DNA of 57,621 nucleotides from Rhodothermia bacterium (GTDB lineage: Bacteria > Bacteroidota > Rhodothermia > Rhodothermales > JAAAOL01). The first letter of the stretch is position 1; each line of letters opens with the position of its first letter. The translations under genes were made by a program, and so were the position numbers. Shown here piece by piece: positions 1 to 57,621 of this stretch. The notes beneath the pieces are model-generated. The model was given only the letters and a program-made list of their open reading frames with translations, searched no databases and had not been told where the DNA came from. Location: contig JAUIDY010000026.1 of the NCBI GenBank assembly GCA_030428385.1, positions 1 through 57,621 on the forward strand, read 5' to 3'.

Positions 1-2
1 GC

Positions 3-212
3 GACCCGCTGCCCTTCAATGAACTGAGCTATGTGCCCACCATCGAGGAATTGTTCACCATCATTGCCGATGCCCAGCAGCGCGATGCCCACCAGCTAGA
101 GGTTAGCTACAGCGGCCAAGGTTACCCCGAACGCATCATCATCGACTACCGGCAAAACGTGGCCGACGACGAGTTCAGCTACTACGTGGAAGCCGTCGAG
201 GCGCTGGACTGA
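3..212 (+). CDS. DUF6174-like protein, C-terminal part
   Basis: The frame is open from the left edge of the window and ends at TGA 210-212, giving the last 69 residues of a longer protein. The segment reads YVPTIEELFTII, then SYSGQGYPERIIIDY, and ends VEAVEALD. This pattern (a YxTIEELF helix followed by a beta strand with a GYPxxI motif) is the signature of the small DUF6174 domain, which often sits in exported or lipoprotein contexts. The signal sequence, if any, lies outside the window. No catalytic residues are recognised and no function is proposed. Family assignment is from memory of the motif and moderately secure. Confidence 0.7.
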   Translation, partial: DPLPFNELSYVPTIEELFTIIADAQQRDAHQLEVSYSGQGYPERIIIDYRQNVADDEFSYYVEAVEALD

Positions 213-231
213 TTAAGAAGCGGTTGTGTTT

Positions 232-981
232 TTAAGCTACCCGCCCGACCCGAAGGGCCAACTCCCAGCGTACGGCCTGTGTCTGCGCAGCGTCTCCCCA
301 GGCCGTGGCCAGGGCTTCGCGGAAAGGAAGCACCGGATCGTGGGCATGGGCCTGTTGATAGCGCTTTGCCGCTGACCACGTCCCCAGGTACCCAAGGAGG
401 TCGCGGAACGTCCACGCGGCTTCGTGCGCAAACGTAGGCGTTTCGAGGGGTTCAAAAGGAAACGGCAGCGACTCATACCGGGCTTCCACATGGCGGCGCT
501 CCGGCGGCCAGTAGTCGTCTAAAAAGTCGTAATAGCGCTGCACGGCGGCGTCCACCGCCGGGGTGACCGTTAAAAGCGAGTACGTCCATACGGCCAACAC
601 ACCATCCGGCTTCGCCACACGACGAACTTCGGCGTAGAAGGCATCGAGGTCGAACCAGTGCAGCGCCTGCGCCACCGTGATGAGGTCAGCCGAATGGTCG
701 GGAAGGGGGCTTTGTTCGGCGGCGGCTACCTGATACGTGACCCGTTCATGCGGCGTCGCATGCGCCAGTTGCGGGGCACTGGCATCGGTGGCCGTGACCT
801 GCTGGAAATGAGCAGCCAGGGCGCGGGCTGCCTGTCCGTTGCCTGTGCCGCAGTCCCAGGCGTGCTCGTGGTGGGCACAGCAATCGGCCAAAAAGGCAAA
901 AAGCGCCGCTGGGTAACCCGGTCGGTAACGGGCGTAGTCGGCGGCATGGCCCGAGAAATGGTCGGCGAAGGCAGACACCAC
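232..981 (-). CDS. class I SAM-dependent methyltransferase
   Basis: The 249-residue protein has the class I motif I DCGTGNGQAA near residues 43-52, an acidic post-I strand (TATDAS) and the motif ALHWFDLDAFYAEVRRVAKPDGVLAVW. That is the usual post-III region of Methyltransf_11-type enzymes, written here only as its recognisable parts. The methyl acceptor cannot be told from sequence. The frame is open further upstream, but the upstream gene ends at 990 and the family N-terminus (FADHFSGHAADYARYRPGYP) begins right after a GTG at 979-981, so that GTG is chosen; GTG 978 is an alternative. The gene follows the nucleosidase-like gene by 8 bp on the same strand, which suggests cotranscription. One speculative link is methyl-group metabolism, because that neighbour belongs to a fold that includes SAH/MTA nucleosidases. 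Confidence 0.82.
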   Translation of the reverse strand: MVSAFADHFSGHAADYARYRPGYPAALFAFLADCCAHHEHAWDCGTGNGQAARALAAHFQQVTATDASAPQLAHATPHERVTYQVAAAEQSPLPDHSADLITVAQALHWFDLDAFYAEVRRVAKPDGVLAVWTYSLLTVTPAVDAAVQRYYDFLDDYWPPERRHVEARYESLPFPFEPLETPTFAHEAAWTFRDLLGYLGTWSAAKRYQQAHAHDPVLPFREALATAWGDAAQTQAVRWELALRVGRVA

Positions 982-989
982 AGCACGTG

Positions 990-1604
990 TTAAGCGGCCT
1001 GGAGCATCTTGTCCACCTCTTTCACCAGGAAGGCCCCCAACTTTTCGTAGGCGCTGGCGAGCGTCTTGCGCAGGTTGGCGTCCTCTGTGCCAAAGTGCCC
1101 GGTGACAACCTTGACGATATGGCACGGCACCCCGTGGGTAGCGGCCACATACGCCACGGCATACCCCGACATATCGCTCAGGTCGGCGATGCGCTGCCAG
1201 TACGACCGTTCCTCTTGTCCCTGAACGGTGTGGTCCTGGGTCACCAGCGTTCCGGTGGCGATGCCCTCAAAGGGCACATCAAGCGGCATCCGGGGATAGG
1301 TGGGGGCTGCCAGTTCGATGCGGTCACCCTCGAAGACCTGGGCCGCCCCAACGGGTTTTCCCACCACCAGGTCTTCGTTCAGCGCGGTGCAGGTCCCGGC
1401 ATGAATCAGCCGTTTCAGCCGATGCTGACGCAGCAGCCGCTCGGTACGCAGCGTTGCCTTGATCTTGCCGGTGCCTGTCAGCGCCACCAGCACATCATCG
1501 TCATGCGACACCCCTCCTTCTTCCAGGCCATCGAAACGCCCGCGTTTGTAGGTGGCAAGAAAAGCCGAAGCCTCCTCCTGGGTAGCAAACACAATCCCTA
1601 GCAT
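990..1604 (-). CDS. nucleoside phosphorylase-fold protein (MTA/SAH nucleosidase-like)
   Basis: This 204-residue protein looks like a member of the PNP/UDP phosphorylase superfamily. It has LTGTGKIKA, then LIHAGTCTAL (the nucleobase-side GTxG-like strand), and late in the chain DMSGYAVAYVAATHGVP, which aligns with the EMEGAA-type ribose-binding segment of MTA/SAH nucleosidases. The usual second Glu is Ser here, so nucleosidase activity on MTA/SAH is not assured; a futalosine-hydrolase-like or other purine activity is possible. The ATG at 1604 is preferred over the upstream TTG at 1622 because MLGIVFAT is the expected first strand. It lies upstream of the methyltransferase gene in a likely two-gene operon and is divergent from metF. 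Confidence 0.7.
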   Translation of the reverse strand: MLGIVFATQEEASAFLATYKRGRFDGLEEGGVSHDDDVLVALTGTGKIKATLRTERLLRQHRLKRLIHAGTCTALNEDLVVGKPVGAAQVFEGDRIELAAPTYPRMPLDVPFEGIATGTLVTQDHTVQGQEERSYWQRIADLSDMSGYAVAYVAATHGVPCHIVKVVTGHFGTEDANLRKTLASAYEKLGAFLVKEVDKMLQAA

Positions 1605-1703
1605 ACAATCTTCAAAAGCCAAGCAGTGATGAAAAACGTCGAATTTCGCGGTAGTGGCGTGGCGGAGCAGGGTGAAACGCCGCGCTCAAAGCAAAGCGGG
1701 TTG

Positions 1704-1711
1704 TATATTTA
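1704..1711 (+). promoter_or_regulatory. possible Bacteroidota-type -7 box upstream of metF
   Basis: TATATTTA matches the Bacteroidota -7 consensus TAnnTTTG at seven of eight positions. It lies 31 bp upstream of the metF ATG, a sensible distance. No clear TTTG -33 element is visible upstream, so this is only a weak proposal. Confidence 0.3.
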
Positions 1712-1741
1712 ACGGTTCCGCAGACGAAAATCACCTCCCCC

Positions 1742-2701
1742 ATGAAAATTACAGAACTCTTGGACCGGGCCACGGAGCCCCTCATCTCGTACGAGATCAT
1801 CCCTCCCAAGCGCGGTGGGTCCGTAGAGGATGTCCTGGCCGTCATCGAAGAGTTGATGCCCTTCAACCCGCCGTTTATCGATGTGACGAGCCATTCGGCG
1901 GAGGCGTATTATGAAGAGCAGTCCGACGGAACGTGGCGGCGGCATGTGAAGCGCAAGCGCCCTGGCACCCTGGGGCTGTGCGCCGCCATCAAGGGCCGCT
2001 TTGGCGTGGAGGCCGTGCCGCACCTGCTGTGCCATGGGTTTACCCGCGAAGAAAGCGAAGACGCGCTCATCGAACTGAACTACCTCGGCATCCGCAACGT
2101 GATGGCGCTGCGTGGCGACGACGGTGGCTTCCAGAAGCCCCTTCCGGCGGGCCGCACCTCCAACGCCTACGCCATTGACCTGGTGGAGCAGATTGCCGAG
2201 ATGAACCAGGGCGTCTACCTCGAAGACCTGATGGACGCCGCCCCCACCGACTTCTGCGTGGGTGTGGCGGGCTATCCCGAAAAACACTTCGAGGCTCCCA
2301 ACCTGACGTGGGACATCCTCAACCTGAAACGCAAGGTAGACGCCGGGGCGCACTACGTCACCATGCAGATGTTTTTTGACAACAAGCACTATTTCACGTT
2401 CGTGGAGCGCTGCCGTGAGGTCGGTATCGACGTACCGATCATCCCCGGCATCAAAATCCTCACGAGCAAGCGCCAGTTGCAGACGATTCCCAGCCGCTTT
2501 TTTGTGGAGATTCCCGAAGCCCTCGCTGCTGAAATCGAAGAAGCCAACCGCCCAGAGCATGTGGTGGACATTGGCGTGGAGTGGGCGCGGGCGCAGACCG
2601 AGGAACTGATGGAAGCAGGTGCGCCGTGTATCCACTTTTATATCATGCAGCGCGCAGGCGTCGTGAAGCGTGTGGTGGAGCCGCTGCGGAAATTGGCATA
2701 G
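1742..2701 (+). CDS. metF: methylenetetrahydrofolate reductase
   Basis: The 319-residue protein is a TIM-barrel flavoenzyme that reduces 5,10-methylene-THF to 5-methyl-THF for methionine synthesis. It opens with SYEIIPPKRGGSVEDV, where Glu18 corresponds to the catalytic acid of the family. It continues with FIDVTSHS and the FAD-binding hallmark RNVMALRGDD around residue 120, followed by CVGVAGYPEKH and MQMFFDN. All are family signatures and length is normal (E. coli MetF is 296 aa). The start is ATG 1742; there is no Shine-Dalgarno, as is common in Bacteroidota relatives. It is monocistronic by spacing and divergent from the nucleosidase-like gene. Confidence 0.95.
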   Translation: MKITELLDRATEPLISYEIIPPKRGGSVEDVLAVIEELMPFNPPFIDVTSHSAEAYYEEQSDGTWRRHVKRKRPGTLGLCAAIKGRFGVEAVPHLLCHGFTREESEDALIELNYLGIRNVMALRGDDGGFQKPLPAGRTSNAYAIDLVEQIAEMNQGVYLEDLMDAAPTDFCVGVAGYPEKHFEAPNLTWDILNLKRKVDAGAHYVTMQMFFDNKHYFTFVERCREVGIDVPIIPGIKILTSKRQLQTIPSRFFVEIPEALAAEIEEANRPEHVVDIGVEWARAQTEELMEAGAPCIHFYIMQRAGVVKRVVEPLRKLA

Positions 2702-2834
2702 GTTGGATTTGGAGTTTGAGGGTATGGGGGTTGGCTTTGTATTGGCTCTGGCGAAAGGAGCCGAATTGGTGCTTGCGGAGCGGGGCGGCGGCGGCTATTT
2801 TCGCGCCTCGCCTTGATCACTTGTGGTAACTGCT

Positions 2835-3386
2835 ATGTCGCTTTCCCTTACGCCGCCTGCGGCAGATGAATATGATGCGTTTTATGCCGGCTACGTCGCC
2901 ACCGTGTCCGGGCGCGATGTGGCGGCGGTGCTGGCGATGCAGGCCCAGCAACTCCGCGAGACGTGCCGCCACCTGACGGACGAACAGGCGCTGTTTCGCT
3001 ACGCTCCCGGCAAATGGAGCATCAAACAACTCGTTTGCCACCTCGCCGACGCCGAGCGCATCTTCGCCTACCGGGCACTCCGCATCAGCCGCGGCGATAC
3101 CACACCGCTCCCCGGCTTCGATGAAAACACCTACGCCGAGGCCTGCGGTGCCGACGACCGCCGCCTCGCTGACCTGCTGGACGAGTTCGACGCCGCCCGG
3201 GCCTCCACGCGGGCCTGGTTCGCCTCGCTAACACCCAAACAGGTGGACCAGCGCGGCACCGCCAGCGGCAAGCCCATCAGCGTGCGGGCGTTGGTGTATA
3301 TTATGGCGGGGCATGTGGCGCACCACCTGAACATCCTGCAGGAACGCTATGGGTTGGTGGTGACGGAGGTGGTGGAGGCGCGATAA
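2835..3386 (+). CDS. DinB family protein
   Basis: The 183-residue protein has the four-helix DinB/YfiT layout with three His residues that normally bind a divalent metal. They are in LVCHLADAERI (helix 2) and in GHVAHHLNIL near the C-terminus. FRYAPGKWSIKQL is the typical first-helix boundary of DinB_2 proteins. Members include thiol-dependent transferases (bacillithiol/mycothiol S-transferases) and proteins of unknown role, so substrate is not predicted. The ATG at 2835 is chosen; a GTG four codons upstream is possible. It follows metF by about 130 bp with no obvious terminator between. Confidence 0.85.
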   Translation: MSLSLTPPAADEYDAFYAGYVATVSGRDVAAVLAMQAQQLRETCRHLTDEQALFRYAPGKWSIKQLVCHLADAERIFAYRALRISRGDTTPLPGFDENTYAEACGADDRRLADLLDEFDAARASTRAWFASLTPKQVDQRGTASGKPISVRALVYIMAGHVAHHLNILQERYGLVVTEVVEAR

Positions 3387-3457
3387 TCCTCAACTCCAAG
3401 TAAAGTCAGCACCTCCAGCATGAATACTGAATGCAAGCTCAGCAAAAACAAATATTA

Positions 3458-3742
3458 ATGAACGAAAAAGAAAGCAGGGTTTGGGTTTTTATTGGTGAAA
3501 AGGCTCGTTATCCCACAGGTGTTTTCAGCAGTAACAAAAGTGCGGAAGTCTGGATTAAACAGCATGCACTATCAGGGTTGCTAACTGCATATCCTCTTGA
3601 TGAGGGGGTATATGACTGGGCCGTAAGACGAGGACATTTCTCCCCTCGGAAACCAACGCATGGTAGTCCGAATCATGTACAAAAATTTACTTCTGCCTAT
3701 CAAGAGCATTTTCATTTTGAAGATGGCGTTCAAGTTTCGTAA
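3458..3742 (+). CDS. DUF7710-like small protein
   Basis: This protein is 94 residues from ATG 3458, or 103 from ATG 3431. It begins RVWVFIGEKARYPTGVF, then WIKQHALSGLLTAYP, VYDWAVRRGHF, and ends with YQEHFHFEDG. That succession matches the small domain I know as DUF7710, a stand-alone domain of unknown function. The gene is clearly more AT-rich than its neighbours and sits immediately before a 1 kb tract of repeats, both signs of recent acquisition. The inner ATG is preferred because the domain starts just after it. No catalytic residues or membrane segment are visible. Confidence 0.7.
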   Translation: MNEKESRVWVFIGEKARYPTGVFSSNKSAEVWIKQHALSGLLTAYPLDEGVYDWAVRRGHFSPRKPTHGSPNHVQKFTSAYQEHFHFEDGVQVS

Positions 3743-3764
3743 TGCTCATTGTTAGTGGTGCTTG

Positions 3765-3810
3765 GTTCTTTTCACTGTGAAAGGACCAAACACCAACACG
3801 CCCGCCGATT
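3765..3810 (+). repeat. 3' tail of a beta repeat (beta0)
   Basis: This tract contains the same imperfect palindrome as the end of the full beta copies (GGTTCTTTTCACTGTGAAAGGACC) followed by a CCGCCGATTGGCAA-like sequence, but lacks the first 200 bp of beta. It runs straight into alpha copy 1, so the order tail-of-beta, alpha, beta, alpha suggests a tandem duplication of a beta-alpha unit. Confidence 0.7.
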
Positions 3811-3834
3811 GGCAACGACCTTCGCCGATTGGCA

Positions 3835-4095
3835 TAACACTTCCTCGACGCACCGCTAAGGCAACAGCCTCAGCCAAAGGAGTGATTTGTTCTTTCAGGG
3901 ACGAAAGAACCAAAGTCCCGCCGCCTCCGAAACCCGCGAACCCCGATCCGACGCCACCTACGCCGTACCCAACGGGCACAAACCACGGCACCACCTGAAA
4001 TGCCCCTGTGATGCCCATTGGCTAAACGCACCGGGGCTCTACCTACCGCGCCCATGCCTCGGAGGCGGCACCGGTGCTCGGTCCCAGCGCTGCGC
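3835..4095 (+). repeat. alpha repeat, copy 1
   Basis: This is an intergenic repeat of about 255 bp. It begins with CACTTCCT and contains the near-palindrome GTTCTTTCAGGGACGAAAGA (3889 onward). It then runs through a CCTACGCCGTACCCAACGGG stretch, GCCCATTGGCTAAACGCACC and CCCATGCCTCGGAGGCGGCA, and ends near GCTGCGC. Copies 2 and 3 at 4388 and 53636 share these blocks. Short frames exist across it on both strands but are not conserved as proteins. Confidence 0.9.
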
Positions 4096-4115
4096 TATTC
4101 TACGCTAATCTATAG

Positions 4116-4350
4116 GCGTTTAAAAAAGCACGGCTGTACGCACAAGGCACCCCCCGTCCCATCCCGGGCTTGTGCTGGCGGAAGAAGCCCGCGCGTTTAG
4201 CCGGTGGGCGAACAGCACCACGCCTATCGCATTGCAAAGCGAACACCGCCCAGCGGGTACGGGCCGCGCGGTGGACGGGCTTCGTGGGATTGGATGGGAC
4301 AAGGCGTTTGGTCCTTTCCGCTGTGAAAGGACGAAAAAACCAGCAAGACC
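4116..4350 (+). repeat. beta repeat, copy 1
   Basis: This 235 bp repeat has the recognisable blocks GTCCCATCCCGGGCTTGTGC, GCGCGTTTAGCCGGTGGGCG, CGCCCAGCGGGTACGG, GGGATTGGATGGGACAAGGC and the terminal palindrome GGTCCTTTCCGCTGTGAAAG. A second full copy lies at 53905 and an inverted, truncated copy lies at 38882-39040 at the edge of the broken gspF gene. The GGCTAAACGC block in alpha recurs inverted in beta (GCGTTTAGCC), so an alpha-beta pair can fold back on itself. Confidence 0.9.
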
Positions 4351-4387
4351 GCCGGTTGGCAAAATCCTTCTTAACAAGCACCCACAT

Positions 4388-4641
4388 TGCACTTCCTCAC
4401 TGCCTCGCCAAGGCAACGGCTTCTGCCAAAGGAATGAGTTGTTCTTTCAAGGACGAAAGAACCAAAGTCCTGCCGCCTCCGAAACGCACGAACCCCGATC
4501 CGGCCCCACCTACGCCGTACCCAACGGGCACAAACGCAGCGACACCTCACCCGCCTCGGTGATGCCCATTGGCTAAACGCACCGGGGCTCTACCTACCGC
4601 GCCCATGCCTCGGAGGCGGCACCGGTGCCCGATTCCAGCGC
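4388..4641 (+). repeat. alpha repeat, copy 2
   Basis: This is the second alpha copy, following beta copy 1 after a short spacer. It carries TTCTTTCAAGGACGAAAGAA, a perfectly nested palindrome, and then the same GGGCACAAACG, GCCCATTGGCTAAACGCACC and GGAGGCGGCACCGG blocks as copy 1. Divergence from copy 1 is concentrated between the blocks, as expected if the stems rather than a protein are conserved. Confidence 0.9.
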
Positions 4642-4696
4642 ATCAACACTTCCAATCGATATTGATTGGGTGTCCGTTCGTCCCATCAAACACAAT

Positions 4697-4726
4697 AGCC
4701 CCGACGCTTGAAACGCCGGGGCTTTT
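4697..4726. terminator. hairpin between repeats and hpf
   Basis: The arms AGCCCCGACG and CGCCGGGGCT (one mismatch) are separated by 7 nt and followed on the + strand by TTTT. It lies 23 bp beyond the hpf stop codon on the minus strand, so it can act as the hpf terminator. The T-run is on the other side, so it may also insulate hpf from reading coming through the repeats. Confidence 0.7.
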
Positions 4727-4748
4727 GCAAAGGAAGCCGTTGCGGTCC

Positions 4749-5063
4749 TCAGCGGACGATGTCTTTGTCCACGCGGCGGAGCTTGGCTTTGTATTTTTTA
4801 ATCTGCCGCTGCAGGTTTTTCACGCACCGGTCGATGGCTTCTTCATGCGTGCTCCCTGTTTCATGAGCGGCGAGTTGTTGTCGAAAGACGTTCAGGGTGA
4901 CTTCGGCGGTCTTTTCTATCGTGCCGTGGTTTTCATAAATCAAGGTCATGCGCGCATCGGTGATGCCGTCATAATACCGTTCGAGCCGTTCCAACTGCTC
5001 TGTCGCATACTCCCGAAGACTAGGCGACGCGTTGAAGTTGCGAGCGGTGATCTGGGTGCGCAT
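4749..5063 (-). CDS. hpf: ribosome hibernation promoting factor (short form)
   Basis: The 104-residue protein begins MRTQITARNFNASPSLREYA and has the beta-alpha-beta-beta-beta-alpha pattern of HPF/RaiA. It includes ERYYDGITDARMTL and a basic C-terminal helix (RQIKKYKAKLRR). Short HPF binds the 30S decoding region and helps form 100S dimers in stationary phase; the long-form dimerisation domain is absent. A strong Shine-Dalgarno (GGAGG, minus strand, about 8 nt before ATG 5063) supports this start and is notable here because most genes in this window lack one. The gene stands alone with a hairpin downstream. Confidence 0.93.
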   Translation of the reverse strand: MRTQITARNFNASPSLREYATEQLERLERYYDGITDARMTLIYENHGTIEKTAEVTLNVFRQQLAAHETGSTHEEAIDRCVKNLQRQIKKYKAKLRRVDKDIVR

Positions 5064-5356
5064 AGCCGTACCTCCTGCTCTATCAGCAATGTGTGAGAAA
5101 AATGGAAAAGAAAAAGGCGCTGCCTTCAGCGTTAGTTTCGTGGTCTACTGGCAGCAGCCATGTGGGGTTCAGCGCAACAGGGCTGTGGGGGATTTTGGTC
5201 TATTCTTTGTGAATGGTTAAACCTGTAATCTAACAAGGCGTAGCACCTGTCACTATGACACCTCCACCTTGAGTTCTATTTACCGTCATCACCGCTGAAA
5301 AATCAAGGTGAGCGGCTGGAAATTTTAACAGCACGGGCCGACGGATCGAGGCGACT

Positions 5357-5569
5357 ATGTTTGGCGAATACACCGGGATCATCCTGCTTGCTTTTTTTGG
5401 CTTCCTCGCACTGGCTACGGTGCTCCTGCTCCCCGTCTACCTTTTCCTGAAACGGGAAGAACGCGACAGCGAAAACTGGACCCCCGAAGCGCTGGCCCGC
5501 GACTGGCCACCCCCCGCATCGCCCTCCAATGGCACGCCTCCTCCTGATGCCTCTGCACCCAATCCCTGA
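5357..5569 (+). CDS. small single-pass membrane protein
   Basis: The 70-residue protein has one strong transmembrane helix (about residues 8-30, ILLAFFGFLALATVLLLPVY) followed by a charged and Pro/Ser-rich cytoplasmic or periplasmic tail. There is no recognised family. It ends 33 bp before the metallophosphoesterase gene on the same strand and is probably cotranscribed with it. The other frames here have no membrane character, which supports this frame being coding, but proof would need conservation. Confidence 0.6.
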   Translation: MFGEYTGIILLAFFGFLALATVLLLPVYLFLKREERDSENWTPEALARDWPPPASPSNGTPPPDASAPNP

Positions 5570-5602
5570 CGCCATCGTTTGACCCTCCAGGTGTAGTATT
5601 CG

Positions 5603-6892
5603 ATGACCCGCCCAATCCTCTTCTCGCTTGTTGCCATCCTTGGCCCGCTGGTGCTGGACTACTACGTCTTCCGCAACTGGCGGCGGTTTGTGGCCTATCG
5701 CAAACAGGCCGGGCATGCCCGCACGTTCGGCTGGACACTGCCCCTCTACCGGGTGCTGATGGTGGTGATGCCGCTCGCGCTGCCCCTCTATTTCCTCTAT
5801 TCGAACTGGTGGAGCGTGGAGCCCAAACTGCCGCGTGCGCTGTTTTTTGGCGTCCTGGCGGTGTATTACGTGCCGAAAGCGCTCATCGCGCTGGCGCTGC
5901 TTATCAAAGACGGCGCCCAGTTTGTGATGTGGCTCTTTGCCTGGTTTCAGGAGCAGTTGCTCGGCGATGCGGACGACGAGAAGAACGAAGAAAACCTCGA
6001 TCTGGCCGACATGAAGCGTGCCAGCCGCCGTGCTTTCTTGCACGAGGTGGGCTGGAGCGCGGCCTCGGTGCCGTTTGTGCTGGTGGGCTACAGCGTCTTC
6101 CGCACGCTCTACGACTTTGAAATACACCGCGTGGACGTACCCATCGCCGGGCTGCCTCGCCAACTCGATGGCCTGACCATCGCGCAGCTTTCGGACCTGC
6201 ATGCCGGATCGTTCTTCAGCGAAAAACCCATGCACGAGGCGGTGGCCACCATTCAAGACCTGCGCCCCGACCTCGTCACCATCACAGGCGACTTCGTGAA
6301 CCACGACGCGGGCGAACTAGGACTGATTCTGCCCGCCCTGAATAAATTGCAAGCCGACCTGGGCGTGTACGGCTGTCTTGGCAACCACGACCACTACGCC
6401 CACGTCCGCGAAGTCACGCGGCAGGTTCGCACCACGCCTGTCGATCTGCTTGTCAACCAGCATCGCACGCTGGAGGTCGACGGGGCGCGGCTGCATATCG
6501 TGGGGGTGGACAACACGGGCTTTAACCAGAACCACGCTGACATGCAGGCTGCGCTCGCCGACCTTGGCGCCCGTCCCGGCGATGAGACACGGCTGCTGCT
6601 GGCCCACACGCCGACCTACTGGGACCAGTACGTCCGCCCTCAGCACCCGGAGTTCGACCTGATGCTGTGTGGCCATACTCACGGTGGGCAGATCGGGTTG
6701 GAATGGGGACCGCTGCGCTACAGCCTCGCCCGCGTTGCCTATCCGCGCTGGGCCGGGTTGTATGAAGAAGCCCGCCCAAATGGCGAAGGGAGTCAGTATC
6801 TTTACGTCAACCGGGGCGCAGGCACCGTCGGGCCGCCCCTCCGCCTGGGCATCCGCCCGGAGATTACGCTGCTGACGCTGCGGAGTGCGTGA
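5603..6892 (+). CDS. membrane-anchored metallophosphoesterase (YkuE-like)
   Basis: The 429-residue protein has about four hydrophobic helices in the first 125 residues. A link follows with an Arg-Arg-containing segment (KRASRRAFLHEVGW), then a calcineurin-like phosphoesterase domain. The five metal-site blocks are all visible: QLSDLHAG, TITGDFVNHD, CLGNHDH, LLLAHTP and LMLCGHTHGGQ. Such proteins hydrolyse phosphate esters at the membrane; the YkuE group has been linked to UDP-diacylglucosamine-type or other lipid phosphate substrates, but the substrate here is unknown. It is likely cotranscribed with the small membrane protein upstream. Length is normal for the four-helix version of the family. 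Confidence 0.92.
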   Translation: MTRPILFSLVAILGPLVLDYYVFRNWRRFVAYRKQAGHARTFGWTLPLYRVLMVVMPLALPLYFLYSNWWSVEPKLPRALFFGVLAVYYVPKALIALALLIKDGAQFVMWLFAWFQEQLLGDADDEKNEENLDLADMKRASRRAFLHEVGWSAASVPFVLVGYSVFRTLYDFEIHRVDVPIAGLPRQLDGLTIAQLSDLHAGSFFSEKPMHEAVATIQDLRPDLVTITGDFVNHDAGELGLILPALNKLQADLGVYGCLGNHDHYAHVREVTRQVRTTPVDLLVNQHRTLEVDGARLHIVGVDNTGFNQNHADMQAALADLGARPGDETRLLLAHTPTYWDQYVRPQHPEFDLMLCGHTHGGQIGLEWGPLRYSLARVAYPRWAGLYEEARPNGEGSQYLYVNRGAGTVGPPLRLGIRPEITLLTLRSA

Positions 6893-6899
6893 GGTTGGG

Positions 6900-7060
6900 C
6901 GTGCGGGGGTTTCAGAGTGTGGGAGTATGAGAGGTTGGGCGTATGGGAGTGCACATGCCTTCCTTCTACAAGACACCCATACCCAACCACGCCCGTACTC
7001 CCATTCTCAATTACTCCCATTCTCAATTACTCCCAAACTCCCATACCATCCCACCGCCTA
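6900..7060. repeat. self-complementary purine/pyrimidine spacer 1
   Basis: After the phosphoesterase stop codon the + strand is purine-rich (GTGGGAGTATGAGAGGTTGG, GGGCGTATGGGAGTG). It then turns pyrimidine-rich (CCCATACCCAACCACGCC, CGTACTCCC). The two halves are partly reverse-complementary and can pair into a long imperfect hairpin. A perfect 16 bp tandem repeat (ATTCTCAATTACTCCC at 7003-7018 and 7019-7034) lies in the second half. Two more spacers of this type occur at 8533 and 15505. Confidence 0.75.
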
Positions 7061-7113
7061 AACCCAGCGCACCAACGACGAAAACCCGCTAACCCGTTCA
7101 TCCCGCTCCTCCC

Positions 7114-8532
7114 ATGAACCTCCTGCATCGCATGATCCTGCGCGCCTTGCCAGGGCCGTTTTTCGGCTGGCTGGGGACGCTCATGTTCTTGCTGTTGATG
7201 CAGTTCCTCATCAAGTACCTGCCCGACATCGCGGGGAAGGGGCTGCCGTTTGTGGTGATTGTGGAGTTGGTGGCCTACAACCTCGCCTACATGTTGGTGC
7301 TGGCCGTGCCGATGTCGGTGCTGCTGGCTACGCTGATGGTGTTTGGACGCCTCGCGGAGTCGAATGCCTATGCCGTGATGAAAAACTCCGGCATCTCGCT
7401 GGGGCAGTTGATCTGGCCCGTGCTGGTGGTGGGACTCATCCTGGTGGGCGTGATGACGCATTTTAACAACATCCTGCTGCCCGAAGCCAACTTCCGCGCC
7501 CGCAACCTGTGGCGCGACATCCGCAGCAAAAAGCCAGGATTCGAGCTTAAACCGGGCATTTTTTACGAAGGCATCGCTGACTATAGCATCCTCGTACGCG
7601 ACCTGCCGCCGGAGTCAAACGAACTCATCGACGTGACGATCTACGACTACACGGAGGGCAACCGGCGGCAGACCATCCTCAAGGCCGAACGCGGCGAACT
7701 GCACCCCTTGCCCGACGGCTCGGCGATGGATGTGTTGCTGGAAAACGGCGAAGTCCACCGGCTGCTGCCCAACCCATCCTCTGAAATCGCGGAACGCTAT
7801 GAGCGGCTGCGCTTTGCGCGCTACCGCCTCCGCCTCGACCTGAGCGACTTCGCGTTCGAGCGCGGCGACCCCGGCGAGGGCTACCGTTCTGACCGCACCA
7901 CGCCCACTGCCGATATGATCCGCTATGTCGACTCGCTCGATGTACAGGTCGCCCAGGAGCAACGCAGCCTCCTCACTGCCTCACTCGATCTCATCTCCGA
8001 CTCGCTCTGGCGTGCTCCCCCCACCGATGCCTCGTCGTCGTTGCCTGCGCCACACGACACGCTGGCGATGGCTTCTCATCGCATCGCCCTCGCCGGGTTA
8101 TCACTCCGGCGACAAGAAGCCGCCTATGACGCCGCCATGGACAAGGTACGCCGCATCCGGGCGCACATCGACGACACCGGGCGCACCATCGCCTGGGAGC
8201 AGCAACGCGCCGACCGCTACCGGGTGGAGATCCACAAGAAGTATTCGATTGCCGTCGCGTGCCTCATCTTTGTGCTCATCGGTGCCCCGCTGGGCCTGAG
8301 CATCCGGCGCGGCGGCCTTGGACTGATTGGTGGTGTGGCACTTGGCATCTTTATGTTTTACTGGATCACGCTGGTGCAGGGTGAAAAGCTGGCCGACCGG
8401 GGCTACCTGGAGCCGTGGATTGGCATGTGGATCGCCAACCTTGCCATGTTTATTATCGGCGCTTGGCTGGTCGTCTACGTCATCTTCGACCTCCGCGCCA
8501 CCCCACGCCTGCGGCACCGGCTGCGAAGTTGA
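7114..8532 (+). CDS. LptF/LptG family permease
   Basis: The 472-residue protein belongs to the YjgP/YjgQ family, the membrane subunits of the LPS export ABC complex LptBFG. It has three N-terminal helices (residues about 15-35, 45-80, 105-125, with LAYMLVLAVPMSVLLATL and ESNAYAVMKNSGIS, the coupling helix). A periplasmic beta-jellyroll follows from about 140 to 270. A linker of about 100 residues, longer than in E. coli, comes next, and the last three helices include SIAVACLIFVLIGAPLGL. This single gene could be either LptF or LptG; in Bacteroidota relatives the two are encoded apart. The start is ATG 7114. Confidence 0.9.
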   Translation: MNLLHRMILRALPGPFFGWLGTLMFLLLMQFLIKYLPDIAGKGLPFVVIVELVAYNLAYMLVLAVPMSVLLATLMVFGRLAESNAYAVMKNSGISLGQLIWPVLVVGLILVGVMTHFNNILLPEANFRARNLWRDIRSKKPGFELKPGIFYEGIADYSILVRDLPPESNELIDVTIYDYTEGNRRQTILKAERGELHPLPDGSAMDVLLENGEVHRLLPNPSSEIAERYERLRFARYRLRLDLSDFAFERGDPGEGYRSDRTTPTADMIRYVDSLDVQVAQEQRSLLTASLDLISDSLWRAPPTDASSSLPAPHDTLAMASHRIALAGLSLRRQEAAYDAAMDKVRRIRAHIDDTGRTIAWEQQRADRYRVEIHKKYSIAVACLIFVLIGAPLGLSIRRGGLGLIGGVALGIFMFYWITLVQGEKLADRGYLEPWIGMWIANLAMFIIGAWLVVYVIFDLRATPRLRHRLRS

Positions 8533-8660
8533 GTGTGGGAGGTTGGGTGTGAAAGAGTGAAAGAGAGGGAGAGTGGGAGAAAGGGTGACAGGTTGAAATC
8601 TTCCGCACATTTTCTCCCATACTCAACCCCTCCCATACTCCCACACCAGACCACCAACAC
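8533..8660. repeat. self-complementary purine/pyrimidine spacer 2
   Basis: The spacer between the Lpt permease and rsmI starts with purine-rich GTGTGGGAGGTTGGGTGTG. It ends with pyrimidine-rich TCTCCCATACTCAACCCC, followed by CTCCCATACTCCCACACC. The halves are largely complementary. An open frame through it would extend rsmI at its N-terminus by 64 residues of low-complexity sequence, which is not credible as protein. Confidence 0.7.
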
Positions 8661-8724
8661 CCCAAAACCCGGTGGCGCTCCGAACGCCGCTTTCGCCCCA
8701 CCTAAAACGCCAACCTCAATCCTC

Positions 8725-9393
8725 ATGCTCTACCTCGTCCCCACGCCGGTTGGTAACCTCGAAGACATCACGCTGCGGGCGCTGCGGGTGTTAAAAGAGG
8801 TGGACCTCATCGCCTGCGAAGACACCCGGACGAGCGGGGTGCTGCTGACGCACTACGGCATCGAGACGCCCAAAACGAGCTACCACGACCACAACGAACG
8901 CCAAAAAGCGCCGCACCTGATCCACCGGATGCAGGCCGGCGGGCGCATCGCGCTCATCACCGACGCGGGGAGCCCCGGTATTTCCGACCCCGGCTTTTAC
9001 CTCGTCCGCGAATGTATCCGCCACGAGATCCCTGTCGAAGCCTTGCCCGGCGCGACGGCCTTTGTGCCTGCCCTCACTGCCAGCGGCCTGCCCACCGACC
9101 GGTTTGTGTTCGAGGGGTTTCTGCCTGCCAAAAAGGGCCGCACCAAACGCCTCACCGCGCTCGCCGACGAACCGCGCACGATGGTGTTCTATGAGTCGCC
9201 GCACCGCCTCGTGAAAGCGCTGGCACAGTTCATCGACGTGTTCGGGGCGGAGCGCCCTGCCGCCGTGGCCCGCGAGCTGAGCAAGAAGTTTGAAGACATC
9301 CGGCGCGGCACCCTCGCCGAGCTACACACCCACTACGATGCCCAGGACAAAGTACGCGGCGAGATTGTGGTGATGGTGGGCGGCACAGCGTGA
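8725..9393 (+). CDS. rsmI: 16S rRNA (cytidine(1402)-2'-O)-methyltransferase
   Basis: The 222-residue protein is a SAM-dependent tetrapyrrole-methylase-fold enzyme that 2'-O-methylates C1402 in the ribosomal P site. All family blocks are visible: LVPTPVGNLEDITLRAL at the N-terminus, CEDTRTSG, ITDAGSPGISDPG (SAM loop), GFLPAKKGRTKRL, MVFYESPHRL and ARELSKKFED. It lacks the short C-terminal helical domain found in longer homologues such as E. coli RsmI (286 aa); a short form is, to my knowledge, usual in Bacteroidota. ATG 8725 is chosen because the first beta strand begins immediately after it. Confidence 0.95.
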   Translation: MLYLVPTPVGNLEDITLRALRVLKEVDLIACEDTRTSGVLLTHYGIETPKTSYHDHNERQKAPHLIHRMQAGGRIALITDAGSPGISDPGFYLVRECIRHEIPVEALPGATAFVPALTASGLPTDRFVFEGFLPAKKGRTKRLTALADEPRTMVFYESPHRLVKALAQFIDVFGAERPAAVARELSKKFEDIRRGTLAELHTHYDAQDKVRGEIVVMVGGTA

Positions 9394-9513
9394 GGGAAGG
9401 GGGAAGCGCCAATAGGGAAGCGGGATGTCTGCGGGCGTTTTACCAGCGTGGTTGTGCTGATGGGAAGCGGAATCAGATAACAGCCCCAAGACGTACGCAG
9501 TGGTCCTTTTTAT

Positions 9514-9620
9514 GGTCATCACGAAGCTCTGCAGGAGTTGTGGTGATCTCACCCCGTCCGACGTAGCATTTCCCAGTGGGATGAGATCGCCACGTCGCGA
9601 ATGCTACTCGCGATGACGAG
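9514..9620. repeat. GTCATC palindrome, copy P1
   Basis: This is a long imperfect palindrome. It starts GTCATCACGAAGC, has GTGGTGATCTCACCCCG and the complementary GGGATGAGATCGCCACG in the middle, and ends CTCGCGATGACGA. Copies P2 and P3 have the same outer and inner blocks. P1 and P2 also share the flanking ACGTACGCA block. It occupies most of the 316 bp gap between rsmI and the lipoprotein gene; the rest of that gap shows nothing recognisable. Confidence 0.85.
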
Positions 9621-9709
9621 TGGGGGTCGTAAATCCAGAACTTAAAGCAACACCGGTCTCCCTTTTTCCCGCTCCAACTTTCAGGGAAGCTTACACCCCC
9701 ACTCAAAAA

Positions 9710-10168
9710 CTACCGGCTCGGGAGGTTGATTTGAAACGTGTTGGACGTGATGTGGCGGAAGTCATCCGTCTGCATCACCACGCCCACGCTGAGGCGGAAA
9801 TTCGGGGCCGAATCGGCGAGCATCGCAGGATCGGCGAGGGTGAGTGAGAAGCTGCCGGTTAGCGTCTCGCCGGGGCGGAGGGGCGAGGTGCCCAGCCGCA
9901 CCAGGGCACAAACGAGATCAGGCGTTACGTCAACGTATTCCCAGTCTTGCGACGCGAGTCGTTTTTCCAGTTGCGTGGTGCAGTGCGTAATGGCGACCAC
10001 GTCCACCGTCTCGCGGGTGCTGTTTTCAACGGTAAGGGTAGCGGTTTGGCCTAGGAAATACGCCTCCTGATCGGTTGTGACCGATACCCGTCCGGCGCCG
10101 TTGTCGCCCAGCAAGGTGCATCCATTGAGCAAAAACACAACACCGAGCAAGAATGCACACCGTTTCAT
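9710..10168 (-). CDS. lipoprotein with Ig-like fold, function unknown
   Basis: The 152-residue protein starts MKRCAFLLGVVFLLNGCTLL, a signal peptide with lipobox LNGC (Cys17 lipidated). The mature part is all-beta in appearance (VSVTTDQEAYFLGQTATLTV, then LRPGETLTGSFSLTL), like intracellular-proteinase-inhibitor/BsuPI or other immunoglobulin-like domains. A strong Shine-Dalgarno (GGAGGTG about 6 nt before ATG 10168, minus strand) fixes the start even though the frame is open 77 codons further upstream through repeat P2. It is divergent from the thioredoxin-like lipoprotein gene. No enzymatic motif is seen. Confidence 0.75.
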   Translation of the reverse strand: MKRCAFLLGVVFLLNGCTLLGDNGAGRVSVTTDQEAYFLGQTATLTVENSTRETVDVVAITHCTTQLEKRLASQDWEYVDVTPDLVCALVRLGTSPLRPGETLTGSFSLTLADPAMLADSAPNFRLSVGVVMQTDDFRHITSNTFQINLPSR

Positions 10169-10229
10169 CGCAGCACCTCCGTGTAGAATGGTCAGACAAC
10201 AGCAAAACGTACGCACATCGCCTTTGTTA

Positions 10230-10338
10230 TCGTCATCACGAGGCTCCGAAGAAGCCGTGGTGATCTCACCCCGACAGGAAGAAGCACCACAGACGGGGTG
10301 AGATCGCCACGTCGCCACAGGCTCCTCGCGATGACGAT
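10230..10338. repeat. GTCATC palindrome, copy P2
   Basis: This copy starts CGTCATCACGAGGCTCC, contains GTGGTGATCTCACCCCGACA and its complement GGGGTGAGATCGCCACG, and ends CTCCTCGCGATGACGA. It lies in the divergent gap between two lipoprotein genes and must be close to both promoters. It shares an ACGTACGCA block upstream with P1, so the duplicated segment is longer than the palindrome. Confidence 0.87.
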
Positions 10339-10487
10339 TCAGGGCGCACGTCCTAATCAGGTAACAAAATGCATCGCCCGGTCTTCCGATGCAAGGCAAA
10401 AAGCAGGCAGGTCTTCGCTCATGCCCAAAACATCGACCCTCACCCGGCGTATCCGCGACCTGTTTTGACGACCTTTGTTTGACGCCG

Positions 10488-11087
10488 ATGTTTCTTCGAC
10501 TTTACCGCTTGATTCCGGTCCTGCTGCTGCTCACGCTTGCCGCCTGCCAGCCCGCCGCCGACACCACCGCCGAGGCCGAAGACTGCGCCCCCGACCTGGA
10601 GCAAGACTTCTTCGCCGACGGGCTGTTTGACGACGCCCCGACCGACACGATGCGCACGGACGCCGAGCAGCAGGTGGCGGCCCTCATCGCACAGGACGGC
10701 ATCCATGTCGTGCATTTCTGGGCGCCGTGGTGCGGCAACTCCATCGCCGAGCTAGAGGAAGGCTGGCGGCCTGTCATTGACGCCAACGCCGAGGTGTCGT
10801 TTACCTTCATCACCATCTGGAACGACGGCGAAAGTGGCAGCGACCGGCTCACTGCCTACAACATCCCCAATCGCGTGCTCCGGCTGGCTCAGCCCGACTA
10901 CGGCCCCAGCACTGACCGTTCCCTGCGCCGCCGCACGTTTCTCGACCTGCCACTCCATTGGACGCCGACCACCTGGATCTTCCACAAAAACGGCGAACTG
11001 GCTTTTGCCATGAACTATGGCGAGGTGTCCACGGCCCTGCTGCAACAACTCCTCGACGCCACCCGGTCGGAATGGGAGCATGATTAG
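10488..11087 (+). CDS. thioredoxin-fold lipoprotein with a single active-site Cys
   Basis: The 199-residue protein starts MFLRLYRLIPVLLLLTLAAC, a lipoprotein signal (lipobox LAAC). A TlpA/redoxin-like domain follows with HVVHFWAPWCGNSIAELEEG around residues 80-100. In canonical TlpA the motif is WCxxC; here it is WCGNS, so the resolving Cys is missing. This WCGNS form could act as a monothiol reductase or a non-redox scaffold. The late strand-turn WTPTTWIFHKNGEL contains the Thr-Pro replacement for the usual cis-Pro neighbourhood. It is followed by the AraC-like regulator after 52 bp on the same strand. Confidence 0.82.
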   Translation: MFLRLYRLIPVLLLLTLAACQPAADTTAEAEDCAPDLEQDFFADGLFDDAPTDTMRTDAEQQVAALIAQDGIHVVHFWAPWCGNSIAELEEGWRPVIDANAEVSFTFITIWNDGESGSDRLTAYNIPNRVLRLAQPDYGPSTDRSLRRRTFLDLPLHWTPTTWIFHKNGELAFAMNYGEVSTALLQQLLDATRSEWEHD

Positions 11088-11139
11088 GGGCTATCGGCTA
11101 TTGGCTATCAGCTCTCGGCACTTAAACAAGGCAACATCC

Positions 11140-11616
11140 ATGACCACCACAACCTCCTACCTCGACTTTCTCCTTGACCTCCACGCGCTGCTGCATCGCC
11201 AGCGCATCGCCACGTCGGTGCCGTTTGTGTGGGCGGGGCTGGGCGAGGATGTTGCCTCGGACGAGGTGCTGCCCTTGCGGATGCTGGTGGGCGACATCGT
11301 GACGTTTATCGACGAGCACCCGGGAGCGGTGGAGGATCTTGACTTTTTGTCGGACCACGCGCACCGCAGCAAGTACCACTTCGCCCGCATCTTCCGCGAA
11401 GAGACGGGCATGGCGCCGTGGGCCTACGTGCAGGAAGCCCGCCTCCGCAAGGCCAAGGAGTTACTCGAAACCACTGACTTGTCGCTCACGGAGATTGCGC
11501 TGGAGGCGGGTTTTTACGACCAGAGCCATTTCTCACGCACGTTTAAGCAAGCCGAAGGCACCACGCCGGGGCAGTACCGCAAGGATTTACAAGAGCGCGA
11601 CGAACACGACGCCTAG
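11140..11616 (+). CDS. AraC-type transcriptional regulator (short)
   Basis: The 158-residue protein ends with two helix-turn-helix units. The first is in LDFLSDHAHRSKYHFARIF and the second in LSLTEIALEAGFYDQSHFSR followed by FKQAEGTTPGQYR, the standard AraC/XylS C-terminal signature. Only about 50 residues precede the DNA-binding domain, too few for a sugar-binding cupin domain, so the signal sensed is unknown. The ATG at 11140 is chosen because the longer frame overlaps the preceding gene. It is 41 bp upstream of the clpP paralogue on the same strand and may be cotranscribed with it. Confidence 0.88.
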   Translation: MTTTTSYLDFLLDLHALLHRQRIATSVPFVWAGLGEDVASDEVLPLRMLVGDIVTFIDEHPGAVEDLDFLSDHAHRSKYHFARIFREETGMAPWAYVQEARLRKAKELLETTDLSLTEIALEAGFYDQSHFSRTFKQAEGTTPGQYRKDLQERDEHDA

Positions 11617-11657
11617 TTTGCGTCCATCCTCCGAGGTTTAACCCAACTCCCGGCGTC

Positions 11658-12221
11658 ATGGAAGCGCATAAACTGAGCGTCTATCAGTCGGTGGCCGACC
11701 GGCTGTTCGCCGCCCGCACCGTTCTCATCACGGGCGAAATCACCCAGGAACTGGCGGGCAAAGTCACCGCCCAACTTGTGGCGCTGGCACTGGCTGCGCC
11801 GGACGACATCACCCTCCTCATCAACTCGCCCGGCGGCCACGTCGAGTCCGGCGACACGATCCACGATGTCGTCCGATTCATCGCACCCCGCGTGCGTATG
11901 ATCGGCACTGGCTGGGTGGCGAGCGCCGCCGCTTTGATCTATGTCGCCGTGCCCCGCGAAGACCGGTACTGCCTGCCCAACACGCGCTTCCTGCTACACC
12001 AACCCGCAGGCGGCGTACAAGGCCCCAGCAGCGACATTGCCATCGAGGCTGCACAGATCGTCCAGATCCGCACCCGCGTCAACCGCATCCTTGCCGAGCG
12101 CACCGGGCAGACCCTCGAAACCATCGAGCGTGACACCAACCGTAACTTCTGGCTCTCCGCCCCGCACGCCGTGGAGTACGGCCTCGTGGGTAAGATCATT
12201 GAGCGCAGCAGCGAAGTGTGA
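11658..12221 (+). CDS. ClpP-family protease subunit with Asn at the catalytic Asp position
   Basis: This 187-residue protein is ClpP-like from end to end. It has LINSPGGHVESGDTIHDVVR, the nucleophile region TGWVASAAALIYVA (Ser retained, but the usual AASMGA is changed), and LPNTRFLLHQPAGG with the catalytic His. It continues with ERTGQTLETIERDTNRNFW. By alignment with B. subtilis ClpP (triad S98/H123/D172 in DTDRDNF) the third catalytic residue is Asn here. A similar Asn variant is known for Listeria ClpP1, which is active mainly in mixed rings. This is probably a second, non-housekeeping ClpP; the main clpP-clpX pair is not in the window. No clpX follows it. Confidence 0.88.
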   Translation: MEAHKLSVYQSVADRLFAARTVLITGEITQELAGKVTAQLVALALAAPDDITLLINSPGGHVESGDTIHDVVRFIAPRVRMIGTGWVASAAALIYVAVPREDRYCLPNTRFLLHQPAGGVQGPSSDIAIEAAQIVQIRTRVNRILAERTGQTLETIERDTNRNFWLSAPHAVEYGLVGKIIERSSEV

Positions 12222-12269
12222 GAGAGGGATGAGGGTTGAGGAAAGGGGGGGAGGGTGATTTTAGTTGAG

Positions 12270-12295
12270 TCACGTTTTACGTTTCACGTTTCACG
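12270..12295. repeat. TCACGTTTTACGTTTCACG repeat, copy 1
   Basis: A 19 bp exact sequence shared with 24695-24713, followed here by a further TTTCACG. At the other site it forms one arm of a hairpin; here only one arm is present. It lies between clpP and the lactonase gene after a purine-rich tract. Confidence 0.7.
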
Positions 12296-12343
12296 CCGTA
12301 GTTTGGCGGTTCTGCTTTTAGGGGCTGACGCTTGAACAACGGC

Positions 12344-13318
12344 ATGAACCGACATCTGGACCGAGACTGGGAACGAGGCGTGGTGCGCTACCCGGATCCC
12401 GCCATTGAGGTGATCGACCCGCGCTTTCAGCAATATGTGGTGGGCAATGCCGCCATCGAGCGCATTTTTACGGGCACGCGCTGGGCGGAAGGGCCGGTGT
12501 GGTTTGGCGACGGGCGGTATCTGGTGTGGAGTGACATCCCGAACAACCGCATGCTGCGCTGGATCGAAGAAACCGGCACCGTGAGCGTCTTCCGACAGCC
12601 CTCGAACAACAGCAACGGCAACACCCGCGACCGGCAAGGCCGCCTCGTCACCTGCGAGCATGGCACCCGCCGCGTGACGCGCACGGAGCATGACGGCACC
12701 GTTACCGTGCTGATGGATCAGTTTGACGGCAAGCGCCTGAATGCACCGAACGACATCGTCGTGCATCCCGACGGGCACATCTGGTTCACGGACCCCGGCT
12801 ACGGCGCGCTGATGCACTACGAGGGCCACAAGGCCCCGCTGGAACTGCCGCCCAACGTCTACCGCCTGAACCCCGAAACGGGCAACGCCACGGTCGTCAC
12901 CGACGCGCTGGAAAAACCCAACGGCCTCTGTTTCTCGCCCGACTACACGAAGCTCTACATTACCGACACGGGCGTGACGCATAAACCCGGCCATCCGGCC
13001 CAGATTCATGTGTTTGATGTCGTCGGCAACGAGCAACTGACCAACCTGAGGGTGTTTTGCGACATGGGGCCCGGCCTCGCCGACGGCATCCGCTGCGATG
13101 TAGACGGCAACATCTGGTCAAGCGCAGGCTGGGCAGGCGAGGCCTACGATGGCGTGCACATCTTCGCGCCCGACGGCACCCTGATCGGCAAGATCCACCT
13201 GCCCGAAGCCGTCTCCAACCTGTGCTTCGGCGGCGTGAAGCGCAACCGCCTGTTCCTCACTGCCAGCCAGTCGATCTACACGCTGTATGTGGAAGCGCAA
13301 GGCGTTCCGTATGTGTGA
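12344..13318 (+). CDS. SMP-30/gluconolactonase-family lactonase
   Basis: This protein of about 324 residues is a six-bladed beta-propeller of the SMP-30/LRE type. It shows the metal-binding glutamate block TRWAEGPVWF, the loop NGNTRDRQGRLVTCEH, then LNAPNDIVVHPDGHIWFTDP and EKPNGLCFSPDYTKLYITDT. These carry the conserved Glu, Asn and Asp ligands of sugar lactonases. Members hydrolyse sugar-1,4/1,5-lactones. Genes for later steps of non-phosphorylative pentose oxidation lie 1.4 kb downstream, so an arabinono- or xylonolactonase role is a reasonable inference. ATG 12344 is preferred over the upstream TTG 12332. Confidence 0.9.
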   Translation: MNRHLDRDWERGVVRYPDPAIEVIDPRFQQYVVGNAAIERIFTGTRWAEGPVWFGDGRYLVWSDIPNNRMLRWIEETGTVSVFRQPSNNSNGNTRDRQGRLVTCEHGTRRVTRTEHDGTVTVLMDQFDGKRLNAPNDIVVHPDGHIWFTDPGYGALMHYEGHKAPLELPPNVYRLNPETGNATVVTDALEKPNGLCFSPDYTKLYITDTGVTHKPGHPAQIHVFDVVGNEQLTNLRVFCDMGPGLADGIRCDVDGNIWSSAGWAGEAYDGVHIFAPDGTLIGKIHLPEAVSNLCFGGVKRNRLFLTASQSIYTLYVEAQGVPYV

Positions 13319-13343
13319 GCCTTGAATCCCAGCAACCAAACCG

Positions 13344-13457
13344 CCCCCTTGAGGGGCTGTCGCCCTTCGGCTTCGCTCAGGACAGACTCCACGACTGGGG
13401 GTGTATCGCGGCGTTTGGCGACACTCTCCGGCCCTGCGGGCTATCTCCCTCAAGGGA
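13344..13457. repeat. large palindromic element CCTTGAGGG/CCCTCAAGG
   Basis: CGCCCCCTTGAGGGGCTG on the left and ATCTCCCTCAAGGGAGGAG on the right are inverted complements around a GC-rich core that includes CTTCGGCTTCGCTCAGGACA. Similar elements occur in many GC-rich genomes from memory. It is located directly after the lactonase stop and may serve as a transcription barrier. Confidence 0.65.
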
Positions 13458-13489
13458 GGAGTTGTCGTGCGCCCTAAGCGCGACTTTCT

Positions 13490-13754
13490 AAACAGGGATT
13501 TTACTGAACAAAAATCAGACAATATCAAAAACCAGGTGGCCTTAGCAAAATTGGCGTCTCGAACCCAAAGCGAAGGAGGCGACGAGCGCAACTTCCTGTT
13601 TGAGTGCAGCGCTAGCCGAGCGAGTTCGAAGTTGTGCCGCCTCTGAAGCGCAGGATTAGCCAATTTTGGTACAGCCTCGCGTGTTTCCAAGCGCGACCAA
13701 AAGCGGAAATCGTGCTAACAGCAAGTTGGATACTGCACCCGACGATGGGATCCG
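13490..13754. other. non-coding tract with inverted AAAATTGGC arms
   Basis: No credible gene is visible between the palindromic element and the inverted-repeat module. AAAATTGGC at 13547-13555 and GCCAATTTT at 13659-13667 are perfect inverted repeats about 100 bp apart, embedded in similar TTAGC/GATTAGC contexts, and can form a stem around the sequence between them. The tract is more AT-rich than the genes on either side. Confidence 0.5.
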
Positions 13755-14558
13755 GGGGCCACATAATGGCTGGCAATCTGATGCGACCGACGCGGCTGCT
13801 CATCGAAGTCTACGAGTCACACGCCTCCCAGACCAGCACCTCGGGTAGTGGGAGTCAGCAGCGTTGCATTGTTATACAGACCGAAACACAACTTCCCTCC
13901 CTGTGGCAACGCCATTTAGGGCTCACCTTGCAGTCGTTCTGGTTGACTGGCTCAGCTTCAAGAACAGCCAGAAACACGCTACGCCGACAAATGGAGCACT
14001 GACTGTCCCGGGAAAGTAGGCACCGCCAACGAGGCTGAGAACTGGATGTACCACAGCGTTAGCCATCCCTGCGACGGACAGAAACCACGCCGCAAAATAG
14101 GCCAGATTGTGCCCATGTCGTATTCCGATGACGGCCACTGCCCAGATGAGCAACCAGAAGATGTTGAACACGATGAAAAACGTGGACGACATCGCGGGAA
14201 TGTTAAGGAGTTCACCCAGTTCAGCTTGAAAGCCGGTCGACAACTCCTCTCCGAAATGAATCGCTTGAAGTACGGTCGAAATGACTAGTGCCCATGCGGC
14301 CGACGTTCTTGCAGATCTGAGATCCTTGGTAGATACGCGACTGCGAGTCAGCACAAGCGAGATGACTGCCGCGAGGCCAAGAACGAGAATGCTAGGGAGA
14401 TAGCCCACCTTCAGTTTTACCTGTTCGCGGTCTGCATAACGTCTGAGTTTTGCGGCGAAAACACCGCTAACGTATCATACAGGCAACGTAGTAACAGCCG
14501 CCAGAAAAGGCAACGAGCCCACAGTTTTCGTCCGCTGTGACGGTTGTTATGTGGCCCC
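13755..14558. mobile_element. inverted-repeat-bounded module carrying the HXXEE gene
   Basis: GGGGCCACATAA (13755-13766) and TTATGTGGCCCC (14547-14558) are perfect 12 bp inverted repeats. Inside them GTTATACAGACCG (13871-13883) and CGGTCTGCATAAC (14428-14440) are a second inverted pair, 12 of 13 matching. The module therefore has two arms of about 130 bp in opposite orientation, each running GGGGCCACATAA to GTTATRCAGACCG, around one small gene. The arms differ in their interiors but each is itself an imperfect palindrome, reminiscent of integron attC sites or of MITE ends. No target-site duplication could be confirmed. Confidence 0.65.
13923..14408 (-). CDS. HXXEE-motif membrane protein
   Basis: This protein of about 161 residues has roughly four transmembrane helices. 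The motif LQAIHFGEELSTGF matches the HxxEE signature that names the Pfam HXXEE family; further helices include FFIVFNIFWLLIWAVAVIG and AYFAAWFLSVAGMAN. The family function is unknown; the His and Glu residues in a membrane helix suggest a metal or proton site. The start is GTG/ATG-type at 14408 without a clear Shine-Dalgarno. Base composition is lower in GC than its neighbours and the gene is enclosed by inverted arms, so it is probably acquired DNA. Confidence 0.8.
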   Translation of the reverse strand: MGYLPSILVLGLAAVISLVLTRSRVSTKDLRSARTSAAWALVISTVLQAIHFGEELSTGFQAELGELLNIPAMSSTFFIVFNIFWLLIWAVAVIGIRHGHNLAYFAAWFLSVAGMANAVVHPVLSLVGGAYFPGTVSAPFVGVACFWLFLKLSQSTRTTAR

Positions 14559-14688
14559 AAAAGAACGGACACGAAATGAGCAGAGGAGGCCGCCTTTTCC
14601 CTCCCCACGTTTTTCGAAAAAACACGCCCCCGGTTTAATGCGCGGCGCGTTACCTTAAAGCCTGGTCGTCAAATCAATCCCTCACCCC

Positions 14689-15504
14689 ATGTACCTCACC
14701 CGCCATCACACAAGCGCCGGTCCGCGCTGGGCCGTAGACGGGCAATGGCTGCCCGCCGACTTCAGCCTCAATCTGTTGCTGCAACTGCCGCAAGCCGCCA
14801 TTACCAGCTTCGTTCAAGCCATCCTCACCGAAGGCCCTGCCAGCGGCGACTTGCTCCCACCTGTGGAATCTGCCCATGAAGTGTGGGCCTGCGGCGTGAC
14901 CTACCTGCGCAGCCGCGAAGCCCGCGAGGCCGAGTCGGAGGTGCGCGACGTGTACCAGAAGGTTTATCACGCCGACCGCCCGGAGCTTTTCTTCAAGAGC
15001 GTCGGCTGGCGCGTGGTGGGGCATGGCACCCCCATCCGTATCCGCAAAGACAGCCACTGGAACGTCCCCGAACCCGAACTTACCCTCGTCATCAACAGCG
15101 ACGGCGAAATTGTCGGCTACAGCGTCGGCGACGATGTGTCGTCGCGCGACATCGAGGGCGAAAATCCGTTGTACCTGCCGCAGGCCAAGATGTACAACGG
15201 TGCCTGTGCCGTCGGCCCCGGTATCCTGCTCACCGACGCTGACACGTTGCGCGATTTGCCCGTGCATCTTGAAATCGAGCGCGACGGCGCCGTCGTGTTC
15301 GAAGGCGACACCAGCATTGCGCAGATGAAACGTTCCCTCGAAGAACTGGTCCACTACCTCACTCTGGAGATGGACTTCCCCAACGGCGCATTTTTGATGA
15401 CTGGAACGGGCATCGTCCCCACCGAAGCCTTCTCGCTAAACATCGGCGACACGGTGCATATCACCATCGGCGACCTGACGCTGTCGAACCCGGTGACCTC
15501 CTGA
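14689..15504 (+). CDS. fumarylacetoacetase-family protein, likely 2-keto-3-deoxy-pentonate dehydratase
   Basis: The 271-residue protein has the FAH-fold C-terminal domain. Visible parts are EVWACGVTYLRSREAR, the metal ligands in VPEPELTLVINSDGEIVGY (ExE) and SVGDDVSSRDIEGENPLYL (downstream Asp), then KMYNGACAVGP. LPQAKMY is the hallmark for catabolic members acting on 2-keto acids. In combination with the next gene the best-fitting role is dehydration of 2-keto-3-deoxy-L-arabinonate or D-xylonate to alpha-ketoglutarate semialdehyde. The family also contains acylpyruvases, so this is an inference from context. The start is ATG 14689. Confidence 0.87.
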   Translation: MYLTRHHTSAGPRWAVDGQWLPADFSLNLLLQLPQAAITSFVQAILTEGPASGDLLPPVESAHEVWACGVTYLRSREAREAESEVRDVYQKVYHADRPELFFKSVGWRVVGHGTPIRIRKDSHWNVPEPELTLVINSDGEIVGYSVGDDVSSRDIEGENPLYLPQAKMYNGACAVGPGILLTDADTLRDLPVHLEIERDGAVVFEGDTSIAQMKRSLEELVHYLTLEMDFPNGAFLMTGTGIVPTEAFSLNIGDTVHITIGDLTLSNPVTS

Positions 15505-15625
15505 TTTAGCGTATGAGAGTTGATGGGTATGGGAGTATGGGGGATTTCGTTTCCTAACGATCTGCATGTCCATCCTCCCAAACACCCTTACTCCCAAACA
15601 CCCACACTCCGAAACACCCCCAAAC
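15505..15625. repeat. self-complementary purine/pyrimidine spacer 3
   Basis: The gap between the dehydratase and dehydrogenase genes begins purine-rich (GTATGAGAGTTGATGGGTAT, GGGAGTATGGGGG). It ends pyrimidine-rich (CTCCCAAACACCCTTACTCC, CAAACACCCACACTCC). It has the same layout as the spacers at 6900 and 8533, always stop codon, purines, pyrimidines, start codon. Confidence 0.7.
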
Positions 15626-15633
15626 CCCAACCC

Positions 15634-17214
15634 ATGACCCACCCCGTCCTCGTCGCCGGTAGCTGGCGGCCCGCCCACGACCCCATCGGCACGTTTCACG
15701 CCACCAACCCCGCCACCCGCGAGCAACGCCCCAACGCCTACCCGATCTCCAGCGTCGCCGATGTGCATGCCGCGCTGGAAGCAGGACATGAAGCCGCCCT
15801 CGCGCTGCGAAGCGTTGCGCCGGAGCAAATCGCTGACTTTTTAGAGCAATTCGCCGACAACATCGAGGCGCGGGGCGATGCGATTGCCGCCATCGGTCAT
15901 TTGGAGACCGCACTGCCCGAGGCGACGCGCCTGCGCAAGGGCGAGATGGGGCGCACAACGAACCAGTTGCGTCAGGCCGCCGCCGCCGCCCGCGACCGCG
16001 CGTGGGTAAATGCCACCATCGATACCGGCACGAATATCCGCTCGATGCTGGGGCCGCTGAATGGCCCGGTGGTGGTGTTTGGGCCGAACAACTTCCCCCT
16101 GGCGTTTAACGGTATCTCCGGTGGCGACTTCGCGGCGGCAATTGCGGCGGGCAACCCCGTCATCGCCAAGGCCAACCCGGCGCACCCCGGTACCACGCGG
16201 CTCCTCGCCGAAGCCGCCTTCGACGCAGTGCAGGCCAGCGGTCTGCCTGCTGCCACCGTGCAGTTGCTCTACCACATGCCGCCCGAAGCGGGGCTTGAAC
16301 TGGTGTCGCATCCGCTGGTGGGCGCGACGGGCTTCACCGGCAGCCAGTTTGCGGGCCTTAAGTTAAAAGAAGCCGCTGACAAGGCGGGTAAGCCGATCTA
16401 TCTGGAGATGTCGAGCGTGAACCCGGTGTTTATCCTGCCCGGCGCGCTGGACGAACGCACCGCCGACGTCGCCCAGGAGTTCTACGGCTCGTGCTCGCTG
16501 GCGGCGGGGCAGTTTTGCACCAACCCCGGCCTCGTCATTCTGCCCAGCGGCGAGGCTGGCGAGGCGTTTGCCAAGGCCGCCGCCGACCTGTTTGCCCAGA
16601 ATGCGCCCGGCACGCTGCTCAGCCCCAACGGCCCCGGCAACATCGCCAACGCCCTCGGCACCCTGACCGAGCACGGTGCGGAAATCATCACGGGCGGAAG
16701 TGAAGCCGACACCCCCGGCTACGCCTTTGAGAACACCCTGCTGCGCACCGACGCCAATACCTTCCTCGCCAACGCCGAGGCATTACAAACCGAAGCTTTT
16801 GGCACCGTGAGCCTGCTGGTGTTCGCCGACGATGCGGCGCAGATGGCACAAATCGCCGATGCACTGGACGGCAACCTCACAGGCAGCATCTACACCGACA
16901 CCAATGGTGCCGACGACAACGCCTACACCACCCTCGAACCTGCACTGCGCCCGAAGGTGGGCCGCCTGCTCAACGACAAGATGCCCACGGGCGTCGCGGT
17001 CGTCCCGGCGATGAACCACGGCGGGCCGTTCCCGTCCACCGGACACCCCGGTTTCACCGCTGTTGGCATCCCCGCCTCGCTGGTGCGCTTCGCCGCGCTG
17101 CAATCGTACGACAACGTCCGCCCGCACCGCCTCCCACCGGAGCTTCAAGACAAAAACCCCACGGGCACGATGTGGCGGTCTATTGATGGCGTGTGGACGC
17201 AGAACGACGTGTGA
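15634..17214 (+). CDS. alpha-ketoglutarate semialdehyde (2,5-dioxopentanoate) dehydrogenase
   Basis: This 526-residue aldehyde dehydrogenase is of the NADP-dependent type III KGSADH size class. Visible landmarks are VFGPNNFPLAFNGISGGDFA (cofactor entry), GNPVIAKANPAHPGT, GATGFTGSQFAG (Rossmann turn), YLEMSSVNPVFILPG (general-base Glu) and the nucleophile AAGQFCTNPGLV. The C-terminal motif NHGGPFPSTGHPGFTAVG is typical of this subfamily. It oxidises alpha-ketoglutarate semialdehyde to alpha-ketoglutarate, the last step of the Weimberg-type pentose pathway. ATG 15634 begins right before the conserved N-terminal strand; an upstream extension would run through the low-complexity spacer. Confidence 0.93.
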   Translation: MTHPVLVAGSWRPAHDPIGTFHATNPATREQRPNAYPISSVADVHAALEAGHEAALALRSVAPEQIADFLEQFADNIEARGDAIAAIGHLETALPEATRLRKGEMGRTTNQLRQAAAAARDRAWVNATIDTGTNIRSMLGPLNGPVVVFGPNNFPLAFNGISGGDFAAAIAAGNPVIAKANPAHPGTTRLLAEAAFDAVQASGLPAATVQLLYHMPPEAGLELVSHPLVGATGFTGSQFAGLKLKEAADKAGKPIYLEMSSVNPVFILPGALDERTADVAQEFYGSCSLAAGQFCTNPGLVILPSGEAGEAFAKAAADLFAQNAPGTLLSPNGPGNIANALGTLTEHGAEIITGGSEADTPGYAFENTLLRTDANTFLANAEALQTEAFGTVSLLVFADDAAQMAQIADALDGNLTGSIYTDTNGADDNAYTTLEPALRPKVGRLLNDKMPTGVAVVPAMNHGGPFPSTGHPGFTAVGIPASLVRFAALQSYDNVRPHRLPPELQDKNPTGTMWRSIDGVWTQNDV

Positions 17215-17249
17215 GGGATGGGAGAAGTGGTTAGGGGGAGGAAACACAC

Positions 17250-18251
17250 ATGAGTAAAAAACTTCGCATCGGGCTGGTGTACGACGTGTTCGAGGCGTAC
17301 CCGTGGCAGCCGGGCGACCCGCCCGACGCCGACGCCGAGTATGAGCCCGAAGCCACCGTCGCCGCGCTCGAAGCGGCGGTTCGGGCGCTGGGAGCCGAGC
17401 CCGTACGGTTGGGCACGGCGCGGGATGTGCTGCGCAAGATGCCAGACCTCGGCGTCGATGCAGCCATCAACATCGCCGAGGGAGCACAGAGCCGCAACCG
17501 CGAAGCCTACGCCCCCATCCTGCTCGAACTCGCAGGTGTCCCCTGCCTTGGCTCCGACGCGCTCACGCTGTCGCTCAGCCTCGACAAGGCGTGGACAAAG
17601 GATCTCGCCCAGGCCGCGGGGGTGCCTACGCCTGCCTACCGCGTGTATGCCACCGCTGACGCCATCGACGCCGCTGATCTGCTGGGGCCGTTTCCGCTGT
17701 TTGTGAAGCCGCGCTATGAAGGCACGTCGAAAGGCATCACGGTGCAGAGCAAGGTGGAAACGGTGGACGCGCTAAAGACGCAGGTCGCGTGGATGACCGA
17801 GACGTACCGCCAAGATGCGCTCGTGGAAGCGTTCATCAGCGGCGGCGGTGAATTTACGGTGCCCGTCATCGGCAATGACCCGCCAGGAGCGTTGCCCGTG
17901 CTGCAACGCGCCGTGGAAGCCCAAACCGGCATCGGGCTGCATGCGCTGGAGCATCGCGGCCTGCCAAAACAGGACTACGACTACCGGCTCGACGGCGACC
18001 TCACGCCTGACCTCGAAGCCACGCTGCACCGCCATGCCCTCGCCGTTTACGAAAAGCTGGAATGCAAGGACTTCGCCCGCATCGACTTCCGCGTGGATGC
18101 TGAGGGCCAGCCGTGGTTTCTGGAAATCAACCCCTTGCCCACCTTCGCGCCCGGCGATACCTTTGCCATCGTCGCTGAACTGCTGGGGCGCTCGTATGAA
18201 GGCTTTCTCGCCGAGGTCTTGCAACGTGGCCTGCGGCGGGTGCTGCTGTAA
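17250..18251 (+). CDS. D-alanine-D-alanine ligase-family ATP-grasp protein
   Basis: The 333-residue protein has an ATP-grasp core: FPLFVKPRYEGTSKGI (ATP-binding Lys and glycine-rich loop), DALVEAFISGGGEFTV, then FARIDFRVDAEGQPWFLEIN, where the Asp/Glu/Asn residues bind magnesium. The N-terminal half (LRIGLVYDVFEAYP, INIAEGAQSRNREA) resembles Ddl but differs from the housekeeping enzyme, so the product may be another dipeptide-like bond. The start is supported by GGGGAGG 6 nt before ATG 17250, one of the few clear Shine-Dalgarno sequences here. It follows the dehydrogenase by 35 bp and precedes a RuvC-fold gene. Confidence 0.88.
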   Translation: MSKKLRIGLVYDVFEAYPWQPGDPPDADAEYEPEATVAALEAAVRALGAEPVRLGTARDVLRKMPDLGVDAAINIAEGAQSRNREAYAPILLELAGVPCLGSDALTLSLSLDKAWTKDLAQAAGVPTPAYRVYATADAIDAADLLGPFPLFVKPRYEGTSKGITVQSKVETVDALKTQVAWMTETYRQDALVEAFISGGGEFTVPVIGNDPPGALPVLQRAVEAQTGIGLHALEHRGLPKQDYDYRLDGDLTPDLEATLHRHALAVYEKLECKDFARIDFRVDAEGQPWFLEINPLPTFAPGDTFAIVAELLGRSYEGFLAEVLQRGLRRVLL

Positions 18252-18278
18252 GCCATGCTTTTCACCAACACATAATCC

Positions 18279-18767
18279 ATGTCTGCCTCCTTGCTTGCCG
18301 TTGACCTGGGCCTGAAAACGGGGCTGGCGCTGTATGGAAACGACGGGCGGCTGGTGTGGTACCGCTCACGCAACTACGGGTCGCGGGGACGCTTGCGCAA
18401 AGCCGCTGCGTCAGTGTTGCGAGAAACGGAAACGGTGGGTGTGCTGGCCCTCGAAGGCGGGGGCGACCTGGCCGTGCCGTGGATCACCGAGGCCGAGCGC
18501 CGGGGCATCACCGTCCTTCAACTCTCCGCCGAGACGTGGCGCAAGGAACTGCTGCTGGCGCGCAACCAACGCAGCGGCTCCGATGCCAAAAAACACGCCG
18601 ACACGCTCGCCCGTCACCTCATCGCGTGGTCGAACGCCAAGCGCCCCACCTCGCTCCGCCACGACGCCGCCGAGGCCATTTGCGTTGGCTTCTGGGCCGT
18701 GTGGCACCTGCAATGGCTTCCGGAAATTCCGCCCGAACTGCGCCCGCACCTCTCCCGGGCAAAGTAG
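18279..18767 (+). CDS. RuvC/RNase H-fold protein
   Basis: The 162-residue protein opens with SLLAVDLGLKTGLALYG, an RNase H-fold first strand with Asp. It continues with VGVLALEGGGDLAVPW (acidic residue at the end of strand 4) and ends RHDAAEAICVGFWAVWHL, where the DAAEA block matches the last catalytic Asp of RuvC-like nucleases. Order and spacing of these acids suggest an active Holliday-junction-resolvase-like nuclease, but it is not canonical RuvC. It starts 27 bp after the ATP-grasp gene. A perfect 10 bp stem lies 42 bp downstream. Confidence 0.75.
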   Translation: MSASLLAVDLGLKTGLALYGNDGRLVWYRSRNYGSRGRLRKAAASVLRETETVGVLALEGGGDLAVPWITEAERRGITVLQLSAETWRKELLLARNQRSGSDAKKHADTLARHLIAWSNAKRPTSLRHDAAEAICVGFWAVWHLQWLPEIPPELRPHLSRAK

Positions 18768-18808
18768 CCTTTCGCCCCGCTGATCACGCCGTTGACGGTT
18801 TGACGATA

Positions 18809-18840
18809 CACAGGGTGTCGCTCAGATGTCACACCCTGTG
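18809..18840. terminator. hairpin after the RuvC-fold gene
   Basis: CACAGGGTGT and ACACCCTGTG are perfect 10 bp complementary arms around a 12 nt loop. No T-run follows on the + strand, so it may be a transcript-end structure rather than a classical intrinsic terminator. Downstream at 18871-18897, GATCCTTCGTGATGACG matches the right end of palindrome P3. Confidence 0.65.
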
Positions 18841-18947
18841 AATTATCCTGTCCGTAGCTCAGAACCATCGCTCTTTCTTTGATCCTTCGTGATGACGTGG
18901 AATGAGCGAAGTAGCCATCTGCCTCACCCTTAACCCACGTAGTAGCC

Positions 18948-19904
18948 ATGCCCGACACCGACCTCACTGCCAAGCTACACCGCTACCAAGCCGCGCTCGA
19001 CGGCCTCATCGAACGCCTCCAGGAAGACCGCTGGGTGCTAGCTGCCGTGCTCGTCGGGTCCCTGAACGAAGAAACCATCTGGCGCAAGGAAGGCCTTGGG
19101 TTGTGGATTGTGGAAGCCGACGGCGTCACGCGTCGCCGCCGCAGCGATGGGGACGAGCCGCGTATCTGGCGGACGCTGGTGGAGCAGGACGTGAACCTGT
19201 GGTGCGAGTTGATCCCGCGTGCCCGATTCAAACAGATGGTGGAAGGCAGCGCCCGGACGTCGTTTTCGTACAATTTCTTCGCCACCCGCACGCTCGTCTA
19301 CAGCACCGACGAAGGCATCACGCGATGGTTTGAGCAAGCCAACACCCTGGCGCTGCGCGACCAGAAACATGAGTTGTTGATGACGACCGGCTGGGTCGCC
19401 CATAGCCTGCGCCACACCCGCCGCCTGCTCGACCTCAAAGAAGACCTGCCGCTGGCGTGGCAATCGGCGCTGGAGGTGGCGCACGCGCTGGCCGCTGTGC
19501 ACGTGGTGCAGCGCAGCGAAATCTGCGAGACACCCGCTATCTACCGCGCCCTCGCCGACAACCCCGGCTTTTTCAACACGGTCTACACCGCCCTACTCAC
19601 CCCCGGCATCTCGGAATATATCATTCGCACGGCGCTGGAAACGGGCGAGGCGTGGCTGGACGAACACGGCGAGGCGCACTGCGAGCCGGTGCTGCGCTAC
19701 CTGCGCCAGCAACACCGCGCCGTCCCGCTCTCTGAGTTGGCCGACCAGTTTGCGTACACCCAGCTTTACCCGTGGCACCTCGAAGCGGCGTGCGAGTGGC
19801 TCGTCCGCGCCCGCCGCGCCGATAAACTCGCCGCCGACCTGTTGCTCACGAAGCGCAGCCGCACCCCCGTCGAAGAACCCGCCTACTTTATCGATGCCGC
19901 CTGA
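18948..19904 (+). CDS. nucleotidyltransferase-fold protein with C-terminal winged helix
   Basis: The 318-residue protein carries [18 protein letters not shown] near residue 30, which resembles the GS motif opening a minimal nucleotidyltransferase fold; the expected paired Asp residues are replaced ([10 protein letters not shown]), so activity is uncertain. A helical middle follows (residues about 130-240). The last 65 residues ([33 protein letters not shown]) read like a winged helix. The uvrA paralogue starts inside its last codons (11 bp overlap), so the two are almost certainly translated from one mRNA. No published function is known to me for this pair. Confidence 0.7.
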
Positions 19905-22767
19905 ACCCACCGCCCCGCGCACCCACATCGACGTGCAGGGTGCCCGCGAAAACAACCTGCGCAACGTGAGCGTCGCCATCCCGCGCGACCAGTTGACCGT
20001 CGTCACGGGCGTCAGCGGCTCGGGCAAGTCGTCGCTGGCGTTTGACACCGTCTATGCCGAAGGGCAACGGCGGCTGCTGGCCTCGATGTCGTCGTATGCG
20101 AAACGCTTCGTCGCCCAGCTTCGCAAGCCCGACGTTGACTTTGTGAACGGCCTCTCGCCCGTGGTATCCATCGACCAGAAGACGGTGGGCCGCAACCCGC
20201 GCAGCACCATCGGCACGATGACCGACATGCAGGACTACCTGCGGATGTTATTTGCCACGCTGGGACAGGCGCATTGCCCGTGGTGCGAAGCGTCCATCGC
20301 CGCCCGCACGCCGCATCAGATGGTGGAACACCTGCTGGCCCTGCCCGAAGGCACCGAAGTCGAGATCCGCGTGCCGGTCTGGAAGGTGTGGGGCGAAGAC
20401 TGGGCGTGGCTGCTCGACCAGATCCGCCACCACGGCTACCGCCACGCCTGCCTCGACGGCACCCGCATCGACCTGGGCGACGACCTGACGCTGAACGAAG
20501 ACGACGACCACCACATCGAAGCCATCGTGGACCGCGTCGTCATCGCGCCCGACATCGATCGCGAAGTGATAGCCTCGCTGGAAAACGCCCGCAAACTCGG
20601 CGACGGGCTGGTGTCGTTTCATTTATCCGACGACCTTGACGACGCCATCAAAACCCGGTTTTACGCTGATTTTGGCTGCGCCGAGCATCACATCGTCAGC
20701 CTCGACCTGCACCACGGCGACTTTACGTTCAACGACCCGGCGGGCGCATGCGTGACGTGTGCGGGCCTGGGCACGGGCAAGCGCGTGCATCGGCAACTGC
20801 TCATCCCCGACCCAAGTCGCTCGCTGCGCAACGGGGCCATTGTGAGTTACGACTACAAGCCCGACAACTGGAACGGGCGCACCTTCTACACCCTCTCGAA
20901 GCGGTTCGACTTCTCGCTCGACGTGCCGTTTGACGAACTGGAGCCCGACATCGCGGAGATGCTACTGTACGGCTGCCCCGACGAATTGCTCTCAATGGAA
21001 ATCCCGCCGGAGGCCCGCAACGGGCAGCACTACAAAGGGCGCGAGTTTCGTTTCCACGGCGTCATCAACAACATCGAGCGGCGGTATCACTGGTACCGCA
21101 AGCAGGGCGAGGCAAACACGTGGATGGAGGATTTCCTCGACAAGGTGATGGTGGAATACGACTGCCCCGACTGCAACGGCGACCGCCTCAAGCGCACGCG
21201 CTGCCTCGTCACCATCGGCGGACGTAGCCTGCCCGACCTGGGCCGGATGCATCTGGTAGAACTGCTCGGCTTCCTGCAAGCCATCGACGTGCCACCGTCA
21301 AAGCAGGCCGTTGCCGACGTGATTTTGCGCGAGGTGACCACCCGGCTGCAACTGCTCATCGACATCGGCCTCGACTATCTCAGCCTCGATCGCCGATCCG
21401 GCACGCTGTCGGGCGGCGAGGCGCAGCGCATCCGCCTTTCCACGCAGATTGGCAGCGGGCTGATGGGGATGTTGTATGTGTTGGACGAGCCCAGTATCGG
21501 GCTGCACCCGAAGGACAACGCCCGCATGATCGCCACCATTCGGCGACTGGTTGACATCGGCAACACGGTGGTAGTGGTGGAGCACGACGAAGAAACCATC
21601 CGCAGCGCCGACTTCTGCATCGAGATCGGGCCGGGACCCGGCGTACATGGCGGCACCATCGTCGCCGCCGAGCCGCCCGCCGCGCTGATCCAAAACAAAC
21701 GCTCGGTGACGGGCGCGTACCTCTCCGGGCGGCGCACGATTGCCATGCCAGATGAACGCCGCCCGACCGACCACGGCTGGATAACGGTGCACGGTTGCCG
21801 CCACAACAACCTGCAAAACGTAGACATCGCCCTGCCGCTCGGTGTGCTGACGTGTATTACCGGCGCATCGGGATCAGGGAAAAGCTCGTTTGTGCACGAG
21901 ACGCTCTACAAAAAGCTGGCGTCGCTGCTGCACGACAGCCGCGTGCTGCCCGGCGACCACGACGCCATCAGTGGGCACCACGCCATCGACGACGTAATTC
22001 ACATCGACCAGAGCCCGATTGGGCGTTCGTCGCGCAGCAACCCGGCGACGTACATCGGCATCTACGACAACATCCGGAAGCTTTTTGCGTCCACGCCGCT
22101 CTCCAAAAAACGCGGCTACAAGGCGTCGCGCTTCAGCTTCAACGTGAAGGGCGGGCGCTGCGAGGCGTGTGGCGGCGAGGGGACGATTACCACCAAACTG
22201 TCGTTTATGCCCGACGTGGAGGTGCAGTGCCCCACGTGCAGAGGCGCGCGCTACAACGCCGAGACGCTGGAGGTGCTGTGGCGCGGCAAAACCATCGCCG
22301 ACGTGCTGGAGCTGTCCATCGAGGAAGGCGTGGCGTTTTTTAAGGACCAGCGGTTGATCCACCGCAAGCTGGGCGTGCTGCACCGGCTGGGGCTGGGCTA
22401 TCTCAAGATCGGGCATCCGGCTCCCATCCTTTCCGGCGGCGAGGCGCAGCGCGTGAAGCTGGGCGACCACCTCGGCAAGGTGAAGCGCGGCAAACACCTG
22501 CTCTACATCCTCGACGAGCCCACCACCGGCCTGCACGCCGCCGACATCGACAAGCTGCTGCACGCCCTCAACGCCCTCGTGGACAAGGGCCACACCGTCG
22601 TTGTTATCGAGCACAACCTGGACGTGATCAAAACCGCCGACTGGATCGTGGACCTTGGCCCCGAAGGCGGGCACAACGGCGGGCACGTCCTCGCCACTGG
22701 ACGCCCGGAAGACGTGGTGGCGACCGAAGCGAGCCACACCGGACGGTTTCTGGCGAAGGTGTTGTGA
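19894..22767 (+). CDS. UvrA-family ATPase, divergent paralogue
   Basis: The 957-residue protein has both ABC ATPase modules. Walker [10 protein letters not shown] lies near residue 38 and GASGSGKSS near 658. Signatures are LSGGEAQRI near 505 and LSGGEAQRV near 846, with [12 protein letters not shown] and [12 protein letters not shown] as the Walker B/D-loop segments. Cys pairs CPWC (127), CVTC (286), CPDC (424), CEAC (756) and CPTC (779) suggest zinc sites. The region between the first Cys pair and the second differs from canonical UvrA: the usual GRKGEY-like segment of the UvrB-binding domain is replaced by [11 protein letters not shown]. It is therefore a UvrA2-type paralogue, of the kind linked to damage tolerance or export of DNA-binding drugs. 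The main uvrA is at 54357. Confidence 0.9.
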
Positions 22768-22781
22768 TCGTTGCGCGTTCC

Positions 22782-22889
22782 CGTCATCGCGAGGATCCAA
22801 CGGCGACGTGGCAATCTCACCCCGACAGGAAATAGCACCTCGACCGGGCTGAGATCACCACAGGATCTACGATCCTTCGTGATGACGAG
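22782..22889. repeat. GTCATC palindrome, copy P3
   Basis: This copy starts CGTCATCGCGAGGATCC, has GTGGCAATCTCACCCCGACA, then CGGGCTGAGATCACCACAGG, and ends GATCCTTCGTGATGACGA. Outer arms are complementary. It is located 15 bp after the uvrA2 stop codon and may terminate that operon. Confidence 0.85.
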
Positions 22890-22979
22890 AATAAAGCGCT
22901 ATTCGCTAGTCCTGTATTTTAGGCTGGTGCCTCTTCGATTGCATTAGCCACTTTCATACACGACATGACGGATAAATAT

Positions 22980-23072
22980 GTCATCTCGAACGGATGTGAG
23001 AGATCTCCCACTTTCAAGTTCAGCTAAACGATAACGTGGGAGATCTCTCCTCCCGCTCGTCGTCGAGATGAC
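22980..23072. repeat. GTCATC palindrome, copy P4 (variant)
   Basis: GTCATCTCGAACGGATGTGA at the left and CGTCGTCGAGATGAC at the right are the outer arms; GAGAGATCTCCCAC and GTGGGAGATCTCTCC are perfect inner arms around a short loop. The interior differs from P1-P3 but the ends follow the same rule. P3 and P4 together fill much of the 427 bp gap before the marR gene. Confidence 0.8.
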
Positions 23073-23130
23073 AAGAAAGAACGCACTGCCGTATACAGTG
23101 TCCGGCGATTTATTAAACGATCTCTAGCCC

Positions 23131-23160
23131 TTGCGCTTTTTATCCAATACAAATTACATT
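23131..23160 (+). promoter_or_regulatory. possible promoter of the marR operon
   Basis: TTG at 23131 and TTACATTG near 23154-23161 resemble the Bacteroidota -33 TTTG and -7 TAnnTTTG boxes with close to the expected 19-21 nt gap, and lie about 35 bp upstream of ATG 23195. The match is imperfect. Confidence 0.3.
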
Positions 23161-23194
23161 GCCTGCGCAACTATTTCGACAGCAACAGAAAAAT

Positions 23195-23650
23195 ATGCCG
23201 CAAGACCCTGGCCCGCTCGAAGACGCCCCGGCGTACCTGATTTACCGTCTGGCACGGCTGCTGCGGTTTGACTTGAAGAATATTCTGGCGCGGGTTGGTC
23301 CCGACCTGTCGCCGGAGCAGTATTTTTTGCTGTATCGGCTGTATCGGCAGGACGGTCGGTCTCAGGCCGAGTTGGCCGACAGCGTGCTGGGCGATTATCC
23401 CAACATCACCCGGCTGATTGACGCGCTGGAGAAAAAAGGCTACGTGGCCCGCACGCCAGACCCCAACGACCGACGGCGCTACTTCATCGTGCTCACCGAC
23501 GCAGGCAAGGCACTGATGGCAGACCTGATCGCCCATATCCCCGATGAGCGCCGCCGCGTTTTCCAGGGCATCGCCCCGGAAGATTTGGAAGCGTTTCAAC
23601 GCGTCGTCGCAACGGTGCAGGCCAATCTGCAAAAAACAACGGGCAGCTAA
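23195..23650 (+). CDS. MarR-family transcriptional regulator
   Basis: This protein is 151 residues. The winged helix is evident in LSPEQYFLLYRLYRQDG, SQAELADSVLGDYPNITRLI (recognition helix), EKKGYVARTPDPNDRRRYF (wing) and VLTDAGKALM. These are the standard MarR signature with the conserved DxRR of the wing. ATG 23195 is chosen over the TTG at 23159. Two small exported-protein genes follow at 38 and 13 bp, so the regulator probably heads a three-gene operon and may control it; the ligand is unknown. Confidence 0.93.
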   Translation: MPQDPGPLEDAPAYLIYRLARLLRFDLKNILARVGPDLSPEQYFLLYRLYRQDGRSQAELADSVLGDYPNITRLIDALEKKGYVARTPDPNDRRRYFIVLTDAGKALMADLIAHIPDERRRVFQGIAPEDLEAFQRVVATVQANLQKTTGS

Positions 23651-23687
23651 AGCCGGTTTTTTATTTCTCTAAATATTTGCCAAGGCA

Positions 23688-24197
23688 ATGTTTTCTATCG
23701 CAACAATAAGCCTTTTGCTCCTTCTCTCACCTCCAACCATGGCTGTATCCACTCCAACAACGCCCCACATCATCGAAGTCAACGGCATGGTGTTCCGCTG
23801 GCACATCGCCAAGGAGCGGCTGCTTGTGGAGGTCAGCGCACCGACGCAGGGCTGGGTGGCAGTGGGCTTTAACCCGAAGCGTGGCCTGGCAGGCACGCAC
23901 CTGATCATGGGCGCCGTGGTGGATGGACAGACCACCGTTGACGACCGCTACATCGTCCGCATCGGGCAGCACCGGTCGATTGCGGCGCTGGGCGGTGTTC
24001 CTAGCCTGTCGCACATCCAGGGCACCGAGACCGCGAGCGAGACGCGGCTTTCTTTTTCCTTCCCGCTCGACGCGCCCGACCGTTTTCATCAGACGCTGGT
24101 CCCCGGCGAGACCTACCACCTGCTGCTTGCCTACAGCGTGGACGACGACTTCATGCACCACTCGCGCATGCGCACGCATGTATCCTTCCAACTCTAG
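23688..24197 (+). CDS. secreted DOMON-domain protein
   Basis: The 169-residue protein has a signal peptide (MFSIATISLLLLLSPPTMAV) and one DOMON domain. It shows VFRWHIAKERLLVEV, GWVAVGFNP and GLAGTHLIMGAVVDG, then VDDRYI and a C-terminal HHSRMRTHVSF. DOMON domains bind heme or sugars and often work in extracellular electron transfer; here the Met in HLIMG and the His residues near the end could be axial ligands. It sits between marR and an NTF2-like gene. The role of the set is not known. Confidence 0.82.
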   Translation: MFSIATISLLLLLSPPTMAVSTPTTPHIIEVNGMVFRWHIAKERLLVEVSAPTQGWVAVGFNPKRGLAGTHLIMGAVVDGQTTVDDRYIVRIGQHRSIAALGGVPSLSHIQGTETASETRLSFSFPLDAPDRFHQTLVPGETYHLLLAYSVDDDFMHHSRMRTHVSFQL

Positions 24198-24209
24198 CTC
24201 CATCCTCCC

Positions 24210-24650
24210 ATGAAACACACACTTTTGCTCACCGCTCTTCCGTTTCTCCTCACCTTCACGACCTTTACGCCATCTATGCCTTCTTCCTCTGACAACACCG
24301 CCGCCATCCGTGCCACCATCACCCAGTTTGCGCAGGGGGCCGACAACCAGGATGTCGCCGCCCTTGCCGAAAGCCTGCACCCCGAAGCTCAGCAGTTTTT
24401 CCTCAGCCCCGACGGCCTCGTCCGCCTCACCGTTCCCGCCTACCTCGGCATGGTTGAGGCGAAGCAGATCGGCGGCGTGCCGCGCGACATTACCATCGCG
24501 TCCATCGATGTGACGGCCCACATCGCTCAGGCCAAAGCCACCTTCGCCAACGACGCGATGCGGCTCGACAACTACGTCTCGCTGATGCAGGTCGACGGCG
24601 AGTGGAAGATCCTCAGCATCGTTATCAAGCTAGAAATGCGGGGGAAATGA
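24210..24650 (+). CDS. exported NTF2-like (lumazine-binding-type) protein
   Basis: The 146-residue protein starts with a signal peptide (MKHTLLLTALPFLLTFTTFT). It then has an SnoaL/NTF2-like cone: AIRATITQFAQGADNQDVAA, LAESLHPEAQQFF, and the last strands DNYVSLMQVDGEWKILSIVI. This order matches the putative lumazine-binding family of small exported proteins common in Bacteroidota. No catalytic residue is proposed. It is the last gene of the marR-DOMON set, 13 bp after the DOMON gene, with a strong hairpin immediately downstream. Confidence 0.82.
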   Translation: MKHTLLLTALPFLLTFTTFTPSMPSSSDNTAAIRATITQFAQGADNQDVAALAESLHPEAQQFFLSPDGLVRLTVPAYLGMVEAKQIGGVPRDITIASIDVTAHIAQAKATFANDAMRLDNYVSLMQVDGEWKILSIVIKLEMRGK

Positions 24651-24652
24651 TG

Positions 24653-24706
24653 CGTAAAACGTGAACCTCACTGCAGCGATGGTGCTCGGCACCCTCACGT
24701 TTTACG
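24653..24706. terminator. bidirectional hairpin between convergent genes
   Basis: CGTAAAACGTGA and TCACGTTTTACG are perfect 12 bp arms around a 30 nt GC-rich loop that itself contains a small stem (GGTGCTCGGCACC). It starts 3 bp after the NTF2-like stop and lies before the end of the convergent exonuclease gene. The right arm is part of the 19 bp sequence also found at 12270. Confidence 0.8.
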
Positions 24707-24785
24707 TTTCACGCAGTACCCTCAATGACACGGACCAACGTATCGCGTGCGGCGTGTTTACGCGCCTGTCGACATCCTCCGCGTT

Positions 24786-26501
24786 TCACCCATCGCCTCC
24801 TGCCACTGCCAGCACCTGTTCCACCAAGTCCTCCAACGCTTGGTCGGGGTGCCACTGTATCGAGGTAGTGCTGTCGCGGTGGACGTAGAGCCAGTGGGCG
24901 AGGATGCGGACCTCATCCACTTCCTGCTTCAGGTATCGGGCCGGGCGTTCCAGCGCCGCGTCGAAGTGTTCGGCGAGGCGTTCGTGCAGGTGCTCGCGTT
25001 GCCCGTTGATGGGCGGCAGCGTAAGCACCACGGTCTCGGCAAGACGCCCGAAGCGGATGACGTAACACTCGGCAGTATCCGCCTCTGCGCCGGGATGCAC
25101 CAGCACGGCGTTGTGCTGCAGCACAGGGGCCGCCATCTGCTCCTGCTTGTCGAGCAGGCGTTCGAGGCGCTGCATCCAGTCGCGGTATTCCCCTGCTTCT
25201 TCGTACTTCATGTCAGCGGAAGCCTCGCGCATCCGCGTTTCCAGTTCGGCCAGCACGCTGCGGTCCTGCCCCAGCAAAAACCGCCGGACGCGTTCTACCT
25301 CGCTGCCGTATTCGGCCAGTGCCGGCTCGCCTTCACAAGGCGCGTTACACCGCCCAAAAGCGGCGTACAAACACTTGCGCCCGAGGCGGTACGTCTCGTC
25401 GTCACACTCGCGCAGTTGGTAGACGCGGTTAATGATGTCCACCAGCAACTCGGCCTGCCGCCGCCCGCTGAGCGGCCCGAAATACTCGGCCCCGTCGTCC
25501 TGCACGTACGACATCGTGGTGAGGCGCGGCGCTTCGTGCGTGGTGTCGAGCCGCAGGAACGGGCGGTTGCGGTAGCGGCGCTGCGCCCGGTTGAAGCGCG
25601 GTTTAAGCGACTTGATGAGTTTGGATTCGAGCAGCAGCGCACTCAGTTCCGAGCCCGTCTCCTGCCATTCGACCGTGCGCAGCGTCTTGACCAGCTTGTG
25701 CGTCCGTTCGGGCAAGGCTTCGACGCCCGTGAAGTAGCTGCGGACGCGGTTGCGGAGGCTTTTGGCCTTGCCGATATACAGCAGGTCGCCCCGTCGGTCT
25801 TTCATAAAATACACGCCGGGGCGGTCGGGGAGGCCGGGCAGCGTCTCTTCGCGGATGCGCTCGACGTGTTTGGGCGGCTTGCGGACGGCTTTGTAGGTGC
25901 GGTGCTGAAAGGTAAGCAGGCGTCCCAGCGTCTCGATTTCGTGCTCGTAGGTGAGCAGCTTAAGCAGGTGGAGCAACACCTTGGCGGTGGCGAGCGCGTC
26001 GCCGTGGGCGCGGTGGCGAGCTTCATTGCGGATGCCGTAGAACTGTGCCAGCGCCGTCAGTCCTTTGGATGGCAGACCGGGCAACAAGCGCCGGGCGAGG
26101 CGTAGCGTGCAGAGTTGCTCGTTCTTGATTGTCGGCAGCGCCAACCGCTCCAACTCCGCATTTAAGAACCGACGGTCGAAGCTGACGTTGTGCGCGGTAA
26201 AGATGCCGTGGCTCAGAAAATCAACGAGTTGCGGCAGCACCTCCGCCGACGGAGGCTGTTCGAACACCATGCCCGTGGAGATGCCCGTCAGTTGCGTGAT
26301 GCGCGACGGCACCGAGCGTCCGGGGTTGATGAGTTGGGTGAACGAGTCGGTGATCTGGCCGCCCAGCACCTTCACCGCCGCCACTTCGATGAGGCGGTCC
26401 TCGTCGGCTTGGGTGCCGGTGGTTTCGGTATCCACCACGATGAAAGGGACTTCATCGAGCGGGGTATCCGGGTGAAGGGCAGGCGGTTCTTCGGTGTGCA
26501 T
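24786..26501 (-). CDS. DnaQ-type exonuclease fused to UvrC-like GIY-YIG nuclease
   Basis: The 571-residue fusion protein begins with a DEDDh exonuclease. Its catalytic blocks are IVVDTETTG (residues 21-29), TAHNVSFDRRFL and HRAHGDALAT. From about 228 it is UvrC-like: RPGVYFMKDRRGDLLYIGKA with the GIY-YIG Tyr/Arg residues, NRVRSYFTG, ESKLIKSLKPRFN, KCLYAAFGRCNAPCEG, and a UVR-motif helix (KYEEAGEYRDWMQRLERLL). It lacks the UvrC RNase H and HhH domains, so it resembles Cho with a proofreading-type nuclease in front. This architecture is known in Actinobacteria and some Bacteroidota. A role in excision repair incision is likely; it need not depend on the nearby uvrA paralogue. The start is ATG 26501. 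Confidence 0.93.
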   Translation of the reverse strand: MHTEEPPALHPDTPLDEVPFIVVDTETTGTQADEDRLIEVAAVKVLGGQITDSFTQLINPGRSVPSRITQLTGISTGMVFEQPPSAEVLPQLVDFLSHGIFTAHNVSFDRRFLNAELERLALPTIKNEQLCTLRLARRLLPGLPSKGLTALAQFYGIRNEARHRAHGDALATAKVLLHLLKLLTYEHEIETLGRLLTFQHRTYKAVRKPPKHVERIREETLPGLPDRPGVYFMKDRRGDLLYIGKAKSLRNRVRSYFTGVEALPERTHKLVKTLRTVEWQETGSELSALLLESKLIKSLKPRFNRAQRRYRNRPFLRLDTTHEAPRLTTMSYVQDDGAEYFGPLSGRRQAELLVDIINRVYQLRECDDETYRLGRKCLYAAFGRCNAPCEGEPALAEYGSEVERVRRFLLGQDRSVLAELETRMREASADMKYEEAGEYRDWMQRLERLLDKQEQMAAPVLQHNAVLVHPGAEADTAECYVIRFGRLAETVVLTLPPINGQREHLHERLAEHFDAALERPARYLKQEVDEVRILAHWLYVHRDSTTSIQWHPDQALEDLVEQVLAVAGGDG

Positions 26502-26523
26502 CCCGCCTCAACGCCTACCGGCG

Positions 26524-27984
26524 TCATTCGCTCCCGGCAGGTACCGCTGACAACGTCGCCGTGAGGGCTTGCAAGTCAAAATTGAGCAATGTGGCGATGT
26601 GCTGACCGATGGCGGCGTTGTCCTGGTTGCCCAGGAAAAGCTCACGACCGGGGCCGTACGCATACACATTCACATCCACCCCGGTATGACCACCCGTGGT
26701 CCAGCCGATCACGGCGCGGCGGGCGATGATTTCCGCCAGCACGAAGTTGGCCGCCTGCGGCGTAGAGGAAGCCAGCAACGCTTGTTCGTCCGCCGAAATC
26801 TCAATGCCCGTATGTGCTTCGATGGTCTCGGCCACAATGGGGGCATAGACGCTCATGTTGTCGGCGCTGATGGGCTCCAGCCCGGCGGATTCGCCCTGTG
26901 CATTGATGGCCGCGGCTATCGCCCCGTGCGAGGCTGTGATCTGATCCACCACATCGGGTTCCCACGTATACAACGAGCGTCCGTCTACCTCCCGCCCGAT
27001 GGTTAAGCCGCCCGTTTCGTGGTCTGAAGTGGAAAGGATGAGTGTCTGCCCGTCGGCTTCGGCAAAAGCCAGAGCAGCCGCCACGGCGTCGTCAAACGCG
27101 AGGATGTCGTGCAGATGCGCGGCGAGGTCGTTGCCGTGCGCCGCGTGGTCGATGCGGCTGCCCTCTACCATCAGGAAGAACCCTTCCGCGTTGCCCTTCA
27201 GCAGGTCGATGGCTTTTTGTGTCATCTCGGCAAGGCTGGGTTCGGCAGCGGCGTCGCGGTCGATTTCATAGGCCATGTGGTCGCGGGTGAACAGCCCCAC
27301 CACCGGCGCTGTCATCACGGCATCGAAAGCCGCACGATCTTGCAGCACGGTGTAGCCCGCGGCAGCGGCCTCATCGAGCAGGTGGCGTCCGTCTTCGCGC
27401 CAGCCGTCTTGGTCCTGCGGCACAAACGGCCCCCATCCGCCGCCCAAGAGGACATCCACGTTTTGCGCCATCTGCTGCACGGCAATTTCCGTTTCCATGT
27501 TGCGGCTGGGCACATGCGCCGAGAAGGCAGCGGGGGTGGCATGGGTGATGCGGCTGGTAGCGACCAATCCGGTCGCCATCCCGCGCTGCTCGGCCGCCTC
27601 TAATACCGTGGCAACCGCCTGCCGGTCTTCGTCCACCGCAATCGCGCCGTTGTAGGTCTTGATGCCGCAAGCGTAGGCGGTGGCGCTCGCGGCCGAGTCG
27701 GTCACGCGGCTGTCCGTGGCAAAGGTGCGCACCGAGCCCACCTGAATGGCGTCGAGTGCCAGTGCCTCGCGCCCTTCCTTATAGCGCAGGTAATCACGGG
27801 CAAGCGTGAAGCTGGCAGGGCCACAGCCGTCGGAAATGAAGAGAATGACATTGCGGGGTGTTTCGGACGGTACCGTGGTCGGACGGGCGGCTACCGGGGG
27901 CGTATATTCGGCGACCGAGTTGGAACATGCGCTGAAGACCAGGCACAGCAACAACCCACAGGCGGTAAGAAGACGCGAAGACAT
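26524..27984 (-). CDS. alkaline phosphatase (PhoA family), lipoprotein
   Basis: The 486-residue protein starts with a lipoprotein signal (lipobox VFSAC, Cys20). The metal-binding first Asp lies in NVILFISDGCGPA (residue 52) and the phospho-Ser nucleophile in RVTDSAASATAYACG (Ser97). Further metal ligands are in THATPAAFSAH, EGSRIDHAAHGND and STSDHETGG, and the last His in WTTGGHTGVDV. It releases phosphate from organic esters at the outer surface. It ends 22 bp before the exonuclease gene on the same strand. A Na/Pi cotransporter and PPK2 lie 4-6 kb away. It is divergent from the lactonase gene. Confidence 0.95.
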   Translation of the reverse strand: MSSRLLTACGLLLCLVFSACSNSVAEYTPPVAARPTTVPSETPRNVILFISDGCGPASFTLARDYLRYKEGREALALDAIQVGSVRTFATDSRVTDSAASATAYACGIKTYNGAIAVDEDRQAVATVLEAAEQRGMATGLVATSRITHATPAAFSAHVPSRNMETEIAVQQMAQNVDVLLGGGWGPFVPQDQDGWREDGRHLLDEAAAAGYTVLQDRAAFDAVMTAPVVGLFTRDHMAYEIDRDAAAEPSLAEMTQKAIDLLKGNAEGFFLMVEGSRIDHAAHGNDLAAHLHDILAFDDAVAAALAFAEADGQTLILSTSDHETGGLTIGREVDGRSLYTWEPDVVDQITASHGAIAAAINAQGESAGLEPISADNMSVYAPIVAETIEAHTGIEISADEQALLASSTPQAANFVLAEIIARRAVIGWTTGGHTGVDVNVYAYGPGRELFLGNQDNAAIGQHIATLLNFDLQALTATLSAVPAGSE

Positions 27985-28192
27985 AAACGTGACTCTTAAG
28001 CAACAAAGAAAAAGACCTTGTCCGATACCGGACCTGCAGCAAAGGGTTTCTTGCGGCGGGCATGTTCATCATTCGAAAATACAAAAGGGTGGCTTTGCCA
28101 AAACTGAAATTCATGGACACGCCAAACGTGGAAGCCGCAAAAGCGATAATATGGCGGCGTTTTGTCTCCCCCTTCCTGTTTTCATTTCGACC

Positions 28193-29359
28193 ATGCCCTC
28201 CCGACCTTCCTTTGCGCTTCTCGTGGCGGTGTTGTTTTTCAGCGCCTGTGAAACCCCCTCCCCTACGCCTTCCCCCGAACCTGATCCTTCTCCCAGCATG
28301 ACCTCCCGCCTCTACGTTGGCACCGGCACGGGCGATGACACCGGCGGCATCTTTTCGTTTACCTTCGACGCCGCCTCCGCCACGCTGACGCCCGCGCATG
28401 ACCCGGTGGCGATTATGAACCCCACCTACATCACCCTGTCGCCCGATCAGCGCTTTTTGTACAGTGTGGGGGAGACCCGTGAGGGCAGCGTCAGCGCCTA
28501 TCAGATCGACCCTGCGACGGGCGCGCTGACCCTGCTCAACACGCAGTCGGTGCACGGCGCGGCCCCGTGTTACATCAGTACGGATGCGACGGGACGGTGG
28601 GTGCTGGTGGCGAACTACGTGAGTGGCAACGTGGCGTCGTTCCCGGTACAGGCAGACGGCAGCCTCGGCGAGGCGGTAGAGGTGGTGCAGCACGAAGGCA
28701 CCCTCGGCACCCATACGCAGCGGCAGGAAGCACCGCACGCGCATTACATCCGCATGGACCCGCAAAACCGCTTCGCCCTCGCCACCGACCTCGGCATCGA
28801 CGAGGTGCGCGCATATCCGCTGGACCTGGAGACGGGTAGCCTCAATGCCGACAGCGCCGCCGTCTACACTGCCGCCCCCGGCAGCGGCCCGCGCCATCTC
28901 GACTTCCACCCGAACGGGCGCTTCGTTTACCTTGTGGGCGAACTCACGGGCACCGTGTCGGCCCTGACCTACGACGCCGAAACCGGAACCCTCAGTGAGG
29001 TCCAAACCGTGTCGAGCCTGCCCGATGGCTTCGCGGGCACCAACACCAGCGCCGACGTGCATGTGCATCCGAACGGGCGCTTTCTGTATGTCTCCAACCG
29101 GGGCGACTCGGACAACCTCGCCATCTATACCATCAATGAAGCCACCGGGGAACTGACGCTGGTGGGTCATCAGGGCGAAGACGTCGTTTGGCCGCGCAAC
29201 TTCGCCATCGATCCATCCGGCGCGTTCCTGCTGGTCGCCAACCGCCGCGCCGATGAAATCACCGTCCTCCGCATCGACACCGCCACGGGGCTCCTCACGC
29301 CGACGGGGCAACGGGTTTCGGTGCCCGGGCCCACGTGCATCCAGTTTGTGACGCCGTAG
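28193..29359 (+). CDS. lactonase-family beta-propeller lipoprotein (YbhE-like)
   Basis: The 388-residue protein has a lipoprotein signal (MPSRPSFALLVAVLFFSAC). The spacer is Pro/Ser-rich, and a seven-bladed propeller of the YbhE/3-carboxymuconate-cyclase type follows. It shows LYVGTGTGDDTGGIFSF, RFLYSVGE, EAPHAHYIRMDPQNRFA, GSGPRHLDFHPNGRFVYLVG, VHPNGRFLYVSNRGDSDN and WPRNFAIDPSGAFLLVAN. All are repeat landmarks of the lactonase family. The propeller of E. coli YbhE (Pgl) hydrolyses 6-phosphogluconolactone in the cytoplasm. This exported form must act on another lactone or as a binding protein. It is transcribed away from the phosphatase gene. Confidence 0.9.
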   Translation: MPSRPSFALLVAVLFFSACETPSPTPSPEPDPSPSMTSRLYVGTGTGDDTGGIFSFTFDAASATLTPAHDPVAIMNPTYITLSPDQRFLYSVGETREGSVSAYQIDPATGALTLLNTQSVHGAAPCYISTDATGRWVLVANYVSGNVASFPVQADGSLGEAVEVVQHEGTLGTHTQRQEAPHAHYIRMDPQNRFALATDLGIDEVRAYPLDLETGSLNADSAAVYTAAPGSGPRHLDFHPNGRFVYLVGELTGTVSALTYDAETGTLSEVQTVSSLPDGFAGTNTSADVHVHPNGRFLYVSNRGDSDNLAIYTINEATGELTLVGHQGEDVVWPRNFAIDPSGAFLLVANRRADEITVLRIDTATGLLTPTGQRVSVPGPTCIQFVTP

Positions 29360-29426
29360 CGCATTGCCATTCCGCCTCTCGCCGGGCTACCTTGCGCCTA
29401 GCATTTGGGCTTTTCCTGCTTAGCAA

Positions 29427-31325
29427 ATGAAACGTGTTGTCGTGGCGATGCTTCACCGCATCCTCTGCCTGTTCGTCGTGCTGTTGATGGGGGCGCTCCA
29501 GACGAGCGCAGCCCAGTCCTTTGCCCTGCGTACCGAGGAAGCCGGGTTCGGGCAGAACCGGATTAGCGCCACGAACGGCGTGGCCGTGGCCGACTACGAC
29601 CGCGATGGCGACCTCGACGTGTACTTCGTGGCCTATGCCGCCTACGACCCGAACGATGCGACCACGTGGAACCGCCTCTTTCGCAACCGGGGCGACGGCA
29701 CGTTTTTGATCGAGTCGCGAACGCCGGAACTGGCGGGACGCGGCGAGGCCGTGGCATTCAGCCCAATGGGCTACAAGCTAGGCGCGGCGTGGGGCGACTA
29801 CAACAACGACGGCTGGCCCGACCTTTTCCTGACCAACCTCGGCCCCGATCAGCTTTTCCATAACAACGGCGACGGCACCTTCACGGAGGTCACCGAGGCG
29901 GCAGGCGTAGCAGGCACAGCTACGCACCTCAGCAGCAGCGGGCTGTGGTTTGACTACGACCGCGACGGCGATCTGGACCTGTACGTGAGCATTGAGGAAG
30001 ATTACGCCAGCACCGACCGCGACCTCCGCAACCGGCTGTATCAGAACCAGGGCGACGGCACCTTTACCGACGTCTCGGCGGTGAGCGGCACGGCGGATGC
30101 CGGCAAAACGTGGACGACGGTGTCGTTCGACATTAACAACGACGGCTTGCTGGACCTGTACCTCGCCAATGACTTCGGCCCGAACGCCATCTACCTGAAC
30201 AACGGCGACGGCACGTTTCAGAACGTCACCGGCATTCAGACCGGCCCCGGCGAGATTGGCGATCCCGGCAACGGCATGGGCCTTGCCGTGGCAGACTGCG
30301 ACGGCAATGGCTTCCTCGACATCTACCTCACCAACATCACCGAAGCCGGACCCAACTGGCCGCAGTTTAACCCATTGTTTCTCAATACCGGCGCCGCCGC
30401 ATTCATCAATGGCGCCACGGACACCGGGACCCACCAAGCAGGCTGGGGCTGGGGCACCGAGTTCTTCGACGCCGATCACGATGGCGACCAGGACCTGTTC
30501 GTTGTCACGGGCAACTTTCAGCCCGACTTTGAAAACGTCTTCTTCCGCAACCGCTCGGACGAAGGCACCTTTATCTTCGACAACATCGCCGCCGCGTTGG
30601 GCATGAACGACCTGCCTGCCGCCCGCGGCCTCGCGCTTTTCGACTACGACAACGACGGCGACCAGGACGTGCTGATCTCCAACGTCAGCGAACCCCCGGT
30701 GCTGTACGAAAACACCCGCACACAGGGGCACTGGCTGAAGGTGAAGTTGGAAGGCACGGCCTCCAACCACGATGCCTTCGGTACTACCGTCGAGGTGTTT
30801 GCAGGCGGCACGTCGTACAAGCGTTACCACCACGGGGCGCAATTCCTCGGACAAAACCTTGTGCCTGTGCACGTGGGCCTCGCCGACGCCGCCGAAGTGG
30901 AGCGCGTGGTGGTGACCTGGCCGAATGGCGTGGTGGAAGAAATCGGCGCGGTGGAAGTGAACCAGACCCTCACCCTCCGCGAAGGCGAGGGACTGGTGGA
31001 CGGCACCCCGACCGCCACCGACCATGCCCCGGCGGTTCCTGAAGCCGTGCGCCTGGAAAGCAGCTACCCCAACCCCTTCCGGGACCGCGTCCACCTCCGC
31101 GTAGAAACCACAACGCCCGGGACGCTAGAATTACATGTCTTCAACGCCCTGGGACAAACCGCGCGGGTGGTTCAGCAGGTGACAGGCGCGGGCCTCCACA
31201 CGTTCACCTGGGATGCGACAGACGATGCCGGGCAACCGCTTGCGAGTGGGCTGTATTTCTACAAGGTGAAACTGGACGGCATGTGGAGCAGCGGCGAAAC
31301 GGGGCGGCTGGTGGTGGTGCGGTAA
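29427..31325 (+). CDS. secreted FG-GAP/ASPIC-UnbV protein with T9SS sorting domain
   Basis: The 632-residue protein has an N-terminal signal peptide ending near residue 30 (TSAAQS). It carries at least seven FG-GAP/VCBS-type repeats with calcium-binding DxDxDG loops (DYDRDGDLDVYF, DYNNDGWPDLFL, DYDRDGDLDLYV, DINNDGLLDLYL, DHDGDQDLFV, DYDNDGDQDVLI). An ASPIC/UnbV domain follows around residues 430-515. The C-terminal about 90 residues (ESSYPNPFRDRVHLR, FNALGQTARVV, DATDDAGQPLASGLYFY) are a T9SS type A sorting domain. This supports an FCB-group host with a type IX secretion system. The ligand or adhesive role is unknown. Confidence 0.93.
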   Translation: MKRVVVAMLHRILCLFVVLLMGALQTSAAQSFALRTEEAGFGQNRISATNGVAVADYDRDGDLDVYFVAYAAYDPNDATTWNRLFRNRGDGTFLIESRTPELAGRGEAVAFSPMGYKLGAAWGDYNNDGWPDLFLTNLGPDQLFHNNGDGTFTEVTEAAGVAGTATHLSSSGLWFDYDRDGDLDLYVSIEEDYASTDRDLRNRLYQNQGDGTFTDVSAVSGTADAGKTWTTVSFDINNDGLLDLYLANDFGPNAIYLNNGDGTFQNVTGIQTGPGEIGDPGNGMGLAVADCDGNGFLDIYLTNITEAGPNWPQFNPLFLNTGAAAFINGATDTGTHQAGWGWGTEFFDADHDGDQDLFVVTGNFQPDFENVFFRNRSDEGTFIFDNIAAALGMNDLPAARGLALFDYDNDGDQDVLISNVSEPPVLYENTRTQGHWLKVKLEGTASNHDAFGTTVEVFAGGTSYKRYHHGAQFLGQNLVPVHVGLADAAEVERVVVTWPNGVVEEIGAVEVNQTLTLREGEGLVDGTPTATDHAPAVPEAVRLESSYPNPFRDRVHLRVETTTPGTLELHVFNALGQTARVVQQVTGAGLHTFTWDATDDAGQPLASGLYFYKVKLDGMWSSGETGRLVVVR

Positions 31326-31501
31326 CCGGCTCCCGACACGCCGCCATCGACCAGGATTCAGGCGGACAGGGACTACCTTCTCGGCGCTCTTGTTTTTCAA
31401 AAGAAAACGGCCCTTCATTTCTGATAACAATTCCTTAACATAGAGCCCGTTCGCCGCCTCCTGCGGCCTCTTGTGTTTTTAAAGGACATCCCTCGTCATT
31501 C

Positions 31502-33226
31502 ATGGGCGATACAGCAGGGCTCGACACGTTTCAAATCATTGTTGAACTCGCCGGAGGACTCGCGCTCTTCCTCTTCGGCATGGAGCAAATCACCGACGCG
31601 CTAAAACGCACGGCCGGCGGGCGCATGAAGCAGCTCCTGGGCCGCCTCACCACCAACCGCTTTTCCGGCGTGGCGACCGGGGCGTTTGTGACGGCCATCA
31701 TCCAGTCGTCGTCCGTCACGACAGTACTAGTGGTAGGCTTTATCTCGGCGGGGTTGATGACGCTGCCACAGTCCATTGGCGTCATTATGGGCGCCGATAT
31801 TGGGACGACCATTACGGCACAGGTCATTGCTTTTAAAGTGACCAAATATGCGCTGATCCTCGTTGCTGTGGGGTTTGCGCTTATGTTTATCCCCAAAAAG
31901 GAAAAGGTGAAGCAATACGGCCTCATGATTATGGGGCTAGGGATGATTTTTTTCGGCATGGAGTTAATGAGCGATGCCACCCGCCCGCTGCGCTCCTATG
32001 AGCCCTTCATCAACATGATGCAGCGCATGGACCAGCCGCTGCTAGCGATTTTGGTGAGTACGGTCTTTACGGGTATTATTCAAAGCTCATCGGCAACCAT
32101 GGGCGTGGTGATTGTGCTGGGCTCCCAAGGCTTTATTTCGCTGGAAGCAGGCATCGCACTCGTGTTTGGAGCCAATGTTGGCACCTGTGTCACGGCACTG
32201 TTAGCAGCGCTGGGCAAACCACGCGAAGCCGTGCAGGCTGCTGTCTTCCATATCCTGTTTAAAATCATTGGCGTGTTGATCTGGATTGGGTTCATCGACG
32301 AGCTGGCTTGGGTCGTGCGTGAAATCTCGCCGACCTCGCCGGAGTTGAGCGGGGCTGCCCGTCTCGCTGCGGAATCGCCACGCCAGATCGCGAACGCCCA
32401 CACGCTGTTCAACGTCGCAAACACGGTGCTCTTCATCGGCTTTGTGGGCCCCATTGCTTGGTTCATCCGTCGCATCGTGCCTGAACGACCGTCCAAAGAA
32501 GTGGCGGGGGTGCAGCCGCGCTACCTGGATGACCTGGTACTGGATACGCCGGCGCTGGCGCTGGACCGCGTGCGCATGGAACTCCGGCGACTGGGAGAAC
32601 GGGCCCATCACATGGTGGAGCGGGCACTCGTAACCGTCTTCAACGGCAGCAAGGAAGAACTCACGGCCTTGCAGAACCTGGACGATGAAGTGGACACCCT
32701 GCACGGCGCCATCGTGACGTATCTCGGCCAGCTGTCGCAGGAAAACCTGAGCGTGGAGCAGTCGAAGGTGTTGTACGATTATATGGCCGCTGCCAACAAC
32801 ATGGAAAACATTGGCGACCTCATCGAGACCAACATTGTGGGCGCAGGCATGGAGCGGCTACGCACCAATCTGCAACCAAGCGATGAGACGCAAGAAGTGC
32901 TCCTTTCACTGCATGAAAAGGTAACTTGGGCGGTGCAACTGGCCCTGCAAGCATTGGATGCCTCTGATCCAGCGATGGCCACCATGGTGATCGATGCCAA
33001 AACCGAGATCAACCGGCTGGCCGAAGAAGCCGAAATGCACCTCGCGGGCCGCCTCACGGTGGATGAAGACCAGCGACTCCCCCTCTTTCGCTTTGAATCC
33101 GAGATTATCGAATATCTAAAACGGGTATACTATTTTGCCAAGCGCATCGCGAAGGGTGTTGTGGAGACGGACGTGCACCCCTCGCCCATGCCCCGGATCG
33201 ACCTTGAGGGGATCGGCGTCAACTAA
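31502..33226 (+). CDS. Na/Pi cotransporter family protein with PhoU-like domain
   Basis: The 574-residue protein has eight or so helices with two inverted transport repeats carrying the family QSSS motifs: FVTAIIQSSSVTT (near residue 68) and FTGIIQSSSATMG (near 200). GADIGTTITAQ and GANVGTCVTALLA are paired with them. From about 345 on it is helical and PhoU-like (RMELRRLGERAHHMV, YDYMAAANNMENIGDL, FESEIIEYLKRVYYFAKRIA). The domain order is that of NptA/PNaS-type phosphate:sodium symporters with regulatory PhoU domain. PPK2 follows 50 bp downstream on the same strand, so uptake and polyphosphate metabolism appear linked. Confidence 0.94.
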   Translation: MGDTAGLDTFQIIVELAGGLALFLFGMEQITDALKRTAGGRMKQLLGRLTTNRFSGVATGAFVTAIIQSSSVTTVLVVGFISAGLMTLPQSIGVIMGADIGTTITAQVIAFKVTKYALILVAVGFALMFIPKKEKVKQYGLMIMGLGMIFFGMELMSDATRPLRSYEPFINMMQRMDQPLLAILVSTVFTGIIQSSSATMGVVIVLGSQGFISLEAGIALVFGANVGTCVTALLAALGKPREAVQAAVFHILFKIIGVLIWIGFIDELAWVVREISPTSPELSGAARLAAESPRQIANAHTLFNVANTVLFIGFVGPIAWFIRRIVPERPSKEVAGVQPRYLDDLVLDTPALALDRVRMELRRLGERAHHMVERALVTVFNGSKEELTALQNLDDEVDTLHGAIVTYLGQLSQENLSVEQSKVLYDYMAAANNMENIGDLIETNIVGAGMERLRTNLQPSDETQEVLLSLHEKVTWAVQLALQALDASDPAMATMVIDAKTEINRLAEEAEMHLAGRLTVDEDQRLPLFRFESEIIEYLKRVYYFAKRIAKGVVETDVHPSPMPRIDLEGIGVN

Positions 33227-33276
33227 CGCGACGGCGTCACCAGCACCCGTTGAATACGCGTGGGAATACAGAAACC

Positions 33277-34068
33277 ATGGGAAAAAAGAGAAAAATACTC
33301 ACCAAAAGAAAATATGAGACCGAACTGGCGCGGCTCCAGCTAGAACTGGTGAAGCTCCAGCGCTGGGTGAAGGCCAAGGGGTTAAAGATCGTGGTCCTGT
33401 TCGAGGGCCGCGATGCGGCAGGCAAAGGCGGTACCATCAAGCGCATCACCGAACCGCTGAACCCGCGCATCTGCCGCGTGGTCGCCCTCGACAAGCCCAC
33501 TGAACGCGAGCAAACACAGTGGTACTTCCAGCGGTATGTGCCCCACCTGCCCGCCGGTGGCGAAATTGTGTTGTTCGACCGAAGCTGGTACAACCGGGCA
33601 GGCGTGGAACGGGTGATGGGCTTCTGCACGGATGAAGAATACCACGAATTCTTGCGCTCCTGCCCCATGTTCGAGCGCCTGCTGGTCTACTCAGGTATCA
33701 TCCTGATCAAGTACTGGTTTTCGGTAAGTGCCGAAGAACAGGCACAGCGGTTTCAAGCACGGATGGACGATCCCACCAAACGCTGGAAACTCAGTCCGAT
33801 TGACCTGAAAGCACAATCGCGGTGGGAAGAATATTCGCGTGCCAAGGACCAGATGTTCACCTACACCGACACCCAAATCGCACCGTGGTATGTGGTGCAC
33901 TCCGATGACAAAAAGCGGGCACGGCTCAACTGCATCACCCACTTGCTGAGCTTGATCGACTATGAGGAGATACCGGTGAAAAAGATCAAGCTGCCGCCCC
34001 GGCAGAAAGATATTGGGTATGTGCGTCCGCCCGAGACCATCCAAAACATCATCCCGGAAGATTTCTAG
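33277..34068 (+). CDS. ppk2: polyphosphate kinase 2
   Basis: The 263-residue protein is a one-domain PPK2 (class I size). It has Walker A FEGRDAAGKGGTIKRI near residue 40, the lid module LNPRICRVVALDKPTEREQ, Walker B IVLFDRSWYNRAGVERVMG near 100, and RWKLSPIDLKAQSRWEEYS. PPK2 uses polyphosphate to phosphorylate GDP/ADP or makes polyphosphate in reverse. ATG 33277 is chosen over a TTG nine codons upstream because the basic N-terminus (MGKKRKILTKRKYE) is the family start. It is likely cotranscribed with the phosphate symporter. Confidence 0.95.
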   Translation: MGKKRKILTKRKYETELARLQLELVKLQRWVKAKGLKIVVLFEGRDAAGKGGTIKRITEPLNPRICRVVALDKPTEREQTQWYFQRYVPHLPAGGEIVLFDRSWYNRAGVERVMGFCTDEEYHEFLRSCPMFERLLVYSGIILIKYWFSVSAEEQAQRFQARMDDPTKRWKLSPIDLKAQSRWEEYSRAKDQMFTYTDTQIAPWYVVHSDDKKRARLNCITHLLSLIDYEEIPVKKIKLPPRQKDIGYVRPPETIQNIIPEDF

Positions 34069-34121
34069 TCCGGTTGCCGGGCGCTGCTGGTTTAGGGAAA
34101 CGCCCACCCGTTTTGCACGGG

Positions 34122-34634
34122 CTATAAATCCAGATAAGACCCTAGGGGCGCTTGGTAAATGACGTGGATGTCGCCGCGATCTTCGGCCCCCCAGAGTATC
34201 ATACCCAGCGGAATGGTGACGGCGGAAACAAGACCCAACGTCCTGACCGCCAGTGCTCCCCCCAGTGATTCGCGATGAGCGCCGCGTGCCAAGGCAAAAA
34301 GCGACAGATATCCCGGGGTTGCGCCAATAAGCGCTCCTCGGCGCACACCTGTCCCCGCCCGTACATAGATTTGCCAGATGGCTTCCGTCTCGATCTGCTT
34401 TTCGCGTCCGCTGTTGGGGTCTTCGTAGTACGTCCATTCCGCTTCCATTCGCACATTGCGGGCCTTGCGGATGGTGTTTCCCCTCATCGGTTCGATATGC
34501 ACCCAGCGATGGCGCAAGGTTTCATTCACCTCGGTCAGCGTTTGGGGCGTGCTTTTGGGGGCGCGCAGGTTGGTGCATCCGCTGGTGCCGACCAGGATGC
34601 TCCCGAGCAACAAAACCGTGAACAAATGCCGCAT
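34122..34634 (-). CDS. lipoprotein, function unknown
   Basis: The 170-residue protein has a lipobox (LVGTSGC, Cys20). The mature protein has a beta-rich N-terminal part (RHRWVHIEPMRGNTIRKA, EAEWTYYEDPNSGREKQI) and a C-terminal hydrophobic/Gly-rich stretch (GALIGATPGYLSLFALARGA and VRTLGLVSAVTIPLGMILWG) that could contact the membrane. No family is recognised. It is convergent with ppk2 (53 bp between stops) and divergent from the hydroxylase gene. Confidence 0.7.
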   Translation of the reverse strand: MRHLFTVLLLGSILVGTSGCTNLRAPKSTPQTLTEVNETLRHRWVHIEPMRGNTIRKARNVRMEAEWTYYEDPNSGREKQIETEAIWQIYVRAGTGVRRGALIGATPGYLSLFALARGAHRESLGGALAVRTLGLVSAVTIPLGMILWGAEDRGDIHVIYQAPLGSYLDL

Positions 34635-34726
34635 GGTTTCTTTTCATGAGACCTTGTGGGTGCGGTTACAGGGTAACCAATCCGCCTAAAAACTACCACT
34701 TCGTTGTTCTCTTTTCTACCTCCTTC

Positions 34727-35563
34727 ATGGCCGCCCTTCTCGACGCCGTCAGTCAGGTTCAGGTAGCCGCCGCCCTGATTGGGCTGGTGGTGCTGCTGTT
34801 GTGGGAAAACGCCCATCCGTTTTTCGACCTGTTCCGTACGTCGCGCCGGGAATGGAGCCTGCACCTGGTGCGCAACCTCCTGATCGGTGGCCTGAATGCG
34901 CTGGTGATTGCGGTGGTGTTTGTGGGGCTGTGGCTGTGGGCGGCCGTGTGGGCCGAAGCACACGGGTTCGGGCTTTTGAATGTGTGGCCGTTGCCGGGCT
35001 GGGCGCACGCCGTCGGCGCAATCTTGCTGTTCGACGTGTGGACGTACACCTGGCACCGCATCTGTCACCGCATCCCGTTTCTGTGGCGCTTCCACCGCGT
35101 CCACCACGCCGACACCCAGATGGACGTCACCACCGCCAGCCGCTTCCACCTGGGCGAGATTGTTCTTTCTTCGGCGCTGCGCATCCCGCTGATTCTGCTG
35201 TTTGGCGCGTATGTGTGGGAGTTGGCGCTCTACGAAACCCTCATGTTTGCCGTGGTGCAGGTGCAGCATGCCAACATTGTGTTGCCCGACCGGCTGGACC
35301 GGGCGCTGCGCACCGTTATCGTGACGCCTGCCATGCACAAGATCCACCACTCGCGGTGGCAGCCCGAAACCGACTCCAACTACAGTTCGCTGCTGTCCAT
35401 CTGGGACCGGCTCTTTGGCAGCTTCCGGATGCGCGAGCGGCTCGACGAGATCCAGTTTGGCCTTGACGCGTTTGACGACGACGAAAGCCGGACCTTCAAG
35501 GGCCTGATGAAAATGCCTTTGGCTGATCACCACCGCCCCGACCCCGAATCCACTGATCCATGA
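34727..35563 (+). CDS. sterol desaturase/fatty acid hydroxylase-family membrane protein
   Basis: The 278-residue protein has four or five helices and the three His clusters of the non-heme di-iron hydroxylase superfamily: WHRICHRIPF, RFHRVHHAD and TPAMHKIHHSR. Members hydroxylate or desaturate lipids, carotenoids or sterols using O2. Substrate is not predictable. ATG 34727 is chosen; the frame is open upstream but the extension lacks family similarity. It overlaps the rhodanese gene by 4 bp (ATGA), indicating translational coupling. Confidence 0.92.
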   Translation: MAALLDAVSQVQVAAALIGLVVLLLWENAHPFFDLFRTSRREWSLHLVRNLLIGGLNALVIAVVFVGLWLWAAVWAEAHGFGLLNVWPLPGWAHAVGAILLFDVWTYTWHRICHRIPFLWRFHRVHHADTQMDVTTASRFHLGEIVLSSALRIPLILLFGAYVWELALYETLMFAVVQVQHANIVLPDRLDRALRTVIVTPAMHKIHHSRWQPETDSNYSSLLSIWDRLFGSFRMRERLDEIQFGLDAFDDDESRTFKGLMKMPLADHHRPDPESTDP

Positions 35564-36108
35564 CCACCACACCGCTGCGCCTGTTGATGATTGCTACCTT
35601 GCTCGCGCTCTTGCCCCAGTGGGGCTGTACCCAGGACGTCGCGTGGCCGCTGGTGATGAACAAGGTCCGCAGCGACTTCCCCACCGTCACGCAAATCTCC
35701 ACCGACTCGCTGAAGACATGGATGGCGAGCGGTGCCGAGCAGCCCGTGCTCCTCGACGTGCGGATGGCTGATGAATACGCCGTCAGCCACCTCGAAGGCG
35801 CCCAGCGCGTCAACCCCGACGCCGAGAGTTTTGCCTTCCTCGACGACCTGCCCCGCGACACGCCCATCGTGACGTACTGCTCCGTCGGCTACCGCTCGTC
35901 GCAACTGGCGCAGCGGCTCCAGGAAGCTGGCTTCACTAACGTCGCCAACCTCGAAGGCTCGATTTTTCGCTGGGCCAACGAGGGCCTGCCCGTCTACCGC
36001 GACCATGCCTCCGTGGGCGACGTGCATCCGTACGACAATACCTGGGGCCGTCTGCTCAACAAGCCATACCGCACCTTCGAGCCGCGCACCGAAGAGGCAG
36101 AACAATAA
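35560..36108 (+). CDS. exported rhodanese-like protein
   Basis: The 182-residue protein starts with a hydrophobic signal (LLMIATLLALLPQWGC), possibly a lipobox at Cys23. One rhodanese domain follows: PVLLDVRMADEYAVSHLEGA, then the active-site loop VTYCSVGYRSS (Cys near residue 107) and GFTNVANLEGSIFRWANEG. The Cys is present, so sulfurtransferase activity is possible. It is translationally coupled with the hydroxylase gene upstream (stop and start overlap). Function in the pair is unknown. Confidence 0.9.
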   Translation: MTTTPLRLLMIATLLALLPQWGCTQDVAWPLVMNKVRSDFPTVTQISTDSLKTWMASGAEQPVLLDVRMADEYAVSHLEGAQRVNPDAESFAFLDDLPRDTPIVTYCSVGYRSSQLAQRLQEAGFTNVANLEGSIFRWANEGLPVYRDHASVGDVHPYDNTWGRLLNKPYRTFEPRTEEAEQ

Positions 36109-36245
36109 GCGCCCGTCATAGAAAAACGTGCGCAACGCTGGGCCGCAACGCCGAGCCACCCGAGAAAAACGACCCGCTCATTTCCGGTTGTGCCCGTATT
36201 GTGCGTAATTAGCGGTGACGTTCCGTTTCACTTGCTGCTGGTTCG

Positions 36246-37055
36246 ATGATGCTCCGCCACCTGTCCCTCCTGCTGATCCTGTTTGCCGTTCCGCATATGA
36301 CCACCCATGCCCAGGCTCCTGACTTTGTTATGTTAACCTTCGAGGTTTCCGGAGGCGACGCCACGGTTACCCTCAACGGCTTTCCGGTGCTCCAGGGCGC
36401 AGGCAGCGGCGGTGCGCCGGTGAACCTGCACCTGACGCCCGGCACGAACCACCTGGAGGTTCAGTTTGCGCCTGAAAACGGAGCAGGCGATGCCGCGCTG
36501 CACCTCGCCCTGAACGCCGCTGGCGGAGGCGACGTCAGCAGCGGCGACGATGCAGGTGGGCTCGCCGAGGTCACCCTGACCGAAGCCACCGAGGGCCACA
36601 CCCAGACCTTCGAGGTGCCCGCGTCGTGGGCCGACAAGTTCACCGCAGGGACGCTGTACGCCGAACTGCCCGTGCTCGACGATGCAGACGCCCTGAAAAC
36701 CACCGCCCTCCATCTGGTTACCCTGCTGCGCGATGGTGCATATGACGAGGCCGCCGCGCTTTCGCGTCCCCGGCTGGCTGCGTTTATTGCCTCGATGTCG
36801 CAGCCCGGCATGCCTGACAACGTGGACGACTTCGTCCCGCTGCTGGCCCAGCAACTAGACCTGTTCATGCAAGGCGGCGACCTTCCTGCGATGGACGCCT
36901 CGGACATCGTGCTGGTGTCGTGGGCCGACGGGCGCATCTGGGAGGTGCAAAACACCAACGGCGAGGCCCTGCTAACCATGCATTCGAGCGACGGCTCGCA
37001 GTCCCTACCGCTGTACCTCGCCGAGGTAGACGGGGCGATTCAGGTTATTCGTTAA
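36246..37055 (+). CDS. exported protein of unknown function
   Basis: The 269-residue protein has a signal peptide (LSLLLILFAVPHMTTHAQA). The first half is beta-rich (FEVSGGDATVTLNGFPVL, NLHLTPGTNHLEVQF) and the second half helical (LVTLLRDGAYDEAAALSR, VPLLAQQLDLFMQGGDLPAM). It finishes with strands (ADGRIWEVQNTNGEALLTMH). No known domain is recognised. ATG 36249 is an equally likely start. It stands alone between the rhodanese gene and a palindromic repeat. Confidence 0.72.
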   Translation: MMLRHLSLLLILFAVPHMTTHAQAPDFVMLTFEVSGGDATVTLNGFPVLQGAGSGGAPVNLHLTPGTNHLEVQFAPENGAGDAALHLALNAAGGGDVSSGDDAGGLAEVTLTEATEGHTQTFEVPASWADKFTAGTLYAELPVLDDADALKTTALHLVTLLRDGAYDEAAALSRPRLAAFIASMSQPGMPDNVDDFVPLLAQQLDLFMQGGDLPAMDASDIVLVSWADGRIWEVQNTNGEALLTMHSSDGSQSLPLYLAEVDGAIQVIR

Positions 37056-37138
37056 CCAGGAACGGGAGCCGTCACCACAACGCGGACGAATTATACGGAT
37101 TCCGTTAGGTGTTCAAATGGCGCACGCGCTACGTTGTG

Positions 37139-37250
37139 CGTTCCCTCTCCCTTGATGGGAGAGGGCCAGGGTGAGGGTGAAACAACGATGCTTCTCTTTA
37201 CGATTCCCCCTCATGCTGACTCTCTCCCGCCAGGGGAGAGAGAACCTTTT
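37139..37250. repeat. palindromic CCCTCTCCC...GGGAGAGAG element
   Basis: CCCTCTCCCTTGATGGGAGA followed by GGGCCAGGGTGAGGG, and later CCCCCTCATGCTGACTCTCT then CCCGCCAGGGGAGAGAG, form nested complementary arms. Elements of this wording occur in many unrelated GC-rich genomes (from memory). It fills most of the 231 bp gap between the exported protein gene and the fasciclin gene. Confidence 0.75.
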
Positions 37251-37286
37251 TCGAAAGCAAGTATCCAGACATCAAGGATGGCCAGA

Positions 37287-37850
37287 TTATTCCTCCGGGA
37301 AAAGGAAGACCGTGTCGACAACGTGTACGACGCCGTTTGACGCATCCACGGTGCCCAGGATTTTTGCGCCATTGACGTAAAGGTCACCGTCGCGCTCTTC
37401 CACGTCCACATATTGACCCGTAGCGAGATAAATCTTAACGCCGGGCTTTAGCAAATCCCCTTTAAAGGTGCCCGGCGAGGCATGCGAGGTGATAATTTTC
37501 GCGAGCTTGTTCTTGTTTTCGGGCTTCAGCAGTTCCTCCACGGTGCCCGGAGGAAGCGCGTCGAACGCCGCGTTGGTGGGAGCAAAAACCGTGAGCGGCC
37601 CCGGGTTAACGAGCACGTTTTCGAGTTCGGCGGCTCCCACGGCAGCTGCCAACGTGGTATGATCGGGCGAACTAGCTGCAATCTGCAGGATGTTTTTTTC
37701 CGACTCATTATCGACGACGCCTGCTTGACCGTGGTTGGCGGCAAACACGGTAGGGCTGTCAGCAGCCTCCGGGGCACCTGTTTGGCAAGCGAAAAAGAGG
37801 GGCGCGATAAAAAGGACCAGGAAGGAGAGGGGTGTAAGGTGTTTCATCAT
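37287..37850 (-). CDS. fasciclin-domain lipoprotein
   Basis: This lipoprotein has 187 residues. The signal ends with lipobox LFFAC. One FAS1 domain carries the H1 and H2 blocks: ENVLVNPGPLTVFAPTNAAF, FDALPPGTVEELLKPENK, LAKIITSHASPG, and the terminal GTVDASNGVVHVVDTVFLF. FAS1 domains mediate adhesion or matrix binding. ATG at 37850 (MMKHLTPLSF) is preferred over a start 16 codons upstream as it begins the signal peptide. It is monocistronic. Confidence 0.9.
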   Translation of the reverse strand: MMKHLTPLSFLVLFIAPLFFACQTGAPEAADSPTVFAANHGQAGVVDNESEKNILQIAASSPDHTTLAAAVGAAELENVLVNPGPLTVFAPTNAAFDALPPGTVEELLKPENKNKLAKIITSHASPGTFKGDLLKPGVKIYLATGQYVDVEERDGDLYVNGAKILGTVDASNGVVHVVDTVFLFPEE

Positions 37851-38050
37851 GACCATCTGCGGATAGGTGACAAGTAGCAGGCAGGTATCTACATCCAACG
37901 TAGGTTGGAGCCACCCCTTTGTCTGTAGGCTTCTCCCTTACACCCCTACAAAAACCCACCCTCAAACACTTGAATTTGCAGGATCTCCACACATAATTTT
38001 GTGGTCAACCATTCCCTGTTTGTTAAGCAGAATACCCCTTCTGGCCACAA

Positions 38051-38881
38051 CTACCCCACAAAGTTGATCAACTCGAACATCGGCAGGTACATCGCTACGA
38101 GGATGCCGCCGAGCAGCAGCCCGATGCCGATGATGAGCACCGGTTCGATGATGGAGGTAAGGGCTTCGAGGAAGGTATCTACCTCCTGCTCGTAATACGT
38201 GGCGGCGTGCATCAGCATGTCGTCCAGTTCAGCGGTTTGCTCACCCACAGCGATCATCTGCGCCACCATTTCCGGGAAGATGTTGGCCTGCATCAGCGGG
38301 GCGTAGAGGGTGCTGCCGCGTTTCACCCGGCCCAGCACGTTTTCCAGCACCGCCTGCACGTGTTTGTTACCCGCCGACTGCGCGATGATGTCGAGCGCGT
38401 CGGTGAGCGCCACGCCACTTCCCACCAGTGTGCCCAACGTCCGGCAGAACCGTGCCACGAGGCTTTTGGTAATTACGCGCCCGAAGAGCGGCAGCCCCAG
38501 CTTCGCCCGGTCCCACAGCAGCCGCCCCTTCGTCGAGCGCAGCACCGCACCCACGGTCAGCACAAGTACGCCCAGCCCAACCAGCGCTTTGAGTGCGTGG
38601 TCTGTCAGTAGGGCGCTGAGAGCGAGGATGACCTTCGTGGGCGTAGGAAGTTGTTGCCCGAAGTCGGCGTACATCTCGGCAAAGGTCGGCACGATGACGG
38701 TGAGGAAAAAGACCGTGGCAGCAATGGCAACGATGAGGATGAGCGCGGGATAAAACATCGCAAACGTCACCTTGCGCTTCAGCGCCGACGTTTTCTCGAA
38801 GTGGGTGGCGAGGCGCAGCAAGACGCTGTCGAGGATCCCGGCGACTTCGCCGATGCGGGTCAGGTGGACGTACAGTTCCAG
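38051..38881 (-). pseudogene. gspF: gspF/pilC-type secretion membrane protein, 5'-truncated by a repeat
   Basis: Read from 38881 the frame gives about 276 residues. It begins ELYVHLTRIGEVAGILDSVL, runs through LRLATHFEKTSALKRKV and AMFYPALILIVAIAATVFF, then VARFCRTLGTLVGSGVALTD, ending LLLGGILVAMYLPMFELINF. This is the C-terminal two thirds of GspF/PilC, including the second conserved cytoplasmic repeat and last helices. A TGA follows immediately upstream (38882-38884), and from there the DNA is a beta repeat. A normal GspF is about 400 residues, so about 130 residues and the start are missing. A TTG at 38821 could still be used, but a functional inner-membrane platform is unlikely. No other type II secretion/pilus genes are in the window. 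Confidence 0.85.
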
Positions 38882-39040
38882 TCAAATCCAATCCCACGAA
38901 GCCTGCCCAGCGCACGAGTCCGTACCCGCTGGGCGATGATCCTAGTGCCATCTGACACATGTCGTGTTGTTCGCCCACCGGCTAAACGCACGGGCTTCTC
39001 CCCCCAGCACAGGCCGGGGATGGGACGCTGGTGCTCCATC
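38882..39040 (-). repeat. beta repeat, copy 3 (inverted, truncated)
   Basis: On the minus strand this tract reads ACCAGCGTCCCATCCCCGGC, then GCGTTTAGCCGGTGGGCGAA, CGCCCAGCGGGTACGG and CTTCGTGGGATTGGAT, exactly the order of blocks in beta copies 1 and 2. It stops at GGATTGGATT, where the gspF remnant begins. The last about 50 bp of a full beta (GACAAGGCG and the palindrome) are missing, so the junction arose within the repeat. Confidence 0.85.
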
Positions 39041-39264
39041 CAAACCATGTTTGCCATTTCTTCCCGCTCCTCTTGTAGCGTGGCGCTGTCACTATACGTC
39101 TGAGCTTCGAAAATAATTTGGTGATCGTTTACGAGACAATAAACACTACCTGTATTGGGTGATCGAGGCCAACGACCTGCCATCACTTACGATGCACTCG
39201 CACACTAATAGCTTCCCTGAACATATTCAGGAAGAGCCCGGGAGCAACTGCTAAACGAAACCTA
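39041..39264. other. non-coding remnant between beta copy 3 and a lipoprotein gene
   Basis: No confident gene is seen. A minus-strand frame (39186 down into the repeat) has a plausible 50-residue stretch (CLVNDHQIIFEAQTYSDSAT) before it runs into the repeat, so it may be the end of another broken gene. CTTCCTGAATATGTTCAGGGAAG (about 39210-39232, minus strand, given as its arms CTTCCTGA/TTCAGGGAAG) forms a hairpin after the following gene and could be its terminator. Confidence 0.4.
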
Positions 39265-39873
39265 TCAACGATTATAAAGATGATGAATTTGAGTCTGATT
39301 CAGTCTGATTGATCCAGCATAGACCTTTCCAATCCAAGCTCGACGACGCTTCGGCGACTCCCAATAGTTAATATATTCTGCTTCAACATTGAGACAGGAA
39401 GGCGTCACCTCTCCATTGTTTAGTTTTACAACAGCATCGGCATCAGTGATATATTGAATGGTGTCGCCAGGTGCCAGCGTCTTATACTGATCAGACTCTG
39501 CGACAGCGGGTGTGTACCAGATTCCTACAGCAAACGCACGCTCATTGTCGTTAGCTGGTTTACAAGCATCATAATAGTCAAAATGAATACGGGCCCCCTT
39601 ATGCAGTTCACCGTATCCATTTGGCCACAATTCGCTGGTATAATAGTGGTCAATGGGTAAGTTTATCCTTCGCCGCGATTTATTTATCACTATTAATTTC
39701 AGCATCCTAGCCGTACTATCGTAGTCAATTTCAGCCACGATTTCCCCTACGTTTTTCCGTCCCTTGACACTCGGATCATGCAGTCGATCCAGTTGTGCAC
39801 TCGGTCCTGAACAAGCAGCAAACACAAAGGTTGTCACAAACAAAATCGAGCAAACTTTAATCAGATAACGCAT
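39265..39873 (-). CDS. AT-rich lipoprotein, function unknown
   Basis: The 202-residue protein has a lipoprotein signal (VTTFVFAAC, Cys21). The mature part is beta-rich: EIVAEIDYDSTARMLKLIVI, RINLPIDHYYTSELWPNGYG, then LAPGDTIQYITDADAVVKLN. This could be an immunoglobulin-like domain. The gene has clearly lower GC than most of the window, as does the small frame just upstream, marking this segment as probably acquired. No family is recognised. Confidence 0.68.
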   Translation of the reverse strand: MRYLIKVCSILFVTTFVFAACSGPSAQLDRLHDPSVKGRKNVGEIVAEIDYDSTARMLKLIVINKSRRRINLPIDHYYTSELWPNGYGELHKGARIHFDYYDACKPANDNERAFAVGIWYTPAVAESDQYKTLAPGDTIQYITDADAVVKLNNGEVTPSCLNVEAEYINYWESPKRRRAWIGKVYAGSIRLNQTQIHHLYNR

Positions 39874-39877
39874 ATGA

Positions 39878-40063
39878 TTATCGACACGTTAAATTGTATC
39901 GTTCACATTCTCTTTTGGAAGGCGAACGGGAGATTTTAATCTGCTCACCAGCCGAATTCTGCCAAAATGCGTGCATTTTGGGAGGATAACCCTCAGGTAC
40001 ATTCCAGGCATGAGCGACACGTTGACCATAGCCAGATCCTAACTCTGATCTAACTATATTCAT
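39878..40063 (-). CDS. small AT-rich frame, possible gene fragment
   Basis: These 61 codons begin MNIVRSELGSGYGQRVAHAW, contain YPPKMHAFWQNSAGEQIKIS and end with a basic tail. It stops 4 bp before the lipoprotein gene start, which would fit an operon. It may instead be the 3' end of a gene cut at the same junction that truncates the TPR gene on the other strand (about 40041-40064). There is no recognised domain and confidence is low. Confidence 0.35.
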   Translation of the reverse strand: MNIVRSELGSGYGQRVAHAWNVPEGYPPKMHAFWQNSAGEQIKISRSPSKRECERYNLTCR

Positions 40064-40157
40064 TGGAGAATATGATGAGGCAAAGATTCTTTATGAACAA
40101 GCCCTCGCTATTTATCAGGAAAAACTCGGTAGCGACCATCCTTATTTTGCAACCATT

Positions 40158-40730
40158 TTGATGAATCTGGGCAACAATTATGGCAAACAAGGACAGTATG
40201 CGGAGGCTGAATCCAGGATTCGACAAGCTTTAGCTGTATTCCAGAATTCGTATGGGAACGAACATCCACGAACAGCCAATGCCTTAACAAATCTAGGAAA
40301 GGTTCTCTATTATCAGCAAGACTATTCAACTGCACTCAGCCTATTAGAAGAAGCCCACACCGTGCACCGTGAGCTCTTAGGCGACACGCACATTAATGTA
40401 GCAATTTCCGCACATTGGGTAGGAAAAGTGTATGACGCTCAAGGAATGCATGACAAAGCATTGGATGCGCTAACATTCGCCTATGATGTTTTTGAAACCA
40501 CTTATACCTCAGAGAACCGCCGATTAGCCGATGTCCAAATCGCCCTGGGCACGTGCCTGACCCACCAGCAACGCTACGACGAGGCTGAGCCGCTCTTGCA
40601 TCAAGGATATGAAACGCTGGCGGCCGCCCCCTACGCCCAGCCCGACCAAAAGCAGGAAGCCCGCGAGGCGCTCGTGGCACTCTATACCGCGTGGGGCAAA
40701 TCCGACCAAGCCGCCACCTATCAGAACTAG
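40158..40730 (+). CDS. TPR protein, 5'-truncated
   Basis: From ATG 40158 this is a 190-residue chain of kinesin-light-chain-like TPRs (MNLGNNYGKQGQYAEAESRI, LTNLGKVLYYQQDYSTALSL, HWVGKVYDAQGMHDKALDAL, ALGTCLTHQQRYDEAEPLLH). The same frame continues upstream with in-phase TPR sequence (GEYDEAKILYEQALAIYQEK, from about 40062) back to a TAG near 40029, with no start codon in that stretch. The repeat array is therefore cut in its 5' part and the gene is probably a remnant. The 3' half regains the local GC content. It is convergent with the permease gene, 13 bp apart. Confidence 0.7.
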   Translation: MMNLGNNYGKQGQYAEAESRIRQALAVFQNSYGNEHPRTANALTNLGKVLYYQQDYSTALSLLEEAHTVHRELLGDTHINVAISAHWVGKVYDAQGMHDKALDALTFAYDVFETTYTSENRRLADVQIALGTCLTHQQRYDEAEPLLHQGYETLAAAPYAQPDQKQEAREALVALYTAWGKSDQAATYQN

Positions 40731-40743
40731 CGTGCCGGACCTG

Positions 40744-42201
40744 TCACCGCACGTCGTAACGTAGAAACGCAACAAACCCACTAGCCACGGACAGAAACGC
40801 ATACACAGCCAACAACGCTACATCTACCAATGCCGGGTTGATGTATGAGGCCAGTGATAGCTCGGCGGCCTCGAAGCGAGGCAGTTCCGTCAGGTCGAGG
40901 CTTTCGTCGTCACCGCCGCCGATGCTGCCTCCGCTTCCAGCGCCGCCAAGACGGATCTGAATCCCGCCACCGCTGTTGCCGCTTTTCTCTTCCACGAACC
41001 GCATGAAGTCGGTGCGGTAGGCATCCATCTGTTCTTCGTAGCGGGCCTTTTGCCCCACGTCGGTGCCTGCCAACGTCATCGCGGCCAGCCCGAAGGCCGC
41101 GGCCGGAGAGAGGCGCGCATAGGCAAGGGCCCGGCGTTCCTGTACAGCCTGCCGCACCCGCACCTCCTCATTGAGGCGGCGGCTGTGCGCGTCGATCTCG
41201 GCGTCCATTTCCTTACGTTGGCGGTCCTGCTCCTGCATCCATTCCCACTCATTGGCTTCCAGGTAGGCATCGCGTTCGTCGGGCGTCATGCTTTCCATCG
41301 CGGCGTTGCGCGTAGCCAGCGTGGTCCGCATGTCGTCGATAAACCGGCTTCGCGTGGCAGAGGCAAAAGCTTCTTTTTGGCTCTCCACTTCGGCCACCGT
41401 GGGCACCGCTACACTTTGCGCCGCCAGCGTGGCCCCCACCCGGGGCAGGATCAGCACAAACACAACCCAAACCATCAGCAGAATCACAAACGAGGTGGAG
41501 GCTTGCCGCGTCAGGGCAGACACGGTGATACCGAGCGCAATAAACCCGGTGAAATACAACAGCGCGTAGGCCAGCAGCAGCCCCAGCCGCGTCCAGTCCG
41601 CCCCGCCAAAGGGCACCTGAAACACCAACACGAGCAACACAGCCAGCGCGAGCGGAATCAAGAGCGGCACCACCAGCCCGAGCCACGCGCCTGCCAACTT
41701 CGAGAGCAGATACATCACCCGGGGCACGGCATTCGCAAACGTTAGCCGCAGCGTCCCGCGTTCTCGCTCCCCGCTGATGGCGTCGTAGGTGAACAGGATG
41801 GCGAACAGGGCCAGCACCACCTGTACGATAAATGCAAAGTCGAGGAAGCGGAACAACGCAAAAAGCGTGTCTTCCATGTACGGGCTCTGGTCCAGGTCGA
41901 TCTCGCGGCGACCGATGGGCGTGTAGCGCCCGATATCATGGTGCGTCCCGGCGACGAATACCTGCAAAGGATCGGCCTCGCGATAGGCGCGGGTTTGCAG
42001 GCCCATCCAACTCGTTGCCTCCAGCAGCAGTTGCTCGTCCATGCGCCGCGCCTCGGCCACCTGATCAGCCGTAGCCTGGTAGTCCTGAATTCCCACGAAG
42101 ACGCTCAACAGCAACAGCACCACGCAAACGGTGAACGTGGCGATGTATTTGGGGCTGAGCAGCAGAAGCCGGAGTTCTTTCAACAGCAGGGTGGTGAACA
42201 T
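40744..42201 (-). CDS. ABC-2 type permease 2 (DUF3526-like) of the PDZ/NEW3 operon
   Basis: The 485-residue protein has a first helix near residues 18-36 and a long extracytoplasmic loop. Helices resume at VVLALFAILFTYDAISGERE followed by RGTLRLTFANAVPRVMYLLS, the signature of ABC-2/NosY-type permeases. Four more helices and a second large soluble region rich in charged helix (residues about 290-420, ending in a Gly-rich stretch GGAGSGGSIGGGDD) follow. The final helix leads to SGFVAFLRYDVR. It is paralogous to the next gene upstream (same tail GFVAFLRYDVR) and presumably pairs with it and the ATPase in a heterodimeric exporter. It is the last gene of the operon. Confidence 0.88.
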   Translation of the reverse strand: MFTTLLLKELRLLLLSPKYIATFTVCVVLLLLSVFVGIQDYQATADQVAEARRMDEQLLLEATSWMGLQTRAYREADPLQVFVAGTHHDIGRYTPIGRREIDLDQSPYMEDTLFALFRFLDFAFIVQVVLALFAILFTYDAISGERERGTLRLTFANAVPRVMYLLSKLAGAWLGLVVPLLIPLALAVLLVLVFQVPFGGADWTRLGLLLAYALLYFTGFIALGITVSALTRQASTSFVILLMVWVVFVLILPRVGATLAAQSVAVPTVAEVESQKEAFASATRSRFIDDMRTTLATRNAAMESMTPDERDAYLEANEWEWMQEQDRQRKEMDAEIDAHSRRLNEEVRVRQAVQERRALAYARLSPAAAFGLAAMTLAGTDVGQKARYEEQMDAYRTDFMRFVEEKSGNSGGGIQIRLGGAGSGGSIGGGDDESLDLTELPRFEAAELSLASYINPALVDVALLAVYAFLSVASGFVAFLRYDVR

Positions 42202-42358
42202 GGGGTATGGGGTTTAGAGAATAGGGGTTGGGGAATAGGGTTTAGGGAATGGGTGGGCGTTCAGGCATGTCGCCGAAGAGACACGCCGTGACGCGTCTCG
42301 GCGGTGGCACCAGCACCAACATGACCTGTGACTGCCGACTGGGTAGACCTGCACGCCA

Positions 42359-43789
42359 TCATCGCACATCATAGCGAAGGAACGCCACGAAGCCTCCGGC
42401 CAAGCTGATGAGGTTGAACAACAGCAACAGCCCGAAGTCGAGCAGCGCATGTCCCATTACATCGCCAAAAAGGACGGGTTGGGTGGTGAAGGCGGGGAGT
42501 TCTTGCAGGTTGATTAATTCCTCGGGTTCGTCGTCCTCGTCGCCGCTCCGCAGCATGATGCGGATGCCGCCGCCCTGGCTGCTGCCCGATTTTTCGCGCA
42601 GGTAGCGGTCGAAGGCTTCCTGGTACGCCAGCGTCGATTCCTGATAGCGTTCCTTCATCGCCAGCGACGTGCCCGCCAGCGTCGAGGAAGCAAGTGAAAA
42701 CGTGGTGGCGGGCGACAGCCGCGCAGCCCGCAGCGCCCATTGCTCCTGCACCCGCAGCCGGTTGATGCGGTCTTCCTGCACCCGCGCCCGGAATGCGCTC
42801 CCTTCGGCCTCGCGCGCGTCGGCCAGTTCCTGCTGACGTTTCTGGAATTCCTCAATGGCTTCAGCGCTAGGACCATCTTCCCCGCTTTCGCGCGGGATAA
42901 TATCCATCAGCGAAGAGAGGCTTTCTTCAAACTGCTGCCGCTGAAACCGGTTGATCTCGGCCATGATGGCATCGCGCGAGGGCACCTCCACGGCCCGCCC
43001 CGCCAGCAACACCGACGCCCGCGGCCACACCAGCACGCCCACGATCCAGCACACGAGCAGCACGAGAAACGCCGTCGAGGATCGCTGCGTCGATGCCGAC
43101 ACCCACAGCGCAAGGCCCAGCACCACACCCAGGTACAACATGCCACCAATCACAATCAACCCGAGGCGGCCCCAATCGGCACCGCTCAGCGGCACATCCA
43201 TCACCTGCAAAATGACGCAGCCAAGCAGCAGCGGCACCGCCAAGGCCAGCGTCATTGCCAGAAACGCGCCGAGGTATTTGCCCAGCAGGTAGGTGCCGCG
43301 TGGCACCGCGTTTGCCAAAGACAGCCGCAGCGTTCCGCGCTCCTTCTCGCCACTGATGGCATCGAACGCGAACAGGATGGCGAACAGGGCCAGCACCACC
43401 TGGAAGATAAACGACAGGTCGAGGATGCGGAACGCGGCGTAGATGGGCTGCTCGCTGTAGCGGCTGCCTTCGGCCACCAGCATGCCTTGCCCTCGCACCT
43501 CGGTCGTCCGCCCGATGTCGTTGGACACGCCCGACACCAGCACCGCCAGCGGCTCGGGCGCGAGCAGCGCCAGCGGGCGCAGCATCATGTACTCTTGCGT
43601 GGTCAACCCTTCCATGCCGCGCATGCTCTCGGCAACGGCGGCTTCATACTGGGCGCGCTGGGTGTGGTAGTTCTGCGCCCCGGTGAAAAACGCCAGCAGC
43701 ACCAGCACCGCACTCACGGCAAACGTGACCACAAACTTTGTTGAACCAAACGCATCGCGCAGTTCTTTTTCTATGAGGAGTTTTAGCAT
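42359..43789 (-). CDS. ABC-2 type permease 1 (DUF3526-like) of the PDZ/NEW3 operon
   Basis: This 476-residue protein has the same architecture as the downstream permease. A helix near residues 18-38 is followed by a loop, VVLALFAILFAFDAISGEKE, RGTLRLSLANAVPRGTYLLG and further helices. Next comes a helical soluble insert with many Glu/Arg residues, a Gly-rich turn (KSGSSQGGGIRIML) and the terminal FVAFLRYDVR. ATG 43789 is chosen because upstream codons lack family character. It is separated from the ATPase gene by a 173 bp gap containing repeat gamma 1, and from permease 2 by 157 bp. Confidence 0.88.
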   Translation of the reverse strand: MLKLLIEKELRDAFGSTKFVVTFAVSAVLVLLAFFTGAQNYHTQRAQYEAAVAESMRGMEGLTTQEYMMLRPLALLAPEPLAVLVSGVSNDIGRTTEVRGQGMLVAEGSRYSEQPIYAAFRILDLSFIFQVVLALFAILFAFDAISGEKERGTLRLSLANAVPRGTYLLGKYLGAFLAMTLALAVPLLLGCVILQVMDVPLSGADWGRLGLIVIGGMLYLGVVLGLALWVSASTQRSSTAFLVLLVCWIVGVLVWPRASVLLAGRAVEVPSRDAIMAEINRFQRQQFEESLSSLMDIIPRESGEDGPSAEAIEEFQKRQQELADAREAEGSAFRARVQEDRINRLRVQEQWALRAARLSPATTFSLASSTLAGTSLAMKERYQESTLAYQEAFDRYLREKSGSSQGGGIRIMLRSGDEDDEPEELINLQELPAFTTQPVLFGDVMGHALLDFGLLLLFNLISLAGGFVAFLRYDVR

Positions 43790-43872
43790 TTTTTTTGCTC
43801 TCGGCTTTTGGCTTTCAGCTATCGGCTGTTGTTTTTTTTCAGGTGGGCGCTTGGGTGCATGCGTTTTGAGTA

Positions 43873-43955
43873 TTTCCGAGCACGCGACGTGCCACGGCAC
43901 GTCGCTACGGGGGTCAGGAATAATTCCCTACTGGCCATTCCCCATCCCCCATCCC
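43873..43955. repeat. gamma repeat, copy 1
   Basis: Starts TTTCCGAGCAC, then the 22 bp palindrome at 43884-43905 (GCGACGTGCC, AC, GGCACGTCGC), then TACGGGGGTCAGGAATAATT and CCATTCCCCATCCCC. Copies 2 and 3 at 44754 and 50117 share the block order. It is within the ABC operon, between ATPase and permease 1. Confidence 0.8.
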
Positions 43956-43962
43956 GCTTCCC

Positions 43963-44706
43963 TCATCCCTCCATGTACCCCGCCATGTAGCGGACGTACA
44001 GCGCCTCCAGGTCTTCGCCGTGTAGTTCGTCGCGGGTGCGTTGCATCACAAGGCGGCCCTGGTTCATGATGCCCACCATGTCGGCCACTTCCTTGGCGCG
44101 GAACAGGTCGTGCGTAGACATCAGGATGGCTTTGCCTTCATCGCGGAGGTCTTGCAGCAGCCGCACAAACTCGCGCCCCGCCTTTGGATCGAGACCCGAG
44201 GTGGGCTCATCGAGGAGGATCGCGGGGGCGTCTTTGAGGATGGCGATGGCGATGCCGGTTTTTTGCTGCATCCCCTTCGAAAAGCCCTTCAGGCGTTTGT
44301 CGTGCGCCTCGGGCTGGAGGCCCACACGCAGCAGCGCCTGCCGATAGTCTTCGCGCGTGTAGCTGGTTTTTCCGGCCAGCCGGGCGAAGAAATCAACGTT
44401 CTGGATGGCCGTGAACGAGGGATAGAGGCGCACCTGCTCGGAGACGTACGCGACCCGCGCCTTGGCCGCCAGCGGGTCGCGGTGCGAGGCGATACCGTCG
44501 ATGCGGGCTTCGCCGTCGGTGGGCTCAATGAAGTTGAGGAACAGGTTGATGGCGGTGGACTTGCCCGCGCCGTTGCCGCCGAGCATGGCATAAATCTGCC
44601 CCGGCGACACGGTGAATGAGACGTTGTCCAGTGCCAGCACGCCGTCTTCGTAGCGCTTCGTCAAATGCTCGGCTTCGAGCAAGGGTTGGGTTGTTGTGGT
44701 TGTCAT
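43963..44706 (-). CDS. ABC transporter ATP-binding protein of the PDZ/NEW3 operon
   Basis: The 247-residue ATPase has Walker A MLGGNGAGKSTAINLF near residue 43, the Q-loop region VAYVSEQVRLYPSFTAIQNV, signature LKGFSKGMQQKTGIA near 140, Walker B AILLDEPTSGLDPKAG near 160 and H-loop ILMSTHDLFRAKEV. It is most similar in layout to ABC-2 exporters such as NosF/CcmA-type ATPases. It energises the two following permeases. The export substrate is unknown; the preceding PDZ and NEW3-like proteins suggest protein or envelope substrates. Confidence 0.93.
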   Translation of the reverse strand: MTTTTTQPLLEAEHLTKRYEDGVLALDNVSFTVSPGQIYAMLGGNGAGKSTAINLFLNFIEPTDGEARIDGIASHRDPLAAKARVAYVSEQVRLYPSFTAIQNVDFFARLAGKTSYTREDYRQALLRVGLQPEAHDKRLKGFSKGMQQKTGIAIAILKDAPAILLDEPTSGLDPKAGREFVRLLQDLRDEGKAILMSTHDLFRAKEVADMVGIMNQGRLVMQRTRDELHGEDLEALYVRYMAGYMEG

Positions 44707-44753
44707 GGTTTTAATGGTCTCAGGTCTAGCAGGTCGTCATCTGGTGCCGCGGT

Positions 44754-44830
44754 GTTTCCGGGCACGACGCGCCACGGCGCGCTGGTACGGGTGGTTTCTT
44801 AACAATTCTCGCCACTTCTCCTTTCTCCCT
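44754..44830. repeat. gamma repeat, copy 2
   Basis: GTTTCCGGGCACGACGCGCC, ACGGCGCGCTGGTACGGG and a TTCTCGCCACTTCTCC tail follow the order seen in copies 1 and 3, with more changes. It lies between the NEW3-like gene and the ATPase gene. Confidence 0.75.
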
Positions 44831-44856
44831 CCCGCCCTTTCTCTCATTCCTCACCC

Positions 44857-46350
44857 TCATCGCTTTGAGAGCCGCAGGCCGAACACCACCAGCCCGGCAA
44901 CCAGGCCGACGATGAGCAGCAACAGCAACGATGTGCCGAACCAGTTCGGTGGCGAGCGGACTTCGACGGTGACGATTTTGTCCTCGGTGGCGATGGGGCG
45001 GTTGTCGGTGAACGAGGTGGTGCGAACGCGGACTTCGTATTTGCCCACCTCCACGTCGTCGTACGGGCGGAACCGAAGCTGCACCCGCTGCTCCTCGCCG
45101 ATGTCGAGCGCCGAGATCACGGGCGGGTCGATTTCTTTCTCCCAGCGCAGCGGCGGCTCGGCGTCGATGGTGACGTTGTCGAGGCGGCGCGTGCCTTCGT
45201 TGACCACATCCACCAGCATCGTCACGGTGCCGTCGGGCTCGATCTGGTGATACAGTTGCGGGGCGCGCACCAACAGGTCGCCAGCACCGCGCGGCACCAG
45301 TTCGAGGCGGACGTAGCCCACGCCCAGCGCGGCAATCTCTTCTTCGGTCCAGATGCGGCCTTCGGAGTCGCGGAGCGCGTCCATGCGCTCGCGCGGCACC
45401 GCCAATACGAAGAACGAACGCGGCTCGTCGATAGGCACCGCCTCTGTCGGGCGCTGTGGCATCACCACGCGAAGTGCCGCCGGGCGGGTGTTGACGCCTT
45501 CCGTGAAACGAAACTGGCTCAGCCGCGCCTGTGTGGCCGGATCGACGAAGTAGCGGTTGACGGGAGCGGGAAGGTTGAGCACGACGAGGTGGAACGTGCG
45601 GGCCGTGCCGCTGAACAGCTCCAGCGTGAGGTCGTACGTCGCCTCGCGGCCCAGTTCCACCTCCTGCGCAAACTGCTGCGACTGCAACACCACCCGGTCG
45701 AACGAGGCGTCTTTTTCGAGGAGGATCTTGCGGCTGTGCTGCGAGCCGCCGCCATACACCAGGTTTACGCTGATGGCGTCGAGGTCTTGCAGCAGCGTAA
45801 ACGTCAGCGTCTGCGGCTCGCCGAAGCGCAGCTCTTCGATCTTCGCCTCGTAGGGCCTCCCCAGGATTGCACCGTCGTCGTTGAGCAGCGAGACGTATAC
45901 ATCGTTCACCACGTCTGGCTGCAAGCGCCGGAAAAGCTCGTCATTGATGCCCAGCAGCTTCTGGTACTCAGCCCCGCCGCCCGACGTGTTGCGGATGGTG
46001 AGCCGCACACGCTTGCGCCCTTCCTCGTCCTGAAACTTCACCGCCCGGTCGATGCTTACGTACTGCTGCTCGAAGATAACCGCGAGTAGCGACTGGTGGT
46101 AATCCACCTCGGCGGCGGCGTAGCGGCGGCGCACCTCCTCGAACTGCGCTTCGGCGATGAGTTGTTTATTGAACAGTTCCTGCTGCCGGTCCATCTCGCT
46201 GCGAGCAGCCTCGAAGGCCTGTTGCGCCCGCCGCAGTCCGAGCAGTCGGTACTCGTCGTCCTTGGGATTGTAGTAGCCCGCCTGCGCCCAGACGGAGGGC
46301 ACTAGCACCGCGAGCAACAATAAGAAAATAACGCCTGAACGAATCCGCAT
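44857..46350 (-). CDS. NEW3-like extracytoplasmic protein with C-terminal membrane anchor
   Basis: The 497-residue protein has a signal peptide (SGVIFLLLLAVLVPSVWAQA). A helical, probably coiled-coil region follows (residues 40-95: LRRAQQAFEAARSEMDRQQE, FEEVRRRYAAAEVDY), then several Ig-like beta domains (LTIRNTSGGGAEYQ, ATYDLTLELFSGTARTFHLV, MLVDVVNEGTRRLDNVTIDA). It finishes with a TM helix (LLLLLIVGLVAGLVVFGLRL) and a short basic tail. Such NEW3/COG1470-type proteins stand outside the membrane and are met next to ABC-2 exporters in Bacteroidota. It starts 8 bp after the PDZ gene, so the pair is cotranscribed. It may act as a scaffold or adaptor for export. Confidence 0.85.
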   Translation of the reverse strand: MRIRSGVIFLLLLAVLVPSVWAQAGYYNPKDDEYRLLGLRRAQQAFEAARSEMDRQQELFNKQLIAEAQFEEVRRRYAAAEVDYHQSLLAVIFEQQYVSIDRAVKFQDEEGRKRVRLTIRNTSGGGAEYQKLLGINDELFRRLQPDVVNDVYVSLLNDDGAILGRPYEAKIEELRFGEPQTLTFTLLQDLDAISVNLVYGGGSQHSRKILLEKDASFDRVVLQSQQFAQEVELGREATYDLTLELFSGTARTFHLVVLNLPAPVNRYFVDPATQARLSQFRFTEGVNTRPAALRVVMPQRPTEAVPIDEPRSFFVLAVPRERMDALRDSEGRIWTEEEIAALGVGYVRLELVPRGAGDLLVRAPQLYHQIEPDGTVTMLVDVVNEGTRRLDNVTIDAEPPLRWEKEIDPPVISALDIGEEQRVQLRFRPYDDVEVGKYEVRVRTTSFTDNRPIATEDKIVTVEVRSPPNWFGTSLLLLLIVGLVAGLVVFGLRLSKR

Positions 46351-46358
46351 CGTGTCTC

Positions 46359-47105
46359 CTAGTTGTTCGGGGTCCACCCGGTGGCATTCCCCTCTTCCAT
46401 CGGCGCAGGCTTGGCAAACGAGACCGTTTGTTCTTCGCCACCGCGCCGCACGGTCATCTCTACCGTATCGCCCACGGCAACTTCGCCATACCGCGTGCTG
46501 AAGTCGGCACCCGAGGTAACGGCTGTGCCTTGCAGCATCAACACCACATCGCCCGGCTGCAGGTCGATGCCTTCGGCCGCATCAAGCACCGCTGCAACGC
46601 GCACTTCGCCTTCTTGCTCGGCAATGACAGCCCCGGCGATGAGGGTACCACCCTCAAAGACTTGCTGGCTACCGCCGCCTTCGCCGCCGCGGCGCACCAC
46701 CATGATGCGTTCGCCGCCTGCCTGACCAGCAGGCTGCTTTTCAAACGCCGCCATGTGGACGCCGCCGGCCCGCCGGATGCCCAGTTGCACCTCTTCGCCC
46801 TCGGCGATGCCTTCGATTTGTTGCTGCACCTCGGCGACCGTCTTGACACGGTTGCCATTTACATAGGCGATCAGGTCGCCGTCGGCGACATCCACGCTGC
46901 TGCCTTGCTGCATCACCCGCGCCACGCGGGCCGCTTCGTCGTCGGGTGCTTCTTCCAACACCATAATGCCTCCGGGCAACGAAACCGGCGTGCCTTGCAG
47001 CCTCACCTGGCGGGTTTCCTGGGCGTACGCGGTTGAAAACACGGCGGCACCCAGCAGAAGCAGCACCAAAACGGCGCGACACGAAGTAAAAAATGATGGG
47101 GTCAT
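46359..47105 (-). CDS. secreted double-PDZ protein, first gene of the ABC operon
   Basis: This is a 248-residue exported protein. The signal peptide (LVLLLLGAAVFSTAYAQ) is followed by two PDZ-like modules. The first (DGDLIAYVNGNRVKTVAEVQ, residues about 75-125) and second (IDLQPGDVVLMLQGTAVTSG, about 175-235) both have the GD-[IVL]-[IL] loop. A Gly/Arg-rich linker (RRGGEGGGSQQVF) lies between. No protease domain is present, so it should bind C-terminal peptides or unfolded segments. It is 8 bp upstream of the NEW3-like gene; with it, it heads the five-gene operon transcribed away from the two-component genes. Confidence 0.88.
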   Translation of the reverse strand: MTPSFFTSCRAVLVLLLLGAAVFSTAYAQETRQVRLQGTPVSLPGGIMVLEEAPDDEAARVARVMQQGSSVDVADGDLIAYVNGNRVKTVAEVQQQIEGIAEGEEVQLGIRRAGGVHMAAFEKQPAGQAGGERIMVVRRGGEGGGSQQVFEGGTLIAGAVIAEQEGEVRVAAVLDAAEGIDLQPGDVVLMLQGTAVTSGADFSTRYGEVAVGDTVEMTVRRGGEEQTVSFAKPAPMEEGNATGWTPNN

Positions 47106-47201
47106 GGTTCGAAAAAAATCGGTTGATGGAAGTCGTGGCAGCCTCCCTTTCGAGAAGCCGCTTCCATTTTCCGGCGAACCCCGCCCAAAGTTATCAAGAG
47201 G

Positions 47202-47230
47202 ATGCTAAAGCCTTGTTAAAGATGTTAAAT
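47202..47230. promoter_or_regulatory. three direct repeats between the ABC operon and the two-component genes
   Basis: ATGCTAAAG (47202), TTGTTAAAG (47213) and ATGTTAAAT (47222) are direct repeats with 11 and 9 bp between starts. The 11 bp period is typical for OmpR/PhoB response-regulator boxes, and the neighbouring regulator is of that class. They lie about 100 bp upstream of the PDZ start and 225 bp upstream of the kinase start, in a 349 bp divergent region otherwise showing only purine-rich sequence and no clear gene. Confidence 0.5.
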
Positions 47231-47454
47231 CTGCCCGTTGGCGGCACCATCGGCGCGGGGAAAGGGTAGAGAGGGAAGTGGTTAGAGGGATGGGGGAAGC
47301 GGGGACGAGGATATGCATGCACCCAACCGCCGACCTGTGACCTGATAGACAAAAAACGAGCGCCTTGCGTAAGTCCTGCGCTTTCCTTTTGCTAGACGCT
47401 ACGATTCAGCCATCTCCCGATCTCCATTTCTCAACCTCTCCCATTCCTAAACCA

Positions 47455-49416
47455 ATGCGTCGCTCATCCCGCTCCATGCTGCTCCTTACCGCCGGGCTGC
47501 TGTTGCTGCTGCCGGTGCTGGCGGCGATGCAGTACCGCTGGCTGGGGCAACTGAGCGAACGCGAGCAAGAGCGGATGCAGGCGACGTTGCAAGCTAGCGT
47601 CGAGCGCTTCAGCGAGGATGTGGACGCCCTGTTTCAGGAAATCCACCTTGCCTTTTTTCAGCGCGAACCGGATGTGTCAGCCCTCTCAGCACCGCAGGCC
47701 CTTCAGCACTATGAACGCTGGCGTAGCGTGACGGAGCATCCGGCCCTCCTCGACGCCATCTGGTGGCTCGACGTTTCGACGACGCCTGCGACGGCGCGGC
47801 GGCTGGATACGCTGGCCCAAGCATGGCAACCCGCTGCTGCTTCCGCGCTACCCGACGGATGGCAAACCATTTCATCCTCTCCAACCCTGCTCGACGTCAA
47901 GCCACATATTCACCTTGGCGAGACGCCGTTCCTGGCCGTGAGCTACCACACCCATCCGGCGTCGGACCGTTTTCCCCTCCGCCCCGCCCCACCCGACGCC
48001 TTTGTGCTGCTGGCTTTGAATGGAGACTACCTTCGGGACGAGGTGCTCCCCGCACTCACTGAGACCTATTTCTCCGAGGGCAACCGGCTCATTTATGATG
48101 TGCTGATCACCACCGCGCACGACGCGTCGGATGTCTTTTACGAGTCGGCGCCCTCGCTGCAATACACTGATTTCGCCACCCCGGACGCCACCGCCCCCCT
48201 CGGGCACCTGCGGCTGACCAATTTGCTCATTAACCTCTCCCGCAGCACCCGCCTGACCGACGGCGACACGCTGCGAACGCTGGAAACAGACCACCTCACG
48301 GCGCAATGGCTACAACAAGGCCGCGACACGTCCGGGCTACGCATCGGGGTGTTTGGGGAGAAGGGACAAACCACGCAGGTGCGCTTTCCCGGCGGCGACA
48401 CGACGGTTCAGCGGTTCATGCGTCGGACAACGCCAGACAGCCTCACGGTGATGGGCGAGCGCATGCTGTTACAAGACATCGAAACGACGCCGCAGCGCAT
48501 TCAGGTGCAGGTCATGGACACCTCGCGCCTTGCCTCGTCGTTTACCCTGCTGACGGAAGGGGGCAGCGGTGAGGTGCGGGTGAAACACCGCGCCGGTTCG
48601 CTGGAAGCTGCGGTGCAAAACGCCCGCTGGCGCAACCTGCTGCTGAGTTCAGGGATTCTGCTGCTGTTGGGCGTGAGCATGGTCCTCATCGTACGCTCGG
48701 CGCAGCAGGCCAAGACAACGGCGCAGCAACAGATGGAGTTTGTCGCCGGCGTCACGCATGAACTGCGCACGCCGCTGGCCGTCATCCGCTCAGCGGGCGA
48801 AAACCTCGCCGACGGCATGATTCATCAGCCTGAGCAGGTGGCCCGCTACGGCAACGTCATCCTCGGCGAAGGCCGCCGCCTGAGCGACATGGTGGAGCAA
48901 ACCCTTCTGTATGCAGGCTTGGAAGCCAACCACACACCGTATGCCCTGCAACCCGTGGCGCTGCGGACGGTCATCCAGCAAGCCGTGGCGCAATACGAGC
49001 AGCAGGTGGAAGCCCACCCGTCGCCGCCCGCCCTGCACCTCGATATGCCCGACGCCCTCCCGACCGTGCAGGCCAACGCCCCTGCCCTTGCAGCAGCGCT
49101 GCGCAACCTGCTCGGCAACGCCGCCAAATACGGAGGGAACACGATACACCTGGGCGTCGACGTAACCCCCCGCGACATCCAGTTGACCGTCACGGACAAC
49201 GGCCCCGGCATCCCTGCCGACGAGCAACGGCGCATCTTCGAGCCGTTTTTCCGAGGGCGTGCCGCCCGCAATGCCCAGACGCAAGGCAGCGGGCTGGGGC
49301 TCCATCTGGTGCAGCGCATCATCGCGGCGCACGGCGGGCGCGTGACGCTCGACAGTGCCGACGGTGGTAGCACGTTTACGATCCACCTGCCCATCCAACC
49401 GCCGTCCGCCACATGA
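47455..49416 (+). CDS. sensor histidine kinase
   Basis: The 653-residue kinase has a TM helix near residues 8-26 (LLLTAGLLLLLPVLAAMQYR). A large extracytoplasmic sensor region of about 370 residues has no family I recognise. A second TM helix (NLLLSSGILLLLGVSMVLIV) leads directly, without an evident HAMP, into the dimerisation helix QMEFVAGVTHELRTPLAVIR with phospho-acceptor His near residue 435. The ATPase has LRNLLGNAAKYGG (N box), DNGPGIPADEQ (G1) and GSGLGLHLVQRI (G2). It overlaps the response regulator by 4 bp. ATG 47455 begins the basic-plus-TM N-terminus. It is divergent from the ABC operon it may sense for. Confidence 0.94.
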   Translation: MRRSSRSMLLLTAGLLLLLPVLAAMQYRWLGQLSEREQERMQATLQASVERFSEDVDALFQEIHLAFFQREPDVSALSAPQALQHYERWRSVTEHPALLDAIWWLDVSTTPATARRLDTLAQAWQPAAASALPDGWQTISSSPTLLDVKPHIHLGETPFLAVSYHTHPASDRFPLRPAPPDAFVLLALNGDYLRDEVLPALTETYFSEGNRLIYDVLITTAHDASDVFYESAPSLQYTDFATPDATAPLGHLRLTNLLINLSRSTRLTDGDTLRTLETDHLTAQWLQQGRDTSGLRIGVFGEKGQTTQVRFPGGDTTVQRFMRRTTPDSLTVMGERMLLQDIETTPQRIQVQVMDTSRLASSFTLLTEGGSGEVRVKHRAGSLEAAVQNARWRNLLLSSGILLLLGVSMVLIVRSAQQAKTTAQQQMEFVAGVTHELRTPLAVIRSAGENLADGMIHQPEQVARYGNVILGEGRRLSDMVEQTLLYAGLEANHTPYALQPVALRTVIQQAVAQYEQQVEAHPSPPALHLDMPDALPTVQANAPALAAALRNLLGNAAKYGGNTIHLGVDVTPRDIQLTVTDNGPGIPADEQRRIFEPFFRGRAARNAQTQGSGLGLHLVQRIIAAHGGRVTLDSADGGSTFTIHLPIQPPSAT

Positions 49417-50099
49417 AACGACGCGTGTTGCTCATCGAAGACGAGCCGGGGCTGGTGCTGACGCTTAGCGACCGGCTGATGCAGGAGGGCTACGCCGTGG
49501 ACGTGGCTACCGATGGCCCTGGGGGCCGCGACCGCGCCGTGCAGGAGGCGTTCGATATCATTCTCCTGGACGTGATGCTGCCCAATATGAGCGGCTTCGA
49601 CGTGTGCCGCGACCTGCGCAAGCAAAACATCGACACGCCCATCCTGATGCTGACGGCGCGCGGGCAGGTGGTAGACCGCGTGGTGGGCCTCAAGCTGGGC
49701 GCTGACGACTACCTCGTGAAGCCGTTCGAGATGGCCGAACTCCTCGCCCGCATCGAGGCACTGCTGCGCCGGGCACCCGTGGCAAGCGCCGCGCCCGGCC
49801 CGGTGTACCAGTTCGGCCCCGTCCGCCTCGACATCCGCAGCGCCACCGTGGAGCGCGACGGCGAGGCCGTGGACCTCTCCGCCCGTGAGTTTCAGTTGCT
49901 GCGGTATTTCGTCGAGCACGAAGGCGATGTCCTCTCCCGCGACATGCTGCTGAACGAGGTATGGGGCTACGACGCCGTGCCTACCACCCGCACCGTGGAC
50001 GTGCACGTCGCGTGGCTGCGCCAGAAGCTCGAGCCCACGCCCCGCCGCCCCCGGCATATCCTGACGGTGCATGGGCTCGGATATCGGTTTGTGCGGTAG
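49413..50099 (+). CDS. OmpR/PhoB-family response regulator
   Basis: The 228-residue protein has a receiver with LLIEDEPGLVLTL, phospho-acceptor IILLDVMLPNMSG (Asp53), MLTARGQ and DYLVKPFEMAELLARI (Lys near 103). The trans_reg_C winged helix follows: RSATVERDGEAVDLSAREFQ, LLRYFVEHEGDVLSRDMLLN, EVWGYD and TRTVDVHVAWLRQKLE. Its ATG overlaps the kinase stop (ATGA). A likely target is the divergent promoter region at about 47200 with direct repeats. Confidence 0.96.
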   Translation: MKRRVLLIEDEPGLVLTLSDRLMQEGYAVDVATDGPGGRDRAVQEAFDIILLDVMLPNMSGFDVCRDLRKQNIDTPILMLTARGQVVDRVVGLKLGADDYLVKPFEMAELLARIEALLRRAPVASAAPGPVYQFGPVRLDIRSATVERDGEAVDLSAREFQLLRYFVEHEGDVLSRDMLLNEVWGYDAVPTTRTVDVHVAWLRQKLEPTPRRPRHILTVHGLGYRFVR

Positions 50100-50116
50100 T
50101 TTTTTTCGCTGGCGGC

Positions 50117-50200
50117 GTTTCCGGGCACGCGACGCGCCACGGCACGTCGTTACGGGGATCTGGGATATTTCCTTACTCGCCATTCCCTAACCCCGATTCC
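50117..50200. repeat. gamma repeat, copy 3
   Basis: TTTCCGGGCACGCGACGCGC, CACGGCACGTCGTTACGGGG, then ATCTGGGATATTTCCTTACT and CGCCATTCCCTAACCCC. It parallels copy 1 nearly block by block, including the poorly conserved AT-rich middle. It is located just after the response regulator. Confidence 0.8.
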
Positions 50201-50273
50201 CTTTCTTGCATGTTGATCCTGCAGCGCGTGTATCTTACCTACACGTTTCTTGTTATCAATCTGCGTGGGAAGT

Positions 50274-51935
50274 ATGCAATCACCCCGATTCATCCACGGA
50301 TTGTTTAGCCTTGTGCTCCTCGTCGGGCCGACGGCGTTATGGGCGCAGGACATGCCCGAGGCACTGCGCAACGACATCTTGATTGCACAGGTGGCCGAAG
50401 CCCCTGTTTCGTCGGTGCGGCTGGCGCATGACCCCACGACGGGATCGCTCTGGTCGCTCTCGGCCAACGGCAACCTGTACGAACTCGCCCTCCCGTACGT
50501 GGGCGGCACGCTGACGCAGGTGTTCACTGCCGAAGACCACGGCACCGCCGGACAGGTGCTCGGCTTTGCGATTGATGCGGCCGGTACGTTTTACCTCGTC
50601 GGCAATGTGCGGGATGACGCGGTTAACACCGCCACCATCCGGCGGGGCACCCGCAATGCCAATGGGGATTGGACATGGACGACGGTTGCCCAAACCGAGC
50701 CGTTTCCACGCAGCAACACCCCGTTCGACCACAACTTCAACAGCATCACCCCCAGCCCCGACGGGCAGTTTTTGTTCGTCAACAGCGGCTCCCGGACCGA
50801 CCACGGCGAGGTGCAGGACAACGAGGGGCGCTACCCCGGCCTGCGCGAGATCCCGCTCACCTCGGCTATCTTCCGCATTCCCGCCGATGCCACGGACCTG
50901 ATCCTACCTAACGACGAAGCCGCCCTCGATGCCCTCGGTGTGCTTTTTGCCGACGGTGTGCGCAACAGCTTCGATCAGGCTTTCGACGCCGACAGGCGGC
51001 TCTTTGGCTCCGAAAACGCAGGCGATCGGGACGACAACGATGAATTAAACTGGCTGCGCGAAGGTCACCACTACGGCTTTCCCTGGCGCATGGGGCAATC
51101 CGACACGCCGATGCAGTTCGCCGGCTACAACCCTGCGCAGGATGCGCTGCTCCACCCCGAGGCGTTTGGCGTCCAGAATGGCTACTTCTACAACGACCCG
51201 GCCTACCCATCACCGCCCGATGGCCTCACCTTCACGCCGCCCATTGCAAATCTCGGCCCGGATGCGAACCGGCTTCGGGACCCCGCCGATGGACGAATCA
51301 AAGACGCCGATGACCTCACTATCAACCTGGGCACGTTCACGTCCCACCGTTCGCCGCTGGGGCTGGTCTTTGATACAGACGCCCACCTGCCGCCGCCGCT
51401 GACCGGCGATGCACTGGTGCTGAGTTGGACCAACACCGACAGCCCTCTGCTCACTCCGTACGGCGATGAAAGCGAAGACCTGCTACACCTCGATCTGGTG
51501 CCGCAAGGCGACACCTTTGCGGCCCGCGTCACCCGCCTCGTGCGCGGTTTCATCAACCCCATTGACGCCGTGTTGCTGGGCGACAAGCTGTACGTGATCG
51601 AGTTCGGGGATGGCGTGCACCTCTGGCAGATCGACTTCGCCAACGTGACCGCGACGGAGACAATACCCGAAACCGCCCGTGCTTCCCTGACGGTTTTCCC
51701 GCATCCCGTCTCTGCCGAGTCAACCCTCGAAGTAATGATTCCCCGCACGCAATCGGTGCGGTTGGCGGTTTATGACCTGTTAGGGCGCGAGGTCGCCGTC
51801 CTCCACGACGGGGTGTTGGCCGGTGACCAACCACATCGGTTTGTCTTGGACGTTCCCCTTGTGACAGGCGTATATCTGGTTCGTTTGACAGGGGCCACGA
51901 TGCGCCAATCCACTGCGTTTATCCGTATGCCTTAA
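50274..51935 (+). CDS. secreted glucose/sorbosone-dehydrogenase-like propeller protein with T9SS domain
   Basis: The 553-residue protein has a signal peptide (FIHGLFSLVLLVGPTALWAQ). The beta-propeller has the GSDH landmarks NDILIAQVAEAPVSSVRLAH, FDHNFNSITPSPDGQFLFV, DGVRNSFDQAFDADRRLFGS, ENAGDRDDNDELNWLREGHH and YGFPWRMG. It ends with a T9SS type A sorting domain (LTVFPHPVSAESTLEVMIPR, VRLAVYDLLGREVAVLHDG, GVYLVRL). It is a cell-surface or secreted protein; PQQ-dependent sugar oxidation is known for some relatives, but PQQ binding is not shown here. ATG 50274 begins the signal peptide; an upstream start is possible. Confidence 0.88.
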   Translation: MQSPRFIHGLFSLVLLVGPTALWAQDMPEALRNDILIAQVAEAPVSSVRLAHDPTTGSLWSLSANGNLYELALPYVGGTLTQVFTAEDHGTAGQVLGFAIDAAGTFYLVGNVRDDAVNTATIRRGTRNANGDWTWTTVAQTEPFPRSNTPFDHNFNSITPSPDGQFLFVNSGSRTDHGEVQDNEGRYPGLREIPLTSAIFRIPADATDLILPNDEAALDALGVLFADGVRNSFDQAFDADRRLFGSENAGDRDDNDELNWLREGHHYGFPWRMGQSDTPMQFAGYNPAQDALLHPEAFGVQNGYFYNDPAYPSPPDGLTFTPPIANLGPDANRLRDPADGRIKDADDLTINLGTFTSHRSPLGLVFDTDAHLPPPLTGDALVLSWTNTDSPLLTPYGDESEDLLHLDLVPQGDTFAARVTRLVRGFINPIDAVLLGDKLYVIEFGDGVHLWQIDFANVTATETIPETARASLTVFPHPVSAESTLEVMIPRTQSVRLAVYDLLGREVAVLHDGVLAGDQPHRFVLDVPLVTGVYLVRLTGATMRQSTAFIRMP

Positions 51936-52004
51936 CGCCTGGAACTTCCCGCACAGCCTTTCGTGGAAGATAGGCTCAACAAAATCTGCGCAACGATTAC
52001 GATC

Positions 52005-52307
52005 ATGGCTATTAAAACAGTTGATGTGGACCGGCTGGTCAACGAGACGGGCAACCTCTTTGAGTCCGTGGCAATCCTCGCCAAGCGCTCGCGCCAGATT
52101 GCGACGCACACCAAGGGCGAACTGGACGAGAAGCTGGCGATTTACGACGGCTTTGAGCAAGACCTGGACGACCCGCGCTACCAGGAAGAACAGACGCGGA
52201 TCTCGCTGGACTACGAACTGCGCCCCGAACCGACCGAGATGGCGATTTCGGAGATGTTCGAGCACGAAATTTATTTCCGCGACCCGTCTGCGGACCTGGA
52301 CGACTAA
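52005..52307 (+). CDS. rpoZ: RNA polymerase omega subunit, Rpb6-like
   Basis: The 100-residue protein reads MAIKTVDVDRLVNETGNLFE, SVAILAKRSRQIATHTKGEL, then DEKLAIYDGFEQDLDDP and ends with an acidic tail. The TGNxxESxxxxxxRxRQI pattern is the Bacteroidota version of omega. Omega stabilises beta-prime and helps assembly. ATG 52005 is chosen because the domain begins there. A strong intrinsic terminator follows after 23 bp. The gene is monocistronic. Confidence 0.9.
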   Translation: MAIKTVDVDRLVNETGNLFESVAILAKRSRQIATHTKGELDEKLAIYDGFEQDLDDPRYQEEQTRISLDYELRPEPTEMAISEMFEHEIYFRDPSADLDD

Positions 52308-52330
52308 GCGGCTCCTGCTTCCTTATTTAA

Positions 52331-52365
52331 AGCGCCGATGCTCTTTTTGCGTCGGCGCTTTTTTT
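52331..52365. terminator. intrinsic terminator of rpoZ
   Basis: AGCGCCGA and TCGGCGCT are perfect 8 bp arms with a 13 nt loop and an eight-base T-run on the + strand. It overlaps the end of the convergent lipoprotein gene by 2 bp. A diverged copy of this hairpin lies at 52959, consistent with a tandem duplication. Confidence 0.92.
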
Positions 52366-52804
52366 ATGGCGTTTCCTCGGACAAATCTACCCAAAAGGGC
52401 ACGTGAATCTCCCGATGCAGCACCTGGGCACGCAGTGTCCCGCTAATGACACCATACGGATGCCAGTCTTGAAGCTGCACAGCGGCCTCAGGCGCCACCA
52501 CGCCATAGCCCTCCACTTTGCCCACCCACACATCGGTGAGCCGGGGCAAGCCTGCACGGGTTACGCGAAAGGTCAGAAAGATAGTGTCTACCTGAGGCGC
52601 GGGTACGTGAAACGCGCCGTCCGTGGCGGCCCCGCGCAGGGTGATGCGGTTGTCCTCCCGTATCGCCGTCCATCCCGCAATATCCTTGGCGGCGATCTCA
52701 TCGCCGATATAAGCGGAAACGGTGTAGCCATGAGAACGGCTAAACAGGTTACAGCCTGCGAGAAGCGTGAGGAGCAGCAACAAACAGCATCGGGCGTACC
52801 ACAT
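52364..52804 (-). CDS. lipoprotein, tandem paralogue A
   Basis: The 146-residue protein has a lipoprotein signal (CLLLLLTLLAGC, lipobox LAGC). The mature part contains AGWTAIREDNRITLRGAATD, LPRLTDVWVGKVEGYGVV and the end VQLQDWHPYGVISGTLRA. The second copy upstream (52993-53451) aligns throughout (GWTAxRED, LPELVDVWVGN, LQDWDPEGIISGYLE). No known family; an Ig-like fold is possible. Its end overlaps the rpoZ terminator. Confidence 0.82.
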   Translation of the reverse strand: MWYARCCLLLLLTLLAGCNLFSRSHGYTVSAYIGDEIAAKDIAGWTAIREDNRITLRGAATDGAFHVPAPQVDTIFLTFRVTRAGLPRLTDVWVGKVEGYGVVAPEAAVQLQDWHPYGVISGTLRAQVLHREIHVPFWVDLSEETP

Positions 52805-52958
52805 CTTTTCTCCTGCTTGGGTGATGGGTTATAGAAGTGGTAACCGTGGGGCGATGGACGAGCTCGAATTAGTGCGAAGCGTGGTTCAATGTTTGATTCA
52901 GGAATCTACCTTGTGGACACCTGGCTCAAAAGAGGGCATGGGTCTGTGGTCAATCTCA

Positions 52959-52990
52959 AACGCCGACGCCTTTTCCCTCGTTGGCGCTTT
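52959..52990. terminator. diverged terminator-like hairpin between the paralogues
   Basis: CGCCGA and TTGGCG with flanking bases form a weaker stem with a T-containing run after it, in the same position relative to paralogue B as the rpoZ terminator to paralogue A. It is followed by ATGGCGATCCTTCGGGC, matching ATGGCGTTTCCTCGGAC after the rpoZ terminator. Confidence 0.65.
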
Positions 52991-52992
52991 AA

Positions 52993-53451
52993 TTATGGCG
53001 ATCCTTCGGGCACTTCAGCCCAAAAGAATGCTGTTCCCCCATAGAAGGTATAGTTGACAAAGCGCATCTCCAGATATCCGCTAATGATCCCCTCTGGGTC
53101 CCAGTCCTGCAAGCGCAGCCTCGCTTGATGCGCCACCTGTCCGGGCTCCCCTTCATTGCCAACCCATACATCTACAAGTTCGGGCAAGCCGCCTTCTTCT
53201 TGCACGCGAAGGATGAAGAGCATGGAGCCCGCGCCATTCCGCGAGGGAAACGATGCTCCTGCTTCGGCGGAGCCCCGGATAAAGATCCATTCGTCCTCGC
53301 GCTCAGCGGTCCATCCTAGCGTATCGGCGTCGACAAAGTCGGGGCCTTCCAACTTCAGCACGTCATAGTTCCGTTCTCTTTCTGAACCGAATAAGCCACA
53401 GCCCCCCAAACTGAGGGCGACTAGCAACAAACCCCAACGGGTGTACCACAT
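52993..53451 (-). CDS. lipoprotein, tandem paralogue B
   Basis: The 152-residue protein has a lipoprotein signal (LVALSLGGCGLFG). The mature part is TLGWTAEREDEWIFIRGSAE, LPELVDVWVGNEGEPG and LQDWDPEGIISGYLEMRFVN. It is homologous to paralogue A over its full length. The initial MWYTRWG versus MWYARCC and the 5' flank GATGATGGGCTAGAAAACG versus GTGATGGGTTATAGAAG are also alike, so promoter, gene and terminator were duplicated as a unit of about 640 bp. An AAAGGAAA Shine-Dalgarno-like run precedes ATG 53451. Confidence 0.82.
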   Translation of the reverse strand: MWYTRWGLLLVALSLGGCGLFGSERERNYDVLKLEGPDFVDADTLGWTAEREDEWIFIRGSAEAGASFPSRNGAGSMLFILRVQEEGGLPELVDVWVGNEGEPGQVAHQARLRLQDWDPEGIISGYLEMRFVNYTFYGGTAFFWAEVPEGSP

Positions 53452-53635
53452 ATTTCCTTTCGATTGGATGATGGGCTAGAAAACGAAGCTGGTAACCGTC
53501 AGGCGATACAATCAAGGATGGGTGGAAAAGCTATTAAACTACCAAACAGTATACCCATCGGTGTCGGTCCGTAACGAAGCAGGGCACGGATTTATGCACA
53601 ATCGGAAGTTTCTGGCAAAGATTCACGAGCATCCG

Positions 53636-53895
53636 TGCACTTCCTAGATGCTGTGCTGAGGCAACGGCTTTTGCCAAAGGAGTGGTTTGTTCTTTCAGGG
53701 ACGAAAGAACCAAAGTCCTGCCGCCTCCGAAACACACGAACCCCGACCCAACCCCACCTACGCCGTATCCAACGGGCACAAAACACGGCACCATCTGAAA
53801 CGCCAAGCCGATGCCCATTGGCTAAACGCACCGGGGTTCCACCCCTCGCGCCCATGCCACGGAGGCGGCATCGGTGCTCGGTTCCACCGCTGCGC
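53636..53895 (+). repeat. alpha repeat, copy 3
   Basis: This copy begins CACTTCCTAGATG and has GTTCTTTCAGGGACGAAAGA, CACCTACGCCGTATCCAACG, GCCCATTGGCTAAACGCACC and CGGAGGCGGCATCGGTGCTC, with the same spacing as copies 1 and 2 near position 4000. It is about 50 kb away from those copies. Confidence 0.9.
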
Positions 53896-53904
53896 CAACC
53901 GGCA

Positions 53905-54138
53905 AGCGTATGAAAAAGCATGGTTGTCAGCATTGGGCACCAGCGTCCCATCCACGGTCTGTGCTGCCGGAAGAAGTCCGCGCGTTTAGCCGGTGGGCAA
54001 GCAGCACCACGCCTACCGGTTAGCGAAGTGGGTGCCGCCCAGCGGGTACGGACCGTGCGGTAGACGGGCTTCGCGGGATTGGATGGGACAAGGCGTTTGG
54101 TCCTTTCCGCTGTGAAAGGACGAAAAACCAACAAGCAC
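53905..54138 (+). repeat. beta repeat, copy 2
   Basis: A full-length beta: GTATGAAAAAGCATGGTTGT, ACCAGCGTCCCATCCACGG, GCGCGTTTAGCCGGTGGGCA, CGCCCAGCGGGTACGGACC, GGGATTGGATGGGACAAGGC, GGTCCTTTCCGCTGTGAAAG. It follows alpha copy 3 without a gap, about 220 bp upstream of uvrA. The 180-residue minus-strand frame across alpha and beta is not conserved between copies. Confidence 0.9.
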
Positions 54139-54356
54139 CGAGAATGGAAAAGTGTTTCTTAAAGGGCACAACAGAGATGGCTCCAGTGCTTGGTTTCATC
54201 ACCTTCCCATCCTGAAAGTACCGTTGCTCCGACAAGCCAACCTGCTTTTATCCACAAACCCATTTTTAACACAACCACTCCGAAACGAACATCGGGCTTT
54301 GTGGTTGCAGACATGTTCTACACATCTTTTTAAATCGGCCTGCCCACTCCCGCCTC

Positions 54357-57320
54357 ATGGATGACCGGATCGTGATTCGCGGTGCCCGCGAGCACAACCT
54401 CAAAGACATCGACCTCGACATCCCCCGCGAGCAACTCGTCGTCATCACCGGCCTTTCGGGTTCGGGCAAATCCAGCCTCGCCTTCGATACGATTTATGCC
54501 GAGGGGCAGCGGCGCTACATGGAGAGCCTCAGCGCGTATGCGCGGCAGTTTCTGGGCATGATGGAACGGCCCGACGTGGACTTCATCGACGGCCTTAGCC
54601 CCGTCATCGCCATCGAGCAGAAAACCGTAAGCCGCAACCCGCGCTCGACGGTGGGGACGGTAACCGAAGTGTACGACTTCCTGCGCCTGCTTTTCGCCCG
54701 TGCCGCCACGGCCTATTCCCACGTCACGGGCAACGTGATGCGCAAGCAGAGCGACGATGAAATCATCGACGGCATCCTGGACTTCCCCGAAGGCACGAAG
54801 CTACTGCTGCTGGCTCCGGTGGTGAAAGCGCGCAAGGGTCACTACCGCGAACTTTTCGAACAAATCGCCCGGCAGGGCTTCGAGCGCGTGCGGGCCGATG
54901 GCGAAGTCCGCATCCTGGAACGCAAGATGCAACTCGACCGCTACAAGACGCATGACATCGAGGTAGTGGTGGATCGGCTTAAGATCAAGGATGGGCTGCG
55001 GTCGCGCGTGAGTCAGTCGGTGGAGACAGCGCTGGGCATGGGGTCAGGGACGCTGATTGCGGCGGTGGTAGATGGGCCGGTGGACGTTGAAACCAAAGAC
55101 TACACCTTCAGCCGCCACCTTTTTGATCCCGAGAGCGGGCTGTCGTACGACGAGCCATCGCCCAACACCTTCTCGTTTAACTCGCCCTACGGCGCGTGCC
55201 CCGACTGCAACGGCCTCGGCGTGCGGCGCGAATTGGACGTGGATCTCATCATCCCAAACCCCGAAAAATCCATCAACGAGGGCGGCCTCGAACCGCTGGG
55301 CAAGCCACGCGACATCTGGATTTTTAGCCAACTCAAGGCCGTCGCCGCCACCTATAAGTTCGACTTCGACACCCCGATTCAAGACCTGACGGACGAACAC
55401 CTTCGCATCCTGCTGGAAGGCGCAGGCGACGAGCAGTTCGACATCGTCTACCGCTACAAAAACCGCGAAGTCAGCTACAAACACCGGTTCAGCGGGCTGT
55501 ATCAGCACCTGCGCCACACGCACGACAACACCTCGTCGGGCAAGCAGCGCAAGTGGGCGGAAGCGTTTATGCGGATGCTGCCGTGCCCGACGTGCGGCGG
55601 CGGGCGGCTGAAGCCGGAGAGCCTGTCGTTTAAAGTGGAAACCAACGACGGCACCCGCTACACCATCGCCGACCTGGTGCAGTTGGATCTCGTCAGCCTC
55701 GCCGACGTGTTCGACCGGCTCTCATTCAGCGAGCGCGGCTGGCTGATTGCCCGGCCCATCGTGAAGGAGATCCGCGAGCGGCTGGACTTTATGATCGGTG
55801 TGGGTGTGGGCTACCTGAACCTCGACCGCACGGCGCGGACGCTCTCCGGCGGCGAGAGCCAGCGCATCCGCCTCGCCACGCAGATCGGCACCCAACTGAC
55901 GGGCGTGTTGTATGTCCTCGACGAGCCGAGCATCGGCCTGCATGCCCGCGACAACACCAAACTCATCGACAGCCTGAAGGCGCTGCGCGACCTCGGCAAC
56001 TCGGTGCTGGTGGTGGAGCACGACCGCGAGATGATTGAGTCGGCGGACTTTGTGGTGGACCTCGGCCCCGGCGCGGGCGAACACGGCGGCCATGTCCTCG
56101 GCGCGGCCGATCCGGTGCAGCTTCCGATGGGCAGCAATGGCAAAACGAGCCTCACGACGGCGTATCTCCGGGGCGAGCGCATGATTGGCGTGCCCCAACA
56201 GCGGCGTCCGGGCCACGGCAAGACGCTGACGCTGCACGGTGCCCGTGGGCACAACCTCAAAAGCGAGACGCTGGAACTGCCGCTGGGCACGTTTACGTGC
56301 GTGACGGGCGTGAGTGGCTCGGGCAAAAGCAGCCTCATCAACCAGACGCTCTACCCGATCCTCGCGGCCCACTTCCACAAGGCGCAGGTGGTGCCACTGC
56401 CGTACAAAACCATCGACGGGCTGGAACACATCGACAAGGTCATCGACATCGACCAGAGTCCGATTGGGCGCACGCCGCGCAGCAACCCGTCGACGTATAC
56501 CGGGCTATTCACCTACATCCGCGACCTGTTTGCGCAACTGCCCGAGAGCCAGATTCGCGGCTACAAGCCGGGGCGGTTTTCGTTTAATGTGAAGGGCGGG
56601 CGGTGCGAGACATGCAAGGGCGCAGGCATCGTGAAGCTGGAGATGAACTTCCTGCCCGACGTGTATGTGGAGTGCGAGACGTGCAAGGGCCGCCGCTACA
56701 ACCCGGAGACGCTGGAGGTGAAGTACAAGGGCGCAACCATCGCCGACGTGCTGGAGATGACCGTGGAAGAGGGGCTGGACTTCTTTGAGCACGTGCCCCG
56801 CATCGCGCGCAAACTGCGCACGCTGGCGTCGGTGGGCCTCGGGTATATCCGGCTGGGGCAGCCGTCCACCACCGTGTCGGGCGGTGAGGCGCAGCGCATC
56901 AAGCTGTCTAAAGAACTCTCCCGCCCCGGCACGGGCGACACGCTCTACATCCTCGACGAGCCCACCACCGGGCTTCACTTTGAGGACATCCGGCATTTAC
57001 TCGCTGTGCTGCAAGCGCTGGTAAAAAAGGGCAACACCGTTGTTGTCATCGAGCACAACCTGGACGTGGTGAAGGTGGCCGACTGGGTGATCGACCTCGG
57101 CCCCGACGGTGGCGCGGCGGGCGGCCATATCGTCTTCACGGGCACGCCCGAACAACTCGCCCAGGCCGACACGCACACGGGCCACTACCTCCGCGACGAA
57201 CTCACCCGCTCGGCCCAGTTTGCGGACGAGGATGAGGAGATAGACTTCGACGCGATGGCGGGGGATGATAATGGGGATGGGCTGGATGAGGCGGCGTTGG
57301 AGGAAGAAGGTGTAGAATAG
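54357..57320 (+). CDS. uvrA: excinuclease ABC subunit A
   Basis: The 987-residue protein is the canonical UvrA of nucleotide excision repair, which scans DNA with UvrB. Walker A sites GLSGSGKSS (near 32) and GVSGSGKSS (near 650), signatures LSGGESQRI (497) and VSGGEAQRI (840), and both Walker B segments are intact. Cys pairs CPDC (280), CPTC (409), CETC (750 and 772) fit the zinc sites. The CPxC at the start of the UvrB-binding domain is replaced by [16 protein letters not shown], a form I associate with Bacteroidota. An acidic tail of about 40 residues ([19 protein letters not shown]) is extra. A second, UvrA2-type paralogue is at 19894. Confidence 0.97.
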
Positions 57321-57452
57321 ATTACAAAGGACTCAAGACTATTCGTATCCTATTTATTTTTCACATATTGAGTTGCCCTGCTTTGCAACTCCCCATCATT
57401 CTGTACTCGCCCCAAAAAAGAGTTTCTCCTTGATTTTTCCATTCTATGAATG

Positions 57453-57475
57453 GAGCAGATTATTTCGCTCTGCTC
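57453..57475. terminator. hairpin after uvrA
   Basis: GAGCAGA and TCTGCTC are perfect 7 bp arms with a 9 nt loop. No strong T-run follows. It lies about 130 bp after the uvrA stop in an AT-rich gap that otherwise contains nothing recognisable. Confidence 0.55.
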
Positions 57476-57524
57476 TAAATCTGACGAAGTCCCTTTGACC
57501 AGCCTGAATAAACTGTACCAGTTT

Positions 57525-57621
57525 CTATGTTAGGATCAGCGCTGGTTGTTGGTTGATTCTACGGGTGTATGCAGCGGCAAACGCTGCCGGGGTCTTGTAG
57601 CCCAGACTGCTGTGCGGGCGA
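57525..57621 (-). CDS. IS3-family transposase, C-terminal end
   Basis: The frame from the right edge reads RPHSSLGYKTPAAFAAAY followed by TRRINQQPALILT and a TAG stop at 57527-57525. RPHSSLGYxTPxxF is the well-known C-terminal signature of IS3-family (OrfB/IS150 group) transposases with rve integrase domain. Only 31 residues lie in the window. The IS end is probably just beyond the stop, near TGACCAGCCTGAATAAACTG (57497), although the inverted repeat cannot be checked without the other end. Confidence 0.85.
   Translation of the reverse strand, partial: RPHSSLGYKTPAAFAAAYTRRINQQPALILT

Follow-up and report, generated by a model that had tools for sequence, protein, structure and literature searches.

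Mosaic palindromic repeats such as BIME and REP/REPIN occur in bacteria, MITE-like elements also being comparable, and hairpins favour illegitimate deletions. At the locus described here a repeat of this kind adjoins a gene for a GspF/PilC platform protein (PF00482; TIGR02120, NF052606, NF052607). With this family it shares an entire T2SSF domain and half of a second one. In contrast to other members, it lacks the first third, and the curated NCBIfam cut-offs were missed both by it and by a full-length relative (genome G009). The repeat resembles BIME, REP/REPIN and MITE-like elements in its dispersed modules, their varied combinations and imperfect palindromes with complementary ends, but its modules (258, 145 and 88 bp) are far bigger. 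The analysed window of 57,621 nucleotides is the entire contig C205 of the draft genome G000 of a Rhodothermia bacterium (6.19 Mb, 245 contigs, 97.65% complete); its features are compiled in Table 1. We consider it likely that the gspF/pilC gene of a type II secretion/type IV pilus-like cluster was cut here by an illegitimate deletion and that what remains is a pseudogene.

Table 1. Positions of the gspF/pilC remnant, the repeat copies and adjacent features in the window
Feature	Position	Strand	Remarks
Fullest repeat copy in the window	3838-4641	+	alpha-delta-beta-gamma-alpha
Fasciclin-domain gene	37287-37898	-	downstream of gspF
gspF/pilC remnant	38051-38881	-	276 open codons plus stop (38051-38053); second half of T2SSF domain 1, all of T2SSF domain 2, C-terminus
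Complete T2SSF domain	38081-38449		PF00482
Partial T2SSF domain	38687-38881		PF00482, model positions 61-125 only
gspF/repeat joint	38876-38886		uncertain by about 10 bp
In-frame TGA	38884-38882	-	codon just before the remnant, within the opening bases of the repeat
Beta module at gspF	38881-39027	-	imperfect palindrome, gamma missing on the gspF side
Further repeat sequence	39028-39098	-	common to copies on C232 (to 39087) and C169 (to 39098)
AT-rich segment	39051-40550		mostly 40-48% GC; window mean, 61%
Lipoprotein-like protein, 202 aa	39265-39873	-	open frame, no Pfam/NCBIfam family
TPR gene	40068-40730	+	no usual start codon ahead of the TPR region
Third repeat copy in the window	53638-54162	+	alpha-beta-gamma

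The gspF/pilC remnant and its counterparts in relatives

The open frame matched PF00482 with 145.2 bits (cut-off, 25.2; E = 9.5e-31), a value that excludes chance as the source of its gspF identity. Instead of the two complete T2SSF domains of the family it contains a complete and a partial one, and for this reason we regard the gene as a remnant and not as an intact GspF/PilC member. Neither the remnant (242.5 bits) nor the full-length G009 protein (332.5 bits) reached the TIGR02120 equivalog cut-off of 424 bits. The remnant was 42-51% identical to five relatives, the values for the two proteins of the order Rhodothermales (G009 and G020) being 50-51%. It begins at about residue 98 of the G020 protein (371 aa) and about residue 129 of the G009 protein (402 aa); relative to the relatives, about 97-128 N-terminal residues are absent. 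The earliest usual in-frame start codon is a TTG at 38821. GC3 lies mostly at 0.76-0.92, and since it is high and the frame is free of stops, the remnant is either young or kept.

At all 87 comparable loci the frame extends at least 96 codons further upstream (median, 132). Loci were counted as comparable if the match started within query residues 1-10, which left out one (L010 of genome G018) of the 88 examined; some genomes are represented twice among these (e.g., L006/L113 and L093/L129). The first-pass annotation had interpreted the gene as truncated, a view that relatives with the same short form would contradict. The only short form is that of G018, which is different and shorter, while the rest are full length. 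It consists of the C-terminal 150 codons only (L010:1501-1953), is likewise open and has AT-rich DNA ahead of it. As the beta repeat was not found in G018, the order shows two or more cuts of gspF, one of them without a repeat of the beta type.

The claim that the missing N-terminal part does not lie on the far side of the repeat was borne out. A tblastn search of the window with the N-terminal parts of four relatives gave no convincing match (best E = 0.006, unrelated), and the N-terminal 127 aa of one relative retrieved from the whole genome only the remnant itself and matches at chance level. A five-row N-terminal profile detected the second domain of the remnant (E = 4e-9), a PilC on contig C244 (E = 0.012) and others with E values of 0.05 or above in the same genome; no contig end yielded an N-terminal part in the profile search. 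A weak match on C107 (E = 0.0118) contained internal stops, lay opposite a 345-aa frame and was rejected as a chance similarity.

The repeat family and the joint with gspF

Four modules, alpha (258 bp), delta (61 bp), beta (145 bp) and gamma (88 bp), make up the repeat family in several combinations. Within the own genome the beta query gave 17 matches and a fuller query 30 matches, the latter on 20 contigs (own places counted). The 14 longest other copies were 77-87% identical to the copy at gspF over about 140-210 bp, which excludes chance similarity. Beta is a long imperfect palindrome, or hairpin, with 37 consensus pairs over 15 copies, one of these pairs showing a change on both sides; because the paired columns are mostly invariant, covariation adds little. 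DNA folding of three single copies resulted in z-scores of -1.47, -3.22 and -2.36. Thus the family consists of palindromic units in a mosaic, as do REP, BIME and REPIN. Beta was confined to G000 among 60 genomes searched (59 others negative), a scan of the window against Rfam gave no family at the gathering score, and a conserved beta 23-mer was absent from collections of genome contigs and viral contigs, which perhaps do not include the records nearest to the window. As far as these searches and literature listings with the openings of abstracts reach, the family is undescribed. Another family of dispersed repeats (D7), with a unit of about 85 bp, has three copies in the window (9509-9593, 10226-10310 and 22777-22861).

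The modules were mapped at 23 loci and in the window, C169:24657-24786 being left out. In each of the 14 other full-length betas, among which the partial ones of C133 and C227:13421 are not counted, gamma follows directly after beta. The copy at gspF is the sole full-length beta without gamma, whose exact place is occupied by gspF, and it is inverted relative to the betas at 4157-4301 and 53946-54090. The annotation of this copy as truncated and inverted was therefore correct, and so was the statement that the GspF/PilC frame stops where the repeat starts. Conservation with the relatives sets in at the Leu codon at 38875, and the two codons ahead of it are without a match; the alignment of the repeat with other copies begins at 38886 at the latest. 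On the joint side the repeat copy deviates from the consensus in two bases, followed by three matching ones. Because of these departures a few bases may belong to gspF or to the repeat, and the joint is placed to within about 10 bp. A 108-aa frame across the repeat (38860-39186) had no family match and was taken as spurious.

Beyond the repeat lies the longest of three AT-rich runs in the window, which ends inside the TPR gene and may be imported DNA. Near 40548 the GC3 of this gene climbs from 0.3-0.5 to about 0.75-0.8; the gene, which also lacks its 5' part, is possibly a chimera. The lipoprotein-like frame had no relative in viral contigs or plasmids.

The secretion/pilus cluster

In G009 the genes are arranged in the order L-M-C-pilin-peptidase-X-I-J-F, with a PilX-like X and a J with an N_methyl motif (letters L, M, C, X, I, J and F assigned by position and Pfam match). 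Peptidase, X, I, J and F are thus kept together in this relative. G012 and G020 have ATPase and F on a single contig at a distance of about 9 kb; in G009 this distance is about 28 kb, with the ATPase upstream. In G000 gspF does not stand beside the ATPase, secretin, pilin and prepilin peptidase genes. These are located on contig C101, together with PilN-, PilO- and weakly PilP-like genes, all of them open, and the remnant on C205. The front half on C101 stops 59 bp short of a converging gene, and no copy of the repeat was matched on this contig.

The first-pass annotation had restricted the loss to the start of gspF. This start is gone, yet the loss seems to extend beyond it, to at least X; a profile search for this gene in G000 was negative (best E, 0.405). 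No J-like pilin was detected there either, the single N_methyl match above the cut-off being the C101 pilin. The J proteins of the relatives scored 21.2 and 28.6 bits against an N_methyl cut-off of 21.2, so that a score at or above the limit of detection is expected for a similar J. No Pfam family matched I. Since conservation of I and J among the relatives is low (about 31%), their absence is only weakly tested. Given a draft of this fragmentation and completeness, the absent rear genes could also sit in an assembly gap.

Across the order, 8 of 114 genomes, the own one among them, had a gspF match at E <= 1e-35. A strong gspE match (E <= 1e-110) was found in four (own genome, G009, G012 and G020), all of them gspF-positive, and this co-occurrence supports the former membership of the remnant in the C101 cluster. 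G001, from the same family and 83% complete, had no match to gspF or gspE at these thresholds. The state before the event was seen in no close relative, G001 being the sole family member compared.

Origin of the truncated gene

As gamma is missing at the joint, the end of the deletion coincides with the foot of the beta hairpin. We favour an illegitimate deletion because it explains the cut in the gene and the cut in the repeat together. The joint has gspF on one side, at about residue 97-128 of the relatives, and on its other side the foot of the beta palindrome, where gamma is gone; the presumed deletion probably removed gamma, the start of gspF and some or all of the rear genes (X, I and J). 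Since the front half is on another contig, the deletion alone does not suffice: at least one additional, separate break would have parted the genes from ATPase to peptidase from the rear half.

The first-pass annotation had suggested an insertion followed by a deletion or by recombination between repeats. Its deletion part agrees with the missing N-terminal region, the full-length relatives and the loss of gamma. Its other part, that the repeat inserted into gspF as a mobile element and that homologous recombination between copies then swapped the flank bearing the start, might draw on the many diverged copies in the genome and on the opposite orientation of the two others in the window. It is nevertheless unlikely, as a simple insertion would keep the end of the repeat intact and recombination inside the repeat would keep gamma beside gspF, the one place where it is missing. 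Moreover, no other copy compared has a stretch of more than 36 identical bases in common with that at gspF, the N-terminal part was found nowhere else in the assembly, and C101, which bears the front half, is devoid of a matched copy. The same limit of 36 bases speaks against an assembly error that wrongly connected the two flanks, gspF and the far side, via the repeat. Several contigs do end within the repeat (e.g., C68, C193, C35 and C166), indicating that it troubled the assembly, but a misjoin via shared sequence would be expected inside the repeat and not at the end of homology, gspF would adjoin this beta regardless, and the profile search detected the N-terminal part at no contig end. 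We hold such an error to be most improbable.

It is very unlikely, too, that a C-terminal GspF/PilC fragment is still produced from the short gene and has a use. The open frame and the open remnant of 150 codons in G018 would fit such a use, but the longer form is encoded at every comparable locus, the first T2SSF domain has lost one half, a stop lies directly at the joint and the first usual start is that internal TTG. The remnant left by the presumed illegitimate deletion is probably a pseudogene. A secretion or pilus function has likely been lost, and unless another PilC, such as the second one on C244, takes over, the machine is probably without its inner-membrane platform protein.

Implications

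The event looks like routine gene decay in a cluster with patchy retention and not like a new kind of system. That the repeats act as breakage points, with the foot of the beta hairpin as a preferred deletion end at which operons are repeatedly cut, here the secretion cluster, is an idea that we regard as quite doubtful. In annotations this gene is best labelled a remnant, and its presence should not be read as evidence of a type II-like system. The analysis also draws attention to a family of mosaic palindromic repeats found in this genome only, and the locus illustrates how a secretion/pilus cluster with patchy retention is lost in the Rhodothermales, with one end of the deletion marked by a repeat module.
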